DNA from: Clostridia bacterium
GTDB taxonomy: Bacteria; Bacillota; Peptococcia; DRI-13; SM3-B62
DNA: 62,169 nucleotides
Assembly: GCA_018433675.1 (NCBI GenBank)
Contig: JAHDQS010000015.1
Span: forward strand, 1 to 62,169
Direction of reading: 5' to 3'
The notes beneath the pieces are model-generated. The model made no database searches and had not been told where the DNA came from. It saw only the letters and a list, made by a program, of their open reading frames with translations. A program made the position numbers and the translations under genes. Positions 1 to 62,169 of the stretch are shown in pieces (position 1 is the first letter of the stretch; the number at the start of each line of letters is the position of its first letter).

Positions 1-1
1 A

Positions 2-49
2 TGGGTGATGCCGGTGATGCCTGAAAACATGATGTGGGAGGCTCGTTGA
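2..49 (+). CDS. C-terminal end of an unidentified gene (partial)
   Basis: An open frame enters from the left edge and stops at TGA 47-49, giving a short tail ending in ENMMWEAR. It is too short to recognise. The stop is followed by about 170 bases without a convincing gene before the HEPN protein. The alternative is that this is chance open frame in an intergenic region; nothing in the window decides it. Confidence 0.25.
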   Translation, partial: WVMPVMPENMMWEAR

Positions 50-141
50 CAAGAGGAACGTGGAATAAATGCGACAATGCAGTATGTTATATAGCTTTAA
101 AGGAAAGATGAAAAATTTGCCTACATTTACTTGACACGAAC

Positions 142-161
142 CTGGCTTCGGCGCTTGACAA
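142..161 (+). repeat. 20-bp direct repeat, left copy (carries a TTGACA)
   Basis: CTGGCTTCGGCGCTTGACAA here matches 919-938 with one mismatch (C/T). Both copies end in a consensus -35 hexamer. The left copy lies upstream of the HEPN/MNT pair and the right copy is the -35 region of the valS T-box promoter. Around this copy a TATAAT occurs at 181-186, but the spacing of 20 is long, so promoter function here is uncertain. Confidence 0.7.
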
Positions 162-217
162 GTTTAGAGCTAAATTATGATATAATAAAAAAAAAGGAAC
201 AAGTTGGTGAATGTCAA

Positions 218-607
218 ATGGAAATAAACCAACATGTTAAATACTGGGTTGAAACCTCAAACGATGACTACCAAACCATGCAACGCAATTTTATTAACAA
301 TGACTACAGCTGGAGTTTATTTATTGGACACTTGGTTATTGAAAAACTACTAAAAGCTCTCTATGTTAAGAATACGAACAAATATCCTCCAAGAGTACAT
401 GATTTAGTGAGATTGGCAAACCAAGCTTCAATTCCAACTTCTGAGGAACAAAAAGATTTGCTTGAAGCTATTACACAGTTTAATCTGGAATGCAGATACC
501 CTGATTATAAAAATGATTTTAGAAAAAAATGCACATTGGAATTTACTGCTCCTTATATAACGAGAATAAAGGAGTTGAGAGAATGGCTACTATCCATGAT
601 AGATTAA
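218..607 (+). CDS. HEPN domain protein, probable toxin of a HEPN/MNT pair
   Basis: A 129-residue all-helical protein of the COG2250 HEPN type. The central GHLVIEKLLKAL helix, the HDLVRLA motif and the C-terminal RYPDY segment are the family hallmarks. A clear R-x4-6-H ribonuclease motif is not visible, so RNase activity is not assured. The start at ATG 218 is chosen because GGTGA lies 7 bases upstream; an earlier in-frame start has no ribosome site. The gene overlaps the next one, a minimal nucleotidyltransferase, by 25 bases. In studied pairs (type VII, HepT/MntA) the nucleotidyltransferase modifies and neutralises the HEPN partner; assigning that role here is inference. The pair is more AT-rich than valS downstream, which fits horizontal acquisition. 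Confidence 0.8.
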   Translation: MEINQHVKYWVETSNDDYQTMQRNFINNDYSWSLFIGHLVIEKLLKALYVKNTNKYPPRVHDLVRLANQASIPTSEEQKDLLEAITQFNLECRYPDYKNDFRKKCTLEFTAPYITRIKELREWLLSMID

Positions 608-903
608 AAGTTGAAAGAATCGTTAAAGAATATGCGGAGCTATTGAAAAAGGAGCTAAGTTTGGATCAGGTGTATATGTTTGGCTCTTATGCTAAAGGAA
701 CGTATGACGATAACAGTGACATAGATGTTGCAGTTGTCGCCCATGATTTTACTGGTGATAGGTTTGAGGATTCTCTCAAATTACGTAAACTACGGAGAAA
801 AATAGATTGTAGAATTGAACCCCATCCTATAAAGAGTGACAGCTTCGATATGACAAACCCGTTCATCCGTGAAATCGTCGATAACGGTGTAAAAATAGTC
901 TAA
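583..903 (+). CDS. MNT-type minimal nucleotidyltransferase, probable antitoxin
   Basis: A 106-residue nucleotidyltransferase of the DNA polymerase beta superfamily. The catalytic signature is complete: GSYAKG near residue 33, then SDIDVAVV with the two metal-binding aspartates. The start at ATG 583 has GGAG about 8 bases upstream and lies within the end of the HEPN gene, so the two are translationally coupled. In characterised HEPN/MNT systems the MNT protein transfers AMP to the HEPN toxin and inactivates it; this is family knowledge, not shown here. It could instead be a stand-alone nucleotidyltransferase, but the overlap argues for a functional pair. Confidence 0.82.
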   Translation: MATIHDRLKVERIVKEYAELLKKELSLDQVYMFGSYAKGTYDDNSDIDVAVVAHDFTGDRFEDSLKLRKLRRKIDCRIEPHPIKSDSFDMTNPFIREIVDNGVKIV

Positions 904-918
904 GCTAAGGTTCTCCGG

Positions 919-938
919 CTGGCTTCGGTGCTTGACAA
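919..938 (+). repeat. 20-bp direct repeat, right copy (valS promoter -35)
   Basis: Second copy of the repeat at 142-161, one mismatch. It contains TTGACA (932-937), which with TAAGAT (956-961) at 18-base spacing makes a good vegetative promoter for the valS T-box leader. The two copies bracket the HEPN/MNT genes. Confidence 0.7.
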
Positions 939-961
939 ATGAACGAAAAATGGATTAAGAT
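932..961 (+). promoter_or_regulatory. valS leader promoter
   Basis: TTGACA at 932-937 and TAAGAT at 956-961 are 18 bases apart, matching a sigma-A-type promoter. Transcription would begin near 968, at the 5-prime end of the T-box leader. Confidence 0.65.
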
Positions 962-967
962 AGCCTA

Positions 968-1228
968 GTAAATGTTAAAACCGAAGAGAGGGAAGAGGAA
1001 CGTGTGACCCTTTCAGAGAGGCAGTCCCCCGGCTGTAAGGGCTGCTAAGGCAAGTCCGGTTCTTAGTCACCCTGGAGGTGTGGTATTGAAACAGTGCAGT
1101 AGATACCGTCGGGAAGGCCCGTTACAGCCAAAGAGTGCCTTTGAGCCGGGTAATATCGGCTTTGGGGAAGTAAGGTGGTACCACGGAAAAGCATCCTTCC
1201 GTCCTTTGGGGATTGGAAGGATTTTTAT
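968..1228 (+). promoter_or_regulatory. T-box leader for valS
   Basis: A tRNA-sensing T-box. The invariant sequence AAGGTGGTACCACGG is at 1172-1186. The stem III / linker signature (GGCCCGTTA) is near 1115-1125. A terminator stem ATCCTTCC (1193-1200) / GGAAGGAT (1215-1222) is followed by T residues. An AGAGAG bulge and GGCTG distal loop mark stem I. GTC at 1066-1068 is a possible valine specifier codon, placed by eye and therefore tentative. Uncharged tRNA-Val should favour the antiterminator and allow valS transcription. Confidence 0.9.
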
Positions 1229-1249
1229 ATGGGAAGAGGGGTAAAGAAC

Positions 1250-3892
1250 ATGACCGAGAAAAATTTATCCACTGTCTATGAACCGAAAAATGTTGAAGGA
1301 AAATGGTATGAGTTTTGGGAGGAAAACGCCTTTTTTCATGCCGACGTTAATTATGAAGCCGAACACTTTTCCATTGTGATGCCGCCTCCGAATGTGACCG
1401 GTTCCCTCCATTTGGGACACGCCCTGGACAATACTCTGCAGGATATCCTGACCCGTTGGCGGAGGATGCAGGGCTACAACACGCTGTGGCTGCCGGGAAC
1501 GGACCACGCCGGTATTGCCACCCAAGCCAGGGTAGAGGAAAATCTGGCCAAGGGAGGGATAACAAAATATGACCTGGGCCGCCAAAGGTTTGTTGAGCGA
1601 GTCTGGGATTGGAAGCATCAGTATGGGAGCCATATCACTCAACAGCTTCGCAAACTGGGTACGTCCTGTGATTGGAACAGGGAACGTTTTACGCTGGATG
1701 AAGGTTGTTCCCGAGCGGTGCAGGAGGTTTTTGTCAGCTTATATGAGAAAGGACTCATTTATCAAGGTGATTACATTGTCAACTGGTGCCCCAAGTGTCG
1801 GACGACGATTTCCGATATCGAAGTCGAACATGAGGATCAGGCAGGCAAACTCTGGCATATTAAATACCCGGTGATTGACAGTGAAGAGTACATTGTTGTG
1901 GCAACAACGCGGCCGGAAACGATGCTGGGCGATACGGCGGTGGCTGTTCATCCTGAGGATGAGCGTTACACTCATCTGGTGGGCAAGATGGTAAACCTGC
2001 CGCTAATGGACAGAGCCATCCCGATCATTACCGATGAGTATGTTGAAAGAGAGTTCGGCAGTGGTGCGGTTAAGATAACGCCGGCCCATGACCCTAATGA
2101 CTTTGAGATGGGCTTGAGGCATGATTTGGAGCAGATAACTGTGCTGGACCGTGAAGGCAAGATGAATGAGAATGCCGGCAATTATCAAGGTATGGACCGT
2201 TATGAAGCCAGGGAAAGAATAGTTCAAGACCTTGAGGCCCTGGGGTTGCTCTTGAAAACGGAAGAGCATGAGCATGCCGTCGGTCAGTGCTACCGCTGCG
2301 ATACCGTTATTGAACCGATGATTTCCAAACAGTGGTTTGTTAAAATGAAACCGTTGGCAGAACCGGCTATCAAGGCAGTGGTAGATGGCAGGATTAGGTT
2401 TGTGCCGGAGCGCTTCACTAAGATTTATCTTAGCTGGATGGAAAATATCCGTGATTGGTGCATCAGCCGTCAGCTCTGGTGGGGTCATCGCATTCCGGTG
2501 TGGTATTGTCAGGATTGCGACGAGATAATATGTACGAAAGAAACGCCGCGGGTATGTCCGAAGTGCGGTAGCAAAAACCTTAAGCAAGATCCGGATGTGC
2601 TTGACACCTGGTTCAGTTCAGGGCTGTGGCCGTTTTCTACCCTTGGCTGGCCTGAGGATACAGACGATTTAAGGCGATATTATCCGACCTCGGTTTTGGT
2701 CACCGGTCGAGACATCATTTTCTTCTGGGTGGCGCGCATGATTTTTTCCGCTTTGGAATGTACGCAGGACGTTCCTTTCAGAGAGGTCTTTATCCATGGG
2801 CTGATTTTGGATGCTCAAGGTCGCAAAATGAGCAAATCCTTGGGCAATGGCATCGATCCGATCGAGGTCATTGATAAGTATGGAGCGGATACGTTGCGCT
2901 TTATGCTGATTACCGGCAATACACCGGGGAACGACCAGCGTTTTCAAATGGAACGGCTGGAGGCTACCCGGAACTTCGCTAATAAGATTTGGAACGCTTC
3001 ACGCTTTGCCCTGATGAATCTGGAGGATTATGATGAGGAATATGTACCTCAAGAACCGGAATTGGCCGATCGTTGGATCAGCAGCCGTTTAAACCGGACG
3101 GCCCAAGAGGTAACCCGCAACATGGAACGCTATGATCTGGGGGAAGCCGGCAGATTACTCTATGAGTTCATCTGGAATGAGTTGTGCGATTGGTATATTG
3201 AGATCGTTAAGCCGCGTTTATATGGTAAGGAAAGCATAGAAAGCAAGAAGACGGCTCAATACTATCTGGCCTACGCATTAAGGACTTCCATGGAACTCCT
3301 GCATCCCTTTATGCCCTTTATCACCGAGGAGATATGGCAGAAGTTGCCTCATCAGGGTGAGACAGTGATGCTGGCTGCATGGCCCCAGAGAAATGAAAAA
3401 GAGACGGATGATACGGTTGAGGAGCAAATGACAGTTATTATGGATGTGATCAGGGGTATCCGTAATCTGAGAAGCGAGATGCAGGTCCCACCCGGTAAAA
3501 AGGCAGAAGTAGTCCTCATGGCGCAAAATGAAGGAATCATGGGGACGCTGCAAAACGGTAAGGAGTACATCTGTAATTTGGCCTCGGTTTCCGAACCGAC
3601 CATTATGATAACGGCAAATGAGAAACCAGAGCAAGCTGTGGCCGCAATCGTCAGCGGCGTGGAGGTTTATCTACTGCTCAAAGGGCTTGTCGATATTGAG
3701 AAGGAAAGGGCCAGGCTTAAAAAGGAAGCGGATAATCTTAATAAAGAAATCAAGCGCCTGGAAGGGAAACTGAATAACCAAGGTTTTATTTCCAAGGCGC
3801 CCCCAGAGGTAGTGGAGAAGGAAAAGGCCAAACTCGGCGATTATCGCATGAAAAAAGAAGCGGTAGAGGAGAGAATGGCTTCTTTAGGATGA
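1250..3892 (+). CDS. valS: Valyl-tRNA synthetase
   Basis: An 880-residue class Ia aminoacyl-tRNA synthetase that charges tRNA-Val in the cytoplasm, the usual length for the family. The HIGH motif (HLGH) is at residues 54-57 after PPPNVTGS, and KMSKS is at 526-530. Between them lie the CP1 editing domain (TTRPETMLGDTAVAV) and a Cys zinc ribbon (CPKC). The C-terminus is the expected ValRS coiled-coil arm (IEKERARLKKEADNL). ATG 1250 is chosen because AAGAGGGG lies at the right distance and the family starts there; an in-frame ATG at 1229 is an alternative. Expression is controlled by the T-box just upstream. folC follows with a 24-base gap. Confidence 0.97.
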   Translation: MTEKNLSTVYEPKNVEGKWYEFWEENAFFHADVNYEAEHFSIVMPPPNVTGSLHLGHALDNTLQDILTRWRRMQGYNTLWLPGTDHAGIATQARVEENLAKGGITKYDLGRQRFVERVWDWKHQYGSHITQQLRKLGTSCDWNRERFTLDEGCSRAVQEVFVSLYEKGLIYQGDYIVNWCPKCRTTISDIEVEHEDQAGKLWHIKYPVIDSEEYIVVATTRPETMLGDTAVAVHPEDERYTHLVGKMVNLPLMDRAIPIITDEYVEREFGSGAVKITPAHDPNDFEMGLRHDLEQITVLDREGKMNENAGNYQGMDRYEARERIVQDLEALGLLLKTEEHEHAVGQCYRCDTVIEPMISKQWFVKMKPLAEPAIKAVVDGRIRFVPERFTKIYLSWMENIRDWCISRQLWWGHRIPVWYCQDCDEIICTKETPRVCPKCGSKNLKQDPDVLDTWFSSGLWPFSTLGWPEDTDDLRRYYPTSVLVTGRDIIFFWVARMIFSALECTQDVPFREVFIHGLILDAQGRKMSKSLGNGIDPIEVIDKYGADTLRFMLITGNTPGNDQRFQMERLEATRNFANKIWNASRFALMNLEDYDEEYVPQEPELADRWISSRLNRTAQEVTRNMERYDLGEAGRLLYEFIWNELCDWYIEIVKPRLYGKESIESKKTAQYYLAYALRTSMELLHPFMPFITEEIWQKLPHQGETVMLAAWPQRNEKETDDTVEEQMTVIMDVIRGIRNLRSEMQVPPGKKAEVVLMAQNEGIMGTLQNGKEYICNLASVSEPTIMITANEKPEQAVAAIVSGVEVYLLLKGLVDIEKERARLKKEADNLNKEIKRLEGKLNNQGFISKAPPEVVEKEKAKLGDYRMKKEAVEERMASLG

Positions 3893-3916
3893 TTGACCGG
3901 TATTGAGGTGAACGGC

Positions 3917-5224
3917 ATGGATTATGATAAGGCCTTAGAGGTCGTTGAAGAATTAACGAGGTTCGGTATTAATCTGGGTTTGGAAAGGATTACGGCAATG
4001 CTTGATTTGCTGGATAATCCCCAGGACAAACTGCAGGTTGTTCATATTGGCGGGACTAATGGCAAGGGTTCGACTGCAGCCATGCTTGCCGCAGTTTTAC
4101 AAAAAGCCGGTTATCGTGTGGGGACTTATACGTCCCCGCACCTTGTTTCTTATACCGAAAGGTATGTGATAAACGGAAAGAAGATATCCCCAGAGGATTT
4201 TGCAGCCTTGGTAAAGGAGCTTATTGCTGTCTTTGCAGAGGTGAAAAGAAAATCCGGGGAGGCACCTACTCAGTTCGAGGTACTGACCGCGCTGGCATTT
4301 TTGTATTTCTACCGTCAAAAGGTGGATATCCTTCTTTTAGAAGTAGGCCTGGGCGGGGATATAGATTCGACTAATGTTGTCAAAAAGCCCTTGTTGTCTG
4401 TGGTTACCAATGTAAGCATGGAACACGAGGATTATTTGGGTTCGACTCTCGAAGAGATTGCGGAAAAGAAAAGCGGTATTATTAAAGAAAGATGCCCCGT
4501 GGTAACAGCCAGTACGGAGGAAAAGGTTTTGTCCGTGCTGAGGGCAAGAGCACGTGAATTAAAGGCATCCCTTTATGAGGTGTCCAAAGAAGTATGCTGG
4601 CGGGCAATATCTGAGACGGACAGGGGGCAGGTATTTTCAGCCACTACTCAGAGGTGCGACTACGGTGAAATAAGCCTCTCTTTATGGGGTGACCATCAAA
4701 TCATCAATGCCGCTACGGCCATACTTTCCCTGGAGATTCTGACAGAAAAGGGATTTAGGGTAAGCAGGGAGCAAATCAAAAAAGGTTTAGCCAAGGTCGT
4801 TTGGCCAGGTCGTCTTGAGCTCATTTCTACCGCCCCTGTGGTGATAATCGACGGTGCCCACAATCCCGCCGGGATGGAGATGCTGGCTCAATGGCTCGAA
4901 AAAAGGAAAAAGGGTGTCAGAAAGGTCATTTTGGTTATTGGCATGTTGGCGGATAAGGATAGAAGCAAGGCTGCCGCTTTGCTTGATCCGTTGGTGGACA
5001 GCGTTTACATAACAAAACCACTTTCGCCCAGGGCAGGTGAGTGGCGGGAATTAGCAGGGTTTTTCAGTGGAGAAAAAGATAAGGTTAAGGTGGCAGAAGA
5101 ATTGTCCTTAGCGTTGAAGGGTGCTTGTCAGGAGGCTGAACCGGGGGATATGGTGCTTGTGACCGGTTCCCTGTACCTGATTGGCGAGGCCAGGAGTTTC
5201 CTGTTAAATACCCAAAAAGGCTGA
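3917..5224 (+). CDS. folC: Folylpolyglutamate synthase / dihydrofolate synthase
   Basis: A 435-residue Mur-ligase-family enzyme that adds glutamate to dihydropteroate or tetrahydrofolate. The ATP-binding loop GGTNGKGST is near residue 45, and GLGGDIDSTN and DGAHNP are the other family signatures. ATG 3917 has GAGGTG 6 bases upstream and begins MDYDKALE, as the family does; TTG 3893 and GTG 3908 are in-frame alternatives. The valS-folC order is common in Firmicutes and suggests co-transcription from the valS T-box. A terminator-like hairpin follows. Confidence 0.95.
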   Translation: MDYDKALEVVEELTRFGINLGLERITAMLDLLDNPQDKLQVVHIGGTNGKGSTAAMLAAVLQKAGYRVGTYTSPHLVSYTERYVINGKKISPEDFAALVKELIAVFAEVKRKSGEAPTQFEVLTALAFLYFYRQKVDILLLEVGLGGDIDSTNVVKKPLLSVVTNVSMEHEDYLGSTLEEIAEKKSGIIKERCPVVTASTEEKVLSVLRARARELKASLYEVSKEVCWRAISETDRGQVFSATTQRCDYGEISLSLWGDHQIINAATAILSLEILTEKGFRVSREQIKKGLAKVVWPGRLELISTAPVVIIDGAHNPAGMEMLAQWLEKRKKGVRKVILVIGMLADKDRSKAAALLDPLVDSVYITKPLSPRAGEWRELAGFFSGEKDKVKVAEELSLALKGACQEAEPGDMVLVTGSLYLIGEARSFLLNTQKG

Positions 5225-5233
5225 TGGTTCTAA

Positions 5234-5283
5234 ACCCCGTTTTATTCTGCATAAGCTGTAGAGTGAAAGCGGGGTGTTCTTTT
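5234..5283 (+). terminator. Possible terminator after folC
   Basis: ACCCCG (5234-5239) pairs with CGGGGT (5270-5275), followed by a T-rich tail (GTTCTTTTT). The 30-base loop is long. The 3-prime arm also supplies the GGGGTG ribosome site of the next gene, so the hairpin could also limit its translation. Confidence 0.4.
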
Positions 5284-6101
5284 TGAGAATAATCTATCGG
5301 AAGAAAAAAAGGACAGTAACGGTAATTGCGTTGATGGCTGTGATGCTGTTTACCTCTTTATGCTGTGGACAGGTTTTGGGCAGATATCTCCTGAACAAGA
5401 TGGCGGGAGCAGAAAACAAAAACTCGGCTGGAATTGTGGTGAACGGAAGACAGACAGCGGCGAGGAAGGTTCTAAGGCTGGAACAGTTTTATTATTATAC
5501 GATCAAGGCGGGTTGCGAGGACTATGAAAAATCCTTGGAATTAGGCAATGCTCTTGCCCGGGAGGGAATACCTGCTGTTGTTGCAGGGAAGCCTCCCTGG
5601 TGTGTAATGGTTGGTTTTTTAAACAACGAGGAAAACTTAGCTCTGCTACAGGGAAGAATCAGAGCTCTTGGCTGTGAAGCTTCGGTGATCAGGGTTGGAG
5701 TTAATGAGGTGTTCTTCAAATTTGATGCCGGCGATAAAAAAGCGGCGGAAGAGATTGCCCCTTTTCTTGCAAAACTGAGTGTAAGCTTACACAAGGGATT
5801 GTTGCTATATAACGGGATTTCTGTTAAGGAAGAGGGCCTGGCGGACTTTAAACCCAAGTTTGCTGTGCTGGCGCAGGAACTCGGTACTATGGTGGCAAAA
5901 GGGCGTGCCATCGGTAGTGGGTTAGCAAGTGAGGACCTGCGCAGGGAAACTATCAATAGGCTTGCGGAGTATTGCGAAGAATGGGCTCAAAGCTTACAGG
6001 AATTAAACAACGGATGGAGTGACGGAAGCTTGCTGTTGAGCCAGCAGCGGGCCCTTGCTCTTGCGGAGGAATATGAGCGTTTTCTTTCTGACACAAATTG
6101 A
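5283..6101 (+). CDS. Membrane-anchored SPOR-like domain protein
   Basis: About 272 residues. A basic N-terminus (YRKKKR) and one hydrophobic segment (VIALMAVMLFTSLCC) suggest an uncleaved membrane anchor with the rest outside. Residues about 65-140 read as a SPOR-like fold: an aromatic beta strand, a residue stretch ending LAREGIPAVV, then WCVMVGFLNNEENLALL and CEASVI. SPOR domains bind denuded septal peptidoglycan. The TTG start at 5283 is preferred because GGGGTG lies 7 bases upstream; GTG 5274 lacks a ribosome site. The remainder is helical and unrecognised. It is located outside the larger cell-wall block, and a role at the spore or division septum is inference. Confidence 0.6.
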   Translation: MRIIYRKKKRTVTVIALMAVMLFTSLCCGQVLGRYLLNKMAGAENKNSAGIVVNGRQTAARKVLRLEQFYYYTIKAGCEDYEKSLELGNALAREGIPAVVAGKPPWCVMVGFLNNEENLALLQGRIRALGCEASVIRVGVNEVFFKFDAGDKKAAEEIAPFLAKLSVSLHKGLLLYNGISVKEEGLADFKPKFAVLAQELGTMVAKGRAIGSGLASEDLRRETINRLAEYCEEWAQSLQELNNGWSDGSLLLSQQRALALAEEYERFLSDTN

Positions 6102-6189
6102 GATATTTTTGGTTTGTTTTTGGTTTAAGTAAGATATTCTGTACTGTGTTACCAGGATATGTTATAATTTTCACTAAGGGGGGTTACTC

Positions 6190-6819
6190 TTGAAATCTCA
6201 TAAAATACCAGAAGCAACAATAATTAGGCTTTCGGTGTACTCTCGTTATCTGAAGCAGCTGGAAATAAACAATATTACAACCATTTCTTCTGTGGACATC
6301 GCTAGGGGTGTTAACGGTTCTTCCGCACAGGTGAGAAAGGATTTGGCATATTTCGGGGAATTCGGGACGCGTGGTGTAGGTTATAATGTCAAGGAACTAA
6401 ACTCCCATATAATGAAAATATTAGGTCTTAATTCAAATTGGAGTGTTGTTATAGTTGGTGCCGGGAATCTGGGCTCTGCTCTTTCGCAGTATAAAGGGTT
6501 TCAAGAAAGAGGTTTTCGGGTGTTGGGAATGTTTGATAATGACCCGGAGAAAATAGGACGAAGGATCGGTGAAATAGAAGTATATCCAATTTCGCAGATT
6601 AAGGAATTTGTGGAGGATAACGCAGTTCGCATCTGTGTGATTGCCGTGCCGGCTCCCTACGCCCAAGAGGTGGTTACATGGGTAGTTGACGCCGGGGTCG
6701 AGGCTATCTTGAATTTTGCTCCCCGGGCGCTTTCTGTTCCTGAACATGTGGAAATAAGGAACGTTGATCTGGCCGTAAATATGGAGATATTAACATTCAA
6801 CATGTGTCTTAACAAATAG
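6190..6819 (+). CDS. rex: Redox-sensing transcriptional repressor Rex
   Basis: A 209-residue NADH/NAD+-responsive repressor. Residues 1-80 form the winged helix (IPEATIIRLSVYSRYL, then SSAQVRKDLAYFG.FG). A Rossmann fold follows with GAGNLGSAL near residue 93, and the C-terminal helix ends in the expected INILTFN-like segment. Start is TTG 6190 with AAGGGGGG about 7 bases upstream; the N-terminus agrees with the family. Rex normally represses fermentation, hydrogenase and electron-transfer genes when NADH is low. A TATAAT lies at 6163-6168 without a strong -35. No clear TTGTTAA-type Rex operator was seen next to it. Confidence 0.95.
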   Translation: MKSHKIPEATIIRLSVYSRYLKQLEINNITTISSVDIARGVNGSSAQVRKDLAYFGEFGTRGVGYNVKELNSHIMKILGLNSNWSVVIVGAGNLGSALSQYKGFQERGFRVLGMFDNDPEKIGRRIGEIEVYPISQIKEFVEDNAVRICVIAVPAPYAQEVVTWVVDAGVEAILNFAPRALSVPEHVEIRNVDLAVNMEILTFNMCLNK

Positions 6820-6899
6820 TAAATATTGAAAAAAGTTCCGCCAGATAGTTTTTGTGGTTGCGTATTAGGGAACATAGAATAATGACTGGAGTGGATGGA

Positions 6900-7250
6900 A
6901 TGACATTATTAGAGGTTAAGGAATTGTTGAGGGCTGATTTGCATACCGTGTGCGACCTTTCGAAGTGTGAAGTAAAGGCGGCTTGCGGTGCTGATTTGCT
7001 CAGTGATGTACTGGCCTTTACTAAAGAACAGGTGTTGCTGTTGACAGGCCTGGTGCATCCGCAGGTAATTCGTACCGCAGAAATGCTGGATTTGGCAGGA
7101 ATTGTGTTTGTGAGGGGAAAGGTGCCTTCCCCGGAAATGATCGAGCTGGCCGAAAAGAAAGAAATTCCCATCTTGTCTACATCCTATCCCATGTTCAAAT
7201 CTTGTGGTTTGCTGTATGCGGCGGGGGTCGACGGAGATATTTGCGATTGA
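6900..7250 (+). CDS. Small DRTGG domain protein (first copy)
   Basis: A 116-residue stand-alone DRTGG-type domain: an N-terminal LLEVKELLRADLHTV, a central GADLLSDVLAF, then LTGLVHPQVIRTAEMLDLAGIVFVRGK and the closing PILSTSYPMFKSCGLLYAAG. ATG 6900 is preferred over 6852 and 6882 because of GGAG at 6887-6890 and the family N-terminus. Biochemical function is not established. Such proteins are typically encoded with PHP and HATPase proteins near NADH-dependent [FeFe]-hydrogenase genes in clostridia, and here rex is directly upstream. A second copy follows. Confidence 0.75.
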   Translation: MTLLEVKELLRADLHTVCDLSKCEVKAACGADLLSDVLAFTKEQVLLLTGLVHPQVIRTAEMLDLAGIVFVRGKVPSPEMIELAEKKEIPILSTSYPMFKSCGLLYAAGVDGDICD

Positions 7251-7283
7251 TTTCACAGATTGAGAAGAATAATAAGGCCGGTG

Positions 7284-7628
7284 ATGCTGATGGAATTAGC
7301 AAAGATTATAGCGGAGATAGAATTGCAACCCTTGGTAACTGCCGGTGAGTCTGATGTTAAGGGCTGTTATATCGGTGATTTGCTGAGCAACGTTATGGCC
7401 AAAGCAAGGGAAGGGGATATTTGGCTGACGGTACAAACTCATCGTAATGTTGTTGCGGTGGCTCATCTTTTGAATATGGCGGGTATAGTTATCGTGGAGG
7501 GGCATGTTCCCCAGCCGGAAACGATTGAAAAGGCCCAGGAGGAGGGAATTGCTTTGCTCGCCACAAAAAAGAGTGCTTACGAGGTGGCTTGTGTTATGTA
7601 CTCACTTGGTTTGGGTAGGACAGAGTAA
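7284..7628 (+). CDS. Small DRTGG domain protein (second copy)
   Basis: About 114 residues, clearly paralogous to the preceding protein: IGDLLSNVMAKAREGDIWLTVQTH, VAHLLNMAGIVIVEGHVPQPETIEKAQEEGIALLATKKSAYEVACVMYSLG aligns across its whole length. The start is ATG 7284 (AAGG upstream) or ATG 7290. Its stop TAA shares a base with the ATG of the PHP gene, so the two are translationally coupled. Paired DRTGG proteins could form a heterodimer; this is inference. Confidence 0.75.
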   Translation: MLMELAKIIAEIELQPLVTAGESDVKGCYIGDLLSNVMAKAREGDIWLTVQTHRNVVAVAHLLNMAGIVIVEGHVPQPETIEKAQEEGIALLATKKSAYEVACVMYSLGLGRTE

Positions 7629-8371
7629 TGAGGGAATGGGCCTTGGATTTGCACGTTCATACCGTACTATCGCCTTGCGGCGATTATGCGATGACTCCTC
7701 CGCAGGTTTTAAAACGAGCACTTGAATTAGGAATCGATGCCCTGGCCATAACCGATCATAATACCTCGGAAAACGTTATCCCGTTCATAAAAAAGGGTAA
7801 AGAGTTAGGGGTTCGCGTTTTTCCGGGAATGGAGCTGCAGACCATTGAGGATGTTCATTTGGTTTGTATTTTTTCTGTAGCCGAAAAGGCTGCGGGTTGG
7901 CAGGAATACGTCTACAGTAAACTGCCGGGGCTTAAAAATAAAAGGGAAAGCTTTGGCGACCAGATAATAGTCGATCAAGAGGGAGAGTTTATAGGTGAAA
8001 GTGACCGCATGTTGCTGATAGGTGCTGATATTACCTTGGAAAAAGCCGTGGAAGGAGTCCACGAATTGGACGGGCTTTGCATTGCTGCCCATATCGACCG
8101 ACAAGCCTTTAGCCTTTGGGGCCATCTTGGGACCATTCCCGAAGGGCTTGGTCTTGATGCGGTAGAATTAACGCCGCATTTACCCAGAAATCCGGAGCAG
8201 TTAAAGCGGCTGGAAGAGATATCATTGCCTTATCTCATTTCCTCGGATGCCCATTATTTGCATGACATGCGCCGACCGTCTACTTTGGCCCGCATGGAGG
8301 ATTGCTCTTTGGAGGAAATAGCAATGGCGTTGCGGGGAGTAGAAGGACGTTCAATAAAAAATTTGGGTTAG
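7628..8371 (+). CDS. PHP domain phosphoesterase
   Basis: A 247-residue metal-dependent PHP protein. The metal ligands are visible: DLHVHT near residue 5, CGDYAM, then ITDHNT near residue 42, GMELQT near 64, AAHIDRQAF, and SSDAH near residue 208. The substrate cannot be told from sequence; the group includes histidinol phosphatases and 5-prime-3-prime nucleoside bisphosphate phosphatases. It overlaps the second DRTGG gene by one base, and the ATPase gene starts 17 bases downstream. The conserved DRTGG-DRTGG-PHP-ATPase order suggests one regulatory module. Confidence 0.85.
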   Translation: MREWALDLHVHTVLSPCGDYAMTPPQVLKRALELGIDALAITDHNTSENVIPFIKKGKELGVRVFPGMELQTIEDVHLVCIFSVAEKAAGWQEYVYSKLPGLKNKRESFGDQIIVDQEGEFIGESDRMLLIGADITLEKAVEGVHELDGLCIAAHIDRQAFSLWGHLGTIPEGLGLDAVELTPHLPRNPEQLKRLEEISLPYLISSDAHYLHDMRRPSTLARMEDCSLEEIAMALRGVEGRSIKNLG

Positions 8372-8388
8372 AACTATGGGGGAGAGCT

Positions 8389-8937
8389 ATGCGGGAAATA
8401 TCGCTTCACATTCTTGATATTGTTCAAAACTCATTGGCCGCAGGTGCCGCGAATGTAACTATTTCTGTAAAGGAAGACTTAGATGATGACGTTTTGGAAC
8501 TGATAATTGAGGATAACGGTTGTGGTATGGATGAAGAAAAACTCAAAAAGGTTCTTGATCCCTTTTACACGACAAGAACTACGCGAAAGGTAGGGTTAGG
8601 GTTGTCTATGCTGCAAGCCAATGCCGAAGCCTGTGGCGGTGAACTGACGATTGATTCCGTTCCCAACAAGGGCACAGTCGTAAAGGCTGTGTTTCAACAT
8701 AGTCATATTGATAGGGTTCCGTTGGGGGATATGGTCGCTACTCTCATTGCCCTTGTAGCCGGTTACCCGGAAGTGGATTTTTTATATAGCCATAGTGTGG
8801 ACAAGAAAGATTTTATTTTCAGCACAAAAGAAATAAGGGATGTCTTAGAGGATACTTCTCTTGATCACCCGGAAGTGCTTTCTTGGTTAAAAGATTATCT
8901 TTCGGAAAGGGAAAACCAATTGCAGTTGGGAAATTAG
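8389..8937 (+). CDS. HATPase_c ATP-binding protein (anti-sigma / histidine-kinase-like)
   Basis: 182 residues. The GHKL ATP-binding fold is shown by the N box HILDIVQNSLAAGA, the G1 box EDNGCGMD and the G2 box GLGLSML. There is no H box, so it is not a complete sensor kinase; anti-sigma kinases such as SpoIIAB have the same architecture. The C-terminal 60 residues are unrecognised. ATG 8389 has GGGGGAGAG just upstream; earlier in-frame starts fall inside the PHP gene. It ends the DRTGG-PHP set. In clostridial hydrogenase operons an equivalent ATPase precedes the NuoE/NuoF-like subunits, but those are absent here. Confidence 0.85.
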   Translation: MREISLHILDIVQNSLAAGAANVTISVKEDLDDDVLELIIEDNGCGMDEEKLKKVLDPFYTTRTTRKVGLGLSMLQANAEACGGELTIDSVPNKGTVVKAVFQHSHIDRVPLGDMVATLIALVAGYPEVDFLYSHSVDKKDFIFSTKEIRDVLEDTSLDHPEVLSWLKDYLSERENQLQLGN

Positions 8938-9066
8938 TAATATCAGCAATTTTACTTGCCAGCAATTAACATCATAACCTGCTTGTCTGCTTTGCACCCG
9001 GGTGGTAAGATGGAGTATGACGAATTGTCGTTGGATTTTGAACTTGCTTCAAAGGGGGCATTGACA

Positions 9067-9324
9067 TTGAGAGCATATAGTGCAAAGAAAAGTCTCTGGC
9101 TGCTATTGGCATTGCTGGTTATCGGGGGCTTGATCGGAAGCCTGTTGGGATCGGCCTTTGGAGAGTATCTGCCGATTCTGCGACAAGGGTTCCCGACTAT
9201 TGGTTTGGCTCCGACGGCACTTGACCTTGTGGTCATTAAGCTGACGTTTGGCTTGCAGATGAGTTTGAACGTGGCCGGTATTGTGGGTTTTCTGGTGGCT
9301 TTATTTGTTTACTTCAGGCTATAA
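9067..9324 (+). CDS. DUF4321 small membrane protein
   Basis: An 85-residue protein with a short basic N-terminus (MRAYSAKKS), a first membrane helix (LWLLLALLVIGGLIGSLLG), a linker with FPTIGLAP and a second helix near the end (GIVGFLVALFVYF). This is the DUF4321 pattern commonly found just upstream of maf-radC-mreBCD in Firmicutes. TTG 9067 is preferred: AAAGGGGG lies 8 bases upstream, and the longer frame from 8956 would put non-family sequence in front. Function unknown; context suggests the cell envelope or shape system. Confidence 0.7.
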   Translation: MRAYSAKKSLWLLLALLVIGGLIGSLLGSAFGEYLPILRQGFPTIGLAPTALDLVVIKLTFGLQMSLNVAGIVGFLVALFVYFRL

Positions 9325-9355
9325 TAATGGCAGGAACGGATTAGGAGGTGCCGGC

Positions 9356-9952
9356 ATGAAAGTTATTTTGGCTTCATCTTCACCTCGTAGGGCCGAACTT
9401 TTAAAAAAAATCGGGCTTTCCTTTCGAGTATCCCCCGCTGAGATTGAAGAAGGGGTGCCGATTCCCCCGTGGTCGGAATGGGTCAAGACTTTGGCAGAGA
9501 ACAAAGCTTTGGCTGTTTCTGCCGAAAAGGACGAGGTCACCCTCGCGGCTGATACCGTTGTTGTCTGCAAGGGGCGAGCACTGGGAAAGCCTGTTGACAG
9601 TGAAGAAGCCCTTGAAATGCTGAGAATGCTGGCAGGCGGTGTTCACGAGGTGATGACCGGGGTATGTACGATCAACGGGCTGCGTACAGACAAGAAAGGT
9701 GTTGCTATGTATCGGGATGTTGAGATTACCCGTGTTCATTTTCGCGATTTGACTGAGCAGGAAATAACCACCTATGTTGCCAGCGGTGAGCCCTTTGATA
9801 AGGCCGGGGCCTATGGAATTCAAGGCCTGGGTGCCTTGCTGGTTGAAAAGATCGAGGGTTGTTATTACAATGTGGTAGGGCTTCCTCTGGTGAAGACGAT
9901 GCTGCTTTTGCGACGCTGTGGAATAAACGTACTGGGGGCCGGTGGAAAATGA
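9356..9952 (+). CDS. maf: Maf nucleoside triphosphate pyrophosphatase
   Basis: A 198-residue Maf/Ham1-fold house-cleaning pyrophosphatase acting on non-canonical or modified NTPs (dTTP/UTP group). The N-terminal ASSSPRR (residues 6-12), LAADTVV and GKPVDSEEA motifs are intact, and so is the DKAGAYGIQG segment. ATG 9356 has a strong AGGAGGTG site. radC starts directly at the stop codon. The maf-radC-mreB order is conserved in Bacillus and clostridia. Confidence 0.95.
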   Translation: MKVILASSSPRRAELLKKIGLSFRVSPAEIEEGVPIPPWSEWVKTLAENKALAVSAEKDEVTLAADTVVVCKGRALGKPVDSEEALEMLRMLAGGVHEVMTGVCTINGLRTDKKGVAMYRDVEITRVHFRDLTEQEITTYVASGEPFDKAGAYGIQGLGALLVEKIEGCYYNVVGLPLVKTMLLLRRCGINVLGAGGK

Positions 9953-10645
9953 GTGAAAAAGGATGGTGGTCATATTTCCATTAAGGATTACCCAGAAGAA
10001 ATAAGGCCCAGGGAAAAAATCCTGTACTATGGAGCGGAGAGCTTGTCGGATCAGGAATTGCTGGCAATACTGCTGCGAACCGGTACGAAGGAGAAATCTG
10101 CTCTGGAGCTGGCAAATGACGTTTTACAAGACGGAGGCTTAAAAAACCTCACCCAAATCAGTGTTGAAGAGCTTAAATGTAAGAAGGGGATGGGTCTTGC
10201 GAAAGCGGCCCAATTGAAGGCAGCTGTGGAATTGAGCCGGCGTTTGGCCAGGCAGAGTTTGGGATTATTACCAATAATCAAAGATCCCAACGATGTTGCC
10301 AAGCTGGTTATGGGTGAAATGGCATATTTAGACCGAGAACACTTCAGGGCTATCAATTTAAACACCAAGAATCAGGTTATGGCCATTGACACGATTTCAG
10401 TGGGAAGCCTCAATGCGTCATTGGTTCATCCCCGCGAGGTGTTCAAGCCGTCTGTGAAAAGGAGTGCTGCGAGTTTGATCCTTGTGCACAATCATCCCAG
10501 TGGCGATACAAAACCCAGTCAAGAGGATATTAAGGTCACTTGGCGGCTGTACGAAGCCGGGAACCTTCTTGGCATCGAGATTGTAGATCATGTCATTATC
10601 GGTCAAAATAAATTCTTAAGTATGAAAGAAAAAGGCTATATGTAG
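9953..10645 (+). CDS. radC: RadC family JAMM metallo-protein
   Basis: A 230-residue protein with an N-terminal helix-hairpin-helix region (LSDQELLAILLRTG, GLAKAAQLKAAVELSRR) and a C-terminal JAB1/MPN+ domain. The JAMM zinc motif HNHPSGDTKPSQED is at about residues 180-193. The long-assumed DNA repair function has not held up in the model organism and the true role is unclear. GTG start at 9953 follows maf with no gap; GGTGG lies 7-8 bases upstream. Length matches the family. Confidence 0.93.
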   Translation: MKKDGGHISIKDYPEEIRPREKILYYGAESLSDQELLAILLRTGTKEKSALELANDVLQDGGLKNLTQISVEELKCKKGMGLAKAAQLKAAVELSRRLARQSLGLLPIIKDPNDVAKLVMGEMAYLDREHFRAINLNTKNQVMAIDTISVGSLNASLVHPREVFKPSVKRSAASLILVHNHPSGDTKPSQEDIKVTWRLYEAGNLLGIEIVDHVIIGQNKFLSMKEKGYM

Positions 10646-10694
10646 GAAAAACTAATAGCGTAATTCCATAATCAGGAAGGGGAAACAGAACACC

Positions 10695-11720
10695 ATGTTT
10701 TTTAGTAGAGATTTAGGAATAGACCTGGGTACGGCAAATACCCTCGTCTACATTAAAGGAAAAGGCGTAGTATTGACAGAACCTTCTGTTGTAGCAATTC
10801 AAAAGGATGTCGGAACTGTTTTGGCTGTGGGCGATGAAGCGAAAAAGATGATTGGCAGGACTCCCGGCAATATCACGGCTATTCGTCCGATGAGGGACGG
10901 TGTTATCGCTGATTTTGATGTGACACATACCATGTTGCGCTATTTTATGCGAAAGGCTTTAAATACAAATATAAATTATTTCAACCGTCCCCGTGTCGTG
11001 GTGTGCGTTCCGGCAGGAGTCACCACTGTTGAGGAACGTGCGGTGAAAGAAGCGGCGATCCAATCAGGTGCCAAGGAAGCTTATTTGATAGAAGAACCGA
11101 TGGCTGCCGCTATTGGGGCAGGACTGCCGATACATGAGCCTACCGGTAATATGATCGTTGATATCGGAGGAGGAACGACGGATGTGGCGGTTATTTCTTT
11201 AGGGGGTATCGTTACCAACAAAAGTATCAGAATCGGCGGCGATGAGATGGATGAAGCCATCGTAAATCATATTAAGCGTACCTACAATTTACTGATCGGC
11301 GAAAGAACGGCAGAGGACATCAAAATTGAAATAGGCTCGGCGCTTGAGCAGACTGAAGAAAGGAAATACCAGGTCAAAGGTCGTGATTTGGTCTCAGGTC
11401 TGCCAAAAGTACTCGAGGTTGGTGTCAAGGAAATTTGCGCTGCGCTTTCAGAACCGGTGATGTCGATTATTGAGGCCATCAAGGTATGTTTGGAAAAAAC
11501 ACCACCGGAACTGGCGGCTGATATTATGGACCGTGGCATTATGATGACAGGCGGAGGTTCTCTGCTGCAGGGGATGGACATGCTGGTGAGCAGGGAAACG
11601 GGCATGCCCGTCCATATGGCCGACCAACCCCTTACATCAGTGGCTTGCGGGTCAGGAAAAGCTTTGGAGAATATCAATACCTTGAAGAGGTTGATGGTAG
11701 TTAATAGAAGGATTAGTTAG
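10695..11720 (+). CDS. mreB: Rod-shape-determining actin homologue MreB
   Basis: A 341-residue bacterial actin. The phosphate-1 motif [14 protein letters not shown] opens the protein; the phosphate-2 motif [11 protein letters not shown] and the adenosine motif [11 protein letters not shown] are intact. MreB filaments direct the elongation machinery (MreC, MreD, PBP2, RodA), all of which are encoded in the following 8 kb. The ribosome site AGGAAGGGG is well formed. Confidence 0.97.
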
Positions 11721-11730
11721 GTGGGTGCCA

Positions 11731-12594
11731 ATGGCCACAAAGAAAAAGGTCATTATTGCTGTGTCGTTTGTTTTGTTTATTTTAATAATGATGAAGGTTA
11801 TGAGCCTGACAAGGTGGGATAATACCGCCCTTTTTCCTGTTTCACGCGTTGTTCGGGAAGTAATTGCCCCTGCTCAGGCAGGTGTCACAAATATCGGCAA
11901 AGGGGTGAACGACTTTTTCGCTTATTTTACCGATAATAAGGTTTTACGTGAGGAAAACAACGAGATGGCACAAAGCCTGGCAGTTCTGCAAGAAGAGGTA
12001 TACAGGTTACAGGCAGAGGCCCAGGAGAATGAACGACTCAAGGAATTATTGGCCTACAAGGAGCAAAAGGAGGAAAATTACGAGCTCGTACTGGCCGGAG
12101 TGATTGCCCGTGACCCGGGCAACTGGTATAAAACGCTGTTGGTAAACAAGGGTACTGCCGATGGAATCGCAATAAATATGCCTGTTGTTAACCACGATGG
12201 TTTGGTAGGAATTGTCACGGGGGTAAGTAAGAATACCGCTGAAATATTGATGCTGCTTGACAGTGAGGCGGCTGTGGGAAGCAGGATCTTTGAAACCCGG
12301 GTTACACCGGGTGTAATAGAGGGAACGGGTCGGAGTGATTACTTGAGGATGATCGATCTGCCCCACGATGTAGAAATCGATTTAGGTCAGACGGTTGTAA
12401 CCTCCGGCTTGGGAGAGTTCTATCCGAAAGGGATACGAGTCGGAACGGTTGCTGAAGTTATTCTAGAGCCGAACGGGTTGATGAAAACGGCTTTGGTTAA
12501 GCCTTTTGTGGATTTCGCTCGTTTGGAGGAGGTCTTTATTATTAAAAAGGTGATGTTGTCTGAGACTGATTTTGCGGGAGATGTAGCCCAATGA
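11731..12594 (+). CDS. mreC: Rod-shape-determining protein MreC
   Basis: A 287-residue membrane-anchored scaffold. It has a short basic start (MATKKK), one helix (VIIAVSFVLFILIMMKV), a coiled coil about residues 70-110 (LREENNEMAQSLAVLQEEVYRLQ) and the beta-barrel-like MreC domain (VIARDPGNWYKTLLVNKGTADGI). ATG 11731 has AGGTGGG 5 bases upstream; GTG 11725 would leave no room for a ribosome site. The stop overlaps the mreD start by 4 bases (ATGA). Confidence 0.95.
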   Translation: MATKKKVIIAVSFVLFILIMMKVMSLTRWDNTALFPVSRVVREVIAPAQAGVTNIGKGVNDFFAYFTDNKVLREENNEMAQSLAVLQEEVYRLQAEAQENERLKELLAYKEQKEENYELVLAGVIARDPGNWYKTLLVNKGTADGIAINMPVVNHDGLVGIVTGVSKNTAEILMLLDSEAAVGSRIFETRVTPGVIEGTGRSDYLRMIDLPHDVEIDLGQTVVTSGLGEFYPKGIRVGTVAEVILEPNGLMKTALVKPFVDFARLEEVFIIKKVMLSETDFAGDVAQ

Positions 12595-13109
12595 ATTATT
12601 TCGTTTTGTTTTTGCTTGCCTTATTGGGACTATTGCTGCAATCGACACTGTTTACTCATTTTGCTATTGCCGGTGTGACGCCGGATATAGTTTTGGTACT
12701 GGTTGTTTATTTCAGCATTTTACAAGGCGTGGGAAAAGGCGGCATACTTGGTTTTTCATTGGGGTTGTTGGAAGATATCTGCCTGGGTCGTTTTATTGGT
12801 ATGAACGCCCTGGCGAAAGGGGCCACCGGCTTATTTGTCGGTTGGATGGCAGGCCGGACATTTAGTGAGAACCTTTTAGTGCCTATTGTCAGTCTCTTTA
12901 TCGGCACGATTTTTAATCAGTTTGTGTATATGGTGTTGGGTAAAATGATGGGCTTAGATTGGACTCTGGAATTATGGCTTTGGAAGGCTTTGCCTTTAGC
13001 GATATACAACATGTGTCTGGTTCCTTTTACGTATTCTCGTTTTTTCTTTTGGAATATGAAAGATAACGACGCGGAGCCTGAAATTTCGTTTTTGGGAAAG
13101 CTTTCTTAA
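12591..13109 (+). CDS. mreD: Rod-shape-determining protein MreD
   Basis: A 172-residue polytopic membrane protein with about five hydrophobic helices, the GGILGFSLGLLEDICLG motif that is typical of MreD, and length usual for the family. It partners MreC and the PBP2/RodA synthase in lateral wall growth. It overlaps mreC by 4 bases, so it is translationally coupled. Confidence 0.92.
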   Translation: MNYFVLFLLALLGLLLQSTLFTHFAIAGVTPDIVLVLVVYFSILQGVGKGGILGFSLGLLEDICLGRFIGMNALAKGATGLFVGWMAGRTFSENLLVPIVSLFIGTIFNQFVYMVLGKMMGLDWTLELWLWKALPLAIYNMCLVPFTYSRFFFWNMKDNDAEPEISFLGKLS

Positions 13110-13142
13110 AAGGAGATTGCTTCGGATGAAGAGGAGAGACTA

Positions 13143-15215
13143 ATGGAGGTAAGGAAATCCAAACTTATTCTGGAAAAAACCTTAAAAACTTACACATGGG
13201 TGATAGTTGCCATATTTTTGGTAATGTTTGTCCGGGTAGCTTGGTTGCAAATTATTAAGACTGAGTTATACCGTACAAAGGCAGTTTCAAACATTATGAG
13301 GTGGCTTCCGGAAACGGCCCCAAGGGGTGAAATTCTTGACCGCAACGGGCAGGTGCTTGCCACCAACAGGCCCGTCTTTAATTTGTGTTTGGATTATATG
13401 GGGATGGGTGATAAGGACGGAACTTCCCAAATAAATTCGGATGAAGTTGTTAACAGCTTGGTAGAGATATTAGATGATCCGGAAATTACTTATGAGCAAG
13501 TTCAGGATATGATCAAATCTCAGAGTGGACGGTTATACGAGCCGGTAATCATTAAGAGAGATATCCCTATTGAGTTGGTTACGGTGTTTGAGGAAAGGCG
13601 GAGAGAACTGCCAGGGGTTAGTATAATTGCTCAGCCGCAGCGTTCATACCCGCATGAAACGTTGGCGGGACACCTTTTAGGTTATGTGCACTCCATTAAG
13701 GAAGAATTGGAGGAGCCGGGTTTTGAAGACTACGGTATGGCTGATTTGGTGGGCAAGACGGGTATCGAAAAGGTGTATGAGCATGATCTGCGTGGAGAAA
13801 ACGGATATCGCCAGGTGGAAGTGACAGCTTTGAATCGTCCGGTTAGAGAGGTCCAGACAATTCCGGCTATCCCCGGAAACGATTTGATCTTAACGATTGA
13901 CCTTGAATTACAACGTGTCATGGAAAAGAGCTTCGATGAAGTGTTGGAAAAGGTACAAAAAGATCACCCAAAAGCCCAGGCAGGAGCAGCCGTGTTGTTG
14001 GATGTTAAAACCGGTAAAGTGTTAGCGATGACAAGCCGGCCGGAGCTTAATCCGACAGAATTCAACGGCAAGCCACTCTCCCAGGAACAGGCGGATTATT
14101 ATTTTCGCAACGATCCTCCGGCTCTCAGGAACAGGGCACTACAGGGTGCTTATGTGCCGGGTTCGACCTTTAAGATGGTGACGGCTATTGCCGCTTTGGA
14201 GTCCGGTGTAGTTTTGCCTGACGAGTATATAACCTGTACAGGTAGGTATTGGGAGTCTCCATATATCAAATGCTGGGACGTGCATGGTCCGGTTAATCTT
14301 TATTCGGCTCTTGCCAAATCCTGCAATGTATATTTTCAGGAAATGGCTGCGCGCAGCGGTATTGAGGCCATTGGCAGAATTGGGACAGAGCTGGGGCTGG
14401 GTCAAAGAACAGGAATCGATCTTCCTTACGAGAGTTCCGGCCTTTTACCCCATTTGGAGTGGCAGGAAAAGGAGTTTGGTGCCAGAGCGGATCGTATAAA
14501 TAAGCAGATAGATGAAAAAATCATGGGTCTCGAGGATGAGTATCAAAAAGACATTGAGGCGGCCGCTGATGAGAATGAGAAAAAGAGATTGGAACGTGAG
14601 CTTAAAGGTAAAATAAATGTTTGGGAGCAAGAAAGAAATATACAATTAAATCATTATACCAAGTGGCACACGTGGGATACCTACAATACAGGCATTGGGC
14701 AGGGGTACAATCAGTATTCGATTATTCAATTGGCTAATTATGTGTCTACTATTGCCAATGGCGGCACCCGGTACAAACCTTATATCGTCGATAGGATTAT
14801 TTCTTATGAAGGAGAGGTCTTAAAGCAATATGAGCCGGAGCTTGTGCTGGAAACATCTATTTCTGCGGATACAATAAGGGAGGTCCAAAGAGGTATGCAG
14901 GCAGTAACTGAGCCGGGAGGTACGGCATACTTTCTTTTCAGTGGTTTCCCTGAGGAAATAAAGGTAGGTGCCAAGACCGGTACGGCTCAAACAGGAAGGG
15001 CGGACTATGAGAAAGATGATTATGACGGATTGTTTGTTGCTTTTGCGCCTGCCGATGATCCGCAAATCGCTTTTGCCGGAGTAGTTGAGCACGGATACAG
15101 CGGAGGAGGCTCTGCCGGATATATTGCCAAAGCTCTCATGGAACAGTATTTCGGCATCGGACAAGAAAAATCCATTTTGGAATTGTCGGAAGTAGAACAT
15201 GAGATAGTTGATTAA
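13143..15215 (+). CDS. mrdA: Penicillin-binding protein 2 (elongation transpeptidase) with a charged helical insert
   Basis: A 690-residue class B PBP. It has an N-terminal membrane anchor (about residues 16-38), the dimerisation domain (APRGEILDRNG), and a transpeptidase domain with S341-TFK, S393-CN and K611-TG active-site motifs. Between SGLLPHLEW and TYNTGIGQGY, about residues 442-506, there is an extra, very charged segment (KQIDEKIMGLEDEYQKDIE, ENEKKRLEREL) that looks like a helical hairpin or coiled coil and is not in typical PBP2. It cross-links wall peptides with RodA, encoded 2 kb downstream. ATG 13143 follows GAGGAG. A terminator lies directly after. Confidence 0.94.
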   Translation: MEVRKSKLILEKTLKTYTWVIVAIFLVMFVRVAWLQIIKTELYRTKAVSNIMRWLPETAPRGEILDRNGQVLATNRPVFNLCLDYMGMGDKDGTSQINSDEVVNSLVEILDDPEITYEQVQDMIKSQSGRLYEPVIIKRDIPIELVTVFEERRRELPGVSIIAQPQRSYPHETLAGHLLGYVHSIKEELEEPGFEDYGMADLVGKTGIEKVYEHDLRGENGYRQVEVTALNRPVREVQTIPAIPGNDLILTIDLELQRVMEKSFDEVLEKVQKDHPKAQAGAAVLLDVKTGKVLAMTSRPELNPTEFNGKPLSQEQADYYFRNDPPALRNRALQGAYVPGSTFKMVTAIAALESGVVLPDEYITCTGRYWESPYIKCWDVHGPVNLYSALAKSCNVYFQEMAARSGIEAIGRIGTELGLGQRTGIDLPYESSGLLPHLEWQEKEFGARADRINKQIDEKIMGLEDEYQKDIEAAADENEKKRLERELKGKINVWEQERNIQLNHYTKWHTWDTYNTGIGQGYNQYSIIQLANYVSTIANGGTRYKPYIVDRIISYEGEVLKQYEPELVLETSISADTIREVQRGMQAVTEPGGTAYFLFSGFPEEIKVGAKTGTAQTGRADYEKDDYDGLFVAFAPADDPQIAFAGVVEHGYSGGGSAGYIAKALMEQYFGIGQEKSILELSEVEHEIVD

Positions 15216-15243
15216 GGGGTAAGGAAAAAAGCCCCTTTTTTTT
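15214..15243 (+). terminator. Rho-independent terminator after mrdA
   Basis: AGGGG pairs with CCCCT across a 14-base loop and is followed by a run of eight T. It closes the maf-radC-mreBCD-mrdA operon and separates it from minCDE. Confidence 0.75.
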
Positions 15244-15313
15244 GCAGGTTTTTTTTTATAAACAGCGAACTTAGATTAAGTATGCAGTACACCTGGAGGG
15301 ATTGGTATCGGAT

Positions 15314-16000
15314 ATGACAAACGATGTTGTGGTATTTAAAGGAAATAAGGAAGGATTAGTTGTCCGCTGCAATGACGAAGCAGAATGGGAAGATATCTTT
15401 GATACCCTCAAGGAGCGTTTGGAGGGTAAAGGAAAATCCTTCTTTGCAGGCGCCGGCGTTGTTTTTGAAGCCGAAGGGCGTGTCCTTACGCCGGAACAGG
15501 TGGGTTCTCTTTGGCGGCTGTTTCAGGAGAACGGGTTAAAGGTTAAAGCGATTAGAACAGGCGAAGGGAAAGGACAACACCGGCAGATGCGGATATCGTC
15601 CCGAGACGAAGAAGGAAGCAAACGGAGTATTGATGAGGTAAGCGATTTGCCGACCTTGATTGTCAGAAGAAATATTCGCTCCGGGCAGGACGTTTCTTTC
15701 GCAGGAAACGTGATTGTCTTCGGGGATACCAAGCCCGGTTCTGAGGTTTCTGCCTCCGGATATGTTTTGGTGATGGGGAAATTAAGCGGAACAGTTCATG
15801 CGGGAGCTGCGGGCGATGAGAGGGCTTGGGTAGGGGCGATAAGGCTGCAACCAACTCAATTGCGAATTGCCAATTATATCACCAGGGCACCGGATGAAGA
15901 GCCTACCGGACCTGAAATTGCCCACATTTGCGAAGGCGCCGTTATAGTCCGGGATATGAAAAAGATAGGAAATTACATAGAAATTAACAGGAGGAATTGA
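15314..16000 (+). CDS. minC: Septum-site inhibitor MinC
   Basis: A 228-residue FtsZ-assembly inhibitor. The N-terminal domain (DVVVFKGNKEGLVVRC) and the C-terminal right-handed beta helix (SGQDVSFAGNVIVFGD, GSEVSASGYVLVMGKLSGTVHAGA, AWVGAIRLQPTQLRIA) are both present. The start is not certain: TGGAGGG at 15293-15299 is close to TTG 15302 and far from ATG 15314; ATG is chosen from the family N-terminus. minD follows after 3 bases. Confidence 0.92.
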   Translation: MTNDVVVFKGNKEGLVVRCNDEAEWEDIFDTLKERLEGKGKSFFAGAGVVFEAEGRVLTPEQVGSLWRLFQENGLKVKAIRTGEGKGQHRQMRISSRDEEGSKRSIDEVSDLPTLIVRRNIRSGQDVSFAGNVIVFGDTKPGSEVSASGYVLVMGKLSGTVHAGAAGDERAWVGAIRLQPTQLRIANYITRAPDEEPTGPEIAHICEGAVIVRDMKKIGNYIEINRRN

Positions 16001-16003
16001 TTA

Positions 16004-16801
16004 ATGGGAGAAGTTATTGTAATAACCTCCGGCAAGGGGGGCGTAGGCAAGACTACTACAACCGCAAATATTGGTACTGCCCTGGCTTCTATGGGTTACA
16101 AGGTCGTTCTGATGGACACCGATATTGGCTTGAGAAACCTTGATGTGGTCCTTGGTCTGGAGAACAGGATAGTGTACGATCTTGTCGATGTAGCGCAAGG
16201 TAACTGCAGGCTCAAGCAAGCCTTGATTAAGGACAAGCGGTTCGAACACCTGGTGCTTCTTCCGGCGGCGCAGACTAAAGACAAATCTGCCGTAAGCACC
16301 GAGCAGATGAAAGAATTGAGCCAAAAGCTCAAGGAAGAGTACGATTATGTGATAATAGACTGTCCGGCAGGGATTGAGCAGGGTTTTAAAAATGCCATTG
16401 CAGGAGCAGAAAAGGCTATAGTTGTAACGACTCCGGAGGTGGCCGCAGTTCGCGACGCCGACAGAATAGTAGGTCTTTTAGAGGCCGCGGAACTGAGGAA
16501 TCCTCAACTGGTGATAAACAGAATCAGACCCGATATGGTTAAGAAGGGCGATATGATGGATATCAACGATATGATAGACATTCTTGCTATAGAGTTAGCC
16601 GGAGTTGTACCGGAAGATGAGCACATCGTGGTGTCCACAAACAGGGGAGAGCCGGCTGTGCTCGATGCCAACTCCCTTGCGGGTCAAGCCTACCGCAATA
16701 TTGCCAAAAGAATAACCGGCGAGCAGGTTCCACTGATTTCTTTAGAGACCAGCAATGGTATCATGGGTAAATTGAGGAAACTCTTGGGGTTTAAGGCCTA
16801 A
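16004..16801 (+). CDS. minD: Septum-site ATPase MinD
   Basis: A 265-residue ParA/MinD ATPase. The deviant Walker A motif SGKGGVGKTT is at residues 9-18, the switch regions (DTDIGLRNLD, DCPAGIE) are intact, and the C-terminal amphipathic membrane-targeting helix (GIMGKLRKLLGFK) is present. It recruits MinC to the membrane and is stimulated by MinE, encoded next. A GAGGAATTG site precedes the ATG. Confidence 0.97.
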   Translation: MGEVIVITSGKGGVGKTTTTANIGTALASMGYKVVLMDTDIGLRNLDVVLGLENRIVYDLVDVAQGNCRLKQALIKDKRFEHLVLLPAAQTKDKSAVSTEQMKELSQKLKEEYDYVIIDCPAGIEQGFKNAIAGAEKAIVVTTPEVAAVRDADRIVGLLEAAELRNPQLVINRIRPDMVKKGDMMDINDMIDILAIELAGVVPEDEHIVVSTNRGEPAVLDANSLAGQAYRNIAKRITGEQVPLISLETSNGIMGKLRKLLGFKA

Positions 16802-16821
16802 AAGGGAAAGGGGGTCGTGTA

Positions 16822-17088
16822 ATGGATTTGTTTGGGAAAGTTTTAGGAAGAGGTAGCGAGCACAGTAAGAATATCGCGAAGGAAAGGCTTCGTCTGGTGC
16901 TTGTACATGATCGGACGAGCATTTCTCCTCAGCTTCTTGAGGCACTCAAGGAGGATATGTTAAAGGTAATATCCAATTACATGGATATTGACCGGCGCGG
17001 AACAGAGGTAACACTCAATTCGGACGATAAGTCCGTAGCTCTTACGGCCAGTATTCCCATTATTAAAATAAACAGGATTTCAAACTAG
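16822..17088 (+). CDS. minE: Cell division topological specificity factor MinE
   Basis: An 88-residue MinE. The anti-MinCD region (SKNIAKERLRLVLVHDR) and the C-terminal topological domain (LLEALKEDMLKVISNYMDID) are clear, and length is typical. Its presence means division-site placement uses an oscillating MinCDE system, rather than only DivIVA as in Bacillus. Confidence 0.96.
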   Translation: MDLFGKVLGRGSEHSKNIAKERLRLVLVHDRTSISPQLLEALKEDMLKVISNYMDIDRRGTEVTLNSDDKSVALTASIPIIKINRISN

Positions 17089-17120
17089 AATGAAATGGGA
17101 GAAAATAGCTGTGCATTTTT

Positions 17121-17182
17121 CCGCCCTAAAGACACGAACTTGTACTTCTCGGATATGTCTTGATGAGGTATAATTAGGGCGG
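17121..17182 (+). promoter_or_regulatory. Long inverted repeat in the rodA leader
   Basis: CCGCCCTAA (17121-17129) is complementary to TTAGGGCGG (17174-17182), with an inner AAGACA / TGTCTT pair. The 3-prime arm runs into the rodA ribosome site GGAGGG (17181-17186), so the fold could mask it. A TATAAT at 17169-17174 overlaps the 3-prime arm, so a DNA-level operator is also possible. Confidence 0.4.
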
Positions 17183-17193
17183 AGGGTTTGCAC

Positions 17194-18324
17194 ATGAGAA
17201 TTTCTAAGGTATTAAAAAGCATAGATCCTTTGCTCTTATTAGATGTGGCGCTCATTCTTGTGATGGGCTTCTTTGTTTTAGCAAGTGCCTCCCACAATGC
17301 CGGTGAAAGGTTTGGTGTTGATTTTGTTCAGCGCCAGTTGCTTTGGACGGGAGTAGGGGCAATAGCATTTTTTTTAGTTCTGACTGTTGATTACAGTAAA
17401 TTGGCTAAGTATGCTACTCACATATATATCTTAAATCTTTTGCTTCTATTGGCGGTTCTCTTTTTAGGGACGGAGACGAAAGGAGCTCAAGCCTGGATCT
17501 ATATCGGTCCGCTTGGTTTTCAGCCGGCTGAGGTCGTTAAGACTCTGTTGATTATCGGTATGGCACAGTTTCTTGCTCCCAGGATTGGGAAACTCAATAC
17601 GTTTAGGAGCTTTATTCCCGTGTTTATTTATGTGGGGATTCCGTTATTGTTGATTATGATGCAGCCCGATTTGGGTACAGGTTTGGTCTATGTGGCGATA
17701 ATGTTTGGAATGATGTTGGCAGCAGGGGCATCGCCGCTTTTATTGACCTCGCTGTTTGCCGGGGGTATAGGTCTGGTGGTACTGGCTATTTATGCCCATT
17801 ACACCTGGGGTTTATGGTTGCCGTTAAAAGAGTATCAGCTTATGAGATTGATAGTGTTTGTTGACCCCATGATAGATCCCCGGGGTTGGGGATGGAACGT
17901 GATTCAGTCGCAGATTGCAGTGGGTTCCGGCGGGCTTTTGGGTAAAGGCTGGATGATGGGATCCCAAAGCGGAGGCAATTTTTTGCCGGAGCAGTGGACT
18001 GATTTCATTTTCAGTGTACTGGCCGAAGAATTTGGGTTTATAGGTTCAACCTTGATGCTTCTCCTTTTCTTTTTACTGTTATATAGGGGAATTAAGATTG
18101 CCATGAAAGCTAAAGATCCCTTTGGTTCCTTAATAGTTATCGGTGTGATTTCTATGTTTGCTTTTCATGTTTTGCAAAATATTGGCATGGCGATAGGAAT
18201 AATGCCTATCACAGGGATTCCTCTGCCGTTTGTCAGCTACGGGGGGAATGCGCTGTTAGCGAATATGATTGCATTGGGGTTAGTGATGAATGTTTATGTG
18301 TACCGCGACAGAATTCTGTTTTAA
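17194..18324 (+). CDS. rodA: SEDS peptidoglycan glycosyltransferase RodA
   Basis: A 376-residue protein with about ten membrane helices. SEDS signatures include the QPAEVVKTLLI segment, the MQPDLGTGLVY loop holding the catalytic Asp, and the C-terminal GIPLPFVSYGGNALLANMIALG. It polymerises glycan strands for lateral growth with PBP2. It could be called FtsW, but proximity to mreBCD and mrdA favours RodA. ATG 17194 is 7 bases after GGAGGG; TTG 17188 is too close. Confidence 0.92.
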   Translation: MRISKVLKSIDPLLLLDVALILVMGFFVLASASHNAGERFGVDFVQRQLLWTGVGAIAFFLVLTVDYSKLAKYATHIYILNLLLLLAVLFLGTETKGAQAWIYIGPLGFQPAEVVKTLLIIGMAQFLAPRIGKLNTFRSFIPVFIYVGIPLLLIMMQPDLGTGLVYVAIMFGMMLAAGASPLLLTSLFAGGIGLVVLAIYAHYTWGLWLPLKEYQLMRLIVFVDPMIDPRGWGWNVIQSQIAVGSGGLLGKGWMMGSQSGGNFLPEQWTDFIFSVLAEEFGFIGSTLMLLLFFLLLYRGIKIAMKAKDPFGSLIVIGVISMFAFHVLQNIGMAIGIMPITGIPLPFVSYGGNALLANMIALGLVMNVYVYRDRILF

Positions 18325-18440
18325 CAATCATATAAGTATAAAAAAATGCGTGAAAATAAATGATTGAAGAAATACCGGCAATATATTAGAATGTCATATA
18401 GGATAGTAAAGGAAGTTATTATCAATACAATTGAATAGCG

Positions 18441-18622
18441 GACTTACAGGTGCTCTTATTGTACGCTTATTAATGAGAGAATAGGGAAACCGGTTAAAAT
18501 CCGGTACGGACCCACCACTGTAAGCGGTGACGAATCTTCGGTTGAAAAGCCACTGTGCGTCAGCATGGGAAGGCAGAAGAGGAGGATGAACTGCGAGTCA
18601 GGAGACCTGCCTGTAGGATAAA
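18441..18622 (+). promoter_or_regulatory. Cobalamin (AdoCbl) riboswitch
   Basis: A class-I cobalamin riboswitch. It contains the ACAGGTGC 5-prime part, the core AATAGGGAAACCGG..AAAATCCGGTACGGACCC, the CCACTGTAAGCGG helix, AAAGCCACTG, GGGAAGGC and the B12-box ending GCGAGTCAGGAGACCTGCCT. It should shut off the long cobalamin operon downstream when adenosylcobalamin is plentiful. The stretch between rodA and here (18325-18440) shows nothing beyond a weak CAATCAT/ATGATTG inverted repeat. Confidence 0.95.
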
Positions 18623-18666
18623 GTGCATCGTGGGGGAGCGGAAGGCACGGGATTCTTTCAGATGGG

Positions 18667-18699
18667 AAAAGTCTCTCAGTAAAAAACTGGGGGACTTTA
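18667..18699 (+). promoter_or_regulatory. Hairpin in the riboswitch expression platform
   Basis: AAAGTC (18668-18673) with TCAGT pairs with ACTG and GACTTT (to 18698) around an A-rich loop. It lies between the aptamer and the second hairpin; it may be one of two competing folds. No strong T-run follows. Confidence 0.35.
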
Positions 18700-18727
18700 T
18701 TATTGTGAATACAACAAGGTTCCCGGG

Positions 18728-18770
18728 ACCCGACAGCAATCTTTGATTGCGATGTCGGGTGGGGTTCTTA
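18728..18770 (+). promoter_or_regulatory. Regulatory hairpin before the first cobalamin gene
   Basis: A strong stem: ACCCGACA (18728-18735) plus GCAATC pairs with GATTGC plus TGTCGGGT (18753-18760). The 3-prime arm adjoins GGTGGGG (18758-18764), the probable ribosome site for a TTG start at 18772. The tail GGGGTTCTTATTT is a poor terminator, so sequestration of the ribosome site is at least as likely as termination. Confidence 0.55.
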
Positions 18771-18771
18771 T

Positions 18772-19869
18772 TTGTACAACAAGAAAAGATTGGTGAAATC
18801 AATGCAGAAGACTTTAAAACAAATCATAGATTACAAGAACCATAGAGTAAAGATTATGACTGTGGCATTGCTTGCTCTGCTTTTTTCTCTAATACTGTTT
18901 TCACTGAGTCAGGGCAAAGCGGAAATTGATGTCGGACAAATAATAAGGGTAGTGCTTGGGAAAATCAGTGGAAACAATTCATTTTTTCAAGAATTGACAG
19001 AAGCGCAAACAGCTATAATTTGGGATATCCGTTTTCCGCGAATACTGATTGCAGTGCTGGTCGGGAGTGGACTGGCGGTTTCAGGTGCAGTCTTTCAGTC
19101 CCTTTTAATGAATCCTCTGGCGGATTCATATACCATGGGAGTCTCGTCCGGAGCGGCTTTTGGGGCTTCTCTAGCCATTTATATTAATATTTTTCTGCCG
19201 TATTACTTTGTTCCGGTGACTCTGGCGGCATTTGTCGGAGCCTTCCTGACTTTAGGACTTGTGGTTCTTGTGGCCCGAGCGCAAGGAAACTTAAGCACTT
19301 CTAATTTGGTTATTGCAGGTATTATCGTGAGTACTATTCTTTCGGCCGCCATCAGTATGATCAAAAGCATCGCGGGTGAAGAGGTATCAGCAATTATCGG
19401 CTGGCTGATGGGCAGTCTGGTGGCACGGGGTTGGGAGGATGTTACCTTGGGATTTCCTGTAATCTTGGCTTGCATTGGGATCTGCATTTATTATGCCGGA
19501 GATTTAAATATCATGTGTTTGGGTGAGCAGGAGGCCAGATCTTTAGGGGTTGATACCCAGAGGTTGCGCCGGATCTTGTTGGTGTGTGGCTCGCTGATAA
19601 CGGCTGTCTGTGTTTCCGTCAGTGGGATTATCGGTTTTGTAGGCTTGATAGTTCCTCATTTGCTTCGTTTTATGGTTGGCTCCGATAACCGTGTTCTGCT
19701 GCCCCTTTCCGCACTTTTTGGGGGGGGGCTACTGCTGTTAGCCGATACAGGGGCCAGGGTTTTGTTGAATGTTGAGGTTCCCGTCGGTGTCGTCACTACG
19801 TTACTGGGTGGGCCGTTCTTTATCTACATTTTTATAAACCGTAAAAAGTCTTTTGCGAGAGAGGGATAA
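18772..19869 (+). CDS. btuC: FecCD/BtuC-type ABC transporter permease
   Basis: About 365 residues with around ten membrane helices and the family motifs IWDIRFPRILIAVLVGSGLAVSG, NPLADSYTMGVSSGAAFG and GFVGLIVPHLLR. It forms the membrane channel of a type II importer for corrinoids, heme or iron chelates. Corrinoid or cobalt uptake is inferred from the cobalamin riboswitch and neighbours. TTG 18772 has a ribosome site inside the hairpin; ATG 18802 (GGTGA upstream) is a real alternative. The ATPase gene follows after 2 bases. Confidence 0.85.
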   Translation: MYNKKRLVKSMQKTLKQIIDYKNHRVKIMTVALLALLFSLILFSLSQGKAEIDVGQIIRVVLGKISGNNSFFQELTEAQTAIIWDIRFPRILIAVLVGSGLAVSGAVFQSLLMNPLADSYTMGVSSGAAFGASLAIYINIFLPYYFVPVTLAAFVGAFLTLGLVVLVARAQGNLSTSNLVIAGIIVSTILSAAISMIKSIAGEEVSAIIGWLMGSLVARGWEDVTLGFPVILACIGICIYYAGDLNIMCLGEQEARSLGVDTQRLRRILLVCGSLITAVCVSVSGIIGFVGLIVPHLLRFMVGSDNRVLLPLSALFGGGLLLLADTGARVLLNVEVPVGVVTTLLGGPFFIYIFINRKKSFAREG

Positions 19870-19871
19870 GG

Positions 19872-20630
19872 GTGTACAAAATTGAGGATGTGAGCTTTGC
19901 TTATGGGAATAAAAGGGTGTTGCAGGGGGTTAATTTCAGCGTCAAAAAGAAGAGCTTTGTAACCATTATTGGACCCAACGGCTCCGGTAAATCGACGTTG
20001 TTTGGGATCTTGACCGGTCTTTTCAGGCCAAAGATGGGGGAAGTCATTTTTGCGGAAAAACCATTGAAAGAGTACGGGATACTTGAGCTGGCCAAGAAAA
20101 TAGCGGTTGTTAAACAGGATACCGTTGTCCGCTTTCCTTTTACTTGCTTAGAGGTAGTTATGATGGGACGCAATCCTTTTCAGGATAGAGGTCGGGAACT
20201 AAAGGAAGAGGATTTGGAAATAGTATACGGGGCCATGAAGAAAACCGATACATTAAGGTTTGCCTCTCATCTAATTACGGAGATAAGTGCGGGGGAAAGG
20301 CAAAGGGTTTTTCTGGCTCGGGCCATAGCCCAGACTCCGGAGGTCATCTTTCTTGATGAAGCTTTTTCGGCTATGGATATTTGCTATTCCGTCAAATCCC
20401 TTGATTTGCTGAAGGAGCTTGTGGAGAATGAAGGTATTTCGGTTGTGGCCATCATGCATGATTTGAATATGGCTGATACTTACAGCGATATGATCCTTGC
20501 TTTGCAGGACGGGCAGGTGGTGCAGTGGGGACAGACGGAAAATGTCATGCAGCCGACTTTTATTAAGTCCTTGTTTAAGATAAATGTGAAAAAAATCGGC
20601 AGCAGAGGATTGGTGGTACTGCCCAGATAA
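19872..20630 (+). CDS. btuD: ABC transporter ATPase, BtuD/FecE type
   Basis: A 252-residue ATPase. Walker A GPNGSGKST is near residues 34-42. The signature is ISAGERQRVFLARA (SAGE instead of the usual SGGE), Walker B is VIFLDEAF, and the H-loop is MHDLN. It powers the adjacent permease. GTG start at 19872, with GAGGGATA upstream. The C-terminal part after residue 220 is short and unremarkable. Confidence 0.9.
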   Translation: MYKIEDVSFAYGNKRVLQGVNFSVKKKSFVTIIGPNGSGKSTLFGILTGLFRPKMGEVIFAEKPLKEYGILELAKKIAVVKQDTVVRFPFTCLEVVMMGRNPFQDRGRELKEEDLEIVYGAMKKTDTLRFASHLITEISAGERQRVFLARAIAQTPEVIFLDEAFSAMDICYSVKSLDLLKELVENEGISVVAIMHDLNMADTYSDMILALQDGQVVQWGQTENVMQPTFIKSLFKINVKKIGSRGLVVLPR

Positions 20631-20658
20631 AAAGTGATTTTGGAAAGGATGAAACATA

Positions 20659-21471
20659 ATGGCCAAGAAGGGGATAGTTGTGGCGAGTTTCGGAACGAGT
20701 CATCACGATACCTGCCAAATAACCATTGAAGCCTGCGAAAACAGAATCAAAGAGTGTTTTCCGGGATATGAGGTGCGTCGTGCTTTTACTTCCAATATGA
20801 TTAGGGCAAAGCTGCGTGAGAGGGACGGTGTGATCATCGAAAGCTTAGCAGAGGCTTTAAAAAGGATGAAGGAGGAGGCTTTCACGGAGGTTATTATTCA
20901 ACCTTTGCATATTATTCCCGGAGAAGAATACAATGAAAAAATTGTGGGACCTGCGCTGGCTTATGAAGGGCAATTTGAGAAGATCTCCGTAGGCAGGCCT
21001 GTTTTGACTACCATTGAAGATTATGATGTCGCAGTGGAAGTTTTAAAAAGGCAATTGCCAAAGTTGCGGGAAAATCAGGCGGTGGTGCTTATGGGGCATG
21101 GGACCGAACATTTTGCCAATGCCTGTTATTCTTGCCTGCAATTGAAGCTCTCCGATAGTCTGGCAAACGTCTTTGTGGGTACCGTGGAGGGTTATCCCAG
21201 TCTTGCTGAAGTAATAAAAAAGCTACGGGTCAATGGTATCAGGGAGGTCATTTTGATGCCATATATGGTTGTGGCCGGGGATCACGCTATAAATGACATG
21301 GCGGGGGATGAAGAGGAATCCTGGAAAACCATTTTGGAGAAGGAAGGGTTTACGGTTAAAACCTATTTACATGGCTTGGGTGAGAATACCGGATATCAGG
21401 AGATTTATGTGGATCATATTCAGGATTGCCTGGACGGTAATCCCCTGATAAGGGAGGAAGATGACAGATGA
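20659..21471 (+). CDS. cbiK: Sirohydrochlorin cobaltochelatase, anaerobic type
   Basis: A 270-residue CbiK that inserts Co2+ into sirohydrochlorin, the committing step of the anaerobic pathway. The two chelatase halves are visible: VASFGTSHHDTC near the start, QPLHIIPGEEYN, then MGHGTEHFAN near residue 151, and AGDHAINDMAGDE near 210. These carry the metal-binding histidines. There is no signal peptide, so it is cytoplasmic. It sits between the ATPase and binding-protein genes of the importer, linking cobalt or corrinoid supply with insertion. It overlaps the next gene by 4 bases. Confidence 0.93.
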   Translation: MAKKGIVVASFGTSHHDTCQITIEACENRIKECFPGYEVRRAFTSNMIRAKLRERDGVIIESLAEALKRMKEEAFTEVIIQPLHIIPGEEYNEKIVGPALAYEGQFEKISVGRPVLTTIEDYDVAVEVLKRQLPKLRENQAVVLMGHGTEHFANACYSCLQLKLSDSLANVFVGTVEGYPSLAEVIKKLRVNGIREVILMPYMVVAGDHAINDMAGDEEESWKTILEKEGFTVKTYLHGLGENTGYQEIYVDHIQDCLDGNPLIREEDDR

Positions 21472-22433
21472 AAAGGCTGATTTGCATATTTGCGGTTGCA
21501 ATGCTATTTTTTACTGCCGGTTGCGGTAGTGAGGCTGTCAACCAAGAAACGGAAACTGACCGGGCAAAAATCCAATTCACCGATGATTCCGGGTTTGTTA
21601 TTGAGATGGATGAACCGGCGCAAAGGATTATCTCACTTTATTCGGCCCATACGGAGAACCTATTTTCATTGGGCTTGGAGCAGGAGATTATCGGCGTGTA
21701 CAAAACGGACAATTATCCGCCGCAGGTTGCAAAAAAAACTGTTTATGATTACCGTTCCGATCCGGAAAAGGTCATTGCCGCCGAACCTGATCTTGTGTTG
21801 ATTAGACCGTTTATCGAGCGCAGTAAGCCGGAATTCGTCGAGGCTTTGAGGAAAGCAAAAATAAATGTTGTCAGTCTCTATCCCGAAAGCTTTGACGGAT
21901 TTACTCAGTACATTGAAAAGCTGGGCCTTTTGACGGGCAAAGAGGAAAAGGCCCAAGAACTTTTGGCGCAGTTTGAAAACGAAATCCTTTCAATACAGAC
22001 CATTACCGCTAAGGTAGATAAACAGGTTGGCGTGTATTTCGAATCTACGGAAAACAACTATCGGACCGTAACCTCGGATGCTATGCCGGCCTTGGCCATT
22101 AAATTTGCCGGGGGTCGTAATGTTGCTTCCGATGCGGAAGGCCTGCAGGAGGGTTCGTCTATTGCCGCTTACGGTGCGGAGAGGATTTTGGAAAAGGCTG
22201 TGGAAATAGATGTATATGTGGCACAAGTAGGTGGTATGAACTCCGGTGTTACTGCGGAAGGTATTAAGGAAAGGCCGGGTTTTCACGCTATCAAGGCTGT
22301 GCAAGAGGGAAGGGTCTATACAATAAGTGAAAAGCTCATCTCCAGTCCTACCTTTCGTTTTTCTAAAGGGGTCAAGGAACTGGCCCGGATGTTTTACCCG
22401 GAGTTAATAGATCTAGCAGAGAGGATAAGGTAA
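21468..22433 (+). CDS. btuF: Lipoprotein substrate-binding protein, BtuF/FepB type
   Basis: A 321-residue lipoprotein: a signal peptide with lipobox FTAGC (Cys at about residue 19), then a PF01497-type binding domain (PAQRIISLYSAHTENLFSLGLEQEIIGV, EPDLVLIR, VVSLYPESFDGFTQYIEKLGLLTG). It would deliver ligand to BtuCD. Vitamin B12, a cobinamide, or a metallophore are possible ligands; the sequence does not decide. ATG overlaps the cbiK stop. Confidence 0.85.
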   Translation: MKRLICIFAVAMLFFTAGCGSEAVNQETETDRAKIQFTDDSGFVIEMDEPAQRIISLYSAHTENLFSLGLEQEIIGVYKTDNYPPQVAKKTVYDYRSDPEKVIAAEPDLVLIRPFIERSKPEFVEALRKAKINVVSLYPESFDGFTQYIEKLGLLTGKEEKAQELLAQFENEILSIQTITAKVDKQVGVYFESTENNYRTVTSDAMPALAIKFAGGRNVASDAEGLQEGSSIAAYGAERILEKAVEIDVYVAQVGGMNSGVTAEGIKERPGFHAIKAVQEGRVYTISEKLISSPTFRFSKGVKELARMFYPELIDLAERIR

Positions 22434-22435
22434 CG

Positions 22436-23134
22436 ATGGCAGGTATACTATATGGGGTAGGAGTGGGGCCGGGAGACCCCGAGCTGTTAACAATAAAGGC
22501 AGTCAACGCTTTAAAGGCGGCAGATGTTGTAGTAGCACCTAAAGCTAAAGAAACGGGAAAAAGCACGGCATTGTCCGTGGTTCGTCCTTATTTGTCTTCT
22601 CATACTGATATTGTGAAAATGGTTTTTCCCATGGTTAAAGGAAAGGAGACTCTTATTGGAGCCTGGACTGAGAATAGCCGGGAAATATTAGGGTATCTGC
22701 AAGAAGGTAAAAAGGTCGCTTTTATCACCCTGGGGGATCCTATGTTATACAGCACTTATGGCTATGTTTTTACGACTTTGCGGGACTGTGGACACGAAAT
22801 CGTAACGATTCCCGGAATTACTTCTTATGCGGCTATTGCTGCCATGACCGGGATCACCCTGGCCGAAGGAGACGGGGTTTTGACTATTGTTCCGGCGGTT
22901 ACAGATGAAAAAAACCTGGAGAGGATACTGGAAACAGCAGATAATCTTGTTATTTTAAAGGCTTATCGAAATTACCGGCAGATAGTGGAAAGGTTGAAAA
23001 AATCAGGGCATACCCATGATGCCGTGATGGTAAGCAGGTGTGGTTTGCCTGAGGAACGGATCTGCCATGAATTAGAAAGTATCGGGGAGGAAGGTATTGA
23101 CTACCTTTCCACAATAATTGCCAAAAAGAGGTGA
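22436..23134 (+). CDS. cbiL: Cobalt-factor II C20-methyltransferase
   Basis: A 232-residue SAM-dependent class III methyltransferase with the GVGVGPGDPELLTIKA N-terminus, FITLGDPMLYSTYG and IPGITSYAAIAA motifs. It methylates C20 of cobalt-sirohydrochlorin. It begins 2 bases after the binding-protein gene. Confidence 0.93.
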   Translation: MAGILYGVGVGPGDPELLTIKAVNALKAADVVVAPKAKETGKSTALSVVRPYLSSHTDIVKMVFPMVKGKETLIGAWTENSREILGYLQEGKKVAFITLGDPMLYSTYGYVFTTLRDCGHEIVTIPGITSYAAIAAMTGITLAEGDGVLTIVPAVTDEKNLERILETADNLVILKAYRNYRQIVERLKKSGHTHDAVMVSRCGLPEERICHELESIGEEGIDYLSTIIAKKR

Positions 23135-23141
23135 GACAGCA

Positions 23142-24569
23142 ATGAAGCATAAGCATAATCAGGCTAGGGTGGTTATCGCCGGCACACAGAGCGGAGTCGG
23201 TAAAACAACTGCAGCCTTAGGTCTTATTGCCGCGCTTTCCGGGAGGATGCAGGTACAGCCCTACAAGGTTGGCCCGGATTATATCGATACTGCTTATCAC
23301 ACCTTTATCACCGGTAGAAAATCGCGGAACTTGGACGGCTGGTTGTTGGATGAAGAGACTGTGCTGTATTTATTTCAGAAAAACATGGTCGGTGCGGATA
23401 TTGCTGTCATCGAAGGTGTGATGGGGTTGTTTGACGGGGCAGAGGTTGGCAGCGATAAAGGGAGTACGGCGCAGATTGCCAAGATACTCAAGGCACCGGT
23501 AATCCTTGTCATTGATGCTGCCGGGATGTCCGTAAGTGCGGCGGCAATGGTACAGGGCTATCAGAAATTTGACGGGAATCTTGATGTGACAGGTGTTATC
23601 TTCAACCGTGTGAGCAGTGAAAGGCACTATCTCTTGTTGAAGGAGGCAGTGGAAAGTTACACAGGTTTGAAGGCCTTTGGATATTTACCGAAGGATGAGG
23701 AGATAGAGTTACCCAGTCGGCATTTGGGGCTTATCCCCAGTGTGGAGATGCCCCTGCTGCAGGAGAAAATAGGCGGGCTGGCGCGGATGGTGGAAAAGAC
23801 GGTTGAGGTCGATGAGATCGTTAAGCACGCAAAAGCTTGGGACAAGTCGGTTCCAGCCTTTTCTTCATCTTTTGCCACGGATTTTTCTGCAATGAGCGCG
23901 CAAGGCAGTGAGGTTGATCGACAACCGGTGGAAATAGCGGTGGCATATGATGAGGCTTTCAATTTCTATTATTGGGATAACCTTGACCTTTTGCGGGAGG
24001 CAGGGGTCAAGCCTGTTTTCTTCAGTCCTTTGCGGGATGAGGTTTTACCCGAAGGGGTGAAGGGTCTTTGGCTGGGTGGTGGGTTTCCGGAGGTTTTTGC
24101 CCGGGAACTGGCAGACAATACAAAAATGAAGCAGAGCATCAAGGCGGTTCTTGCCGCAGGGATGCCGTACCATGCCGAATGCGGCGGTTTGATGTATCTC
24201 TTGGAGGAGTTAGAGGACTTCACCGGTGAGCGTTTTGCTATGACCGGCTGGTTACGCGGAACGTGTCAGATGACTAAGCGATTGCAAAGGTTCGGCTATG
24301 CTCAATTGGAGCTGAAGGACAGCTGCCTATGGGGTGAAAAGGGCGATGCTATTAAAATACATGAGTTTCATCATTCCAAGGTCAGCGGTGGGGAAGAAAG
24401 AACTGTCTTTAAGCTCAGTAAGCTTAAGAACAAAGAGGTCGAAAGACAGTGGGAGTGCGGATATATTAAAGGGAACGGGACAGCGGGTTATCCTCATTTC
24501 CATCTGTATTCCAACCTCAGTTTTGCCAAAAATTTCGTAGGCAGGGTAAAAAGCCGGAATCAACAGTGA
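23142..24569 (+). CDS. cbiA: Cobyrinate a,c-diamide synthase
   Basis: A 475-residue glutamine amidotransferase. The N-terminal dethiobiotin-synthetase-like ATPase has GTQSGVGKTT near residues 13-22. The C-terminal class I glutaminase domain has the nucleophile region MPYHAECGGLMYL and the closing HEFHHS. It amidates the a and c side chains. ATG 23142 is preferred over 23118 because AGAGGTGAG sits just upstream. Confidence 0.95.
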   Translation: MKHKHNQARVVIAGTQSGVGKTTAALGLIAALSGRMQVQPYKVGPDYIDTAYHTFITGRKSRNLDGWLLDEETVLYLFQKNMVGADIAVIEGVMGLFDGAEVGSDKGSTAQIAKILKAPVILVIDAAGMSVSAAAMVQGYQKFDGNLDVTGVIFNRVSSERHYLLLKEAVESYTGLKAFGYLPKDEEIELPSRHLGLIPSVEMPLLQEKIGGLARMVEKTVEVDEIVKHAKAWDKSVPAFSSSFATDFSAMSAQGSEVDRQPVEIAVAYDEAFNFYYWDNLDLLREAGVKPVFFSPLRDEVLPEGVKGLWLGGGFPEVFARELADNTKMKQSIKAVLAAGMPYHAECGGLMYLLEELEDFTGERFAMTGWLRGTCQMTKRLQRFGYAQLELKDSCLWGEKGDAIKIHEFHHSKVSGGEERTVFKLSKLKNKEVERQWECGYIKGNGTAGYPHFHLYSNLSFAKNFVGRVKSRNQQ

Positions 24570-24591
24570 GAGTAGAAGGAAGGATTGCAAA

Positions 24592-26118
24592 ATGAACAGG
24601 AAATGTATCATGCTGCAGGGAACAGGTTCCTCCGTGGGTAAAAGCCTGTTGACAGCGGCATTGTGCCGGATTTTCCGGCAGGATGGCTACAGCACAGCTC
24701 CTTTTAAAGCGCAGAATATGGCTTTAAACTCTTTTATTACCGCAGAAGGGCACGAGATGGGGAGAGCCCAGGTCGTGCAGGCGGAAGCAAGCGGTATTTT
24801 GCCCTCCGTGGAAATGAATCCCATTCTGATCAAACCGACCGGTGACAAGACCTCTCAGGTTATCTTAAACGGCCGGGTTTATCAGAATATGACGGCGGCC
24901 GAGTATCATGCTTTCAAGCCGCAACTCAGGGAAATGATCAGAGAAAAATATTACCGGCTGGAAAGCCGTTATGATCTTATTGTGATTGAAGGGGCCGGAA
25001 GCCCGGCAGAAATCAATTTGCGGGAGCATGACCTTGTCAATATGGGAATGGCGGAAATAGCTGATGCTCCTGTTATTCTGATTGGTGATATTGACCGGGG
25101 AGGGGTCTTTGCTTCTCTTTACGGTACAATGATGTTGCTGGGGGAGGAGGAGAAAAAAAGGGTTAAGGGGGTCATTATCAACAAGTTTCGCGGTGATCCG
25201 GTCATCCTTCAGCCTGGTTTAAGGAAGCTGGAGGAATTGCTTGAGGTACCGGTTCTCGGTGTTATCCCCTATATGACTTTGCATATAGACGAGGAAGACA
25301 GCGTGACGGAAGAGTTCGACCGCAGTGAGGATGTGGGAGAAGGGGAGATTGAGGTTGCGGTAATCCGCTTGCCCTACATTTCAAACTTTACAGATTTCAG
25401 TGTGCTGCGCTACTTTGAGGATGTTAAGCTTCGTTATGTCAAGACAGGGGAAAGCCTAGGCGAGCCCGACGTTCTGATTATCCCGGGAAGCAAAAACACC
25501 CTGGAGGATTTGCGCTATCTGCGGGATTCAGGTCTAAAAGAGCAGCTTGCCCAGCATGTGCGCAAAGGCAAATTGCTGATAGGGATTTGCGGTGGTTATC
25601 AGATGCTGGGAAGAGAACTGTCGGATCCGTATCGCACCGAGTCAGGACTTGGTAAAATGTGCGGTCTGGGATATTTAGATATGGAGACTGTATTTTTAAA
25701 GGAAAAGACGACTGCCCAGGTCGAGGCCTGCGTGACGGCCGGAGGAATTCCTGCCATGGCGGGTTTGGACGGTGAAATTCTGCAGGGCTATGAGATCCAT
25801 ATGGGAGTCAGTTCCCAAGGATCGGGAAGCAGGCCGTTTATTAAAATAAAGAGCAGATTGGGCCGAAAAACGGAGGTCGTCGACGGCTATATCAATGGGG
25901 ACGGCAATGTCTTCGGCACATATATTCATGGTATTTTTGACAATACGGCCTTTACCAGGAAAATATTGAACAGGGTTAGGGAGCAAAAGGGACTTGCTCC
26001 AATCAAAACGGTTCCTAAGCCGCTGAGGGAGTTGAAGGAAGAAGAATACGAGCGGCTGGCCGGGATGGTGCGAGAAAACCTTGATATGGCAGGGATTTAC
26101 AGTGCTATAGGGCGATGA
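24592..26118 (+). CDS. cbiP: Cobyric acid synthase
   Basis: A 508-residue amidotransferase that amidates b, d, e and g. The N-terminal domain has GTGSSVGKSLLTAALCR, PFKAQNMALNS and VIEGAGSPAEINL. The C-terminal glutaminase has LIGICGGYQMLGR with the catalytic Cys near residue 333 and a final YIHGIFD histidine. Length is normal. It lies 22 bases after cbiA. Confidence 0.96.
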   Translation: MNRKCIMLQGTGSSVGKSLLTAALCRIFRQDGYSTAPFKAQNMALNSFITAEGHEMGRAQVVQAEASGILPSVEMNPILIKPTGDKTSQVILNGRVYQNMTAAEYHAFKPQLREMIREKYYRLESRYDLIVIEGAGSPAEINLREHDLVNMGMAEIADAPVILIGDIDRGGVFASLYGTMMLLGEEEKKRVKGVIINKFRGDPVILQPGLRKLEELLEVPVLGVIPYMTLHIDEEDSVTEEFDRSEDVGEGEIEVAVIRLPYISNFTDFSVLRYFEDVKLRYVKTGESLGEPDVLIIPGSKNTLEDLRYLRDSGLKEQLAQHVRKGKLLIGICGGYQMLGRELSDPYRTESGLGKMCGLGYLDMETVFLKEKTTAQVEACVTAGGIPAMAGLDGEILQGYEIHMGVSSQGSGSRPFIKIKSRLGRKTEVVDGYINGDGNVFGTYIHGIFDNTAFTRKILNRVREQKGLAPIKTVPKPLRELKEEEYERLAGMVRENLDMAGIYSAIGR

Positions 26119-26147
26119 GCTAAGAACAGGCAAGGTGGGTAGAGAAG

Positions 26148-27104
26148 ATGGAGATGCAGATCGTATTTGGTTTTGTCTTGGATTTACTGTTGGGAGACCC
26201 GGCGTGGTTTCCCCATCCGGTCAGGATAATAGGGAAGTTCATTACCGCCTTAGAGAATATCTTGCGCGGTGCTTTTGCGGAGTTGCTCGGTTTGAGGGCA
26301 GGTGGGATAGTGCTGACGACCGCCACGGTTGTCGTTACTTACGGTATTGCCAGAGGAAGTCTTGAGGCTGTACGGATTTATACTCCTGTGCTGTATTTGG
26401 TTTTCAGCGCTGTCTTGATATATTTTGCACTGGCTATACGTTCCTTGGCTTGTGAAGCCGAAGGAGTGTACAAGGCCTTAGAGGGAAACGATCTTGAACT
26501 GGCAAAAAAGCGGTTGGCAGGAATCGTCGGCAGGGATACTCATAATATGGATGAGGAAGAAATTATCAAAGCGACTGTGGAAACGGTGGCGGAGAATACC
26601 TCGGATGGGGTGGTCGCTCCGCTGTTTTATATCTTCCTGGGAGGTCCTGCTGGGGGTATGGCCTATAAGGCCGCCAGTACTTTGGATTCCATGGTTGGCT
26701 ATAAAAATGAGAAATATGCGGAATTTGGCTGGGCTTCGGCTAAGCTTGACGACGTTTTGAATTGGATCCCGGCCAGGCTTACCGGGTATTTACTCCCTTT
26801 GGCCGGGGCGGTTTGGGGGAAGGATGCCAAGAAAGGTTACGAGATTTTACGCCGGGATAAGAGAAAACACGCTAGCCCCAATGCTGGTTATCCCGAAGCT
26901 GCCATGGCCGGGACTTTGGGCTTGCGGCTGGGAGGCGGGGCAATTTACGGTGGAAGACTTGTAGAAAAGCCTTATCTGGGCGAGGCCGATAAGGCAGCAG
27001 AACGCCGGGATATCAAGGATGCGGTGAGGATTATGGAAACCACGGCTTTTTTGGCCTTAGCGTTTTTCTATATGATAATGTTTAAATTAGTCGGTATTGT
27101 GTAG
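26148..27104 (+). CDS. cbiB: Adenosylcobinamide-phosphate synthase
   Basis: A 318-residue integral membrane protein that attaches aminopropanol phosphate to cobyric acid. Visible motifs are LLLGDPAWFPHPVRIIG at the start, ENTSDGVVAPLFY, YKAASTLDSMVGY and SPNAGYPEAAMAG, with several hydrophobic helices. ATG 26148 follows AAGGTGGG; ATG 26154 is possible. Its partner substrate comes from the CobD product encoded next. Confidence 0.94.
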   Translation: MEMQIVFGFVLDLLLGDPAWFPHPVRIIGKFITALENILRGAFAELLGLRAGGIVLTTATVVVTYGIARGSLEAVRIYTPVLYLVFSAVLIYFALAIRSLACEAEGVYKALEGNDLELAKKRLAGIVGRDTHNMDEEEIIKATVETVAENTSDGVVAPLFYIFLGGPAGGMAYKAASTLDSMVGYKNEKYAEFGWASAKLDDVLNWIPARLTGYLLPLAGAVWGKDAKKGYEILRRDKRKHASPNAGYPEAAMAGTLGLRLGGGAIYGGRLVEKPYLGEADKAAERRDIKDAVRIMETTAFLALAFFYMIMFKLVGIV

Positions 27105-27134
27105 CCGGAAAACGAAAAAAGGATGTGCTAAAAA

Positions 27135-28226
27135 ATGACTGAGGGAAAAGCGGTACACGGAGGCAATGTCAGGGAATATGCCAGAAAACTAGGGGTTGAC
27201 CCGGGTGAATTTCTTGATTACAGTTCCAATATCAATCCGGTGCCTTGGCCGGAGGGCATAAAAGACTATTTGCTGGAGAATATCGAAGAGATCAGATGTT
27301 ATCCCGACCGGGACTATCATGATTTGAAAAAAGCCATTTCCGCATATACCGGTTGTCCTGCGGCGCAAATCATGGTGGGAAACGGGGCCACAGAGCTTAT
27401 ATATCTGGCAGTGCGTACTCTAAAACCAAAAAAAGCGCTTCTTCCGGTGCCGTCCTTTGCCGATTACGAAAGGGCTTTGCGGGGCAGTAATGCTGAGGTG
27501 GAATACTATCAGCTTAAGGAGGATATGGGGTTTGCTTTGGATACCGAGCGCTTTTTACAAGCCCTCAGAAACGGCTGTGATATGACGGTATTGTGTAATC
27601 CCAATAATCCTACAGGGTACTTAATACCCAAGGATGAGCTGTTGAAGATATTGGAAGAAGCAAAGAAAAACGATGTCGTCGTCTTGCTGGATGAAACCTT
27701 TGTAGAATTTACCGATAATCCTTTGGCCGCGACTGTTGTAGGTGAGTTGGCTCGTTTTGATAATCTCATCCTTTTGCGGGCCTTTACCAAGTATTTTTCC
27801 TTGGCAGGTCTCCGTTTAGGGTACTGCCTGGCCGGCTCTCGGATATTAAAGAGGATGGAAATTCGGCAGGAGCCGTGGACGGTCAATGTTCTCGCAAGTC
27901 TCTTGGGACCGTACCTTTTGCAAGATGAAGGTTTCAAAGCGAGAAGCAGGGAGTGGATTACTTCGGAAAGAGAGTTTATGTATAAAGGACTTGCACAGCT
28001 GGACGGTCTAAGGGTGTATGAAAGTCAGGCCAGCTTTTTTCTTCTCAAACTGCTGAAGAAGGATTGGAATGCAAAGATGTTGGCGGAGCGGTTGTTAAAA
28101 GAGTACATTATGATCAGAAAGGCTGAGGGTTTCGTTTCCCTCGACGACACCTTTTTCCGCTTAGCCGTAAAGGATAGGGAAAGCAACAGTAAGGTGCTGA
28201 GGGCTATAGAAAACGGTTTGTGTTGA
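27135..28226 (+). CDS. cobD: L-threonine-O-3-phosphate decarboxylase CobD-like
   Basis: A 363-residue PLP enzyme of aminotransferase fold I. The N-terminal HGGNVREYARKLG and DYSSNINPVPWP are CobD signatures. PNNPTG (about residue 157), the DETFVEF aspartate region, and the RAFTKYFSLAGLRLGY PLP-lysine motif are present. It yields (R)-1-amino-2-propanol phosphate for CbiB. Histidinol-phosphate aminotransferase is the paralogous alternative, but the cobalamin context settles it. Phosphothreonine must come from a kinase that is not identifiable in the window. Confidence 0.9.
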   Translation: MTEGKAVHGGNVREYARKLGVDPGEFLDYSSNINPVPWPEGIKDYLLENIEEIRCYPDRDYHDLKKAISAYTGCPAAQIMVGNGATELIYLAVRTLKPKKALLPVPSFADYERALRGSNAEVEYYQLKEDMGFALDTERFLQALRNGCDMTVLCNPNNPTGYLIPKDELLKILEEAKKNDVVVLLDETFVEFTDNPLAATVVGELARFDNLILLRAFTKYFSLAGLRLGYCLAGSRILKRMEIRQEPWTVNVLASLLGPYLLQDEGFKARSREWITSEREFMYKGLAQLDGLRVYESQASFFLLKLLKKDWNAKMLAERLLKEYIMIRKAEGFVSLDDTFFRLAVKDRESNSKVLRAIENGLC

Positions 28227-28292
28227 TTTATATAAGGTGATGTTCTACAATTGATTTAATTGATACAATACAATAGTTTAAAGGAGAGTAAC

Positions 28293-28928
28293 ATGGAAAA
28301 ATATCTTACTGATCCTGTTGAAATTGAAAAGCAGAGTATGCAGACAATTACCGGGATTTTGGGGAATGTAACTGTACCACCTTTAAAGCTTAAGGTTATT
28401 AAGCGAGTAATTCATACAACAGCTGACTTTCATTATGCTAAAATACTCAGATTCAATAATGAGGCAATTGCGAAAATAATCGCGGCAATTCGAGAACAAA
28501 GACATATTGTGACTGATACACAAATGGCAAAAGCCGGTATCAACAAGAGAAAGCTTGCTCAGTACGGTGTTGAGGTCAGGTGTTTCATGCAGGATAAGGA
28601 TGTAGCAGAGGAGGCGAAAAGAAACGGCGGGACGAGGGCCATGTCCTGTATGGAAAAGGCGGTGAGAGATGAGCAAAACGGGGTATTCGTTATCGGGAAT
28701 GCACCTACGGCTCTTTTCAGGCTGCTGGAGCTCATGGAAGAAGGAAAAGCGAACCCTGCGGCAATCATCGGTGTGCCGGTAGGCTTTGTGGGAGCAGCGG
28801 AAGCGAAAGATCTGTTATCACAAAAACCGATACCGAGTATCCTCACCAGTGGGAGAAAGGGAGGCAGCAATGTAGCCGCTTCAATAGTTAATGCCTTGTT
28901 GTATATGATGGAGGAAGAAGAACGTTGA
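28293..28928 (+). CDS. cbiC: Cobalt-precorrin-8 methylmutase
   Basis: A 211-residue CbiC/CobH that moves the methyl group from C11 to C12. The catalytic His lies in KRVIHTTADFHYAK near residue 41, and GNAPTALFRLLELME and GVPVGFVGAAEAKDLL are typical. ATG 28293 has AAAGGAGAG upstream; the longer frame from 28260 lacks one. Its final bases overlap cbiD. Confidence 0.94.
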   Translation: MEKYLTDPVEIEKQSMQTITGILGNVTVPPLKLKVIKRVIHTTADFHYAKILRFNNEAIAKIIAAIREQRHIVTDTQMAKAGINKRKLAQYGVEVRCFMQDKDVAEEAKRNGGTRAMSCMEKAVRDEQNGVFVIGNAPTALFRLLELMEEGKANPAAIIGVPVGFVGAAEAKDLLSQKPIPSILTSGRKGGSNVAASIVNALLYMMEEEER

Positions 28929-30046
28929 ATCTTGGTACAAGAGTAGTTAACGGCAAGATTATGAGAAGAGGATACACTACCGGGTCATGTGCCGCAGCAG
29001 CAGCGAAAGCTGCGGCGCTTATGCTTTTTATGGACAAGATGCCGGAGAGTGTCGAGATAGAAGTAGCTGAAGGTACGGTTTTGCGTCTTGCCGTGCTTGA
29101 CAGACAGGTGAGCGGAGAGGGCGTGTCCTGTGCTGTGAAAAAAGACGCCGGAGACGATCCAGATGTTACCGACGGTCTTTGTGTTAGGGTAGAGGCGTTT
29201 GAGACCGCCGGAGGGATAAGTATTGAAGGAGGATCGGGGGTGGGAATTGTTACCAAACCCGGACTGGCCGTTGAAGTTGGACAGGCAGCGATCAATCCCG
29301 GGCCTCGGGAATTGATAAAGAGGGAAGTCGAAAAGGTCTTACCTTGCGGTAAGGGAATACGTTTAGTTGTGTCGATACCCGGCGGAGAGAGGGTGGCCCT
29401 TCGAACTTTTAACCCTCGTCTTGGGATTGTGGGGGGTCTGTCGATCCTGGGAACAACGGGGATTGTGGAGCCTATGTCCGCCGAAGCCTGGCAGGAGTCG
29501 GTGCGTTTAGAAATGAAGGTACTGGCGGCGGAGGGGAAAAAGAATATTATCCTGGTGTTCGGAAACTATGGTGAGAATTTTGTTCAAAGTGAGCTGGGCT
29601 TGAAGAAGAATGTTATCAAAATGAGTAATTTTGTTGGGTTCGCTCTGTGGGAGGCGGCAGGTATTGGCTTTGAGAAGGCATTGTTGGTGGGAGAGTTGGG
29701 CAAGCTGGTCAAGGTAGCGGCGGGTCTATTTAATACGCACAGTAAGGTTGCCGATGCCCGCATGGAGACCATGGCAGCCTATGCCGGAGCTTTTGGCGCT
29801 AATCAGGAGACGATCAGGACGATATTGAAGATGAATACAACCGGTGGGGCTCTGGAGTATTTGGAGGAAAAAGGTATCACGGGGCTGCCCGAGGAGATAG
29901 TAAAACAAGCGGGCGAAAGGGCGCGCTGTCATGTGGGTGATAGGATGCAGGTGGGAACGGTCCTTTTTTCAAATACAAGAGGGCTGTTGGCAGTTGATGA
30001 ATGGGGAAGCAGGATAATAAAAGAGTTAGGTGATGAAAGTAAGTGA
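28925..30046 (+). CDS. cbiD: Cobalt-precorrin-5B C1-methyltransferase
   Basis: A 373-residue CbiD. RRGYTTGSCAAAAAKAA near the N-terminus and GDDPDVTDG, TTGIVEPMS, GNYGEN and NTTGGALEYL are family landmarks. TTG start at 28925 overlaps the cbiC stop by 4 bases with GGAGGAAG in front. CbiD is diagnostic for the anaerobic pathway. Confidence 0.95.
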   Translation: MNLGTRVVNGKIMRRGYTTGSCAAAAAKAAALMLFMDKMPESVEIEVAEGTVLRLAVLDRQVSGEGVSCAVKKDAGDDPDVTDGLCVRVEAFETAGGISIEGGSGVGIVTKPGLAVEVGQAAINPGPRELIKREVEKVLPCGKGIRLVVSIPGGERVALRTFNPRLGIVGGLSILGTTGIVEPMSAEAWQESVRLEMKVLAAEGKKNIILVFGNYGENFVQSELGLKKNVIKMSNFVGFALWEAAGIGFEKALLVGELGKLVKVAAGLFNTHSKVADARMETMAAYAGAFGANQETIRTILKMNTTGGALEYLEEKGITGLPEEIVKQAGERARCHVGDRMQVGTVLFSNTRGLLAVDEWGSRIIKELGDESK

Positions 30047-30681
30047 GTAGGAAAGTATATGTTCTCGGGGTAGGACCGGGCAGTCCTGATTATGTGTTGC
30101 CCATCGTCGAAAAAAAGGCGAGGGAGTGCAGCGTGCTTGTCGGGGGCGGTAGAAACCTGGAATTGTTTCGGGATGTCGGAAAAAGGGAGATTGTTATTAA
30201 AAGCGATGTTTCCGCTGTGGTGAAAGAAATACAGGAGATATATCGAGTTGAACAGGTAGGGGTCTTGGTTTCCGGTGACCCGGGTTTCTATAGTTTCCTG
30301 CAGACCCTGCTGAGGTATTTTGAGCCCGGTGAGTTGGAGGTTTATCCGGGGATCAGTTCGTTGCAGTACCTCTTTGCCAAAGGGGTCTTGCCCTGGCAGG
30401 ATGCTTGCTTTGTCAGCCTGCACGGTCGTGAAGTCGCCGACCTTGTAAGAACCGTCAAGGAGGAAAACAAGGTAGCCTTTCTGACAGATGCTAAAATGGG
30501 GGTTGGTCAGGTCTGCAGGTTGTTGACGGAAAACGGTGTAAAAGACAGAAGGGTGCTGGTAGGGGAGAATCTCTCTTATCCGGATGAAAAGGTTTTTAAC
30601 GCAACGCTGGAAGAATGCGCAGGAATAAAGACCAGCGGACTCTGTGTAATGGTGGTGTACAACGACAGTGGTGTGCGATAA
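30043..30681 (+). CDS. cbiE: Cobalt-precorrin-7 C5-methyltransferase
   Basis: A 212-residue class III methyltransferase with VLGVGPGSPDYVLP, LVSGDPGFYSFLQ and YPGISSLQYL. GTG start overlaps the cbiD stop by 4 bases. It acts with the separately encoded CbiT, which in other bacteria is fused as CobL. Confidence 0.93.
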   Translation: MSRKVYVLGVGPGSPDYVLPIVEKKARECSVLVGGGRNLELFRDVGKREIVIKSDVSAVVKEIQEIYRVEQVGVLVSGDPGFYSFLQTLLRYFEPGELEVYPGISSLQYLFAKGVLPWQDACFVSLHGREVADLVRTVKEENKVAFLTDAKMGVGQVCRLLTENGVKDRRVLVGENLSYPDEKVFNATLEECAGIKTSGLCVMVVYNDSGVR

Positions 30682-30700
30682 CAAGGGAAAGGATTGAACT

Positions 30701-31288
30701 GTGAATAGGATGAAGAAAGTGGTGCCGGGGATAGCAGACGATAAGTTTTTGCGGGATAAAACGCCTATGACCAAAGAAGAGGTCCGCGTTCTGACACTTT
30801 CCAAGCTGCGGCTCACCGCTGAGTCGTGTGTGCTTGATGTCGGCGCGGGGACGGGTTCTTTGTCTGTGGAGTGTGCATTGTTTGCTTATGCCGGCAGGGT
30901 CTATGCGGTAGAAAAGGAGCCTACGGCCCGAGAATTGATCAAGGCTAATTGCCGGCGCTTCGGCGTTGATAATGTTGAGGTGGTAGCGGGAACAGCCCCA
31001 GGTTGTCTTGAAGGGCTGCCACAGGTGGATTGTGCGGTTATCGGGGGCAGCGGCGGAAACCTCAGGGAGATAGTGACCTGCTGCAGGGAATTGCTCAAGC
31101 CGGGGGGAAGGCTGGTTATTAACGCCATTCTGCCGGAAACCATGTATGAAGGTATGAAAGCTCTTGAGAAAGAGGGTTTTGCGAGAGTGGAAATGATAAT
31201 GGTGAGTATCGCTAAAAGCAGGGAATTAGGGACGAAAACAGCCCTGCAGGCGATGAATCCGGTATTTATTATCTGGGGCACAAGATGA
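30701..31288 (+). CDS. cbiT: Cobalt-precorrin-6B C15-methyltransferase / decarboxylase
   Basis: A 195-residue class I SAM methyltransferase. PMTKEEVRVLTLSKLRL, the SAM loop LDVGAGTGSLSVECA near residues 46-60, and AVIGGSGGNL are typical. It methylates C15 and decarboxylates the C12 acetate. GTG 30701 has AAAGGA 8 bases upstream. Confidence 0.94.
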   Translation: MNRMKKVVPGIADDKFLRDKTPMTKEEVRVLTLSKLRLTAESCVLDVGAGTGSLSVECALFAYAGRVYAVEKEPTARELIKANCRRFGVDNVEVVAGTAPGCLEGLPQVDCAVIGGSGGNLREIVTCCRELLKPGGRLVINAILPETMYEGMKALEKEGFARVEMIMVSIAKSRELGTKTALQAMNPVFIIWGTR

Positions 31289-31318
31289 GGCTAAAACGAA
31301 GGAAGGGAAGAAGAAAAG

Positions 31319-32074
31319 ATGAAGGTGTGTTTTGTGGGGGCCGGACCGGGAGATCCGGAACTGATTACCATTAAGGGACAAAAAAAGATCGCCGCAGCCG
31401 ACATCGTTATTTATGCAGGATCACTCGTTAATCCGGAGGTCCTGGCGGGATGTAAAAAAGGAGCGGAGATACATAACAGCGCCGTAATGACTTTGGAAGA
31501 GGTCTTGGAGGTCATGAAGCGGGGTGTTAAAGAGGGCAAGGTGGTAGTGCGGGTGCACACCGGAGATCCCAGTATTTACGGCGCTATTCGGGAGCAGATA
31601 GACAGACTCGCTGAGGAGGGTATTGCTTGTGAGGTTATCCCTGGGGTCAGTTCCTTTACAGGGGCCGCGGCCGCTTTGCAGGCAGAATATACTTTGCCCG
31701 GTGTTGCGCAGACGGTCATTCTCACACGACGCGAAGGAAGGACACCTGTCCCGCCGAGACAGGATTTGGCAAGTCTGGCGGCCCACAAGGCTTCACTGGT
31801 AATTTTTTTGAGCGTCGCGATGATCGAGGATGTGGTGGCCGAACTTGCACCTTCTTATGGAAAAACAGCCCCGGTTGCGGTGGTGCAAAGAGCTACCTGG
31901 CCTGACGAAAAAATAGTTACCGGTACGCTGGAGGATATCGCCGCAAAGGTGAAAGAAGCTGGGATCACCAAAACAGCACTGATTTTGGTCGGATATTTCC
32001 TGGGCAATGAATACGAACTTTCCAGGCTTTACGATAAAAATTTCTCTCATGAGTATAGGGGAGCATCATCATGA
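31319..32074 (+). CDS. cbiF: Cobalt-precorrin-4 C11-methyltransferase
   Basis: A 251-residue class III methyltransferase. The N-terminal VGAGPGDPELITIKG, VIYAGSLVNPEVL and the RVHTGDPSIYGAIREQ segment are diagnostic of CbiF/CobM, as is the long IPGVSSFTGAAAALQAEYTLP run. The stop overlaps the cbiG ATG. Confidence 0.95.
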   Translation: MKVCFVGAGPGDPELITIKGQKKIAAADIVIYAGSLVNPEVLAGCKKGAEIHNSAVMTLEEVLEVMKRGVKEGKVVVRVHTGDPSIYGAIREQIDRLAEEGIACEVIPGVSSFTGAAAALQAEYTLPGVAQTVILTRREGRTPVPPRQDLASLAAHKASLVIFLSVAMIEDVVAELAPSYGKTAPVAVVQRATWPDEKIVTGTLEDIAAKVKEAGITKTALILVGYFLGNEYELSRLYDKNFSHEYRGASS

Positions 32075-33147
32075 TGGCGATCGTTGCCCTGACAGCAACG
32101 GCTGTTAAGTTAGGCAGAAGGTTGAAAAGAGAATTTCCCGCAGCTCGGCTGTATGTCCCCGAGAGGCATCAGGAGAGTTTGGAAGACTGCTGTATCATGG
32201 CAGGTGGTTTACAGACGACTATTGCCTCCCTGTGGGATGAATGCTCCCAGTTCATATTTATTATGGCGGCAGGCATTGTCATTAGGAGTGTGGCACCATT
32301 GCTACGGGATAAAGTCAAGGACCCAGCAGTCGTAGTTATGGACGAGAAAGGGAGGTTTGTTGTGCCTTTGCTGTCCGGACATCTCGGTGGGGCCAATGAA
32401 TTGGCAGCCGTCATCGGGGAGAAAACCGGGGCAGTACCTGTTATCACCACCGCAACGGATGTAGAAGGAATCCCTGCCTTGGATGATTTAGCCCGTAAAA
32501 ACGGCTGGGTTATTGAAAATCTGTCAGGCTGGAAAGAAATTGCCATGGCTCTGCTGGAAGGGGAGAACGTGGGCATGTATGCTACCGTAAAGGTCAAGGC
32601 AGAATTTCCTCCGCAGGTGCAAATCGTGAAGCCCGATAGCTGGGAAAATGGGGTCAATAACATTTTGGAAAGCAAGAAGCTGCAGGGAATGATATATATT
32701 ACGGAGAAGGAAAAAGTAATTGAAAGAACCGGAGGGCCGTATGTTGTCTTGCGGCCGCGTAACATCATCGTCGGTGTGGGCTGTCGTAAGGGCAAAAAAA
32801 AGAGTGATATTCTTGCCGCCGTACGGGATTGTCTGGAGGGTCTTGGGATAAACATAAACAGCATATTACACCTGGCCACTATTGATTTCAAAAGGGAAGA
32901 AAAGGGTTTACAAGAGGTTGCTAGGGAACTGAACGTGCCCCTGATGTGTGTAAATGCTGAGAAAATACAGAGGGTTGAGGGGAAATTTGCGGGTTCACAG
33001 TTTGTTAAAAAACAAGTCGGCGTGACGGCGGTAGCCGAGCCGGCTGCCTGGCTCACGGCCAAAGAACCCCAGGTTCTTGGTTCTAAGACCTGTTACCCTG
33101 GGATAACGGTAGCTATTGTGAAGGATAGGGGAGCAATATTGATGTAA
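32071..33147 (+). CDS. cbiG: Cobalt-precorrin-5A hydrolase
   Basis: A 358-residue CbiG that opens the delta-lactone and releases the C20 fragment as acetaldehyde. The N-terminal domain (IFIMAAGIVIRSVAPLLRDK, DPAVVVMDEKGRFVVPLLSGHLGGANELA) and the C-terminal domain (RNIIVGVGCRKG, FAGSQFVKKQVGVTAVAEPAA) are both present. ATG 32071 overlaps cbiF. Confidence 0.94.
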   Translation: MMAIVALTATAVKLGRRLKREFPAARLYVPERHQESLEDCCIMAGGLQTTIASLWDECSQFIFIMAAGIVIRSVAPLLRDKVKDPAVVVMDEKGRFVVPLLSGHLGGANELAAVIGEKTGAVPVITTATDVEGIPALDDLARKNGWVIENLSGWKEIAMALLEGENVGMYATVKVKAEFPPQVQIVKPDSWENGVNNILESKKLQGMIYITEKEKVIERTGGPYVVLRPRNIIVGVGCRKGKKKSDILAAVRDCLEGLGININSILHLATIDFKREEKGLQEVARELNVPLMCVNAEKIQRVEGKFAGSQFVKKQVGVTAVAEPAAWLTAKEPQVLGSKTCYPGITVAIVKDRGAILM

Positions 33148-33171
33148 CAGTGGTGTAAGGAGATGCTGCTA

Positions 33172-33927
33172 ATGAATGATGACAAGAGAAACACAAAAGG
33201 GAAGGTATTTGTCGTAGGATTGGGACCGGGAGCCAGGGAGCAGATGACAATAAAGGCTATCGAGGCGATCGACGGCTGTGATGTTGTGATAGGATACCAC
33301 GTTTATGTTAAGCTGATAGAGGACTTGCTCGAGGGCAAACAGGTGATTTCCTCCGGGATGAAGCGGGAGAAAGAGCGCTGTGAAATGTGTCTTCTTCACG
33401 CCCGGGCAGGAAAAAAGGTGGCCTTGGTGAGCAGTGGCGATGCGGGGATATATGGGATGGCCGGTCCCATGCTGGAGATGAACGCTGCCGCACCGGAGCC
33501 GGTGTGTGTAGAGATTGTCCCGGGCATAACGGCGGCGAGTATGGCTGCCGCTGTTCTGGGTGCGCCGTTGATGCACGATACTGTACTGATCAGCCTGAGT
33601 GATTTGCTGACGCCTTGGAAGGTAATTGAAAAGCGCTTATGTCTGGCGGCGGAGGGAGATTTTGTTGCGGTCTTATATAACCCGCGCAGTCAGGGCAGGC
33701 CTCACAATATCGACAGGGCCCGGGAGATTTTTCTCAGATACAGAAAGGGCGATACGATTGTGGGCATTGTGCGCAATGCGGCACGTGAAGGACAATCAAA
33801 AGTAATAACCACGTTGGAACAGATGCCGATTCAAGAAATAGATATGTTTTCCGTAGTGATTATCGGAAGCTCTCATACCTATGTTGCCAACGAAAAAATG
33901 CTTACACCGAGGGGTTATCGCCTATGA
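33172..33927 (+). CDS. cbiH: Cobalt-factor III C17-methyltransferase
   Basis: A 251-residue class III methyltransferase performing C17 methylation with ring contraction. VVGLGPGAREQMTIKA, the IGYHVYVKL segment, SSGDAGIYGMAGPMLE and IPGITAASMAAAVLGAPLMHD fit CbiH/CobJ. ATG 33172 is preferred since AGGAG ends 9 bases earlier; ATG 33163 abuts that site. It overlaps cbiJ by 4 bases. Confidence 0.94.
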   Translation: MNDDKRNTKGKVFVVGLGPGAREQMTIKAIEAIDGCDVVIGYHVYVKLIEDLLEGKQVISSGMKREKERCEMCLLHARAGKKVALVSSGDAGIYGMAGPMLEMNAAAPEPVCVEIVPGITAASMAAAVLGAPLMHDTVLISLSDLLTPWKVIEKRLCLAAEGDFVAVLYNPRSQGRPHNIDRAREIFLRYRKGDTIVGIVRNAAREGQSKVITTLEQMPIQEIDMFSVVIIGSSHTYVANEKMLTPRGYRL

Positions 33928-34688
33928 TTATCGTTTTGTCGGGGACCAAGGACGGTCGTATAATAACCGGGCTTTTACGGGAGCGGGGCTATGAGGTTGT
34001 GGCGACAACCGTTACGGAATATGGTAAAATGCTTTTGCAGCAGGATGGTGATACAAATGTTCTTTCCGGTGCTCTGGAGAGCTCCGGGTTGGAACAGCTG
34101 ATCAAAAAAAAAGATGCCGACTTGGTTATTGATGCTACCCATCCCTATGCTGTCAGGGTTTCGCAGATGGCGATGGAGGTGTGTCGACGGCTTGAGACTG
34201 CTTATATCAGGTATGAGCGGGAGGAGACGGCGGCCTTGCGGCAAGGGGAAGGTATTATTAGGGTTGATACCTTTAAGGAGGCAGCGCATCAGGCTTTAGA
34301 ACATGAGAACAATATTTTCCTGACGGTGGGCAGTAATCATTTGGAGGAATTTTGCAGAGTAATACCCCTTTCACGCCTTACGGCTCGAGTTCTGCCCCAG
34401 AGTGCGGTCTTAAAGAAATGTGAGGAAATGGGGCTGAGACCGGACAACCTGGTTGCCTTGCAGGGACCTTTCAGTAGGGAGCTTAATAAAGAGTTATATA
34501 AAAAATATCAGGCCGGGGTTGTGGTGACTAAGGACAGCGGAAAAACCGGGGGAGCGGAGGAAAAAATCGAGGCTGCCCTGGAACTTGGGCTTCGCGTTGT
34601 TGTGATAAATCGTCCTGTCTTGGATTACCCTGTTGTTGTCAAAAGCGTGAAACAACTGTTGGAACAATTGAATCATCGTGGGAAATAG
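33924..34688 (+). CDS. cbiJ: Cobalt-precorrin-6A reductase
   Basis: A 254-residue NADH-dependent reductase of the macrocycle. The opening MIIVLSGTKDGRIITGLL, VIDATHPYAVRVSQMA, and LTVGSNHLEEF / VVTKDSGKTGGAEEKI motifs are typical. ATG overlaps the cbiH stop. It completes the set needed for hydrogenobyrinate-level cobyrinic acid. Confidence 0.93.
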   Translation: MIIVLSGTKDGRIITGLLRERGYEVVATTVTEYGKMLLQQDGDTNVLSGALESSGLEQLIKKKDADLVIDATHPYAVRVSQMAMEVCRRLETAYIRYEREETAALRQGEGIIRVDTFKEAAHQALEHENNIFLTVGSNHLEEFCRVIPLSRLTARVLPQSAVLKKCEEMGLRPDNLVALQGPFSRELNKELYKKYQAGVVVTKDSGKTGGAEEKIEAALELGLRVVVINRPVLDYPVVVKSVKQLLEQLNHRGK

Positions 34689-34732
34689 CAGACTTAGACA
34701 GTACGGGGTTTAGAGGAAGGTGCTGGGTAGAG

Positions 34733-35263
34733 ATGGAAAAGGGATACATTCAGATTTATACCGGTGACGGAAAAGGAAAAACCACGGCTGCGTTAGGTTT
34801 AGGCTTGAGGGCAGCAGGCCGTGGCTTGAAGGTTGTCATGTATCAGTTCTTAAAAGGTTCCTTTTCCGGTGAGTTACAGGCTGTAAAAAGGCTGTATCCC
34901 GATTTTAAAATATATAGAACGGCCGAAAGCGAACAATTCTTTTGGCAGCTTAACGAGAAGGAAAAAGAGGATCTGCGACGGAACATTCAAAGGGCTATGC
35001 CTGAAATAGAGCAATACGTTGCGGGTCAGGATTGTGACCTGTTAATCCTTGACGAGGCGATGTCAGCAATAAATCATGGGATGTTGACCCTTGCTGAGGT
35101 TTTTCATCTGATTGAGACGAAGGCTGAGAGTGTTGAACTGGTATTGACCGGAAGAGATGTTCCGGCGGAGCTTTTGCATAGGGCGGATTTGATTACGGAG
35201 ATGAAACAGGTTAAGCATTACTATGAGGAAGGTGTCACAGCCCGAAAGGGAATTGAAAAGTAA
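34733..35263 (+). CDS. cobA: Corrinoid adenosyltransferase
   Basis: A 176-residue CobA/BtuR-type P-loop enzyme that transfers the 5-prime-deoxyadenosyl group of ATP to Co(I). The Walker A GDGKGKTTAALGLGLRA opens the protein; VMYQFLKGS, DLLILDEAM and VLTGRDVPAELLHRADLITEM are family motifs. ATG 34733 follows GGAAGGTG. A 44-base gap separates it from cbiJ. Confidence 0.95.
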   Translation: MEKGYIQIYTGDGKGKTTAALGLGLRAAGRGLKVVMYQFLKGSFSGELQAVKRLYPDFKIYRTAESEQFFWQLNEKEKEDLRRNIQRAMPEIEQYVAGQDCDLLILDEAMSAINHGMLTLAEVFHLIETKAESVELVLTGRDVPAELLHRADLITEMKQVKHYYEEGVTARKGIEK

Positions 35264-35282
35264 CAGATGGGAGTGTTAAAGG

Positions 35283-36506
35283 ATGAAATATGTAGTTGTT
35301 TTAGCAGACGGCATGGCCGATTATCCGGTTCCTGAACTGCAAGGGAAAACGCCTCTTCAGGCCGCTAAAACCCCCACCTTTGATTATCTGGCCAGGCATG
35401 GCAGGGTAGGAATGGTCAAGACAGTTCCCGACGGAATGGTGCCGGGAAGCGATACGGCGAATTTAGCGGTGATGGGCTATGATCCGAAGAAATACTACAC
35501 GGGACGTTCACCTTATGAGGCTATTAGCATTGGTTTAGACCTTGCACCTAGTGATGTTGTCTTTCGCTGTAACCTAGTTACCCTTTCCGAGGATGAGCCA
35601 TACGCAAGCAAGGTAATGCTTGATCATAGCTCGGACGAGATTTCCAGTGAAGAGGCCAGGGGATTACTGGAGCATATCAACATGAACCTGAGGAAAGAGG
35701 ATATGAATTTTTATGCAGGAGTCAGTTATCGTCATATCCTGTTGTGGAATAACGCGCCTTTTGATTTTGAACTAACACCGCCCCACGATATTATCGGGAG
35801 AAAGGTAGAGGAGTATCTTCCGAAAGGGCCTTACAGGGATATTTTCAGAGAGATGATGATAAAAAGTAGTGCCCTGTTGAAGGAGCATCCGGTCAATCTG
35901 GAGAGGAAGAAAAAGGGCTTAAACCCCGGAAATTCAATCTGGCTTTGGGGTGAAGGGAAAAAACCTGCTTTGCCAAACTTTTTCACAAAATATGGTTTAA
36001 AGGGTTCTGTTATTTCGGCCGTTGATTTGATCAAGGGTATAGCCATTTGCGCCGGGATGGAATCAATAGATGTAGAAGGAGTGACCGGGAATTATCAGAC
36101 GAATTATGAGGGTAAGACCCAGGCTGCTCTGGAGGCCCTTAATAACGGACAGGATTTTGTTTACATCCATCTGGAAGGACCTGATGAGTGCGGTCACCGT
36201 TACGAGATAGAAAACAAGGTGAAAGCCATTGAATACATTGACAGCCGTGTTGCCAAGCCCATCTTGGAAGGACTTGAAAATATGCGGGAGGATTATAAAA
36301 TAATGGTGCTGCCTGATCACCCGACACCCTTGAAGCTGCGCACTCATACCTCAGAACCGGTGCCTTATCTCATCTATCAAAGTAACGACAAAAAAGAAGA
36401 TGAAGGACAGGGTTATGACGAGTTTGCTGCTCAAAAGTCGGGGCTGAACTTTTCCGAAGGGCATTTACTGATGGATTTCTTTCTGAAAGGCCAGTTGTTG
36501 AATTAG
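35283..36506 (+). CDS. Cofactor-independent phosphoglycerate mutase-like enzyme (ApgM / proposed homoserine kinase group)
   Basis: A 407-residue alkaline-phosphatase-superfamily metalloenzyme. Metal ligands are visible: VVLADGMADYP at the start, the phospho-Ser region PGSDTANLAVMGYDP near residues 57-71, HLEGPDECGHR and LPDHPTP toward the end. Members are either archaeal-type phosphoglycerate mutases or a group proposed as alternative homoserine kinases. It starts 19 bases after cobA, so it appears to be the last gene of the cobalamin operon. No terminator is evident before the convergent ATPase gene, whose stop lies 9 bases away. A glycolytic role and a role in phosphoamino acid supply are both open. 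Confidence 0.8.
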   Translation: MKYVVVLADGMADYPVPELQGKTPLQAAKTPTFDYLARHGRVGMVKTVPDGMVPGSDTANLAVMGYDPKKYYTGRSPYEAISIGLDLAPSDVVFRCNLVTLSEDEPYASKVMLDHSSDEISSEEARGLLEHINMNLRKEDMNFYAGVSYRHILLWNNAPFDFELTPPHDIIGRKVEEYLPKGPYRDIFREMMIKSSALLKEHPVNLERKKKGLNPGNSIWLWGEGKKPALPNFFTKYGLKGSVISAVDLIKGIAICAGMESIDVEGVTGNYQTNYEGKTQAALEALNNGQDFVYIHLEGPDECGHRYEIENKVKAIEYIDSRVAKPILEGLENMREDYKIMVLPDHPTPLKLRTHTSEPVPYLIYQSNDKKEDEGQGYDEFAAQKSGLNFSEGHLLMDFFLKGQLLN

Positions 36507-36515
36507 GCCTTATGA

Positions 36516-37811
36516 TTACATACAAAAAGCTGCATACAATGGTACGGTCTTTTTCCCATTTTCAAAACTGAAGTTTTTGGTTGAAAACTTTACGGCGTAT
36601 TCCGGTTTGTAGGCTGCGATATAGACGCCAAGGCTCTTTGCCTTTGTGTTGTCCGCAGACTTTACTTCAACCGGAATTATTTTTCCTTCTCGCTGGATTA
36701 CAAAGTCAACCTCCGCTTCTCTGTTGGAAGTCCAGTAATAGCTTGTGTATCCGTTGGCTGTTAATTGAGAACAGATATAGTTTTCAGCCATACTGCCCTT
36801 GAAGTCATCAAGCTCGTTGGAGAGATAGAGAATATCTTCGGGGATAACCTCTTTTTTTGCACACAGCAAACCGACATCCGACACGTAGATTTTGAAGTTG
36901 TTAATATCACGGTAGTTTTCCAGGGGTTTTTTCGGTTGCTCGACACGATAGATACGGGTAACGATACCGGAGAGGACAAGCCATTCAATAGCGTTTTCGA
37001 ACTCTGCTGCTCTTGCACCTTTTTTGATGAGTTTATACTGAAACCTCGTATTTTTCTTTGCGAGCTGAACAGTAATATTATCGTAGACAAGCCGTGTTTT
37101 CTTGATTTCGTTGGTGGTGTTGTATTTGCTCATATCGTTAAGGTAGCTGGCAAGTATCATTTCCTGTGTGTGACGGATCAGAATAAAGTTTTTGGTTTCA
37201 AGATATTTATTTACACAATCCGGCATACCGCCAACAACAAGGTATTGTCGATAATAACTGAGAGCTGTGTCGTGAAGAACAGAAGGCATTGGCTTGTCTT
37301 TGGCAAAACAATCTTTTATGTGCTTAATCAAATCGTATTCACCACAGGCAAGCAGAAATTCCTCCATATCCATCGGATATAAGGTTATCATATCTGCCTT
37401 GCCGACAGGAAAGGAGAACTTTTCACGGTTTACTGCTACACCCAAAAGACTGCCGGCAACAATGATGTGGTATTCCGGTGCGTTTTCAAAAAAGTATTTA
37501 AGTGAAGTCAGGGCGCGTTCGCAGAGTTGGATTTCATCCAGTACAATAAGTGTCTTTTCTTTGATAATGGTTTGGCCCGCAAGACGAGAAAGAATAGGAA
37601 TCAAGTAGTATGGGTCTATGTTCTCGTCGAATGTCTTAATGAGTTGGGGATTTGTTTCAAAATTAAAATATGCAACGTTCTCATAATATTCACGTCCAAA
37701 CTCAAGTATCGAATAGGTTTTACCGACTTGTCTTGTTCCTTGGATAATTAAAGGCTTGCGGTGCGGGCTCGTTTTCCAATTCTTTAGGTATTCACTTATT
37801 TTTCTATACAT
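36516..37811 (-). CDS. AAA_14 / DUF4143 ATPase
   Basis: A 431-residue ATPase with the AAA_14 domain (Walker A GTRQVGKTYSI near residues 25-35, Walker B LIVLDEIQLCERAL) and a C-terminal DUF4143 domain that ends with a restriction-endonuclease-like motif (SNREAEVDFVIQREGKIIPVEVKSA). These proteins are common in accessory regions; their function is not established, though mobile-element and toxin-antitoxin links have been proposed. ATG 37811 follows GAAAGGAG on the minus strand, and TATAAT lies at 37847-37842. A perfect inverted repeat overlaps the start. It is the left edge of the accessory island. Confidence 0.85.
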   Translation of the reverse strand: MYRKISEYLKNWKTSPHRKPLIIQGTRQVGKTYSILEFGREYYENVAYFNFETNPQLIKTFDENIDPYYLIPILSRLAGQTIIKEKTLIVLDEIQLCERALTSLKYFFENAPEYHIIVAGSLLGVAVNREKFSFPVGKADMITLYPMDMEEFLLACGEYDLIKHIKDCFAKDKPMPSVLHDTALSYYRQYLVVGGMPDCVNKYLETKNFILIRHTQEMILASYLNDMSKYNTTNEIKKTRLVYDNITVQLAKKNTRFQYKLIKKGARAAEFENAIEWLVLSGIVTRIYRVEQPKKPLENYRDINNFKIYVSDVGLLCAKKEVIPEDILYLSNELDDFKGSMAENYICSQLTANGYTSYYWTSNREAEVDFVIQREGKIIPVEVKSADNTKAKSLGVYIAAYKPEYAVKFSTKNFSFENGKKTVPLYAAFCM

Positions 37812-37842
37812 ACTGGCAGTCTCCTTTCAAAAACTGCCAGTA
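37811..37842 (-). promoter_or_regulatory. Inverted repeat over the ATPase start and ribosome site
   Basis: TACTGGCAGT (37811-37820) and ACTGCCAGTA (37833-37842) are perfectly complementary. The ribosome site AAAGGAG lies in the loop and the ATG abuts the arm, while the -10 hexamer overlaps the other arm. It could be an operator or an mRNA hairpin. A second pair, ATTCGTGT (37854-37861) / ACACGAAT (37901-37908), lies upstream. Confidence 0.5.
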
Positions 37843-37954
37843 TTATAGCATTTATTCGTGTAATAAACAAGGAATAAAATCAAAGAAATAACACAAAAAC
37901 ACACGAATAATATGTATAAAAAAACACATTTCGACACGAAAACTATTTAAGAAA

Positions 37955-37976
37955 GCCAGAAGAACCGTTCCTCAGG
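37955..37976 (+). repeat. REP-like motif, left copy
   Basis: The 21 bases at 37956-37976 (CCAGAAGAACCGT..CCTCAGG) recur at 44409-44429 with one mismatch, same orientation. The core AGAACCGTYCC resembles the repeats associated with REP-type tyrosine transposases in clostridia. The two copies bracket the island. Confidence 0.5.
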
Positions 37977-38046
37977 CTCCCTCTGTGGATTATAAGGAAA
38001 AATTAATCCGTTTTTTGTTGAGGCTTTGATTGTTTTGGATTATAAG

Positions 38047-38096
38047 CACACCAAAGTTTATTGCATGTGTGCAGGTTAATTTTGGTGTGTTTTTTG
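38047..38096 (+). terminator. Terminator-like hairpin
   Basis: CACACCAAA (38047-38055) pairs with TTTGGTGTG (38081-38089), followed by seven T. No gene on the plus strand ends just before it, so it may be a relic of a lost gene. A second perfect hairpin follows at 38107-38131. Confidence 0.55.
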
Positions 38097-38106
38097 TATA
38101 GCGAAA

Positions 38107-38131
38107 AGGGGCTGTTAGCGCAACAGCCCCT
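38107..38131. repeat. Perfect short hairpin AGGGGCTGTT / AACAGCCCCT
   Basis: A 10-bp perfect stem with loop AGCGC, followed by TTATGATTG. It is symmetrical enough to work as a bidirectional stem and stands 35 bases before the lipoprotein start. The 37812-38165 stretch otherwise holds only the ATPase promoter and the repeats listed. Confidence 0.5.
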
Positions 38132-38165
38132 TATGATTGATATAATATTCTTGAGGTGATTCTTA

Positions 38166-40070
38166 ATGCGAAAAATTTCGATTGTTATCATTCTCTTTAT
38201 TATGATAATCAGTACAGGCTGTCAAGCTGTTTCGGCCCATAAAACTGTACTTCAGGATAAAGACGGAGTGTCGATGGTGGATCTTAAAGAAATCAGTGAC
38301 TTGCTTAAAATGGACATTTTAGCTGAAAAGGACGATGTTATCCTAAAACAAGATGCCGTCTCTTTAAAACTTAATATTGGATCAGTATATGTCTATAAGG
38401 ATAAGCATCTCATGGCCCTACTTGAAAAGCCTGCAAAATATGTAGATGGCCGGGTTTATGTACCTCTTGCCTTCTTCACCAATATTTTAAAAGCCGATAT
38501 AAAGATTGACCAAGATGACAAAGTGACTTCCGCAAAGGATAATTTTTCATTATACAATGTTGTCAAATTTCTGCCGGAAAATGTTCTGGCTGCGATTAAT
38601 GATAAAAATTACCCGTATAGAGACAGCCTGCTGAAAGTGGTTGAATTTCCGCAGTCATTAGAGATTGGTCTGCCAAGAATTAACCTTAAAAAAGTAATTG
38701 ATACAAAGCCCTTGCCTGCTTATGCGAGAAAAGATTTAATAGCGCATGGATATAAATTTCCGAAAATAATCAATTTTGCTCTGGAGGATTACAACATAAT
38801 AAAAGGTGTATGGGAAATCACATCTGAACAAATTAACTATGCAAAAGAAATATATCCAGAGCTGAGAAATTATAATATCGAGAATTGGACCAATAATTAT
38901 TATCAAGCGTATTATTCAGCCAAAGACGAGCAGTTATTTAATAATAATCAAACTCAACAATTGGAACAATTGAAGATCCCACCCCATGACATAAAGCTTC
39001 TATATGAAGCAACCCGAGGGGGATTACCGCTCAATGTTTCCGAGGATGATTTAAAAGATATATTAGCGAGTCAATATGCCTTCATCATTGAACAGATTAC
39101 GGATCTCGCGGAAAATAACCAGATTAATAAGGATAAAGAAATAGATCCAGACAGCAGACTTCCTGTTGAAGAGATTGACGGCATATTGGGTGTATTAGCT
39201 GAAGATTTGGCTCGATTACTACATCTAGAGTTTTCTATAGAACAAGATATAATTTTTTTTAAAAAAGATGATATCTTGTTGAAGATTACTCTAAATAATG
39301 GATATGTCTATAGGGATAGGTATCTTCTAGATGTCTTAGAAGCAAAGCCCACACGTAATAATGGCAAGGTCTATATTCCTGTGGAGTTTCTTGCGGATAC
39401 TTTAGGAGTTCCTCTAAGAAGTGACACACAAAATCAGATCTATATTGCAGATAGTGAATTTTCGTTATATAACTACATAAAGTTTTTGCCCCAAGAAGTC
39501 GTAAGAGCAATCAATGATTTAAGCTATCCTTATCGTGATGAGATATTAAAAGGCGTCGAACTTCCCAGGTCTATGAATATCCAAACCCCTAAAATTAACA
39601 CGGAAAAGATTATTGTTACCACTCCTCTAGAGGCGTATGCCTATGATTTTAAAGGAATATTAAAGAACCAGGGGTATACGGATGAAGAAATTGCCCAATT
39701 CACATACGAGGACTATCGGGTATTAGAAAGCAGCTGGAAACTTCCTCAAGAAAGTATTGAAGCGACAAAAAGAGCATATCCCGAATTAAGACACGAGAAT
39801 TTGAAGAACTGGACGTACGGGGATAAAGAAGCCTATTCGATCTCTAAGGATAAATTAGCCCTGAGAAGATGTTTTACATTGTCTCAGATGGAATACTTAC
39901 AAAAAAACGGGATTCTGTTAGAGGACGCATTTTATTTGTTAAAAGAATTATATAGGCCAGAATCAATAATTAACTGCTCCCCTGATGAAATAAAAAAGAT
40001 CATTGAAGGGTATTATCAGTCATCTATTAGCATGATTAGGGGTATGGCTGGTTTTAATCAAGAGAAGTAA
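38166..40070 (+). CDS. Lipoprotein with two tandem copies of a copper-amine-oxidase-N-like plus helical module
   Basis: 634 residues. A signal peptide with lipobox ISTGC (Cys about residue 19) points to surface attachment. The mature protein is an internal duplication. Each half has a beta-rich stalk-type segment (VYVYKDKHLMALLEKPAKY..GRVYVPLAFF; VYRDRYLLDVLEAKPT..GKVYIPVEFL). Each is followed by SLYN..KFLP..V..AIND..YPYRD, PLPAYA/PLEAYA, YEDYRVLESSW-type and YPELR..N..NWT segments. The first part resembles the copper amine oxidase N-terminal (stalk) domain; the helical part is not recognised. The ribosome site TTGAGGTG precedes the ATG. A second lipoprotein is encoded 1.8 kb on, but they are not related. 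Confidence 0.65.
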   Translation: MRKISIVIILFIMIISTGCQAVSAHKTVLQDKDGVSMVDLKEISDLLKMDILAEKDDVILKQDAVSLKLNIGSVYVYKDKHLMALLEKPAKYVDGRVYVPLAFFTNILKADIKIDQDDKVTSAKDNFSLYNVVKFLPENVLAAINDKNYPYRDSLLKVVEFPQSLEIGLPRINLKKVIDTKPLPAYARKDLIAHGYKFPKIINFALEDYNIIKGVWEITSEQINYAKEIYPELRNYNIENWTNNYYQAYYSAKDEQLFNNNQTQQLEQLKIPPHDIKLLYEATRGGLPLNVSEDDLKDILASQYAFIIEQITDLAENNQINKDKEIDPDSRLPVEEIDGILGVLAEDLARLLHLEFSIEQDIIFFKKDDILLKITLNNGYVYRDRYLLDVLEAKPTRNNGKVYIPVEFLADTLGVPLRSDTQNQIYIADSEFSLYNYIKFLPQEVVRAINDLSYPYRDEILKGVELPRSMNIQTPKINTEKIIVTTPLEAYAYDFKGILKNQGYTDEEIAQFTYEDYRVLESSWKLPQESIEATKRAYPELRHENLKNWTYGDKEAYSISKDKLALRRCFTLSQMEYLQKNGILLEDAFYLLKELYRPESIINCSPDEIKKIIEGYYQSSISMIRGMAGFNQEK

Positions 40071-40074
40071 TACG

Positions 40075-40187
40075 ATTAAGTGACGTATTCCCTCCACCTG
40101 AAGAAGTGGGGGCTTCTTGGGACCTACCAACTAACGTCGGTATAATTACCAAGCTATCCCCGTTCGCCCAACGGTTCATATATTTTA
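40075..40187 (-). ncRNA. Possible right end / omega-RNA region of an IS200/IS605 element
   Basis: Directly downstream of the decayed tnpB (minus strand). Reading the minus strand it has GTTGGGCGAACGGGG, CGACGTTAGTTGG and then GAAGCCCCCAC..AGGTGGAGG, a 7-bp hairpin with one mismatch (40090-40113). This layout and the terminal hairpin are those of IS605-type right ends, which encode the TnpB guide RNA. Whether RNA is still made is unknown. Confidence 0.45.
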
Positions 40188-41060
40188 TTAGGCTATACCA
40201 AGTATCCGGCAACCTTCGTTTTTAATATTGATGGCAGCATTGACGTCCCTTTCAAGTTCTCTTTTGCACTGGGGGCAGAGCCAGTTTTAAGCCTTGCGCC
40301 ATATCCCGCATATTGAGGTTTTCTATTGCAACTGCATCATAGGCATTGGTTATCTGCCTGGAGAGCTTATGCAAAAAGTCCTTTCGTTGTTTGGCTACTT
40401 TTTCATGGAGTTTCGCTACTTTTTGTCGTTGCTTTTCACGATTTTTACTACCCTTTTTACGTTTGGATAATTTACCTTGGGCTTTCTTTAGTTTTGCTTC
40501 TGCTTGTCGATAATATCGGGGTATTCCGCGCTGTTTCCTTCGCTATCTATATATAGCGATTTCGAGGAGTAGTCCAAACCTAGCCTTGTTTCAATTTTTG
40601 CTGTTTTCGGTGTGATTTTGGCATCATTCTCAATCAGTATGGATATATAATATTTCCCTGTAGGTGTTTGACTGATGGTGGCTGATTTGTCGAATTGTTT
40701 TAGCGTCTATCAGCCGGATTGTTCCTCTTTGGTTGTTGGTGGCGTAGGATTTTTTGTCATGACGCTTACTTTTGAATTTTGGAAAGTCGCTTGCTTTATT
40801 ACGGAAGAATTTTCTGTAAGCTGTATTCAGGTTTAGCTGGGCGTTTGCCAAAGCCAGACTATCCACTTCTTTGAGCCATGGGTATTCTTTTTTATACTTT
40901 GCAGGGGTTGGTGTTTTTAGCTTTTTCAAGGCTTCTTTATCTTCTTGGTTTTTTTTATATTGTTCTTTGCGTTCTGCCAGCATTTGATTGTATACAAATC
41001 TTACACAGCCGAATGTTTTTTTGATTTGTGTTACACCGATTTTTAGGAAGAATAACCAGC
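40188..41060 (-). pseudogene. tnpB: Decayed TnpB (IS200/IS605 OrfB) nuclease gene
   Basis: Remnant of an RNA-guided TnpB nuclease, broken several times. The N-terminal part reads KTFGCVRFVYNQMLAERK..NTAYRKFF, then an internal deletion joins to SATISQTPTGKYYISIL in another frame. Further on GLDYSSKSLYID..EYP loses one base before RYYRQAEAKLKKAQGKLSKR. After AIENLNMRDMAQGLK a deletion removes the region with the third catalytic residues and the first zinc cysteines. The C-terminus CPQCKRELERDVNAAINIKNEG remains in yet another frame. The start is also missing. It cannot encode an active nuclease. Confidence 0.85.
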
Positions 41061-41084
41061 AGGCAATCCATCTTCCACCTACGT

Positions 41085-41112
41085 CCTCACTTGCGGGAGC
41101 AAGGGGATTCTT
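41085..41112 (-). repeat. Second IS605-like terminal hairpin
   Basis: On the minus strand AAGAATCCCCTTGC..GCAAGTGAGGACGT resembles the terminal hairpin and flank of IS200/IS605 right ends. It lies just before the truncated N-terminus of tnpB and might be the end of another element into which, or beside which, the first inserted. Tentative. Confidence 0.35.
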
Positions 41113-41383
41113 AGTGATGGAATAATTTTGTATAATATAGTATAATATGCAAGAAACATATAAAATCATACATTTGCAAAATAAAATGAGTTAATGTAGA
41201 AATAAAATATTTTCAGATACCAGATAGCGATAAACATGGTCAAGATGGTGGAAAATCCGGGTGTTTTATCACTTAGAGTTCTCCACTTCTCTATAAACAA
41301 CCAGCATATATCTGAAATATATAAAATATTATAATATCAGGCAAATAGGTAGGTGATAAGATATGTTGCGTATTGCTGTTGAG

Positions 41384-41430
41384 TATTCCGGAGTACTTTG
41401 CGCCACCTGTCCGGTCATTGGGGGACACCA
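41384..41430 (-). repeat. IS21-type end sequence (solitary)
   Basis: On the minus strand the sequence GGACAGGTGGCGCAAAGTAC then TCCGGAATACT parallels the GGACAGGTGGCTC...TGGAATATT end repeats at 41,690 and 43,190. Inverse GTGTCC / GGACAC-like motifs flank it. No istA or istB gene is present. The rest of 41170-41500 is AT-rich without a supported gene. Confidence 0.45.
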
Positions 41431-41504
41431 TTCCGTTTTTAACGGAGCCAGTATCTATGATAGAAACCCATGATTCGAATAGAGTACACTCTAGCTCCAA
41501 GTTG

Positions 41505-41608
41505 CCATTTACATGGAGCCTCTACCGATATGGCTAGTTCGCCTAAGGAAGCACCAAGTAGGCGCTGCGGTTTAACAGGCTACCATATCGGTCTCTCCAT
41601 GTAAATGG
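41505..41608. repeat. 104-bp imperfect palindrome (mini-element-like)
   Basis: CCATTTACATGGAG (41505-41518) and ACCGATATGG (41524-41533) are complementary to CCATATCGGT (41583-41592) and CTCCATGTAAATGG (41595-41608). An inner CGCCTA / TAGGCG pair (41540 and 41559 region) makes a smaller hairpin. It has the shape of a MITE or a transcribed structured RNA; no open frame lies within. Confidence 0.7.
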
Positions 41609-41648
41609 TTCGCTTCGCCAAATCTAAGTCAACTTTTATGATAATAGG

Positions 41649-41719
41649 GTGGCTCTGTCTATCCGGATTTGTGGCTCACTCTATATCGGACAGGTGGCTC
41701 TTACGCACTGGAATATTCA
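41649..41719 (+). repeat. IS21-type end with three GTGGCTC repeats; left arm of a 59-bp inverted repeat
   Basis: GTGGCTC recurs at about 41650, 41671 and 41694, each followed by a CCGGA / TCGGA / CTGGA box, the multiple terminal repeats typical of IS21-family ends. Bases 41661-41719 are the perfect inverse of 43163-43221. Confidence 0.7.
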
Positions 41720-41809
41720 TTAAGATATTCCGCCATGATATAAAAAAAACATATGCTGGCAGTACAAACGTTAGTTGAGTCTTCTATAATGCACAGTAAA
41801 ACTGTTGTA

Positions 41810-41851
41810 CAATAATGTAACGTGATATTATAATATCACGTTACATTATTG
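41810..41851. repeat. Perfect 42-bp palindrome
   Basis: The half-site AATAATGTAACGTGATATTA is followed immediately by its exact complement, with one further C-G pair outside; there is no central spacer. It is 35 bases upstream of the lipoprotein GTG. It could be a dimeric operator, a transcript-end structure or a mobile-element core. Confidence 0.85.
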
Positions 41852-41885
41852 ATTATTTTACATTTAAGAAAGGAAATGATATGTC

Positions 41886-42929
41886 GTGAAAAAAACTCTA
41901 ATAATACTTCTCATTTTAATTCTCGGCTTAGTTGGTTGTTCAAATGCAAATATAATGGAAGACACACCAATTGATAATGAAGATACAGGTATAATTGAAA
42001 ACATTAAAATAGATTATGACAATCTACAAGACTATAAAATATCAAAATCTTTTTGGTATTCCGATGATACAATAATATTTGCCTTTGAACAGCCTGGTGA
42101 AAAGGAATTTTTAAAACTATTATTCTATAATACCGATACAAATAAAGAAGAATTGATGTATGAAGAACAGGTTTTAGTTCAAAATACGGATTCATTCATG
42201 GAGAACGCCGAAGAAATAGGATATCAAAATGAGGAGAAGGTCTTATTCTTTAATAAAGATACTTTGCAATTAAGTTCAGAATATGCCAAACCAAATACTG
42301 TAAAATATATTCAGTTTTCTCCGGATATGAAATATCTTGCGCAAATAGAAGATAGTGGTTTATATATTTTGAATAGAGATTTAGACAATAAGATACTACT
42401 TAATAATAACGAGGATAAATATATTGGTTTAAATTGGGCGGACGATAATTCAAAGCTATTATATATTGATAACAGTTATTCGGATGTAAATATTATAGAT
42501 ATAAATTCTAAGACAAAAACAATTATTCAGGGAGACAAGGATTTTAAATATCCGGACAATATCGTTGATTTATTGTCGTGCCGTTTGTTGCCAAATAGTA
42601 ATGATGTACTTGTTAATATGCTGTGTGAGAATGGAAATAGCCTTGCTGTACTGTATAATGACAAAAATTATGAATCGACCATCATAGCTGAAGATGGAGA
42701 AAATACAGTTTTGGATGTTAATAATTCCGTTATCTTATACTCAATAAATAAAAACAGTTCAAATGAAAATCAATTAGTACATTATGATTATGCTAATGAA
42801 AATAAAAAAGTAATAAATAGTACGAGTGACTATATAATTTGTGCAGACATTTCACCTGATGGTAATCGTGTTGTTGTAGGTACGTATAAAAGTGGAAATA
42901 GCAAATTGTATATTGTACCGATTAAGTAG
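41886..42929 (+). CDS. Lipoprotein with beta-propeller-like repeats
   Basis: 347 residues, AT-rich. The signal peptide ends in lipobox GLVGC (Cys about residue 18). The remainder has WD40/TolB-like short blades such as VKYIQFSPDMKYLAQIEDSGLYIL, IGLNWADDNSKLLYIDN and ADISPDGNRVVVGT, suggesting a surface-exposed propeller. GTG 41886 is the annotated start; AAAGGAAATG lies about 10 bases upstream. The gene is enclosed with a terminator between the 59-bp inverted repeats and has no evident partner gene. Function unknown. Confidence 0.7.
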   Translation: MKKTLIILLILILGLVGCSNANIMEDTPIDNEDTGIIENIKIDYDNLQDYKISKSFWYSDDTIIFAFEQPGEKEFLKLLFYNTDTNKEELMYEEQVLVQNTDSFMENAEEIGYQNEEKVLFFNKDTLQLSSEYAKPNTVKYIQFSPDMKYLAQIEDSGLYILNRDLDNKILLNNNEDKYIGLNWADDNSKLLYIDNSYSDVNIIDINSKTKTIIQGDKDFKYPDNIVDLLSCRLLPNSNDVLVNMLCENGNSLAVLYNDKNYESTIIAEDGENTVLDVNNSVILYSINKNSSNENQLVHYDYANENKKVINSTSDYIICADISPDGNRVVVGTYKSGNSKLYIVPIK

Positions 42930-43058
42930 CCTGTACCATGTCATGATACCAATCAATTAATCACTTATTTTCCAAAGGATCAAAAAACGCTGGATAACAT
43001 TCAAAAACTTCTAATATTATCGTAAAGGTGATTGGGAAATATACAATAAAGCTTAAAA

Positions 43059-43100
43059 AGTCCTCTTCTCATTTGTTTTAGTGGTAAGGAGGATTTTTTT
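43059..43100 (+). terminator. Terminator downstream of the propeller lipoprotein
   Basis: AGTCCTCTT (43059-43067) pairs with AAGGAGGAT (43086-43094) with a G-T pair, followed by seven T. A further GGGGTTTATA / TATAAACCCC hairpin occupies about 43133-43158. Confidence 0.6.
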
Positions 43101-43162
43101 GTGTAACAAAAGTTTTTTACCAATGGCTGGGGGTTTATATGCTGATTCTATAAACCCCTTAT

Positions 43163-43221
43163 TGAATATTCCAGTGCGTAAGAGCCACCTGTCCGATATA
43201 GAGTGAGCCACAAATCCGGAT
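43163..43221 (-). repeat. Right arm of the 59-bp perfect inverted repeat (IS21-type end)
   Basis: Exact reverse complement of 41661-41719, carrying two of the GTGGCTC repeats on the minus strand. The outer end merges with a group II intron domain V at CCGGAT. The arms enclose 1.44 kb with the palindrome and one lipoprotein gene, and no transposase. Confidence 0.75.
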
Positions 43222-43286
43222 GAAGGGAGACTTTCAAGTCCGGTTCTGTGAGAAGCTAAGGGTGAGATTCCCTTGGCTTACTCGAC
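43216..43286 (+). ncRNA. 3-prime scar of a group II intron (domain V-VI remnant)
   Basis: CCGGATGAAGGGAGACTTTC..AAGTCCGGTTCTGTGAG has the hairpin and tetraloop-like form of domain V. It is followed by AAGCTAAGGG..TTCCCTTGGCTT, a domain VI-like hairpin, and an end at CTCGAC. The 5-prime strand of domain V (GAGC) is replaced by the IS21-type end, and no intron-encoded protein or 5-prime GTGYG end is in the window. It cannot splice. Confidence 0.6.
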
Positions 43287-43463
43287 TGAGAGGTCGGCTG
43301 CTCAATTAAAGGGCAGCCTCCTACTCGATTAAATTAATGTTTGTATCTTGGAGCATCTTTGCTTATAACCATAAACTTTAATTTTACCATCTTCCTGCAC
43401 CAAGATTTATTTTATAATAGGTTAAATTTGCCAAAAAAAATTCAAATTTTATGAAGGGAGGTA

Positions 43464-43613
43464 ATGGCTTTGAAAAATCTTATTATAAAATTCGGCGGTG
43501 TGGTCGCAAGTTTAGCGTTATTGGTAACATCAATGAATGCCAACACAACCTGCATATGCTTCATTCATCAGCCCAAGCTGCCAAAAGGTGCGGAAAAGCT
43601 TCGTAAATTTTAA
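43464..43613 (+). CDS. agrD: AgrD-like cyclic lactone autoinducer precursor
   Basis: A 49-residue peptide: an amphipathic N-terminal leader (MALKNLIIKFGGVVASLALL), a core with NTTCICF (Cys at 30 and 32), then the conserved tail HQPKLPKGAEKLRKF. This matches clostridial agr precursors. AgrB would cut after the core and close a thiolactone. The ribosome site GAAGGGAGG is strong. The stop TAA shares a base with the agrB ATG. No agrC histidine kinase or agrA regulator follows. Confidence 0.85.
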   Translation: MALKNLIIKFGGVVASLALLVTSMNANTTCICFIHQPKLPKGAEKLRKF

Positions 43614-44195
43614 TGCCAACCTATTTTCACTTTTGGGACAAGTTCATAGATCAACTTGTGGAAAACAACATCATAAAAAAAGAAGACAAAGAACTTTTAT
43701 TCCTATGGCTTACATCAAGGTTCAATTATTATTGCTAATGTAGTTACTACATTGATAATTGGCTTTATCTTTGGAATGGTTTGGCAAAGTATTGTTCTTA
43801 TGGCAACATATCTTCCCTTGCGTTCATATGCAGGAGGGTATCATGCCAAAACTCAGGTCCAATGTTATGTGTCCTCCGTAGTGCTTACCTCAAGCATTCT
43901 TCTGGCAATAAAATTTATCCCGTGGACAAATTTTATTTGTTTGGGTGTTGCGATTTTTACGGGTGTTATAATATTTGTTTTTGCACCTATGGAGGATCAT
44001 AATAAACCTTTAGATCAGAGAGAAATAGTAGTATACAGAAGATGGACAAGAATTATTGTTACAGGAGAATTATTTGTAATGCTATTGATGATAGAATTAG
44101 GGCTAAATCAAATTATACACTGCATGTCAGTATCCCTTTTAGCCATGTCCGGCATGCTTTTGATAGGTAAAGCTAAGCAATTGCATGATGGCTAG
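43613..44195 (+). pseudogene. agrB: AgrB-like peptide-processing protease, frameshifted
   Basis: The gene starts at ATG 43613 (MPTYFHFWDKFIDQLVENN..) and would encode about 193 residues. One extra T in the TTTT run at 43695-43698 shifts the frame at KEDKEL: removing it restores YSYGLHQGSIIIANVVTTLIIGF and joins the rest. The downstream part keeps the catalytic His and Cys in YAGGYHAKTQVQC and several membrane helices. As written, the first product stops after about 40 residues. It may be a real inactivation, a slippage site, or a sequence error in a homopolymer. Confidence 0.8.
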
Positions 44196-44247
44196 ATGTT
44201 TTTATCATTGTTCGAGAGGTAAGAAATAGTATAGAAGTTTAAGGTAA

Positions 44248-44279
44248 AACCTCCATGTTTAGGAAATGGAGGTTTTTTG
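44248..44279 (+). terminator. Terminator of the agrDB pair
   Basis: AACCTCCAT (44248-44256) / ATGGAGGTT (44266-44274) followed by further T residues, 50 bases after agrB. Confidence 0.8.
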
Positions 44280-44304
44280 CAAAAATACTATTTAAATATT
44301 CAAA

Positions 44305-44388
44305 AGCTAGGGGCAAACTCGGTGAAAACCAGGGACGCAAAGCCACAGGGACTAAGGCTTTTAACGGCGCTATGACAGCCTGATCATA
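44305..44388 (+). promoter_or_regulatory. Cyclic di-GMP-I (GEMM) riboswitch without a downstream gene
   Basis: GGGGCAAACTCGGTGAAAACC is followed by the conserved GGGACGCAAAGCCACAGGG, CTAAGG and GCTATGACAGCCTGA, the two stems and core of a GEMM-I aptamer. The 3-prime P1 strand pairs only loosely, so it may be decayed. On the plus strand the next 780 bases hold no gene; the Nudix gene is on the other strand. Confidence 0.8.
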
Positions 44389-44408
44389 GACGACGCTTGC
44401 GATTTCAA

Positions 44409-44429
44409 CCAGAAGAACCGTCCCTCAGG
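44409..44429 (+). repeat. REP-like motif, right copy
   Basis: CCAGAAGAACCGT..CCTCAGG, second copy of the motif at 37956-37976 with one mismatch. It ends at the 3-prime end of the Nudix gene and marks the right limit of the accessory island. Confidence 0.5.
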
Positions 44430-45057
44430 ATACGATCAAATCAATGAAGTGTTTCAGTATCCTGGCTGTGATGCCCCAGATTATGTATTCGTTATATTGA
44501 TAGAAATACACGGGATACTTTCCCTGCCTCCATTTGTAGTCCTTACCTTGGGGGATAAGGTGGAAAGGAAAGTCATCCTTTGGCTCCATTTTGACTGTTA
44601 CGTCGGCAGAGGTCGGTTTGTTGTTGAGAAAAAAGCTCAAGGGAACAAAGAATACTTTTTCTACCTCAGATTTATTAGGAGATAAAGCAATCTCGGCATT
44701 TATGGTACCGACGAAGGGGTGGACTTGAAGTTGATGAGGGGTATATAAGACATCTAATGCCCCTAAGATTTCAATGCTTTTTTCGCTGATTCCCAACTCT
44801 TCCGCTGTTTCTCTCAGAGCCGCATCAAGCGGACAGGTGTCCGCTTTTTCAATCCGTCCGCCCGGGAAACATATTTCTCCGGGCTGGTTTTTGAGATGAC
44901 AGGAGCGCACCTCGAATAATAAATAAGGCTCATTTAATAAAGAGGATTTATTTTGTCTCATAATGAGAGGTAACAGCACGGCATGCTGGACGAATGATCT
45001 GCTGTCCAATATGCCGATTTTTCTGTTGCTCAGCTTATTTTTGATGCTTTTCATCAT
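44425..45057 (-). CDS. Nudix hydrolase, CoA pyrophosphatase type
   Basis: A 210-residue Nudix protein. The CoA-type motif LKNQPGEICFPGGRIE leads into the Nudix box (G67 to I90) with REtaEELGI. Members hydrolyse CoA or related nucleoside diphosphates to 4-phosphopantetheine plus 3-prime,5-prime-ADP. ATG 45057 (or 45054) has AAAGGA on the minus strand about 7 bases upstream; a longer open frame runs to 45228 without support. The last bases overlap the REP-like repeat. Confidence 0.85.
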   Translation of the reverse strand: MMKSIKNKLSNRKIGILDSRSFVQHAVLLPLIMRQNKSSLLNEPYLLFEVRSCHLKNQPGEICFPGGRIEKADTCPLDAALRETAEELGISEKSIEILGALDVLYTPHQLQVHPFVGTINAEIALSPNKSEVEKVFFVPLSFFLNNKPTSADVTVKMEPKDDFPFHLIPQGKDYKWRQGKYPVYFYQYNEYIIWGITARILKHFIDLIVS

Positions 45058-45172
45058 GCAAAATCCTTTCGTTGGCATTTGTAAGGGTACTAATTGCACA
45101 AAATATGAATAAATTGTGGAAGAATAAAGTAAGCTATGGTTGTATTTATTAATATGATAAAGGAGTGAATTT

Positions 45173-45385
45173 ATGGATACCACTGCTCTTGTTTTGGTTA
45201 TCATCGGTGCCTTGAATTGGGGTCTCATAGGTTTGTTTAATTTTGACCTTGTGGCAGCAATTTTTGGCGGACAAACATCCCTTATAAGCAGGATAGTTTA
45301 TACGCTGGTTGGTTTAGCGGGACTGTATTCGATTACATTTTTAATGGGAAATCGTGTTGGAGAGAGGTTCCGCAGAAAAGAGTAG
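45173..45385 (+). CDS. DUF378 small membrane protein
   Basis: 70 residues with two membrane helices (LVLVIIGALNWGLIGLFNFDLVAAIFG and ISRIVYTLVGLAGLYSI), the exact pattern of DUF378. Function unknown. ATG 45173 follows AAAGGAG. The gene is monocistronic; the T-box promoter begins 25 bases after its stop. Confidence 0.85.
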   Translation: MDTTALVLVIIGALNWGLIGLFNFDLVAAIFGGQTSLISRIVYTLVGLAGLYSITFLMGNRVGERFRRKE

Positions 45386-45409
45386 GTAAAAAATAACAAA
45401 AAAAAACAA

Positions 45410-45438
45410 TTGACAACATGACCCAACACCACTATACT
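45410..45438 (+). promoter_or_regulatory. Promoter of the Leu T-box leader
   Basis: TTGACA (45410-45415), 17-base spacer, TATACT (45433-45438): close to consensus. Transcription should start near 45445. Confidence 0.75.
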
Positions 45439-45444
45439 GTTAAC

Positions 45445-45756
45445 AATAATATTTTTTAGTAGCTTAATAAGTGGATAATAAATATAGTGGTGATGATGGG
45501 AAATGCTTATACCGAAGTGTTACAGAGAGCCGGGGCAGGTGGAAGCCGGCACACAAGATTAAGTGTACTCGTCCCGGAGCTGTTCATCCGAACTTGCTGG
45601 AGCATAAGTAGGATGGACCGGTGGTAGCCGTTAATATACTGAATGAAGGTGATTCTCAAGGCTTTTGGCCTGATGAGGATAATCTGGGTGGTACCGCGAG
45701 ATTCCTCTCGTCCCTGACAAAGAAGAAGTTTGTCTGGGACGAGAGGATTTTTTATA
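45445..45756 (+). promoter_or_regulatory. T-box leader, probably leucine-specific
   Basis: T-box sequence TGGGTGGTACCGCG at 45685-45698. The terminator pairs CCTCTCGTCCC..GACAAA with TTTGTC..GGGACGAGAGG and ends in six T. The stem III and GCCGTTA linker lie near 45620-45635, and an AGAGAG bulge with AGGTGGAA distal loop marks stem I. A CTC at 45568-45570 fits a Leu specifier, as is usual for ilv-leu operons; this call is by eye. The next plus-strand gene, ilvD, begins 700 bases later, with an antisense gene in between. Confidence 0.88.
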
Positions 45757-45792
45757 CTATCGGAAGACCTTGTTTTCTTTATATCCAGGTGG

Positions 45793-46077
45793 TTAGTTGC
45801 TTAGGGAGTTAACTACAAAGCCTTTTCCAAACAAGGAATTGCGGTAATCAACTTCTATGCTCTTGAGACCTTTGGCTAATTTCTTGTCGATGAGAACGTT
45901 TATGTTTTTGACCTGATACTCATTGTCATTATCGGTTTTTTGCTCATCCAGAGCAAAGCCCAAGCGGGGACCGCCTCAGCCGTGACCTTTGAAGGTAATA
46001 CGAGCGTAGTTAGAAGGTGTTTCGCCGATTTGTTCGAGAATTTTATTCGAGGCCTTTTGTGATATGGTGATTTCCAT
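45793..46077 (-). CDS. HesB/IscA-like protein with in-frame UGA, probable selenoprotein
   Basis: Read through one TGA this is a 94-residue HesB-like protein. It opens MEITISQKASNKILEQIGE..NYARITFKGHG, then U34, GGPRLGFALDEQ, and continues through VDYRNSLFGKGFVV to TAA (45795-45793). In the family the UGA position is a Cys of the (C/U)GGP motif that binds metal or Fe-S, and HesB-like selenoproteins are a known group. A perfect 7-bp hairpin follows the UGA (see SECIS entry). ATG 46077 has AAGGA about 10 bases upstream. The gene lies antisense between the Leu T-box and ilvD. selA, selB, selC and selD are not in the window, so decoding is inferred. Confidence 0.8.
45939..45957 (-). promoter_or_regulatory. 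Bacterial SECIS-like hairpin
   Basis: On the mRNA, UUUGCUC-UGGAU-GAGCAAA forms a perfect 7-bp stem with a 5-base loop that has G at the second position. The loop begins 25 bases after the UGA (45978-45976). Bacterial SECIS elements usually have a G in the first two loop bases and a UGA-to-loop distance of about 16-37 bases, so this fits. Confidence 0.7.
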
Positions 46078-46196
46078 ATAGCTTTCATCCTTTCTTGTTG
46101 TTTGAACATATTGTAGCATACTACTAAGAAATAAGGAATTAAGTGTCTGCTTTATAAAAAGTACATGCATACAGTGTGCAAATTGCGAAAATGTTA

Positions 46197-46226
46197 TTGA
46201 CAGTTATCCTAACAGCGGAGTATCAT
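46197..46226 (+). promoter_or_regulatory. Promoter upstream of ilvD
   Basis: TTGACA (46197-46202), 18-base spacer, TATCAT (46221-46226). It is divergent from hesB and would give a 5-prime leader of about 220 bases on ilvD. Confidence 0.6.
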
Positions 46227-46345
46227 GGTACTTAAATACCTGATATATAATAAGCGGTACATTTTAAAACTGTTATACAAAGCAAACCGAATTAGCAGCA
46301 AGGGAAATTCATCAGATTAGGCAATTTAAACAACAATAGACGGCA

Positions 46346-46388
46346 CGAGCGGTATGTTCCGGAAAGTTGAACCTGCGCTCGGTTTTTA
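46346..46388 (+). terminator. Terminator-like attenuator in the ilvD leader
   Basis: CGAGCG (46346-46351) and GTTC (46356-46359) pair with GAAC (46369-46372) and CGCTCG (46376-46381), followed by GTTTTTAT. It stands 65 bases before ilvD, so transcription from the proximal promoter may be attenuated. I do not recognise the sensing element; no leader peptide with Leu/Ile/Val runs was found in 46233-46345. Confidence 0.6.
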
Positions 46389-46453
46389 TATAAGTGTATT
46401 TCCGAAACTGCCGTGTCAAATAACAGGTATATAAAAAAATGGAGGTAGGAGTT

Positions 46454-48118
46454 ATGAGGAGTGACACTATTAAAAAGGGTGTTACCAAGGCGCCCCATCG
46501 GTCGTTATTAAAAGCCCTTGGAATAACTGAAGCGGAGATGAAGCGTCCTTTTATTGGGGTAGTTAACCCCTATAACGACATTGTGCCCGGACACATTCAT
46601 CTTAAGGAAATAACCGAGTCCGTAAAGGCAGGGGTTCGTTATGGGGGAGGAGTTCCCTTTGAATTCCCTGTTATTGCGGTGTGTGACGGGATTGCGATGA
46701 ATCATGTGGGAATGAAATATTCCCTGGCCAGTCGTGAGTTAATTGCTGATTCTATTGAAGTGATGGTAAGAGCACACTCCTTCGATGCCCTGGTATTCGT
46801 CACTAATTGCGATAAAATAATTCCGGGAATGTTGATGGCGGCTGCCAGATTGAATCTGCCCAGTATTTTTGTCAGTGGTGGTCCCATGCAAGCTGGGAAG
46901 GTTAACGGGGAGAGAATAGCGTTAAGTGATATGTTTGAGGCGGTAGGGAAGCATAGCAACGGGAAGATGTCCGACCGGGAAATCTGGGAAATGGAAGAGA
47001 ATGCTTGTCCGGGATGCGGTTCATGCTCGGGGATGTACACCGCCAATTCGATGAATTGTCTTACCGAAGCATTAGGAATGGGACTTCCCGGTAACGGTAC
47101 GATCTTGGCAGTGACTGCGGCGCGGCGCCGTCTGGCTAAGGATGCCGGGGAGAGGATTATGGAACTTCTGGCGAAAGACTTGAAACCGAGTGATATTATG
47201 ACGAAAAAAGCATTTGAAAATGCGCTGAAAACAGATATGGCACTTGGGTGTTCTACTAATACCGTTTTGCATTTAACGGCAATCGCTCACGAAGCCGGTG
47301 TTAACCTCGATATAGATATGATTGACAAGATAAGCCGTAATACGCCGCAGCTTTGCAAACTCAGTCCTGCCGGTAATTCCTTTATTGAAGACCTGGATGA
47401 GGTCGGCGGAATTATGACGGTTATGAAGGAGCTTGATAAGGCGGGCTTAATTGATAAGGATGTTAATTGCGTAGGAGCTGATAGTCTCAAGGAGCTTTTG
47501 GACAAGGCGAAGAACACTAAGGGAGAAATCGTACGTACTTTAGAGACCGCTTACCGTAAAGATGGCGGTATTGCAGTTTTGAAAGGTAACTTGGCAGAAG
47601 AGGGTGCTGTTGTCAAGCAAGGTGCCGTTGCTGAAGGGATGATGGTGCACAAAGGGCCTGCTCGTGTGTATGATAGCGAGGAAGAAGTATCAGAGGCCAT
47701 TCTGGCAGGTGAGGTTAAAGCTGGAGATGTACTGGTTATCCGTTACGAAGGGCCGAAAGGAGGCCCCGGAATGCGTGAAATGCTCACCCCGACCTCGATC
47801 CTGGCAGGAATGGGATTGGATTCAAGTGTAGCATTAATTACTGACGGGAGATTTTCCGGAGCTACCAGAGGCGCGTCCATTGGACACGTGTCACCCGAAG
47901 CTGCAGCAGGGGGGGTGATAGCCCTAATTAGAGAGGGCGATATGATTAGTATAGATATACCTAACCGGCGACTCGAATTACTAGTGGAAGAAGAAGAGCT
48001 TAAACGGCGCAAGAAGGAATGGACGGGGCCACCGGACAGAGGTTTGGGAGGTTATATTGCCCGCTATGCGGGGATGGTTAGTTCAGCCAATAAAGGAGCT
48101 GTTTACTCTTCGGAATAA
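46454..48118 (+). CDS. ilvD: Dihydroxy-acid dehydratase
   Basis: A 554-residue Fe-S enzyme that dehydrates 2,3-dihydroxy-isovalerate and -methylvalerate to the 2-oxo acids. The cluster cysteines are in [12 protein letters not shown] and [22 protein letters not shown], and [12 protein letters not shown] and [21 protein letters not shown] are signatures. ATG 46454 has GGAGGTAGGAG immediately before it. It is the first gene of the branched-chain operon, whose genes are separated by at most 66 bases. Confidence 0.96.
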
Positions 48119-48139
48119 ATAATATCCGGAGGTGTAGGA

Positions 48140-49843
48140 ATGAATGGTGCAGAATACCTAGTAAGTTTCCTTGAAAAAAAAGGTGTTGAGTATATTTTTG
48201 GTTATCCAGGTGGATCGGTTATCTTTCTTTATGACGTTTTAGGACGTTCTGGTCTTAAGCACATCCTAACCCGTCATGAGCAAGGGGCGGTTCATGCGGC
48301 AGACGGATACGCACGAGTGACCGGTAAGCCGGGTGTGTGCTTTGCCACATCCGGGCCCGGGGCTACTAATTTAGTTACGGGCATTGCTAATGCGTATCTT
48401 GATTCTGTTCCAATTATTGCCGTGACGGGACAGGTTAGTCTCGATTGTATAGGAAGAGATGCTTTTCAGGAAGCGGATATTATTGGGATAACGATGCCGA
48501 TCACTAAGCACAGTTATATGGTAAAAAAAATGGATGAATTACCGTCAGTTTTGGAAGAAGCCTGGAATGTGGCTACAACAGGACGTCCGGGTCCGGTACT
48601 GATCGATATGCCCAAGGATATCTTTACCGGAATAGTTGATTCACAGGCGGTGCTAAAGAAAAAATGCACCCGCAAGGTTTCTTTGAAAAATGGTTTATCA
48701 GAGCAGCTTGATAAGGTTATTGATGCTTTGTGTAAAGCAAAAAGGCCACTGGTCATGGTAGGCGGAGGGGTGATATCCGGGCAGGCTAGTGAAATCATCC
48801 GGGAATTTATCGACTACACAAAGATTCCTGTAGTGACCACACTAATGGGTAAGGGGGCTTTCCCCGATAAAGACGAAAACTGTTTAGGAATGGTGGGAAT
48901 GCACGGTATGCCGGCCGCTAATCTTGCTCTAGACTCTTCTGATGTACTTATCACACTGGGGGCAAGGTTTAGTGACAGGATTACCGGAAAGCCGGAGAAC
49001 TTCCTGCCGGAGACCAAGATCATTCATGTGGATATTGATCCGGCGGAATTGTCGAAGAATATAGTTACTGACATACCGGTTGTTTGCGATGTTGCCAAAT
49101 TTCTAACTGAGATGTTAAGTCGGTTAAAAAGGAAAGGCATAGAACTTGCTACAAAGAAGTGGCTGCAGGAAGTAACGATCTTCAGGGAAGAGTATCCTCT
49201 CCTTTACGAAAAAGAGGGTGGTCTAAAACCACAAACCGTCATTGAAGAGGTTGCGAGGCAGGTCGGCGATAAAGTCGTGGTTGTAACTGATGTAGGTCAG
49301 CATCAAATGTTTGTTGCTCAGTTTTATCCGATAGAAAAAACGCGAAACTTTGTAACTTCCGGAGGTCTGGGGACAATGGGTTTTGGCCTCCCTGCCGCGA
49401 TAGGAGCAGCATTTGGCAAAACAAATGAAGCTGTGGCTCTATTTACCGGAGACGGAAGTATCCAAATGAACATTCAAGAGTTAGCGACTATCGCTAACCA
49501 TCAACTTCCGCTCAAGGTGTTCATTTTGAATAATTCTTGTTTGGGAATGGTTCGGCAGTGGCAGGAACTCTTTTATAAAGGGCATTACTCTTCGACAATA
49601 TTTGACAGTAATCCTGACTTTGTGAAACTTGCAAATGCCTATGGCATCAAAGCATTGCGGGCGGGGGAGAAAGACGATATAAGCGAGATTGTCGCCGAAG
49701 CCTTTAGGTTGCCCGGACCTGTCATTGTTGATTGTGCGGTCTGCCAGGGAGAAAATGTGCTACCGATTATCCCTCCGGGAGGAAAGCTCAATGAGATGTT
49801 GGGGAGGTGGAAAGGTGAAGCACACATTAGCCGTATTAGTTGA
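48140..49843 (+). CDS. ilvB: Acetolactate synthase large subunit (first)
   Basis: A 567-residue ThDP/FAD enzyme. The catalytic Glu is in LTRHEQGAVHAADGYAR (about residue 48), and the ThDP motif is GDGSIQMNIQELATIANHQLPLKVFILNNSCLGMV. The specificity Trp of the family is present at residue 474 (VRQWQELFYKG). It condenses two pyruvates, or pyruvate with 2-oxobutanoate. The 3-prime end overlaps ilvN by 29 bases. Confidence 0.95.
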   Translation: MNGAEYLVSFLEKKGVEYIFGYPGGSVIFLYDVLGRSGLKHILTRHEQGAVHAADGYARVTGKPGVCFATSGPGATNLVTGIANAYLDSVPIIAVTGQVSLDCIGRDAFQEADIIGITMPITKHSYMVKKMDELPSVLEEAWNVATTGRPGPVLIDMPKDIFTGIVDSQAVLKKKCTRKVSLKNGLSEQLDKVIDALCKAKRPLVMVGGGVISGQASEIIREFIDYTKIPVVTTLMGKGAFPDKDENCLGMVGMHGMPAANLALDSSDVLITLGARFSDRITGKPENFLPETKIIHVDIDPAELSKNIVTDIPVVCDVAKFLTEMLSRLKRKGIELATKKWLQEVTIFREEYPLLYEKEGGLKPQTVIEEVARQVGDKVVVVTDVGQHQMFVAQFYPIEKTRNFVTSGGLGTMGFGLPAAIGAAFGKTNEAVALFTGDGSIQMNIQELATIANHQLPLKVFILNNSCLGMVRQWQELFYKGHYSSTIFDSNPDFVKLANAYGIKALRAGEKDDISEIVAEAFRLPGPVIVDCAVCQGENVLPIIPPGGKLNEMLGRWKGEAHISRIS

Positions 49844-50294
49844 AAACAGACCCGGTGTCCTATCACATGTGGCGGGACTTTTTTCCCGCCGCGGTTATAA
49901 TATTGAAAGCCTGGCGGTCGGTGAAACGGATGATCCTTCCGTCTCACGTATAACCCTTGTTGTTGAGGGCGATGCCAAGATTATCGAGCAAGTCAGCAAG
50001 CAGTTGAATAAACAGGTTGAGGTAATAAAGGTCAATGATATTACAGAAGAAGAAACGGTTGACAGGCAGCTGCTCTTGCTGAAGGTAAATGCGGATATTG
50101 CGGTTCGTCAGGAAATAATGCAGATTGTGGAGATTTTTCGGTGTCGTATTGTAGACATTGGACGACGTTCGCTAATTGTCGAGGCAACAGGTGATGATGC
50201 GAAAATACAGGCTATCATCAAATCCTTACAGTCCTTCGGTATTATGGAGCTAGTCAGAACAGGAAGGGTGTCGATAGTTAGGGGACAAAAGTAA
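49815..50294 (+). CDS. ilvN: Acetolactate synthase small (regulatory) subunit
   Basis: A 159-residue protein with an N-terminal ACT domain (KHTLAVLVENRPGVLSHVAGLFSRRGYNIESLAVG), the valine-binding feedback site, and the C-terminal ALS_ss_C domain. GTG 49815 is chosen because GGGGAGGTGG precedes it and the family begins there; it overlaps the end of ilvB, so it is coupled to it. It may serve both large subunits of the operon. Confidence 0.94.
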   Translation: MKHTLAVLVENRPGVLSHVAGLFSRRGYNIESLAVGETDDPSVSRITLVVEGDAKIIEQVSKQLNKQVEVIKVNDITEEETVDRQLLLLKVNADIAVRQEIMQIVEIFRCRIVDIGRRSLIVEATGDDAKIQAIIKSLQSFGIMELVRTGRVSIVRGQK

Positions 50295-50360
50295 AATGTC
50301 GTATTAAAAAAAATATCGTAGTTAAGCAGGATAATAATTTATTAAAGGGAGGAATATACT

Positions 50361-51359
50361 GTGGCAAAAATGTTTTATGATCAGGATGCGAATTTAAGTT
50401 ATCTGGAGGGCAAGAAGGTAGCAGTTATCGGTTATGGGAGTCAAGGGCATTCCCAAGCACAAAACCTGAAGGACAGTGGAGTCGATGTTGTTATCGGTCT
50501 GCGCAGGGGCGGCTCGTCCTGGGCGAAGGCGGAGCAAAACGGCTTTAAGGTGTATACGGTAGCAGAAGCCGCCGAAATGGCCGATGTTGTGCAGATTTTG
50601 CTGCCTGATGAAAATCATGCGGATGTGTATTATGGCGAGATACTACCGGGACTTAAGCCGGGTAATGCAATTGCATTCTCGCATGGTTTCAATATTCATT
50701 TCGGCAGGATTAAACCCAGGGAAGACATAGATGTATTCATGGTTGCTCCGAAAGGGCCGGGACACCTTGTCAGAAGGCTTTACTTGGAAGGAACGGGGAT
50801 CCCGGGATTAGTTGCGGTTTATCAGGATGCCACCGGCAAGGCAATGGACACTGCTCTGGCTTATGCCAAGGGTATTGGCTGCACCCGGGCGGGAACGCTG
50901 ATGACTACTTTTAAGGAAGAAACCGAAACCGATCTTTTCGGAGAACAGTGCGTACTATGCGGCGGTTTGACAGAACTGATCAGGGCAGGCTTTGATACCT
51001 TGATTGAAGCCGGATATCAGCCGGAATCAGCCTACTTTGAATGTTGTCATGAGTTGAAACTTATCATCGATCTGATTTATGAACACGGGATTGCCGGGAT
51101 GCGGTATTCAATCAGTGATACGGCAGAGTATGGTGACATGGTCAGCGGCAGACGCTTGATTACGGAAGAAACCAGAAAAGAAATGAAGCAAATCCTGAAG
51201 GAGATACAAGATGGTACTTTTGCTAAGGATTGGATTTCGGAGAACCAAACAGGAAGACCGCGTTTTAACGCCATTAAGAGGCTCGATGAACAGCACCAGG
51301 TAGAGGTAGTAGGAAAAGAACTGAGAAATAAGATGCCGTGGTTAAAGAAAGAGATGTAG
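50361..51359 (+). CDS. ilvC: Ketol-acid reductoisomerase
   Basis: A 332-residue class I enzyme. The Rossmann motif [17 protein letters not shown] starts near residue 25; GLRRGGSSW is the phosphate-binding loop, of the NADPH-type (R-x-x-S). The Mg2+ and catalytic residues are in [16 protein letters not shown] and [19 protein letters not shown] 50361 follows AGGGAGG. Confidence 0.96.
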
Positions 51360-51380
51360 ATTAATTTGGAGGTGTTACTT

Positions 51381-53054
51381 ATGCAACTGGGGGCGGAGAT
51401 ACTAATTGAAAGCTTAAGAAAAGAAAACGTCAGGGTTATCTTCGGTTACCCAGGGGGTGCGGCCCTGAAAATATTTGACGCCTTAAAGGATGCGGCCGAT
51501 ATAAGAACAATACTGGTTAGACACGAGCAGGGAGCGGCCCACGCGGCAAACGGTTATGCCAGGGCCAGTGGCAAGGTAGGTGTTTGTATGGCCACTTCGG
51601 GGCCGGGGGCCACTAACCTTGTCACAGGCATCGCTACTGCATATATGGATTCGATTCCGATTGTTGCTATAACAGGGCAGGTGGCGACTTCCATGGTTGG
51701 AACAGATGCCTTCCAGGAGGTCGACATCACCGGGATAACGGATCCGATTGTTAAGCATAACTACCTTGTACAGGAGGCGGGGGATATTCTGCGTATCATT
51801 AAGGAAGCCTTTTATATCGCACAAAGTGGGCGGCCCGGGCCAGTATTGATCGATATACCTCAAGATGTCACCGCAGCCATGGCTGAGAACATTGACTGCA
51901 AGAAGGTTGACCTGAGGGGCTATAAACCGAATATTACCGGACATATCAGACAAATCAAGCAAGTGATCGAGTTGATAGAGAAGGCGGAAAGGCCTTTGAT
52001 TTGTGCCGGTGGCGGCATGAATTCCGCCAGGGCTACGGAAGAATTATTATATATGGCTGAAAATGCCGGGATACCCGTTACGACTACTATGATGGGAAGA
52101 GGCAGTATCTCTCAGGATCATCCGCTGGCGCTGGGAATGTTGGGAACATACGGTCTGGCAGCTGCAAATATGGCCGTACAGGCTTGTGATCTCTTTATTG
52201 CTTTGGGGATGAGGTTTGGTGATAGGGTTACGGGTGCTACTGCCAAATTCGCTCCTCATGCTAAGATTGTTCACATAGATATTGATGCCGCTGAGATAGG
52301 CAAGAATATGCGTGTCGATGTCCCGTTGGTGGGAGACCTCAAAGTGGTTTTAGGGCAGTTGAATAAAAGACTGCAGTCTAAAGAAAACCTGTCATGGAGG
52401 ACAGAAATTGCTGAAATCAAGGCAAAATATAGAGCAAAAAAGATGGAAGCCGAAGCTGAGGAAGAAATTTCGGTAGCAGACGTAATAGAAAACCTAAATA
52501 AAGGGTTAACTAATGATTGTATAGTGACAACCGATGTCGGCCAACACCAGATTTGGGCAGCACAAAAAATAAAGACCAACCTGCCGGGGAAATTCATATC
52601 GTCAGGTGGATTGGGAACCATGGGGTATGGCATACCCGCAGCGGTTGGCGCACAAGTAGCTTGTCCTGACTGTAACGTTTATGTCATAACAGGGGATGGA
52701 AGCTTTCAAATGGGGATGCCCGAGTTGGGGACCGCATTAGAGCAGGGTTTGCCCCTCAAAATCGTTCTCATTAACAATCAAACCCTGGGAATGGTAAAAC
52801 AATTGCAAGACCATTATTGTCAAGGCAGGTACTCGTCTACGGAATTTTCAAAAAGCCCTGATTTTCATCATTTGGCCTTGGCTTTTGGGGCGCTGAGTCT
52901 CAGGGTGGCAAAGAGGCAAGAGCTTGCTGCAAAGATGGAAGAGTTTGTTCAGCATCGAGGAATGGCTATTATGGAAGTTGTTGTTCCTGCAAGAGAAAAC
53001 GTTTATCCTATAGTTCTCGCCGGCTCCGGCTTGGATGAGATGGTAGGAACGTGA
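51381..53054 (+). CDS. ilvB: Acetolactate synthase large subunit (second, Trp-to-Leu variant)
   Basis: A 557-residue paralogue of the upstream ilvB. The catalytic Glu (RHEQGAAHAANGYARASG) and ThDP motif (GDGSFQMGMPELGTALEQGLPLKIVLINN) are intact. The family Trp that favours 2-oxobutanoate and forms the herbicide site is Leu475 here (MVKQLQDHYCQGRYSST). It could thus be biased to acetolactate. It has no small subunit gene of its own. ATG 51381 follows TGGAGGTG. A catabolic AlsS is unlikely given the operon. Confidence 0.92.
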   Translation: MQLGAEILIESLRKENVRVIFGYPGGAALKIFDALKDAADIRTILVRHEQGAAHAANGYARASGKVGVCMATSGPGATNLVTGIATAYMDSIPIVAITGQVATSMVGTDAFQEVDITGITDPIVKHNYLVQEAGDILRIIKEAFYIAQSGRPGPVLIDIPQDVTAAMAENIDCKKVDLRGYKPNITGHIRQIKQVIELIEKAERPLICAGGGMNSARATEELLYMAENAGIPVTTTMMGRGSISQDHPLALGMLGTYGLAAANMAVQACDLFIALGMRFGDRVTGATAKFAPHAKIVHIDIDAAEIGKNMRVDVPLVGDLKVVLGQLNKRLQSKENLSWRTEIAEIKAKYRAKKMEAEAEEEISVADVIENLNKGLTNDCIVTTDVGQHQIWAAQKIKTNLPGKFISSGGLGTMGYGIPAAVGAQVACPDCNVYVITGDGSFQMGMPELGTALEQGLPLKIVLINNQTLGMVKQLQDHYCQGRYSSTEFSKSPDFHHLALAFGALSLRVAKRQELAAKMEEFVQHRGMAIMEVVVPARENVYPIVLAGSGLDEMVGT

Positions 53055-53073
53055 CGAGGGAAGGGAGAGAAAA

Positions 53074-54618
53074 ATGGTTCAAAAGGGAAAGAGAATATAT
53101 ATTTTTGACACAACTCTGCGCGATGGAGAGCAGTCACCGGGAGTTAGCCTGAATAATGACGAAAAGCTGGCGATTGCTCAACAGTTGGCACGTTTGGGTG
53201 TTGACGTGATTGAAGCAGGCTTTCCCATTGCCTCGCCGGGAGATTTCTCCTCGGTAAGCCGAATCGCCAAAGAGGTCAAAGGACCTATTATTGCTGGATT
53301 AGCACGGACCGGGGAGGCTGATATCAAAAGCGCCTATGAGGCCGTCAAGCATGCTGAAAGACCCAGGATACACACATTTGTGGCCACTTCGAAAATACAC
53401 ATGACCAAGAAACTGTGCAAGACAGAAGAAGAAGTGAAAGAAATGGCCGCCAAGTATGTTAAAATGGCAAAAAGCCTGGTTGACGATGTGGAATTCTCGG
53501 CAGAAGACGCTTTCAGAAGTGAAATCCCGTTTTTATGTGAAGTATTCACCCTCGCCATTGATGCCGGTGCCAACGTGATAAATATTCCCGACACTGTGGG
53601 CTATGCAACTCCCTGGGAGTTTGGTGAGTTTGTCAAGGCAATCAGGGAGGGAGTTCCGAATATTGATAAAGCTGTGATAAGCGTTCATTGTCATAACGAT
53701 TTAGGCTTGGCGGTAGCAAATTCCTTGGCGGCTGTGCGCAATGGAGCTCAGCAGGTTGAGGTGGCTGTCAACGGGATTGGCGAAAGGGCCGGGAACGCTT
53801 CACTGGAAGAAGTTGTTATGGCGCTGTACACCAGAAGGAATTATCTTGGTTTTTCGACAAGTATCAATACCCGTGAACTTTACCGGACAAGTACCATGGT
53901 CAGCAGATTGACCGGGATGCGTGTCCAACATAATAAGGCTATCGTTGGCAAAAACGCCTTTGCTCACGAAGCCGGGATCCATCAGGATGGGGTTATTAAA
54001 GAAAGAACGACTTATGAGATAATGAATCCGGAAATGGTTGGGATAGGCAGCAATAAGCTTGTACTGGGCAAACACTCAGGACGCCATGCCTTTAAACTGC
54101 AATTAGAGAAACTTGGATTCAATTTAAATAATGAAATTCTGGAAAAGGTTTTCAAGGAATTCAAGGCACTTGCCGATAGGAAAAGCGAAATACTGGATGA
54201 GGATTTAATTACCCTTGTTGATAATGAGATGTTTGCTGATAGTGAACAGGTTTACGAGTTGAATCATATGCGTGTTACCCTGGGGACGAATATTTCTGCA
54301 ACTTCAACTATCGGAATGCTTGTGCAAGGTAAGCCCGTTGAGGAAGCAGCTTGTGCTGATGGTCCGATCGAGGCCTCCTATGCTGCAATCAATAAAATCG
54401 TTAAGCTGCCAGCCAGACTGGAATCATACAATATTAATGCAGTAACCCATGGGAAAGATGCACAGGGTGAAGTAGTGGTAAGGGTGGCCATCGACGGCAA
54501 GACATTTATGGGCCGCGGCTTGAGCGTAGATATTATTGAATCTAGTGTAAGAGCCTATATCAATGCCTTGAACAAAATAGTCAGAGCCCAACCTGAATTG
54601 CTGCAAGAAAAGCAATAA
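53074..54618 (+). CDS. leuA: 2-isopropylmalate synthase
   Basis: A 514-residue enzyme condensing acetyl-CoA with 2-oxoisovalerate. The TIM barrel has FDTTLRDGEQSPG (about residues 11-23), HCHNDLGLAVANSLAA and GIGERAGNASLEEVVMAL. The C-terminal leucine-binding regulatory domain follows from about residue 390. The related citramalate synthase is less likely from the length and the leuCDB context. Confidence 0.95.
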   Translation: MVQKGKRIYIFDTTLRDGEQSPGVSLNNDEKLAIAQQLARLGVDVIEAGFPIASPGDFSSVSRIAKEVKGPIIAGLARTGEADIKSAYEAVKHAERPRIHTFVATSKIHMTKKLCKTEEEVKEMAAKYVKMAKSLVDDVEFSAEDAFRSEIPFLCEVFTLAIDAGANVINIPDTVGYATPWEFGEFVKAIREGVPNIDKAVISVHCHNDLGLAVANSLAAVRNGAQQVEVAVNGIGERAGNASLEEVVMALYTRRNYLGFSTSINTRELYRTSTMVSRLTGMRVQHNKAIVGKNAFAHEAGIHQDGVIKERTTYEIMNPEMVGIGSNKLVLGKHSGRHAFKLQLEKLGFNLNNEILEKVFKEFKALADRKSEILDEDLITLVDNEMFADSEQVYELNHMRVTLGTNISATSTIGMLVQGKPVEEAACADGPIEASYAAINKIVKLPARLESYNINAVTHGKDAQGEVVVRVAIDGKTFMGRGLSVDIIESSVRAYINALNKIVRAQPELLQEKQ

Positions 54619-54650
54619 AACGGTCTGAGAAATAGGGGGAATTGTTAAGT

Positions 54651-55928
54651 ATGGGTATGACAATAACCGAAAAAATACTGGCGGAACATGCGGGTTTAAA
54701 AGAGGTAGTGGCAGGACAGTTGATCAATGCAAGGCTTGATTTGGTTTTTGCTAATGACATTACAGGGCCGCTGGCAATAAAGGAATTTAAGAAAATCGGA
54801 GTTACAAGTGTTTTCGATCAAAGCAAAGTGCTGATGATTCCCGACCATTTTGCCCCTGCCAAAGATATACCTTCTGCCCAACAGTGTTTGGAAATTAAGA
54901 GGTTTGCCGCAGAGCAAGAGTTGGTTCACTATTACGAAGTTGGCCGCTGCGGCATTGAACACTGTTTCATACCGGAACAGGGTCTGGTTGTTCCGGGGGA
55001 TGTGGTGATTGGAGCAGATTCGCATACCTGCACTTACGGAGCTTTAGGAGCTTTTTCGACAGGTGTAGGCAGTACCGATTTGGCTGTGGGAATGGCCAGA
55101 GGCGAGATTTGGTTCAGGGTGCCGGAGAGCATCAAAATCATACTGCACGGCAAACCGAAAAATCGTTGGGTCAGCGGAAAAGACTATATACTTGCCATAA
55201 TCGGCAAGATAGGAGTTGACGGAGCCCAGTACAAGACGATGGAGTTTGCCGGAGAGGCCATTGACGATTTGTCTGTTGCTGCTCGCCTGACCATGACTAA
55301 TATGGCTATAGAAGCCGGTGCGAAAAACGGTATCATTGCTCCGGATGAAAAGACTATCAGTTATGTAAAGGAGCGGGCCCAAAAAGCGTGGCGGATATAT
55401 CAAAGCGATGATGATGCCGTTTATGAAAGAATCGTCGAAATAGACGTGACCGACTTGCAACCCCAGGTGGCTTTTCCCCACTTGCCTTCCAATACAAAGC
55501 CTGTCTCGGAAGCAACCGATGTTAAAATAGACCAGGCAGTGATAGGTTCATGTACAAACGGACGGTGGGAAGACCTGCTGGAGGCGGCAGAGATCATGAA
55601 AGGCCATAAGGTCCATCCGGAGGTCAGAGCTATTGTGATTCCCGGGACACAGGATATCTATTTGCGTGCCGTGAAAGAAGGTCTGATGGAGACTTTTATT
55701 GAGGCCGGCGCAGTTGTGAGTACGCCGACCTGCGGACCTTGCCTGGGAGGATATATGGGAATATTAGCTAAGGGTGAGAGAGCCGTTTCAACTACTAACA
55801 GGAATTTTGTGGGACGTATGGGTCATCCGCAAAGCGAAGTTTACCTTTCCGGCCCTGCTGTGGCGGCAGCCTCGGCAATCTTGGGTCGTATTGGGACACC
55901 CGAGGAGGTGGCACAATGCAAGTACTAA
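54651..55928 (+). CDS. leuC: 3-isopropylmalate dehydratase large subunit
   Basis: A 425-residue aconitase-family protein of the short LeuC type. The Fe-S cysteines are in [13 protein letters not shown] and [37 protein letters not shown] is typical. ATG 54651 is 11 bases after GGGGGA; TTG 54642 and ATG 54657 are alternatives. Its end overlaps leuD by 13 bases. Confidence 0.94.
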
Positions 55929-56419
55929 AGGGTCATGTGTGGAAAGTGGGACAAGATGTTGATACGGATTTGATTATCGCAGCCAGATACCTGAACCAGT
56001 CGGATCCTACTTATCTAGCGAAGCATTGTCTGGAAGACATATTTCCAAAGCTGAACGAGAAAATCAAAAAGGGTGATATTCTGGTAGCAGGGAAAAATTT
56101 CGGGTGCGGAAGTTCCAGAGAACATGCTCCGCTGGCTATTAAGCATGCCGGGTTTAGCTGCGTGGTAGCCGAAAATTATGCGCGGATATTCTATAGAAAC
56201 GCCATTAATATAGGGTTGCCGGTAATCGTTTCACCGGAAACCGTAAAAATGACCGCAGCAGGAGATCGGTTGGAGGTAGATCTCATCAAAGGGATCATCA
56301 GGAATATTACCACGGAGCAAACCTACCAAAGCGAAACATTACCGCCGTTTATGATGGAAATATTGGAAAAGGGCGGCTTGATTCCTTATGTTAGTGAGAA
56401 GGTGAAAGCTGATGTTTAA
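55916..56419 (+). CDS. leuD: 3-isopropylmalate dehydratase small subunit
   Basis: A 167-residue swivel subunit with [16 protein letters not shown] near the start and the [15 protein letters not shown] signature. GAGGAGGTGG precedes the ATG inside leuC. It overlaps leuB by 8 bases. Confidence 0.95.
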
Positions 56420-57482
56420 GGTTACTCTGCTTCCAGGTGACGGTATCGGTCCTGAGGTGATGGATCAGGCCAGAAAGGTATTACGGGAGGCAGCTCACAG
56501 ATGCGGTTTAGAGTATACGCTGCAAGAAGGCCTGATTGGCGGTGTAGCTGTTGAGGCAACCGGCGAACCCTTGCCTGCAGAAACAGGCCAGTTGGTTCTG
56601 CAAAGTGATGCTGTTCTGCTGGGGGCGATAGGCGGGCCGAAATGGGATGGTTTGCCGGTGGAAAAGAGGCCTGAAAAAGGCTTGCTGGATATTCGCAAAA
56701 AATTGGGTTTGTATGCAAACCTGCGCCCGGTTAAATGTTGGCCTCAGCTTATAGATCAGTCGCCATTCAAAAGGGAGATAGTCGACGGTGTAGATCTGTT
56801 GGTTGTGCGTGAATTGATAGGCGGAGCATATTTTGGCGCGCGGGGAACGCAAGACTGCGGAAATGAAATAAAGGCTTATGATACCATTGAGTATTCAAGC
56901 ACTGAGATCAGGCGTATTTTACAAGTGGCTATTGACATGGCCCGACAACGCGGCGGTAAACTGACTCTTGTTGATAAGGCCAATGTTCTTGACACTTCAC
57001 GTCTCTGGCGCAGAATAACAGGGGAAATGCTTTCCGAGTGTCCCGATATCCAGGCAGAGTACATGTATGTTGACAACTGTGCTATGCAATTGTGTCGGCA
57101 ACCGGGGCAATTTGATGTGATTGTCACGGAAAACATGTTTGGTGATATTTTATCGGACCAAGCCAGTGTGTTGGGAGCGTCTTTAGGCATGTTGCCGTCG
57201 GCAAGCACAGGGGAAGGCCCTGCACTTTTTGAACCCGCTCACGGTTCGGCACCTGACATTGCGGGGGAAGACAAGGCTAATCCGTTAGCGGCCATTCTTT
57301 CGGTGGCGATGATGTTGAGGATTGTTTGTCATGAAAAAAAGGCGGCGAATGAGATTGAACATGCCGTGAACAATGTGTTGGATAAAGGGCTAAGGACCGA
57401 CGATATCATGTCCGAAGGAAAAGAAAGGGTCGGTACCCAGGCAATGGGGGAAGCGATAGTTGAAGAGTTAATAAGCATGTAA
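56412..57482 (+). CDS. leuB: 3-isopropylmalate dehydrogenase
   Basis: A 356-residue NAD-dependent beta-decarboxylating dehydrogenase. LLPGDGIGPEVMDQA, GAIGGPKWDGLP, the RELIGGAYFGARG loop and ENMFGDILSDQASVLGASLGMLPSA, with FEPAHGSAPDIAG, are present. It gives 2-oxoisocaproate, the leucine precursor. It is the last gene of the operon; 57483-57627 shows no clear terminator. Confidence 0.96.
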   Translation: MFKVTLLPGDGIGPEVMDQARKVLREAAHRCGLEYTLQEGLIGGVAVEATGEPLPAETGQLVLQSDAVLLGAIGGPKWDGLPVEKRPEKGLLDIRKKLGLYANLRPVKCWPQLIDQSPFKREIVDGVDLLVVRELIGGAYFGARGTQDCGNEIKAYDTIEYSSTEIRRILQVAIDMARQRGGKLTLVDKANVLDTSRLWRRITGEMLSECPDIQAEYMYVDNCAMQLCRQPGQFDVIVTENMFGDILSDQASVLGASLGMLPSASTGEGPALFEPAHGSAPDIAGEDKANPLAAILSVAMMLRIVCHEKKAANEIEHAVNNVLDKGLRTDDIMSEGKERVGTQAMGEAIVEELISM

Positions 57483-57627
57483 CTTCGGTTGCATGTCTTC
57501 TTAAAATAAAAATTCAGAAAGAGAAGGATAATGTGAAATAATATAGAAAAGTAAAAACATAAGAGGTTTGAAGGGCGGACCGTCATGGGCGCTCTTTCAC
57601 TGTCTGATAATGGAAGGGGGTGGCCTT

Positions 57628-57831
57628 ATGGCGCAAGTGAGCTTTAATGAGGAATTATGTAAGGGTTGCGGCCTATGTGTGGAATACTGTCCACTAAAAA
57701 TTATAGAATTGAGTGAAAAAATAAACTCCATGGGATATCATCCCGCTCAAATCATAGACGTAAACAGGTGTACCGGATGCGCTTTTTGTGCGATGATGTG
57801 CCCTGATGTCGTTATTCGTATAGAAAGGTAG
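57628..57831 (+). CDS. korD: 2-oxoacid:ferredoxin oxidoreductase delta subunit (2[4Fe-4S] ferredoxin)
   Basis: 67 residues with two CxxCxxCxxxC clusters (CKGCGLCVEYCP and CTGCAFCAMMCP). It passes electrons from the ThDP subunit to ferredoxin. ATG 57628 follows GGGGGTGG; the longer frame upstream is unsupported. It begins a four-gene set spaced by few bases. Confidence 0.9.
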   Translation: MAQVSFNEELCKGCGLCVEYCPLKIIELSEKINSMGYHPAQIIDVNRCTGCAFCAMMCPDVVIRIER

Positions 57832-57840
57832 GTGTATGAA

Positions 57841-58908
57841 GTGGCTAAGGTCTTAATGAAGGGAAATGAGGCTATCGGTGAAGCTGCTATTGCTGCCGGG
57901 TGCCGTTATTTTTTTGGTTACCCGATTACTCCCCAGAGTGAATTGCCGGAGTACTTGGCAAGGCGTTTTCCAGAGGTAGGGGGAGTCTACCTCCAAGCAG
58001 AAAGTGAAGTAGCGGCGATCAATATGGTATATGGAGCGGCCGCAACGGGAGCAAGGGTCCTGACATCTTCATCTTCACCGGGGATAAGCCTGAAGCAGGA
58101 AGGGATATCATATGCCGCAGGTTCTGAATTACCCTGCCTGATTGTTAATATTATGCGAGGGGGACCGGGTTTGGGAGGTATCCAACCGGCTCAGTCAGAT
58201 TATTTCCAAGCGACCAAAGGGGGCGGTCATGGGGATTACAAGGTTATTGTCTTAGCTCCCGCTTCGGTTCAGGAGCTGGCCGATATGGTCGGCACAGGAT
58301 TTGACCTTGCGGATAAATACAGGAATCCAGCTATGATTTTGGGTGACGGTTTTTTGGGCCAAATGATGGAACCTGTTGATTTTGCTGGCATCAAAAAAAG
58401 CAAGATTGTGGAAAAAACCTGGGCAGTCGGATGCAAAAAAGGCAGAGAACGTAATGTTCATACTTCTCTTTATCTTGATCCTGAGGAGTTAGAAAAGCAT
58501 AACATCAAATTGGCCCAAAAATACGAGTTGATAGCGGAAAATGAGACGATGGCACAAGAGTACCTGACGGAGGATGCGGAAATTGTTGTTGTCGCATACG
58601 GGCTTGTGGCACGGATCTGCAAGGCTGCCGTTGAAAAGGCACGATCAGAAGGTATCAGGGCAGGTGTGTTTCGCCCCATAACATTGTGGCCTTTTCCACA
58701 GAAAGAATTAAGGAAGGCCGTAGCAGCGGCCAGGGGTGTATTAGCGGTTGAAATGAGTATGGGCCAAATGGTAGAGGATGTTCGTCTCTGCCTTGAGGGA
58801 AGATTGCCGGTGCGGTTTTATGGCAGGGCCGGTGGGATGGCACCGACGACCCAGGCGGTCTATGAGGAAATCAAAAAGATCAGTCTTGAATGCAAGGGGG
58901 TGGAATAG
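57841..58908 (+). CDS. korA: 2-oxoacid:ferredoxin oxidoreductase alpha subunit (KorA/VorB type)
   Basis: 355 residues. VLMKGNEAIGEAAIAAGC and FGYPITPQSELPEYLA open the pyrimidine-binding domain, and TSSSSPGISLKQEGISYAAGSELPCLIVNIMRGGPGLGG follows. GTG 57841 is 8 bases after AGGTAGG and gives the family N-terminus; GTG 57832 is too near the site. The sequence alone does not separate 2-oxoglutarate from branched-chain 2-oxoacid (VOR) use. Position behind ilv-leu makes VOR worth testing. Confidence 0.88.
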   Translation: MAKVLMKGNEAIGEAAIAAGCRYFFGYPITPQSELPEYLARRFPEVGGVYLQAESEVAAINMVYGAAATGARVLTSSSSPGISLKQEGISYAAGSELPCLIVNIMRGGPGLGGIQPAQSDYFQATKGGGHGDYKVIVLAPASVQELADMVGTGFDLADKYRNPAMILGDGFLGQMMEPVDFAGIKKSKIVEKTWAVGCKKGRERNVHTSLYLDPEELEKHNIKLAQKYELIAENETMAQEYLTEDAEIVVVAYGLVARICKAAVEKARSEGIRAGVFRPITLWPFPQKELRKAVAAARGVLAVEMSMGQMVEDVRLCLEGRLPVRFYGRAGGMAPTTQAVYEEIKKISLECKGVE

Positions 58909-59664
58909 ATGGAAGTGGTTTTTCAACGTCCCCAAGCCTTAACAGAGGAAAAGTTTTCTTACTGCCCCGGGTGTCATCATGGGATTATTCACAGGTTGGT
59001 AGCCGAGGTTATTGACGAACTGGGGATAATAGACAACACCGTTTGCGTTTCTTCGGTCGGTTGTTCGGTGGTGAATTATCAATTTTTTGCCACTGACGCT
59101 ATTCAGGCGGCACACGGTAGAGCGCCCGCAGCAGCAACCGGAGTGAAGAGGGCCAGTCCCGACAGTATTGTTTTCACATATCAGGGTGATGGGGACCTGG
59201 CGGCTATGGGGACAGCGGAGATTATTCATGCGGCAGCCCGTAATGAAAATATTACGGTGGTTTTTGTCAATAATGCCATTTATGGTATGACCGGAGGCCA
59301 AATGGCACCGACAACCCTAAAAGGGCAGAAAACTACTACTTCCCCTTATGGTCGGGACAGCAAAAGAGAGGGCAATCCTATCCGTGTCTGCGAATTATTA
59401 AACTCCCTTGATGGGCCTGCTTATCTGGAGAGAGTGTCGGTTCATGATCCTAAGCATGTAATAAGAGCAAAAAAAGCAATTAAGAAAGCCTTTCAGTTGC
59501 AAGTAAAAGGCAGAGGGTTTTCACTGGTTGAAGTCTTATCGGCTTGTCCGACCAATTGGCATTTGAGCCCGTTAGCGTCGATTGAATGGGTCCAAAAGGA
59601 GCTGATGGCGTACTATCCGTTAGGTGTGTTCCGTGAAGCAGGGGAGGTAGATGGCGAATGTTGA
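58909..59664 (+). CDS. korB: 2-oxoacid:ferredoxin oxidoreductase beta subunit (ThDP)
   Basis: 251 residues with YCPGCHHGIIHRL, VSSVGCSV, the ThDP motif YQGDGDLAAMGTAEIIHAAARNENITVVFVNN and MTGGQMAPTT. It decarboxylates the 2-oxoacid. ATG directly follows the alpha subunit stop; its end overlaps the gamma subunit by 7 bases. Confidence 0.92.
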   Translation: MEVVFQRPQALTEEKFSYCPGCHHGIIHRLVAEVIDELGIIDNTVCVSSVGCSVVNYQFFATDAIQAAHGRAPAAATGVKRASPDSIVFTYQGDGDLAAMGTAEIIHAAARNENITVVFVNNAIYGMTGGQMAPTTLKGQKTTTSPYGRDSKREGNPIRVCELLNSLDGPAYLERVSVHDPKHVIRAKKAIKKAFQLQVKGRGFSLVEVLSACPTNWHLSPLASIEWVQKELMAYYPLGVFREAGEVDGEC

Positions 59665-60194
59665 AGCAATTGATATTAGCGGGTTTTGGCGGGCAGGGGG
59701 TTTTGTCTATGGGTAAAATCCTTGCCCAAAGCGGCATGGTTGAAGGGAAAGAGGTTACCTGGATACCTTCTTATGGACCGGAAATGCGCGGCGGTACCGC
59801 CAACTGCGCGGTGACTGTTTCAACATCACCCATTAATTCCCCTCTGGTGGCAGAGCCGGACATCCTTGTGGCTATGAGTTTGCCTTCCTTGGAAAAGTTT
59901 GAACCGACAGTAAAACTGGGGGGCAAGGTTTTTGTCAATTCCTCCTTAATTAAAGTCGAGGTAAAAAGAAAAGATATTACAGTCTATCAGGTGCCTGCCA
60001 ATGAACTGGCAGACGAATTGGGTGAAGTACGGATTGCCAATATGGTCATGTTGGGCGCGATCCTGGCGACAGAGCCTATTGTAAAGAGCGCTACGGTACT
60101 GGAGGCATTAAAAAAAGTGCTCCCCAGCAGCAAGCACCATCTGATTTCTTTGAACGCCCAAGCGTTGCAAGCCGGAGCGAATGTTGTGGGATAG
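59658..60194 (+). CDS. korC: 2-oxoacid:ferredoxin oxidoreductase gamma subunit
   Basis: 178 residues with LILAGFGGQGVLSMGKILAQ and the SYGPEMRGGTANCAVTVS motif. It binds CoA and completes the delta-alpha-beta-gamma complex. ATG 59658 is 10 bases after GGGGAGG. The next gene is convergent, with 6 bases between stops and no obvious terminator. Confidence 0.92.
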   Translation: MLKQLILAGFGGQGVLSMGKILAQSGMVEGKEVTWIPSYGPEMRGGTANCAVTVSTSPINSPLVAEPDILVAMSLPSLEKFEPTVKLGGKVFVNSSLIKVEVKRKDITVYQVPANELADELGEVRIANMVMLGAILATEPIVKSATVLEALKKVLPSSKHHLISLNAQALQAGANVVG

Positions 60195-60200
60195 CCTCTT

Positions 60201-61298
60201 TTATTTAAAAAGCTCTTTCAGCCTGTTGAAAAATCCTAATTCGGAAAAAGAAGAAGATAGAGGTTGTTCCGGTTGTACGAACTTATCGGTTAAGGCTTGC
60301 AGACAACGGGCTGCGGAGGATGAAGGATGACTGAGGGAAAAGGGTTCAAGCCTGCGATTGGCTTTCGGTACCACAGGGTCATCCAGGACATAACCGAGGG
60401 GTGATATTTTCATACCCAAAAAACGGTAAATAACCTGTTCTATTTTAGAGGCTACTGCCCGGTATTCTTTAGCTGATTCTACCCTGTTCAAAACAAGATA
60501 GGGAACAAGGTTCTTGTTTTGTTGGTTCAGCACCTTGACGACGGCGTAAGCATCGGTGATGGAATGAGGCTCGGGGGTGGTAATGATGATGATATTATCG
60601 GCGGCTAAGGCGAAATTGATCACATTTTTACCTAAACCGGCACCGGTGTCAATCAGGATAATATCGGCGTAATCCTCCAAGGACTGAAGTCCGGAAATCA
60701 AGCGGTTGAACTGCCATTCCTCCATGTCGGCTAAGTTCAGGACTCCGGAACCTCCGGGGATGAGATGGAAGCCGCCCGGCCCTTCCACTACAACGTCTAA
60801 TAGTTCTTTCTCCCGGTTGATAACGTGGTTGAGGTTGTATTTCGGTTGCATGTTCAGCAGGACGTCGATATTAGCAGTTCCTAAATCCGCGTCCATAACA
60901 AAAACGCGGTATCCCTTTTGAGCGAGATTGATAGCAAAATTAATGGTAAAGGTTGTTTTTCCTACGCCGCCTTTACCACTGGTGACTGTTATCACCCTGG
61001 CTCTGTTTTTTTTGGCAGATAAATAATAAGGGAGTTGCAGTACCAGGTGGGGAGAGGGTTGGAAATCACGCTTTAAGACCTCGGAAGCAAAAGAAAAACG
61101 GCCATAAGGGCAAGTTACCTCCAAAGGAGTTCCGGTACTCAAAAGAACCAGCTTTCCTTGGGAAAGCGGCATAGATATAAATAAAGTACTATCCCTGACA
61201 GCCATTACTTCGGCTTCATATTTTTCACGATAAAGGGGGGAGACGGCTGTAAAGTTGATTCTGTCACCAGGTCGTAAAAAAACGTGCTTGTCCGGCAA
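60201..61298 (-). CDS. FlhG/MinD-family ATPase with an N-terminal YcgR-like domain
   Basis: 365 residues. Residues 1-95 resemble the N-terminal flagellar-brake (YcgR/PilZN) domain: FLRPGDRINFTAVSP..YEAEVMAVRDSTLFISMP..TPLEVTCPYGRFSF. Then a MinD/FlhG ATPase starts with VTSGKGGVGKTTFTINFAINLA, with DADLGTANIDVLL, the IPGGSGVLNLADM signature of FlhG, and LIDTGAGLG. FlhG controls flagellar number or placement; YcgR-N is normally linked to a c-di-GMP-binding PilZ domain, absent here. No flagellar genes lie nearby. TTG 61298 has GAGGTGG 6 bases upstream. Confidence 0.8.
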   Translation of the reverse strand: MPDKHVFLRPGDRINFTAVSPLYREKYEAEVMAVRDSTLFISMPLSQGKLVLLSTGTPLEVTCPYGRFSFASEVLKRDFQPSPHLVLQLPYYLSAKKNRARVITVTSGKGGVGKTTFTINFAINLAQKGYRVFVMDADLGTANIDVLLNMQPKYNLNHVINREKELLDVVVEGPGGFHLIPGGSGVLNLADMEEWQFNRLISGLQSLEDYADIILIDTGAGLGKNVINFALAADNIIIITTPEPHSITDAYAVVKVLNQQNKNLVPYLVLNRVESAKEYRAVASKIEQVIYRFLGMKISPLGYVLDDPVVPKANRRLEPFSLSHPSSSAARCLQALTDKFVQPEQPLSSSFSELGFFNRLKELFK

Positions 61299-61385
61299 GA
61301 ATGTCCACCTCTTTCCTTACTAGAAGATTAGTTCTACATTGTCTGCGGACATTCCTGCGTGGTAGGGCAAAACCATAAATATTTT

Positions 61386-61607
61386 CTAAAAGCGGCAAGG
61401 GACATGGAGAATATATGAGACTACGGTATCTATTACTTTAACGGGGCTGGGCAAGTCGAAGTTGAGTATCTTTAGCAAACTCAGGAAAAAAGAAAAAGAC
61501 AAAAAGAGAGAGAAGATGAGCAGCTCGTAACGGTAGTTATTAGCCAACAGACCGGGCAGTTCATAGAGGAAAAGGGCGATGAAGATAAGAACAAGAAGCA
61601 GCGGCAC
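61386..61607 (-). CDS. Two-helix membrane protein, possible germinant receptor D-type subunit
   Basis: 73 residues with two hydrophobic helices (LLLVLIFIALFLYELPGLL and LLIFSLFLSFSFFLSLL) and a short tail. The start ATG lies 1 base after the stop of the GerAB-type gene with AAGAAGGTG as ribosome site, so they are coupled. Small two-helix D subunits of germinant receptors are known in Bacillus; this assignment rests on size and position. Confidence 0.55.
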   Translation of the reverse strand: MPLLLVLIFIALFLYELPGLLANNYRYELLIFSLFLSFSFFLSLLKILNFDLPSPVKVIDTVVSYILHVPCRF

Positions 61608-61608
61608 T

Positions 61609-62169
61609 TCATTTCACCTTCTTTTTCTTATTTTTTCGTCGAGACAGTAAAAGGGCGGCTAAAGGAAAGAAGAGCTGAAAGGGGAGGGCGTAATACGGGT
61701 AGACATTAGAGGCGAAGATAAAGTTTTCGTGGCTGGAATCGAAGTTTAAGAAGGAAAGGATAATTATCAGCACTCCAAAGGGGATGAGCAAGGGACGGTA
61801 AGTTCGCATCCGTAAAAGCTGTGCTGTTCCAAAAACTGCGGCATAATACATAACGGATATTTTTATAAAGCCGATGAAGAAAAAATTAACGACGACTAAT
61901 ATTTCCAGACGGGTCAGGATATCGGCGATGTTAATGAGTTGCAGGACGTGAAAGGTCGGGTAGATGAGAATATCCTTCAGAACGCCTAATACGGCGGTGT
62001 TGCGTGCTATGGCTAAAGCGACAAAAAAGGCGGCAAAAAGAAGGGCATACTTGCCGGATTTTATTGTCTTGACATCTGTCAATAAGGGGGTAACCATCAA
62101 AAGCACGATCAGCTCACCGAACTGTACCGTGCCTACCGCGTGGGATGCACATAAAAAATCCTGTAGGGC
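61609..62169 (-). CDS. Spore germination permease, GerAB type (C-terminal part)
   Basis: The frame is open from the right window edge to the stop at 61609, giving 186 residues of a polytopic membrane protein. PTFHVLQLINIADILTRLEILVVVNFFFIGFIKISVMYYAAVFGTAQLL matches the second half of GerAB/GerKB-type germinant receptor B subunits of the APC fold. The rest of the gene, and probably a gerAA partner, is beyond the window. It indicates a spore former. Confidence 0.8.
   Translation of the reverse strand, partial: ALQDFLCASHAVGTVQFGELIVLLMVTPLLTDVKTIKSGKYALLFAAFFVALAIARNTAVLGVLKDILIYPTFHVLQLINIADILTRLEILVVVNFFFIGFIKISVMYYAAVFGTAQLLRMRTYRPLLIPFGVLIIILSFLNFDSSHENFIFASNVYPYYALPFQLFFPLAALLLSRRKNKKKKVK

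Follow-up and report, generated by a model that had tools for sequence, protein, structure and literature searches.

A short HesB-like reading frame in a Clostridia bacterium (contig JAHDQS010000015.1, all 62,169 nt of which are called the window here) is crossed by a UGA codon. This raises the question of whether the codon ends the protein or is read as selenocysteine (Sec), and of what a selenoprotein would do where this gene lies, antisense between a leucine T-box and an ilv-leu operon.

The hesB gene has an in-frame UGA at the first conserved cysteine of its family

An earlier note, made from the sequence alone, had placed a HesB-like selenoprotein gene at 45793-46077. The coordinates proved right, and the gene lies on the minus strand, which the note had left unstated (Table 1). 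We found, as it had claimed, one TGA at the family Cys of the (C/U)GGP motif with HesB sequence on both sides: the product is MEITISQKASNKILEQIGETPSNYARITFKGHG-U-GGPRLGFALDEQKTDNDNEYQVKNINVLIDKKLAKGLKSIEVDYRNSLFGKGFVVNSLSN, where U is codon 34, the motif around UGA-34 is GHG-U-GGP, and in an alignment with E. coli IscA the UGA stands opposite Cys35, the first of the conserved cysteines. With the Sec replaced by Cys, the product matches Pfam family Fe-S_biosyn (PF01521) at 30.3 bits over residues 1-89, across the UGA, which places it in the family at the gathering cut-off of 26.3 bits; in a whole-genome search reading through the stop, hesB scored 23.8 bits, under that cut-off. The solved A-type structures 2apn, 1nwb and 1s98 also match HesB, with the Sec opposite the Cys of 'GCSG'. 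The note's expectation that ordinary gene callers would truncate the gene was borne out by the mechanical ORF list, which stops at the UGA (64-aa ORF, 46170-45976). In the whole-genome search, hesB was the sole PF01521 or NF038090 match, and no other A-type carrier was detected.

Table 1. Features of the hesB locus in the window
Feature	Position	Strand	Basis
T-box transcript promoter, TTGACA-17-TATACT	45410..45438	+	conserved in 8/8 genomes
T-box leader, specifier CUC (Leu)	45484..45718	+	RF00230, 114.5 bits
T-box terminator hairpin and T run	45702..45757	+	direct reading
hesB-like selenoprotein gene, 94 codons + TAA (ATG at 46077, TAA at 45795-45793)	45793..46077	-	translation, PF01521 match, homologue
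Bacterial SECIS hairpin, UUUGCUC / loop UGGAU / GAGCAAA	45939..45957	-	folding, covariation, register comparison
In-frame UGA, codon 34	45976..45978	-	translation, alignment to E. coli IscA
Likely ribosome-binding site of hesB, AAAGGATG region	46085..46093	-	direct reading, inference
Possible second ilvD promoter, TTGACA-18-TATCAT	46197..46226	+	consensus match only
ilvD, dihydroxy-acid dehydratase (Fe-S enzyme)	46454..48118	+	PF00920, PF24877
Rest of operon: ilvB1, ilvN, ilvC, ilvB2, leuA, leuC, leuD, leuB (names presumed, by sequence recognition)	48140..57482	+	ORFs

HesB-like selenoproteins are already known, as the note had said: the family (TIGR01911 HesB_rel_seleno; NF038090 IscA_HesB_Se) is described in PMC1794560, where 11 were counted in 2006, and its motif UxGP is listed in PMC13188914. 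For the HesB-like protein of Methanococcus maripaludis, 75Se labelling has been noted, with its function unclear (PMC11097638). The window protein shares with this family the small HesB domain, the Sec at the first conserved Cys in U-x-G-P, the lack of an internal C-terminal CxC pair and a SECIS element directly after the UGA. Unlike the family, it falls under the cut-offs of both models (TIGR01911, 47.5 against 66.35; NF038090, 64.9 against 85), and its gene has a constant position in an ilv-leu leader. Three further Sec homologues also fall under both cut-offs; hence, the two models are narrow. Since HesB-like selenoproteins are already known and the protein scores below these NCBIfam cut-offs, hesB here is a further, divergent member of the known family.

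Selenocysteine machinery is present and the UGA is conserved

The source genome (2.997 Mb, 99.94% complete) has selA (495 bits), selB (389 bits), tRNA-Sec (71.6 bits, some 55 nt beyond selB) and selD (414 bits), the four genes that the earlier note had proposed to look for. The selD gene itself has an in-frame UGA (motif TKAAG-U-AAK). A second match above the tRNA-Sec gathering score (G000:C7:138960-139045, 50.5 bits) may be an ordinary long-arm tRNA.

In our survey of the order, hesB was found in 8 of 25 genomes, and all eight genes have exactly one TGA with the sequence after it intact. Hence, neither of the two grounds on which the note would have given up a selenoprotein, missing Sec machinery and relatives decayed after the UGA, was found. 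SelA is present in 7 of these 8 genomes. The other (G010) has a UGA-bearing hesB and selB with no detectable selA in an assembly that is 94% complete; because it has SelB, the lack of SelA is probably a gap in the assembly.

The homologue in a second species of the genus, from a separate assembly, is 96% identical and has the same UGA. The two genes differ at eight sense codons, of which five changes are synonymous and the others are V/I, K/R and V/I. This pattern resembles that of a protein still under selection downstream of the UGA rather than that of a decaying one.

A single TGA in a small gene might also be a genuine stop, with the gene decaying into a pseudogene, or a miscalled TGC or TGT. 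Only the general prior speaks for this, and it is extremely improbable given the recurrence of this UGA in a second species, assembled separately, and in six more genomes of the order, the synonymous or conservative nature of the few differences after the UGA, the covariation of the RNA hairpin described below, and the Sec machinery in the genome. We consider it very probable that hesB is a functional HesB-like (IscA/A-type) gene in which UGA-34 is read as Sec at the family's first conserved Cys. In the proposed mechanism, SelB and Sec-tRNA would read this codon as selenocysteine, with the hairpin that begins 18 nt downstream as the signal.

A covarying SECIS hairpin follows the UGA

The 7-bp perfect stem with a UGGAU loop 25 nt from the UGA reads in the sequence as had been claimed (in DNA, TTTGCTC, loop TGGAT and GAGCAAA, with 7 perfect pairs). 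Published bSECIS criteria are a loop of 3-9 nt, a stem of 4-16 bp, a G in the first two loop positions, a spacing of 16-37 nt and an MFE at or under -7.5 kcal/mol (PMC13188914); the window hairpin falls within all of them, with a 5-nt loop, 7 bp, 25 nt and -9.4 kcal/mol (30-nt hairpin region). Among 20,000 synonymous recodings of the 15 residues, 0.9% had a stem of at least 7 pairs with the required loop and spacing. Hence, the hairpin is only moderately significant from one sequence, since that share of recodings does equally well.

The question of the predicted SECIS element is settled by comparative evidence. We compared 32 Sec forms (30 from other genera and 2 from the window's genus) and 22 Cys forms, which have Cys at the position of the UGA. 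At the register of the window hairpin, an unbroken run of at least 5 pairs, counted from the loop, is formed in 30 of the 32 Sec homologues versus none of the 22 Cys homologues. Compensatory changes were found at 4 of the 7 stem pairs among the 28 distinct Sec sequences; 90.8% of the cells are paired versus 83.7% in shuffles, and the covariation score is 0.315 versus 0.186, with 0 of 500 shuffles as high in either measure. When the register was slid, 20-45% of the cells in the same 28 sequences were paired.

The protein motif LDE overlies the SECIS loop, and selection on the protein could by itself account for the loop sequence. LDE does not explain why the flanks pair or why the codons are fixed in the Sec forms. 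Residues flanking LDE tend to track the RNA: A-LDE-P occurs with GGCUC/GAGCC, T-LDE-S with GACUC/GAGUC and A-LDE-Q with UUGCUC/GAGCAA. Hence, these residues tend to change together, which preserves the pairing of the SECIS stem, and the HesB-like Sec family is a clear case of an RNA element dictating amino acids.

In one genome (G048), the HesB-like protein occurs twice, once with Cys and once with Sec (L042 and L086). The Cys gene retains CTCTGGATGA, whereas little is left of the 3' half of its stem, and this gene resembles a recent Sec-to-Cys change or a duplicate. Scanning both strands of the window for a UGA with a stem and long open frames gave no second selenoprotein; UGA-34 is the only UGA there that combines a long open frame to either side with a SECIS-like stem of at least 6 pairs.

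The window HesB has no cysteine

Two properties go beyond the earlier note: the absence of Cys and the antisense place of the gene, which across the order keeps a Leu T-box on one side and the ilv-leu operon on the other. The window protein has zero Cys over its whole length, and neither of the two Sec proteins of the window's genus has any, whereas all 30 Sec proteins from other genera have 1 to 4 Cys each, in every case with Cys in the C-terminal tail.

A classical A-type carrier has three conserved Cys, one in the CGGP/CSG region and two in the C-terminal CxC; here the first is Sec and the other two are absent. The protein is like IscA, SufA and ErpA in sequence family (PF01521 and the three structures above) and in having its Sec opposite Cys35, and unlike them in lacking both C-terminal CxC cysteines while the remaining Cys is Sec. 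Hence, Sec is the sole thiol- or selenol-type group of HesB, and a cluster or redox pair could arise only between subunits or together with a partner.

hesB lies antisense between a leucine T-box and the ilv-leu operon

In the window, a promoter, a Leu(CUC) T-box and its terminator are followed by antisense hesB and then by the ilv-leu operon, whose first gene, ilvD, reads away from hesB. About 40 nt separate the end of the terminator from the hesB stop codon. This layout is common to all 8 genomes of the order with hesB (5 families, 6 genera): promoter, CUC specifier and terminator are conserved in every one, each T-box has CTC at the specifier position, and it lies on the strand opposite to hesB and ends 75-233 nt past the gene. 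The gene adjoins ilvD in six genomes and ilvB in the other two (G009 and G010), which have ilvD elsewhere. Operon gene order is the same in G001, G003, G009, G010 and G013, as far as the loci reach. A promoter-like site lies between hesB and ilvD in 5 of the 8 genomes (consensus match only).

In G011, a genome of the same order without hesB, the T-box stands directly before ilvD; hence, the T-box is the ilv-leu leader, and hesB lies inside the leader region. The HesB proteins of the order form one clade (support 99/91). Outside the order, no ilv neighbours of Sec-hesB were seen in the readable loci.

Further elements were seen around these genes. In L091 and L092, hesB and ilvD are separated by a 103-aa ORF that resembles a membrane protein and lies on the ilvD strand; it is found in genus g2 only (G002/G003). 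In the window, a terminator-like hairpin (GAGCGG...CGCTCGGTTTTTAT, within 46310-46400) between the putative second promoter and ilvD resembles the tail of a ykkC-like element at the same place in G002, G003, G011 and G013; the rest of that element is unrecognisable in the window, where a search up to E = 1 gave no ykkC/Guanidine-I-like element. In G011 and G013, such an element ahead of ilvD scores 40.9 and 39.7 bits (cut-off 63). The sub-threshold Guanidine-I/ykkC matches directly before ilvD in L100 (1272-1407) and L101 (3307-3411) could, by their position, form tandems with the Leu T-box as ppGpp-type ykkC riboswitches. Elsewhere, the window has a group II intron fragment (43211-43286), an AgrB-like protein (43752-44195), a c-di-GMP-I riboswitch (44302-44390) and a cobalamin riboswitch (18431-18628).

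A viral or mobile origin of hesB was considered and rejected, with no relative in viral contigs. Five weak matches to phage records (26-35% identity) were found, four of them labelled Staphylococcus, Salmonella or Escherichia; these four were taken as ordinary A-type genes of the host.

Candidate functions and proposed regulation of HesB

LeuCD is an Fe-S-dependent enzyme. IlvD requires a [4Fe-4S] cluster (PMC6495748). Given this dependence, the Fe-S family to which HesB belongs, its fixed neighbourhood beside ilvD or ilvB and its standing as the sole A-type protein detected, HesB may bind iron or an Fe-S cluster and would then deliver or repair clusters for the Fe-S dehydratases IlvD and LeuCD of the adjoining operon, a role that we find quite possible and place somewhat below an even chance. 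Because HesB has no Cys of its own, the iron or cluster would be held by the Sec of two or more subunits. Counterpoints are that the classical three-Cys cluster site is absent from the predicted protein, that ilvD lies apart from hesB in G009 and G010, and that the readable loci outside the order showed no ilv linkage. In addition, 17 of the 25 genomes of the order have ilvD without a HesB protein, so HesB is unnecessary for IlvD in general. In Methanococcus maripaludis, disruption of a hesB-like gene left nitrogen fixation unimpaired (PMC11097638).

With the classical cluster site removed by the lack of any Cys, HesB might instead be a Sec protein with a redox or detoxification task (e.g. peroxide, metals, metalloids) that is unrelated to the ilv-leu enzymes and owes its position to descent only. 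We take this as a serious contender that does not quite reach even chances. A redox role is assumed for most uncharacterised selenoproteins (PMC13188914), linkage to ilv genes was not seen in the readable loci outside the order, and the single clade formed by the genes of the order could reflect one event kept by inertia. However, the layout persists over 5 families and 6 genera despite altered spacing and intervening sequence, including the 103-aa ORF in G002/G003 and the operon without ilvD in G009/G010, and a member of an Fe-S family sits beside an operon that encodes Fe-S enzymes.

The place of the gene also suggests a form of control. Because hesB is antisense between the Leu T-box and ilvD, read-through would transcribe across it: leucine shortage would cause T-box read-through, yielding an antisense transcript over hesB and less hesB expression while ilv-leu is made. 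We propose this tentatively and with some doubt, and a possible second ilvD promoter would allow ilvD to be transcribed without crossing hesB. That the T-box acts on the ilv operon only, with the crossing incidental and hesB unregulated by it, has in our judgement an even chance, in keeping with the T-box directly before ilvD in G011 and with the report that small genes lying antisense next to riboswitches are in many cases misannotated or inserted by chance (PMC9943018). Here, however, the small gene is well supported and its antisense placement is kept in 8/8 genomes, and the likely separate ilvD promoter in 5/8 means that the T-box transcript would be unneeded for ilvD alone.

The proposed read-through control is like that of antisense-acting riboswitches (PMC9943018) in that a regulatory leader reads toward and through an opposite-strand gene; it differs in that the leader also serves a normal downstream operon, ilv-leu, and in that the crossed gene encodes a selenoprotein. 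HesB is not mentioned in the main text of PMC9943018, and our literature search, with most subscription journals outside its coverage, found no paper in which HesB is tied to a T-box or to ilv genes. Nor did the literature searched describe the Cys-free form or this conserved position within the ilv-leu leader.

Taken to its furthest, this reading would have a Cys-free HesB use Sec as its only metal- or redox-active chalcogen side chain, acting as an inter-subunit Se-ligated carrier or redox centre dedicated to the ilv-leu Fe-S dehydratases and shut off by antisense Leu T-box read-through. This full combination is unlikely; if true, a selenoprotein would here be governed by an excludon under amino-acid control.

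For twenty years, HesB-like selenoproteins have been listed without a known task. The fixed ilv-leu/T-box neighbourhood, kept across families, names candidate partners (IlvD and LeuCD) and a candidate signal (uncharged Leu-tRNA). Hence, the function of HesB becomes directly testable.
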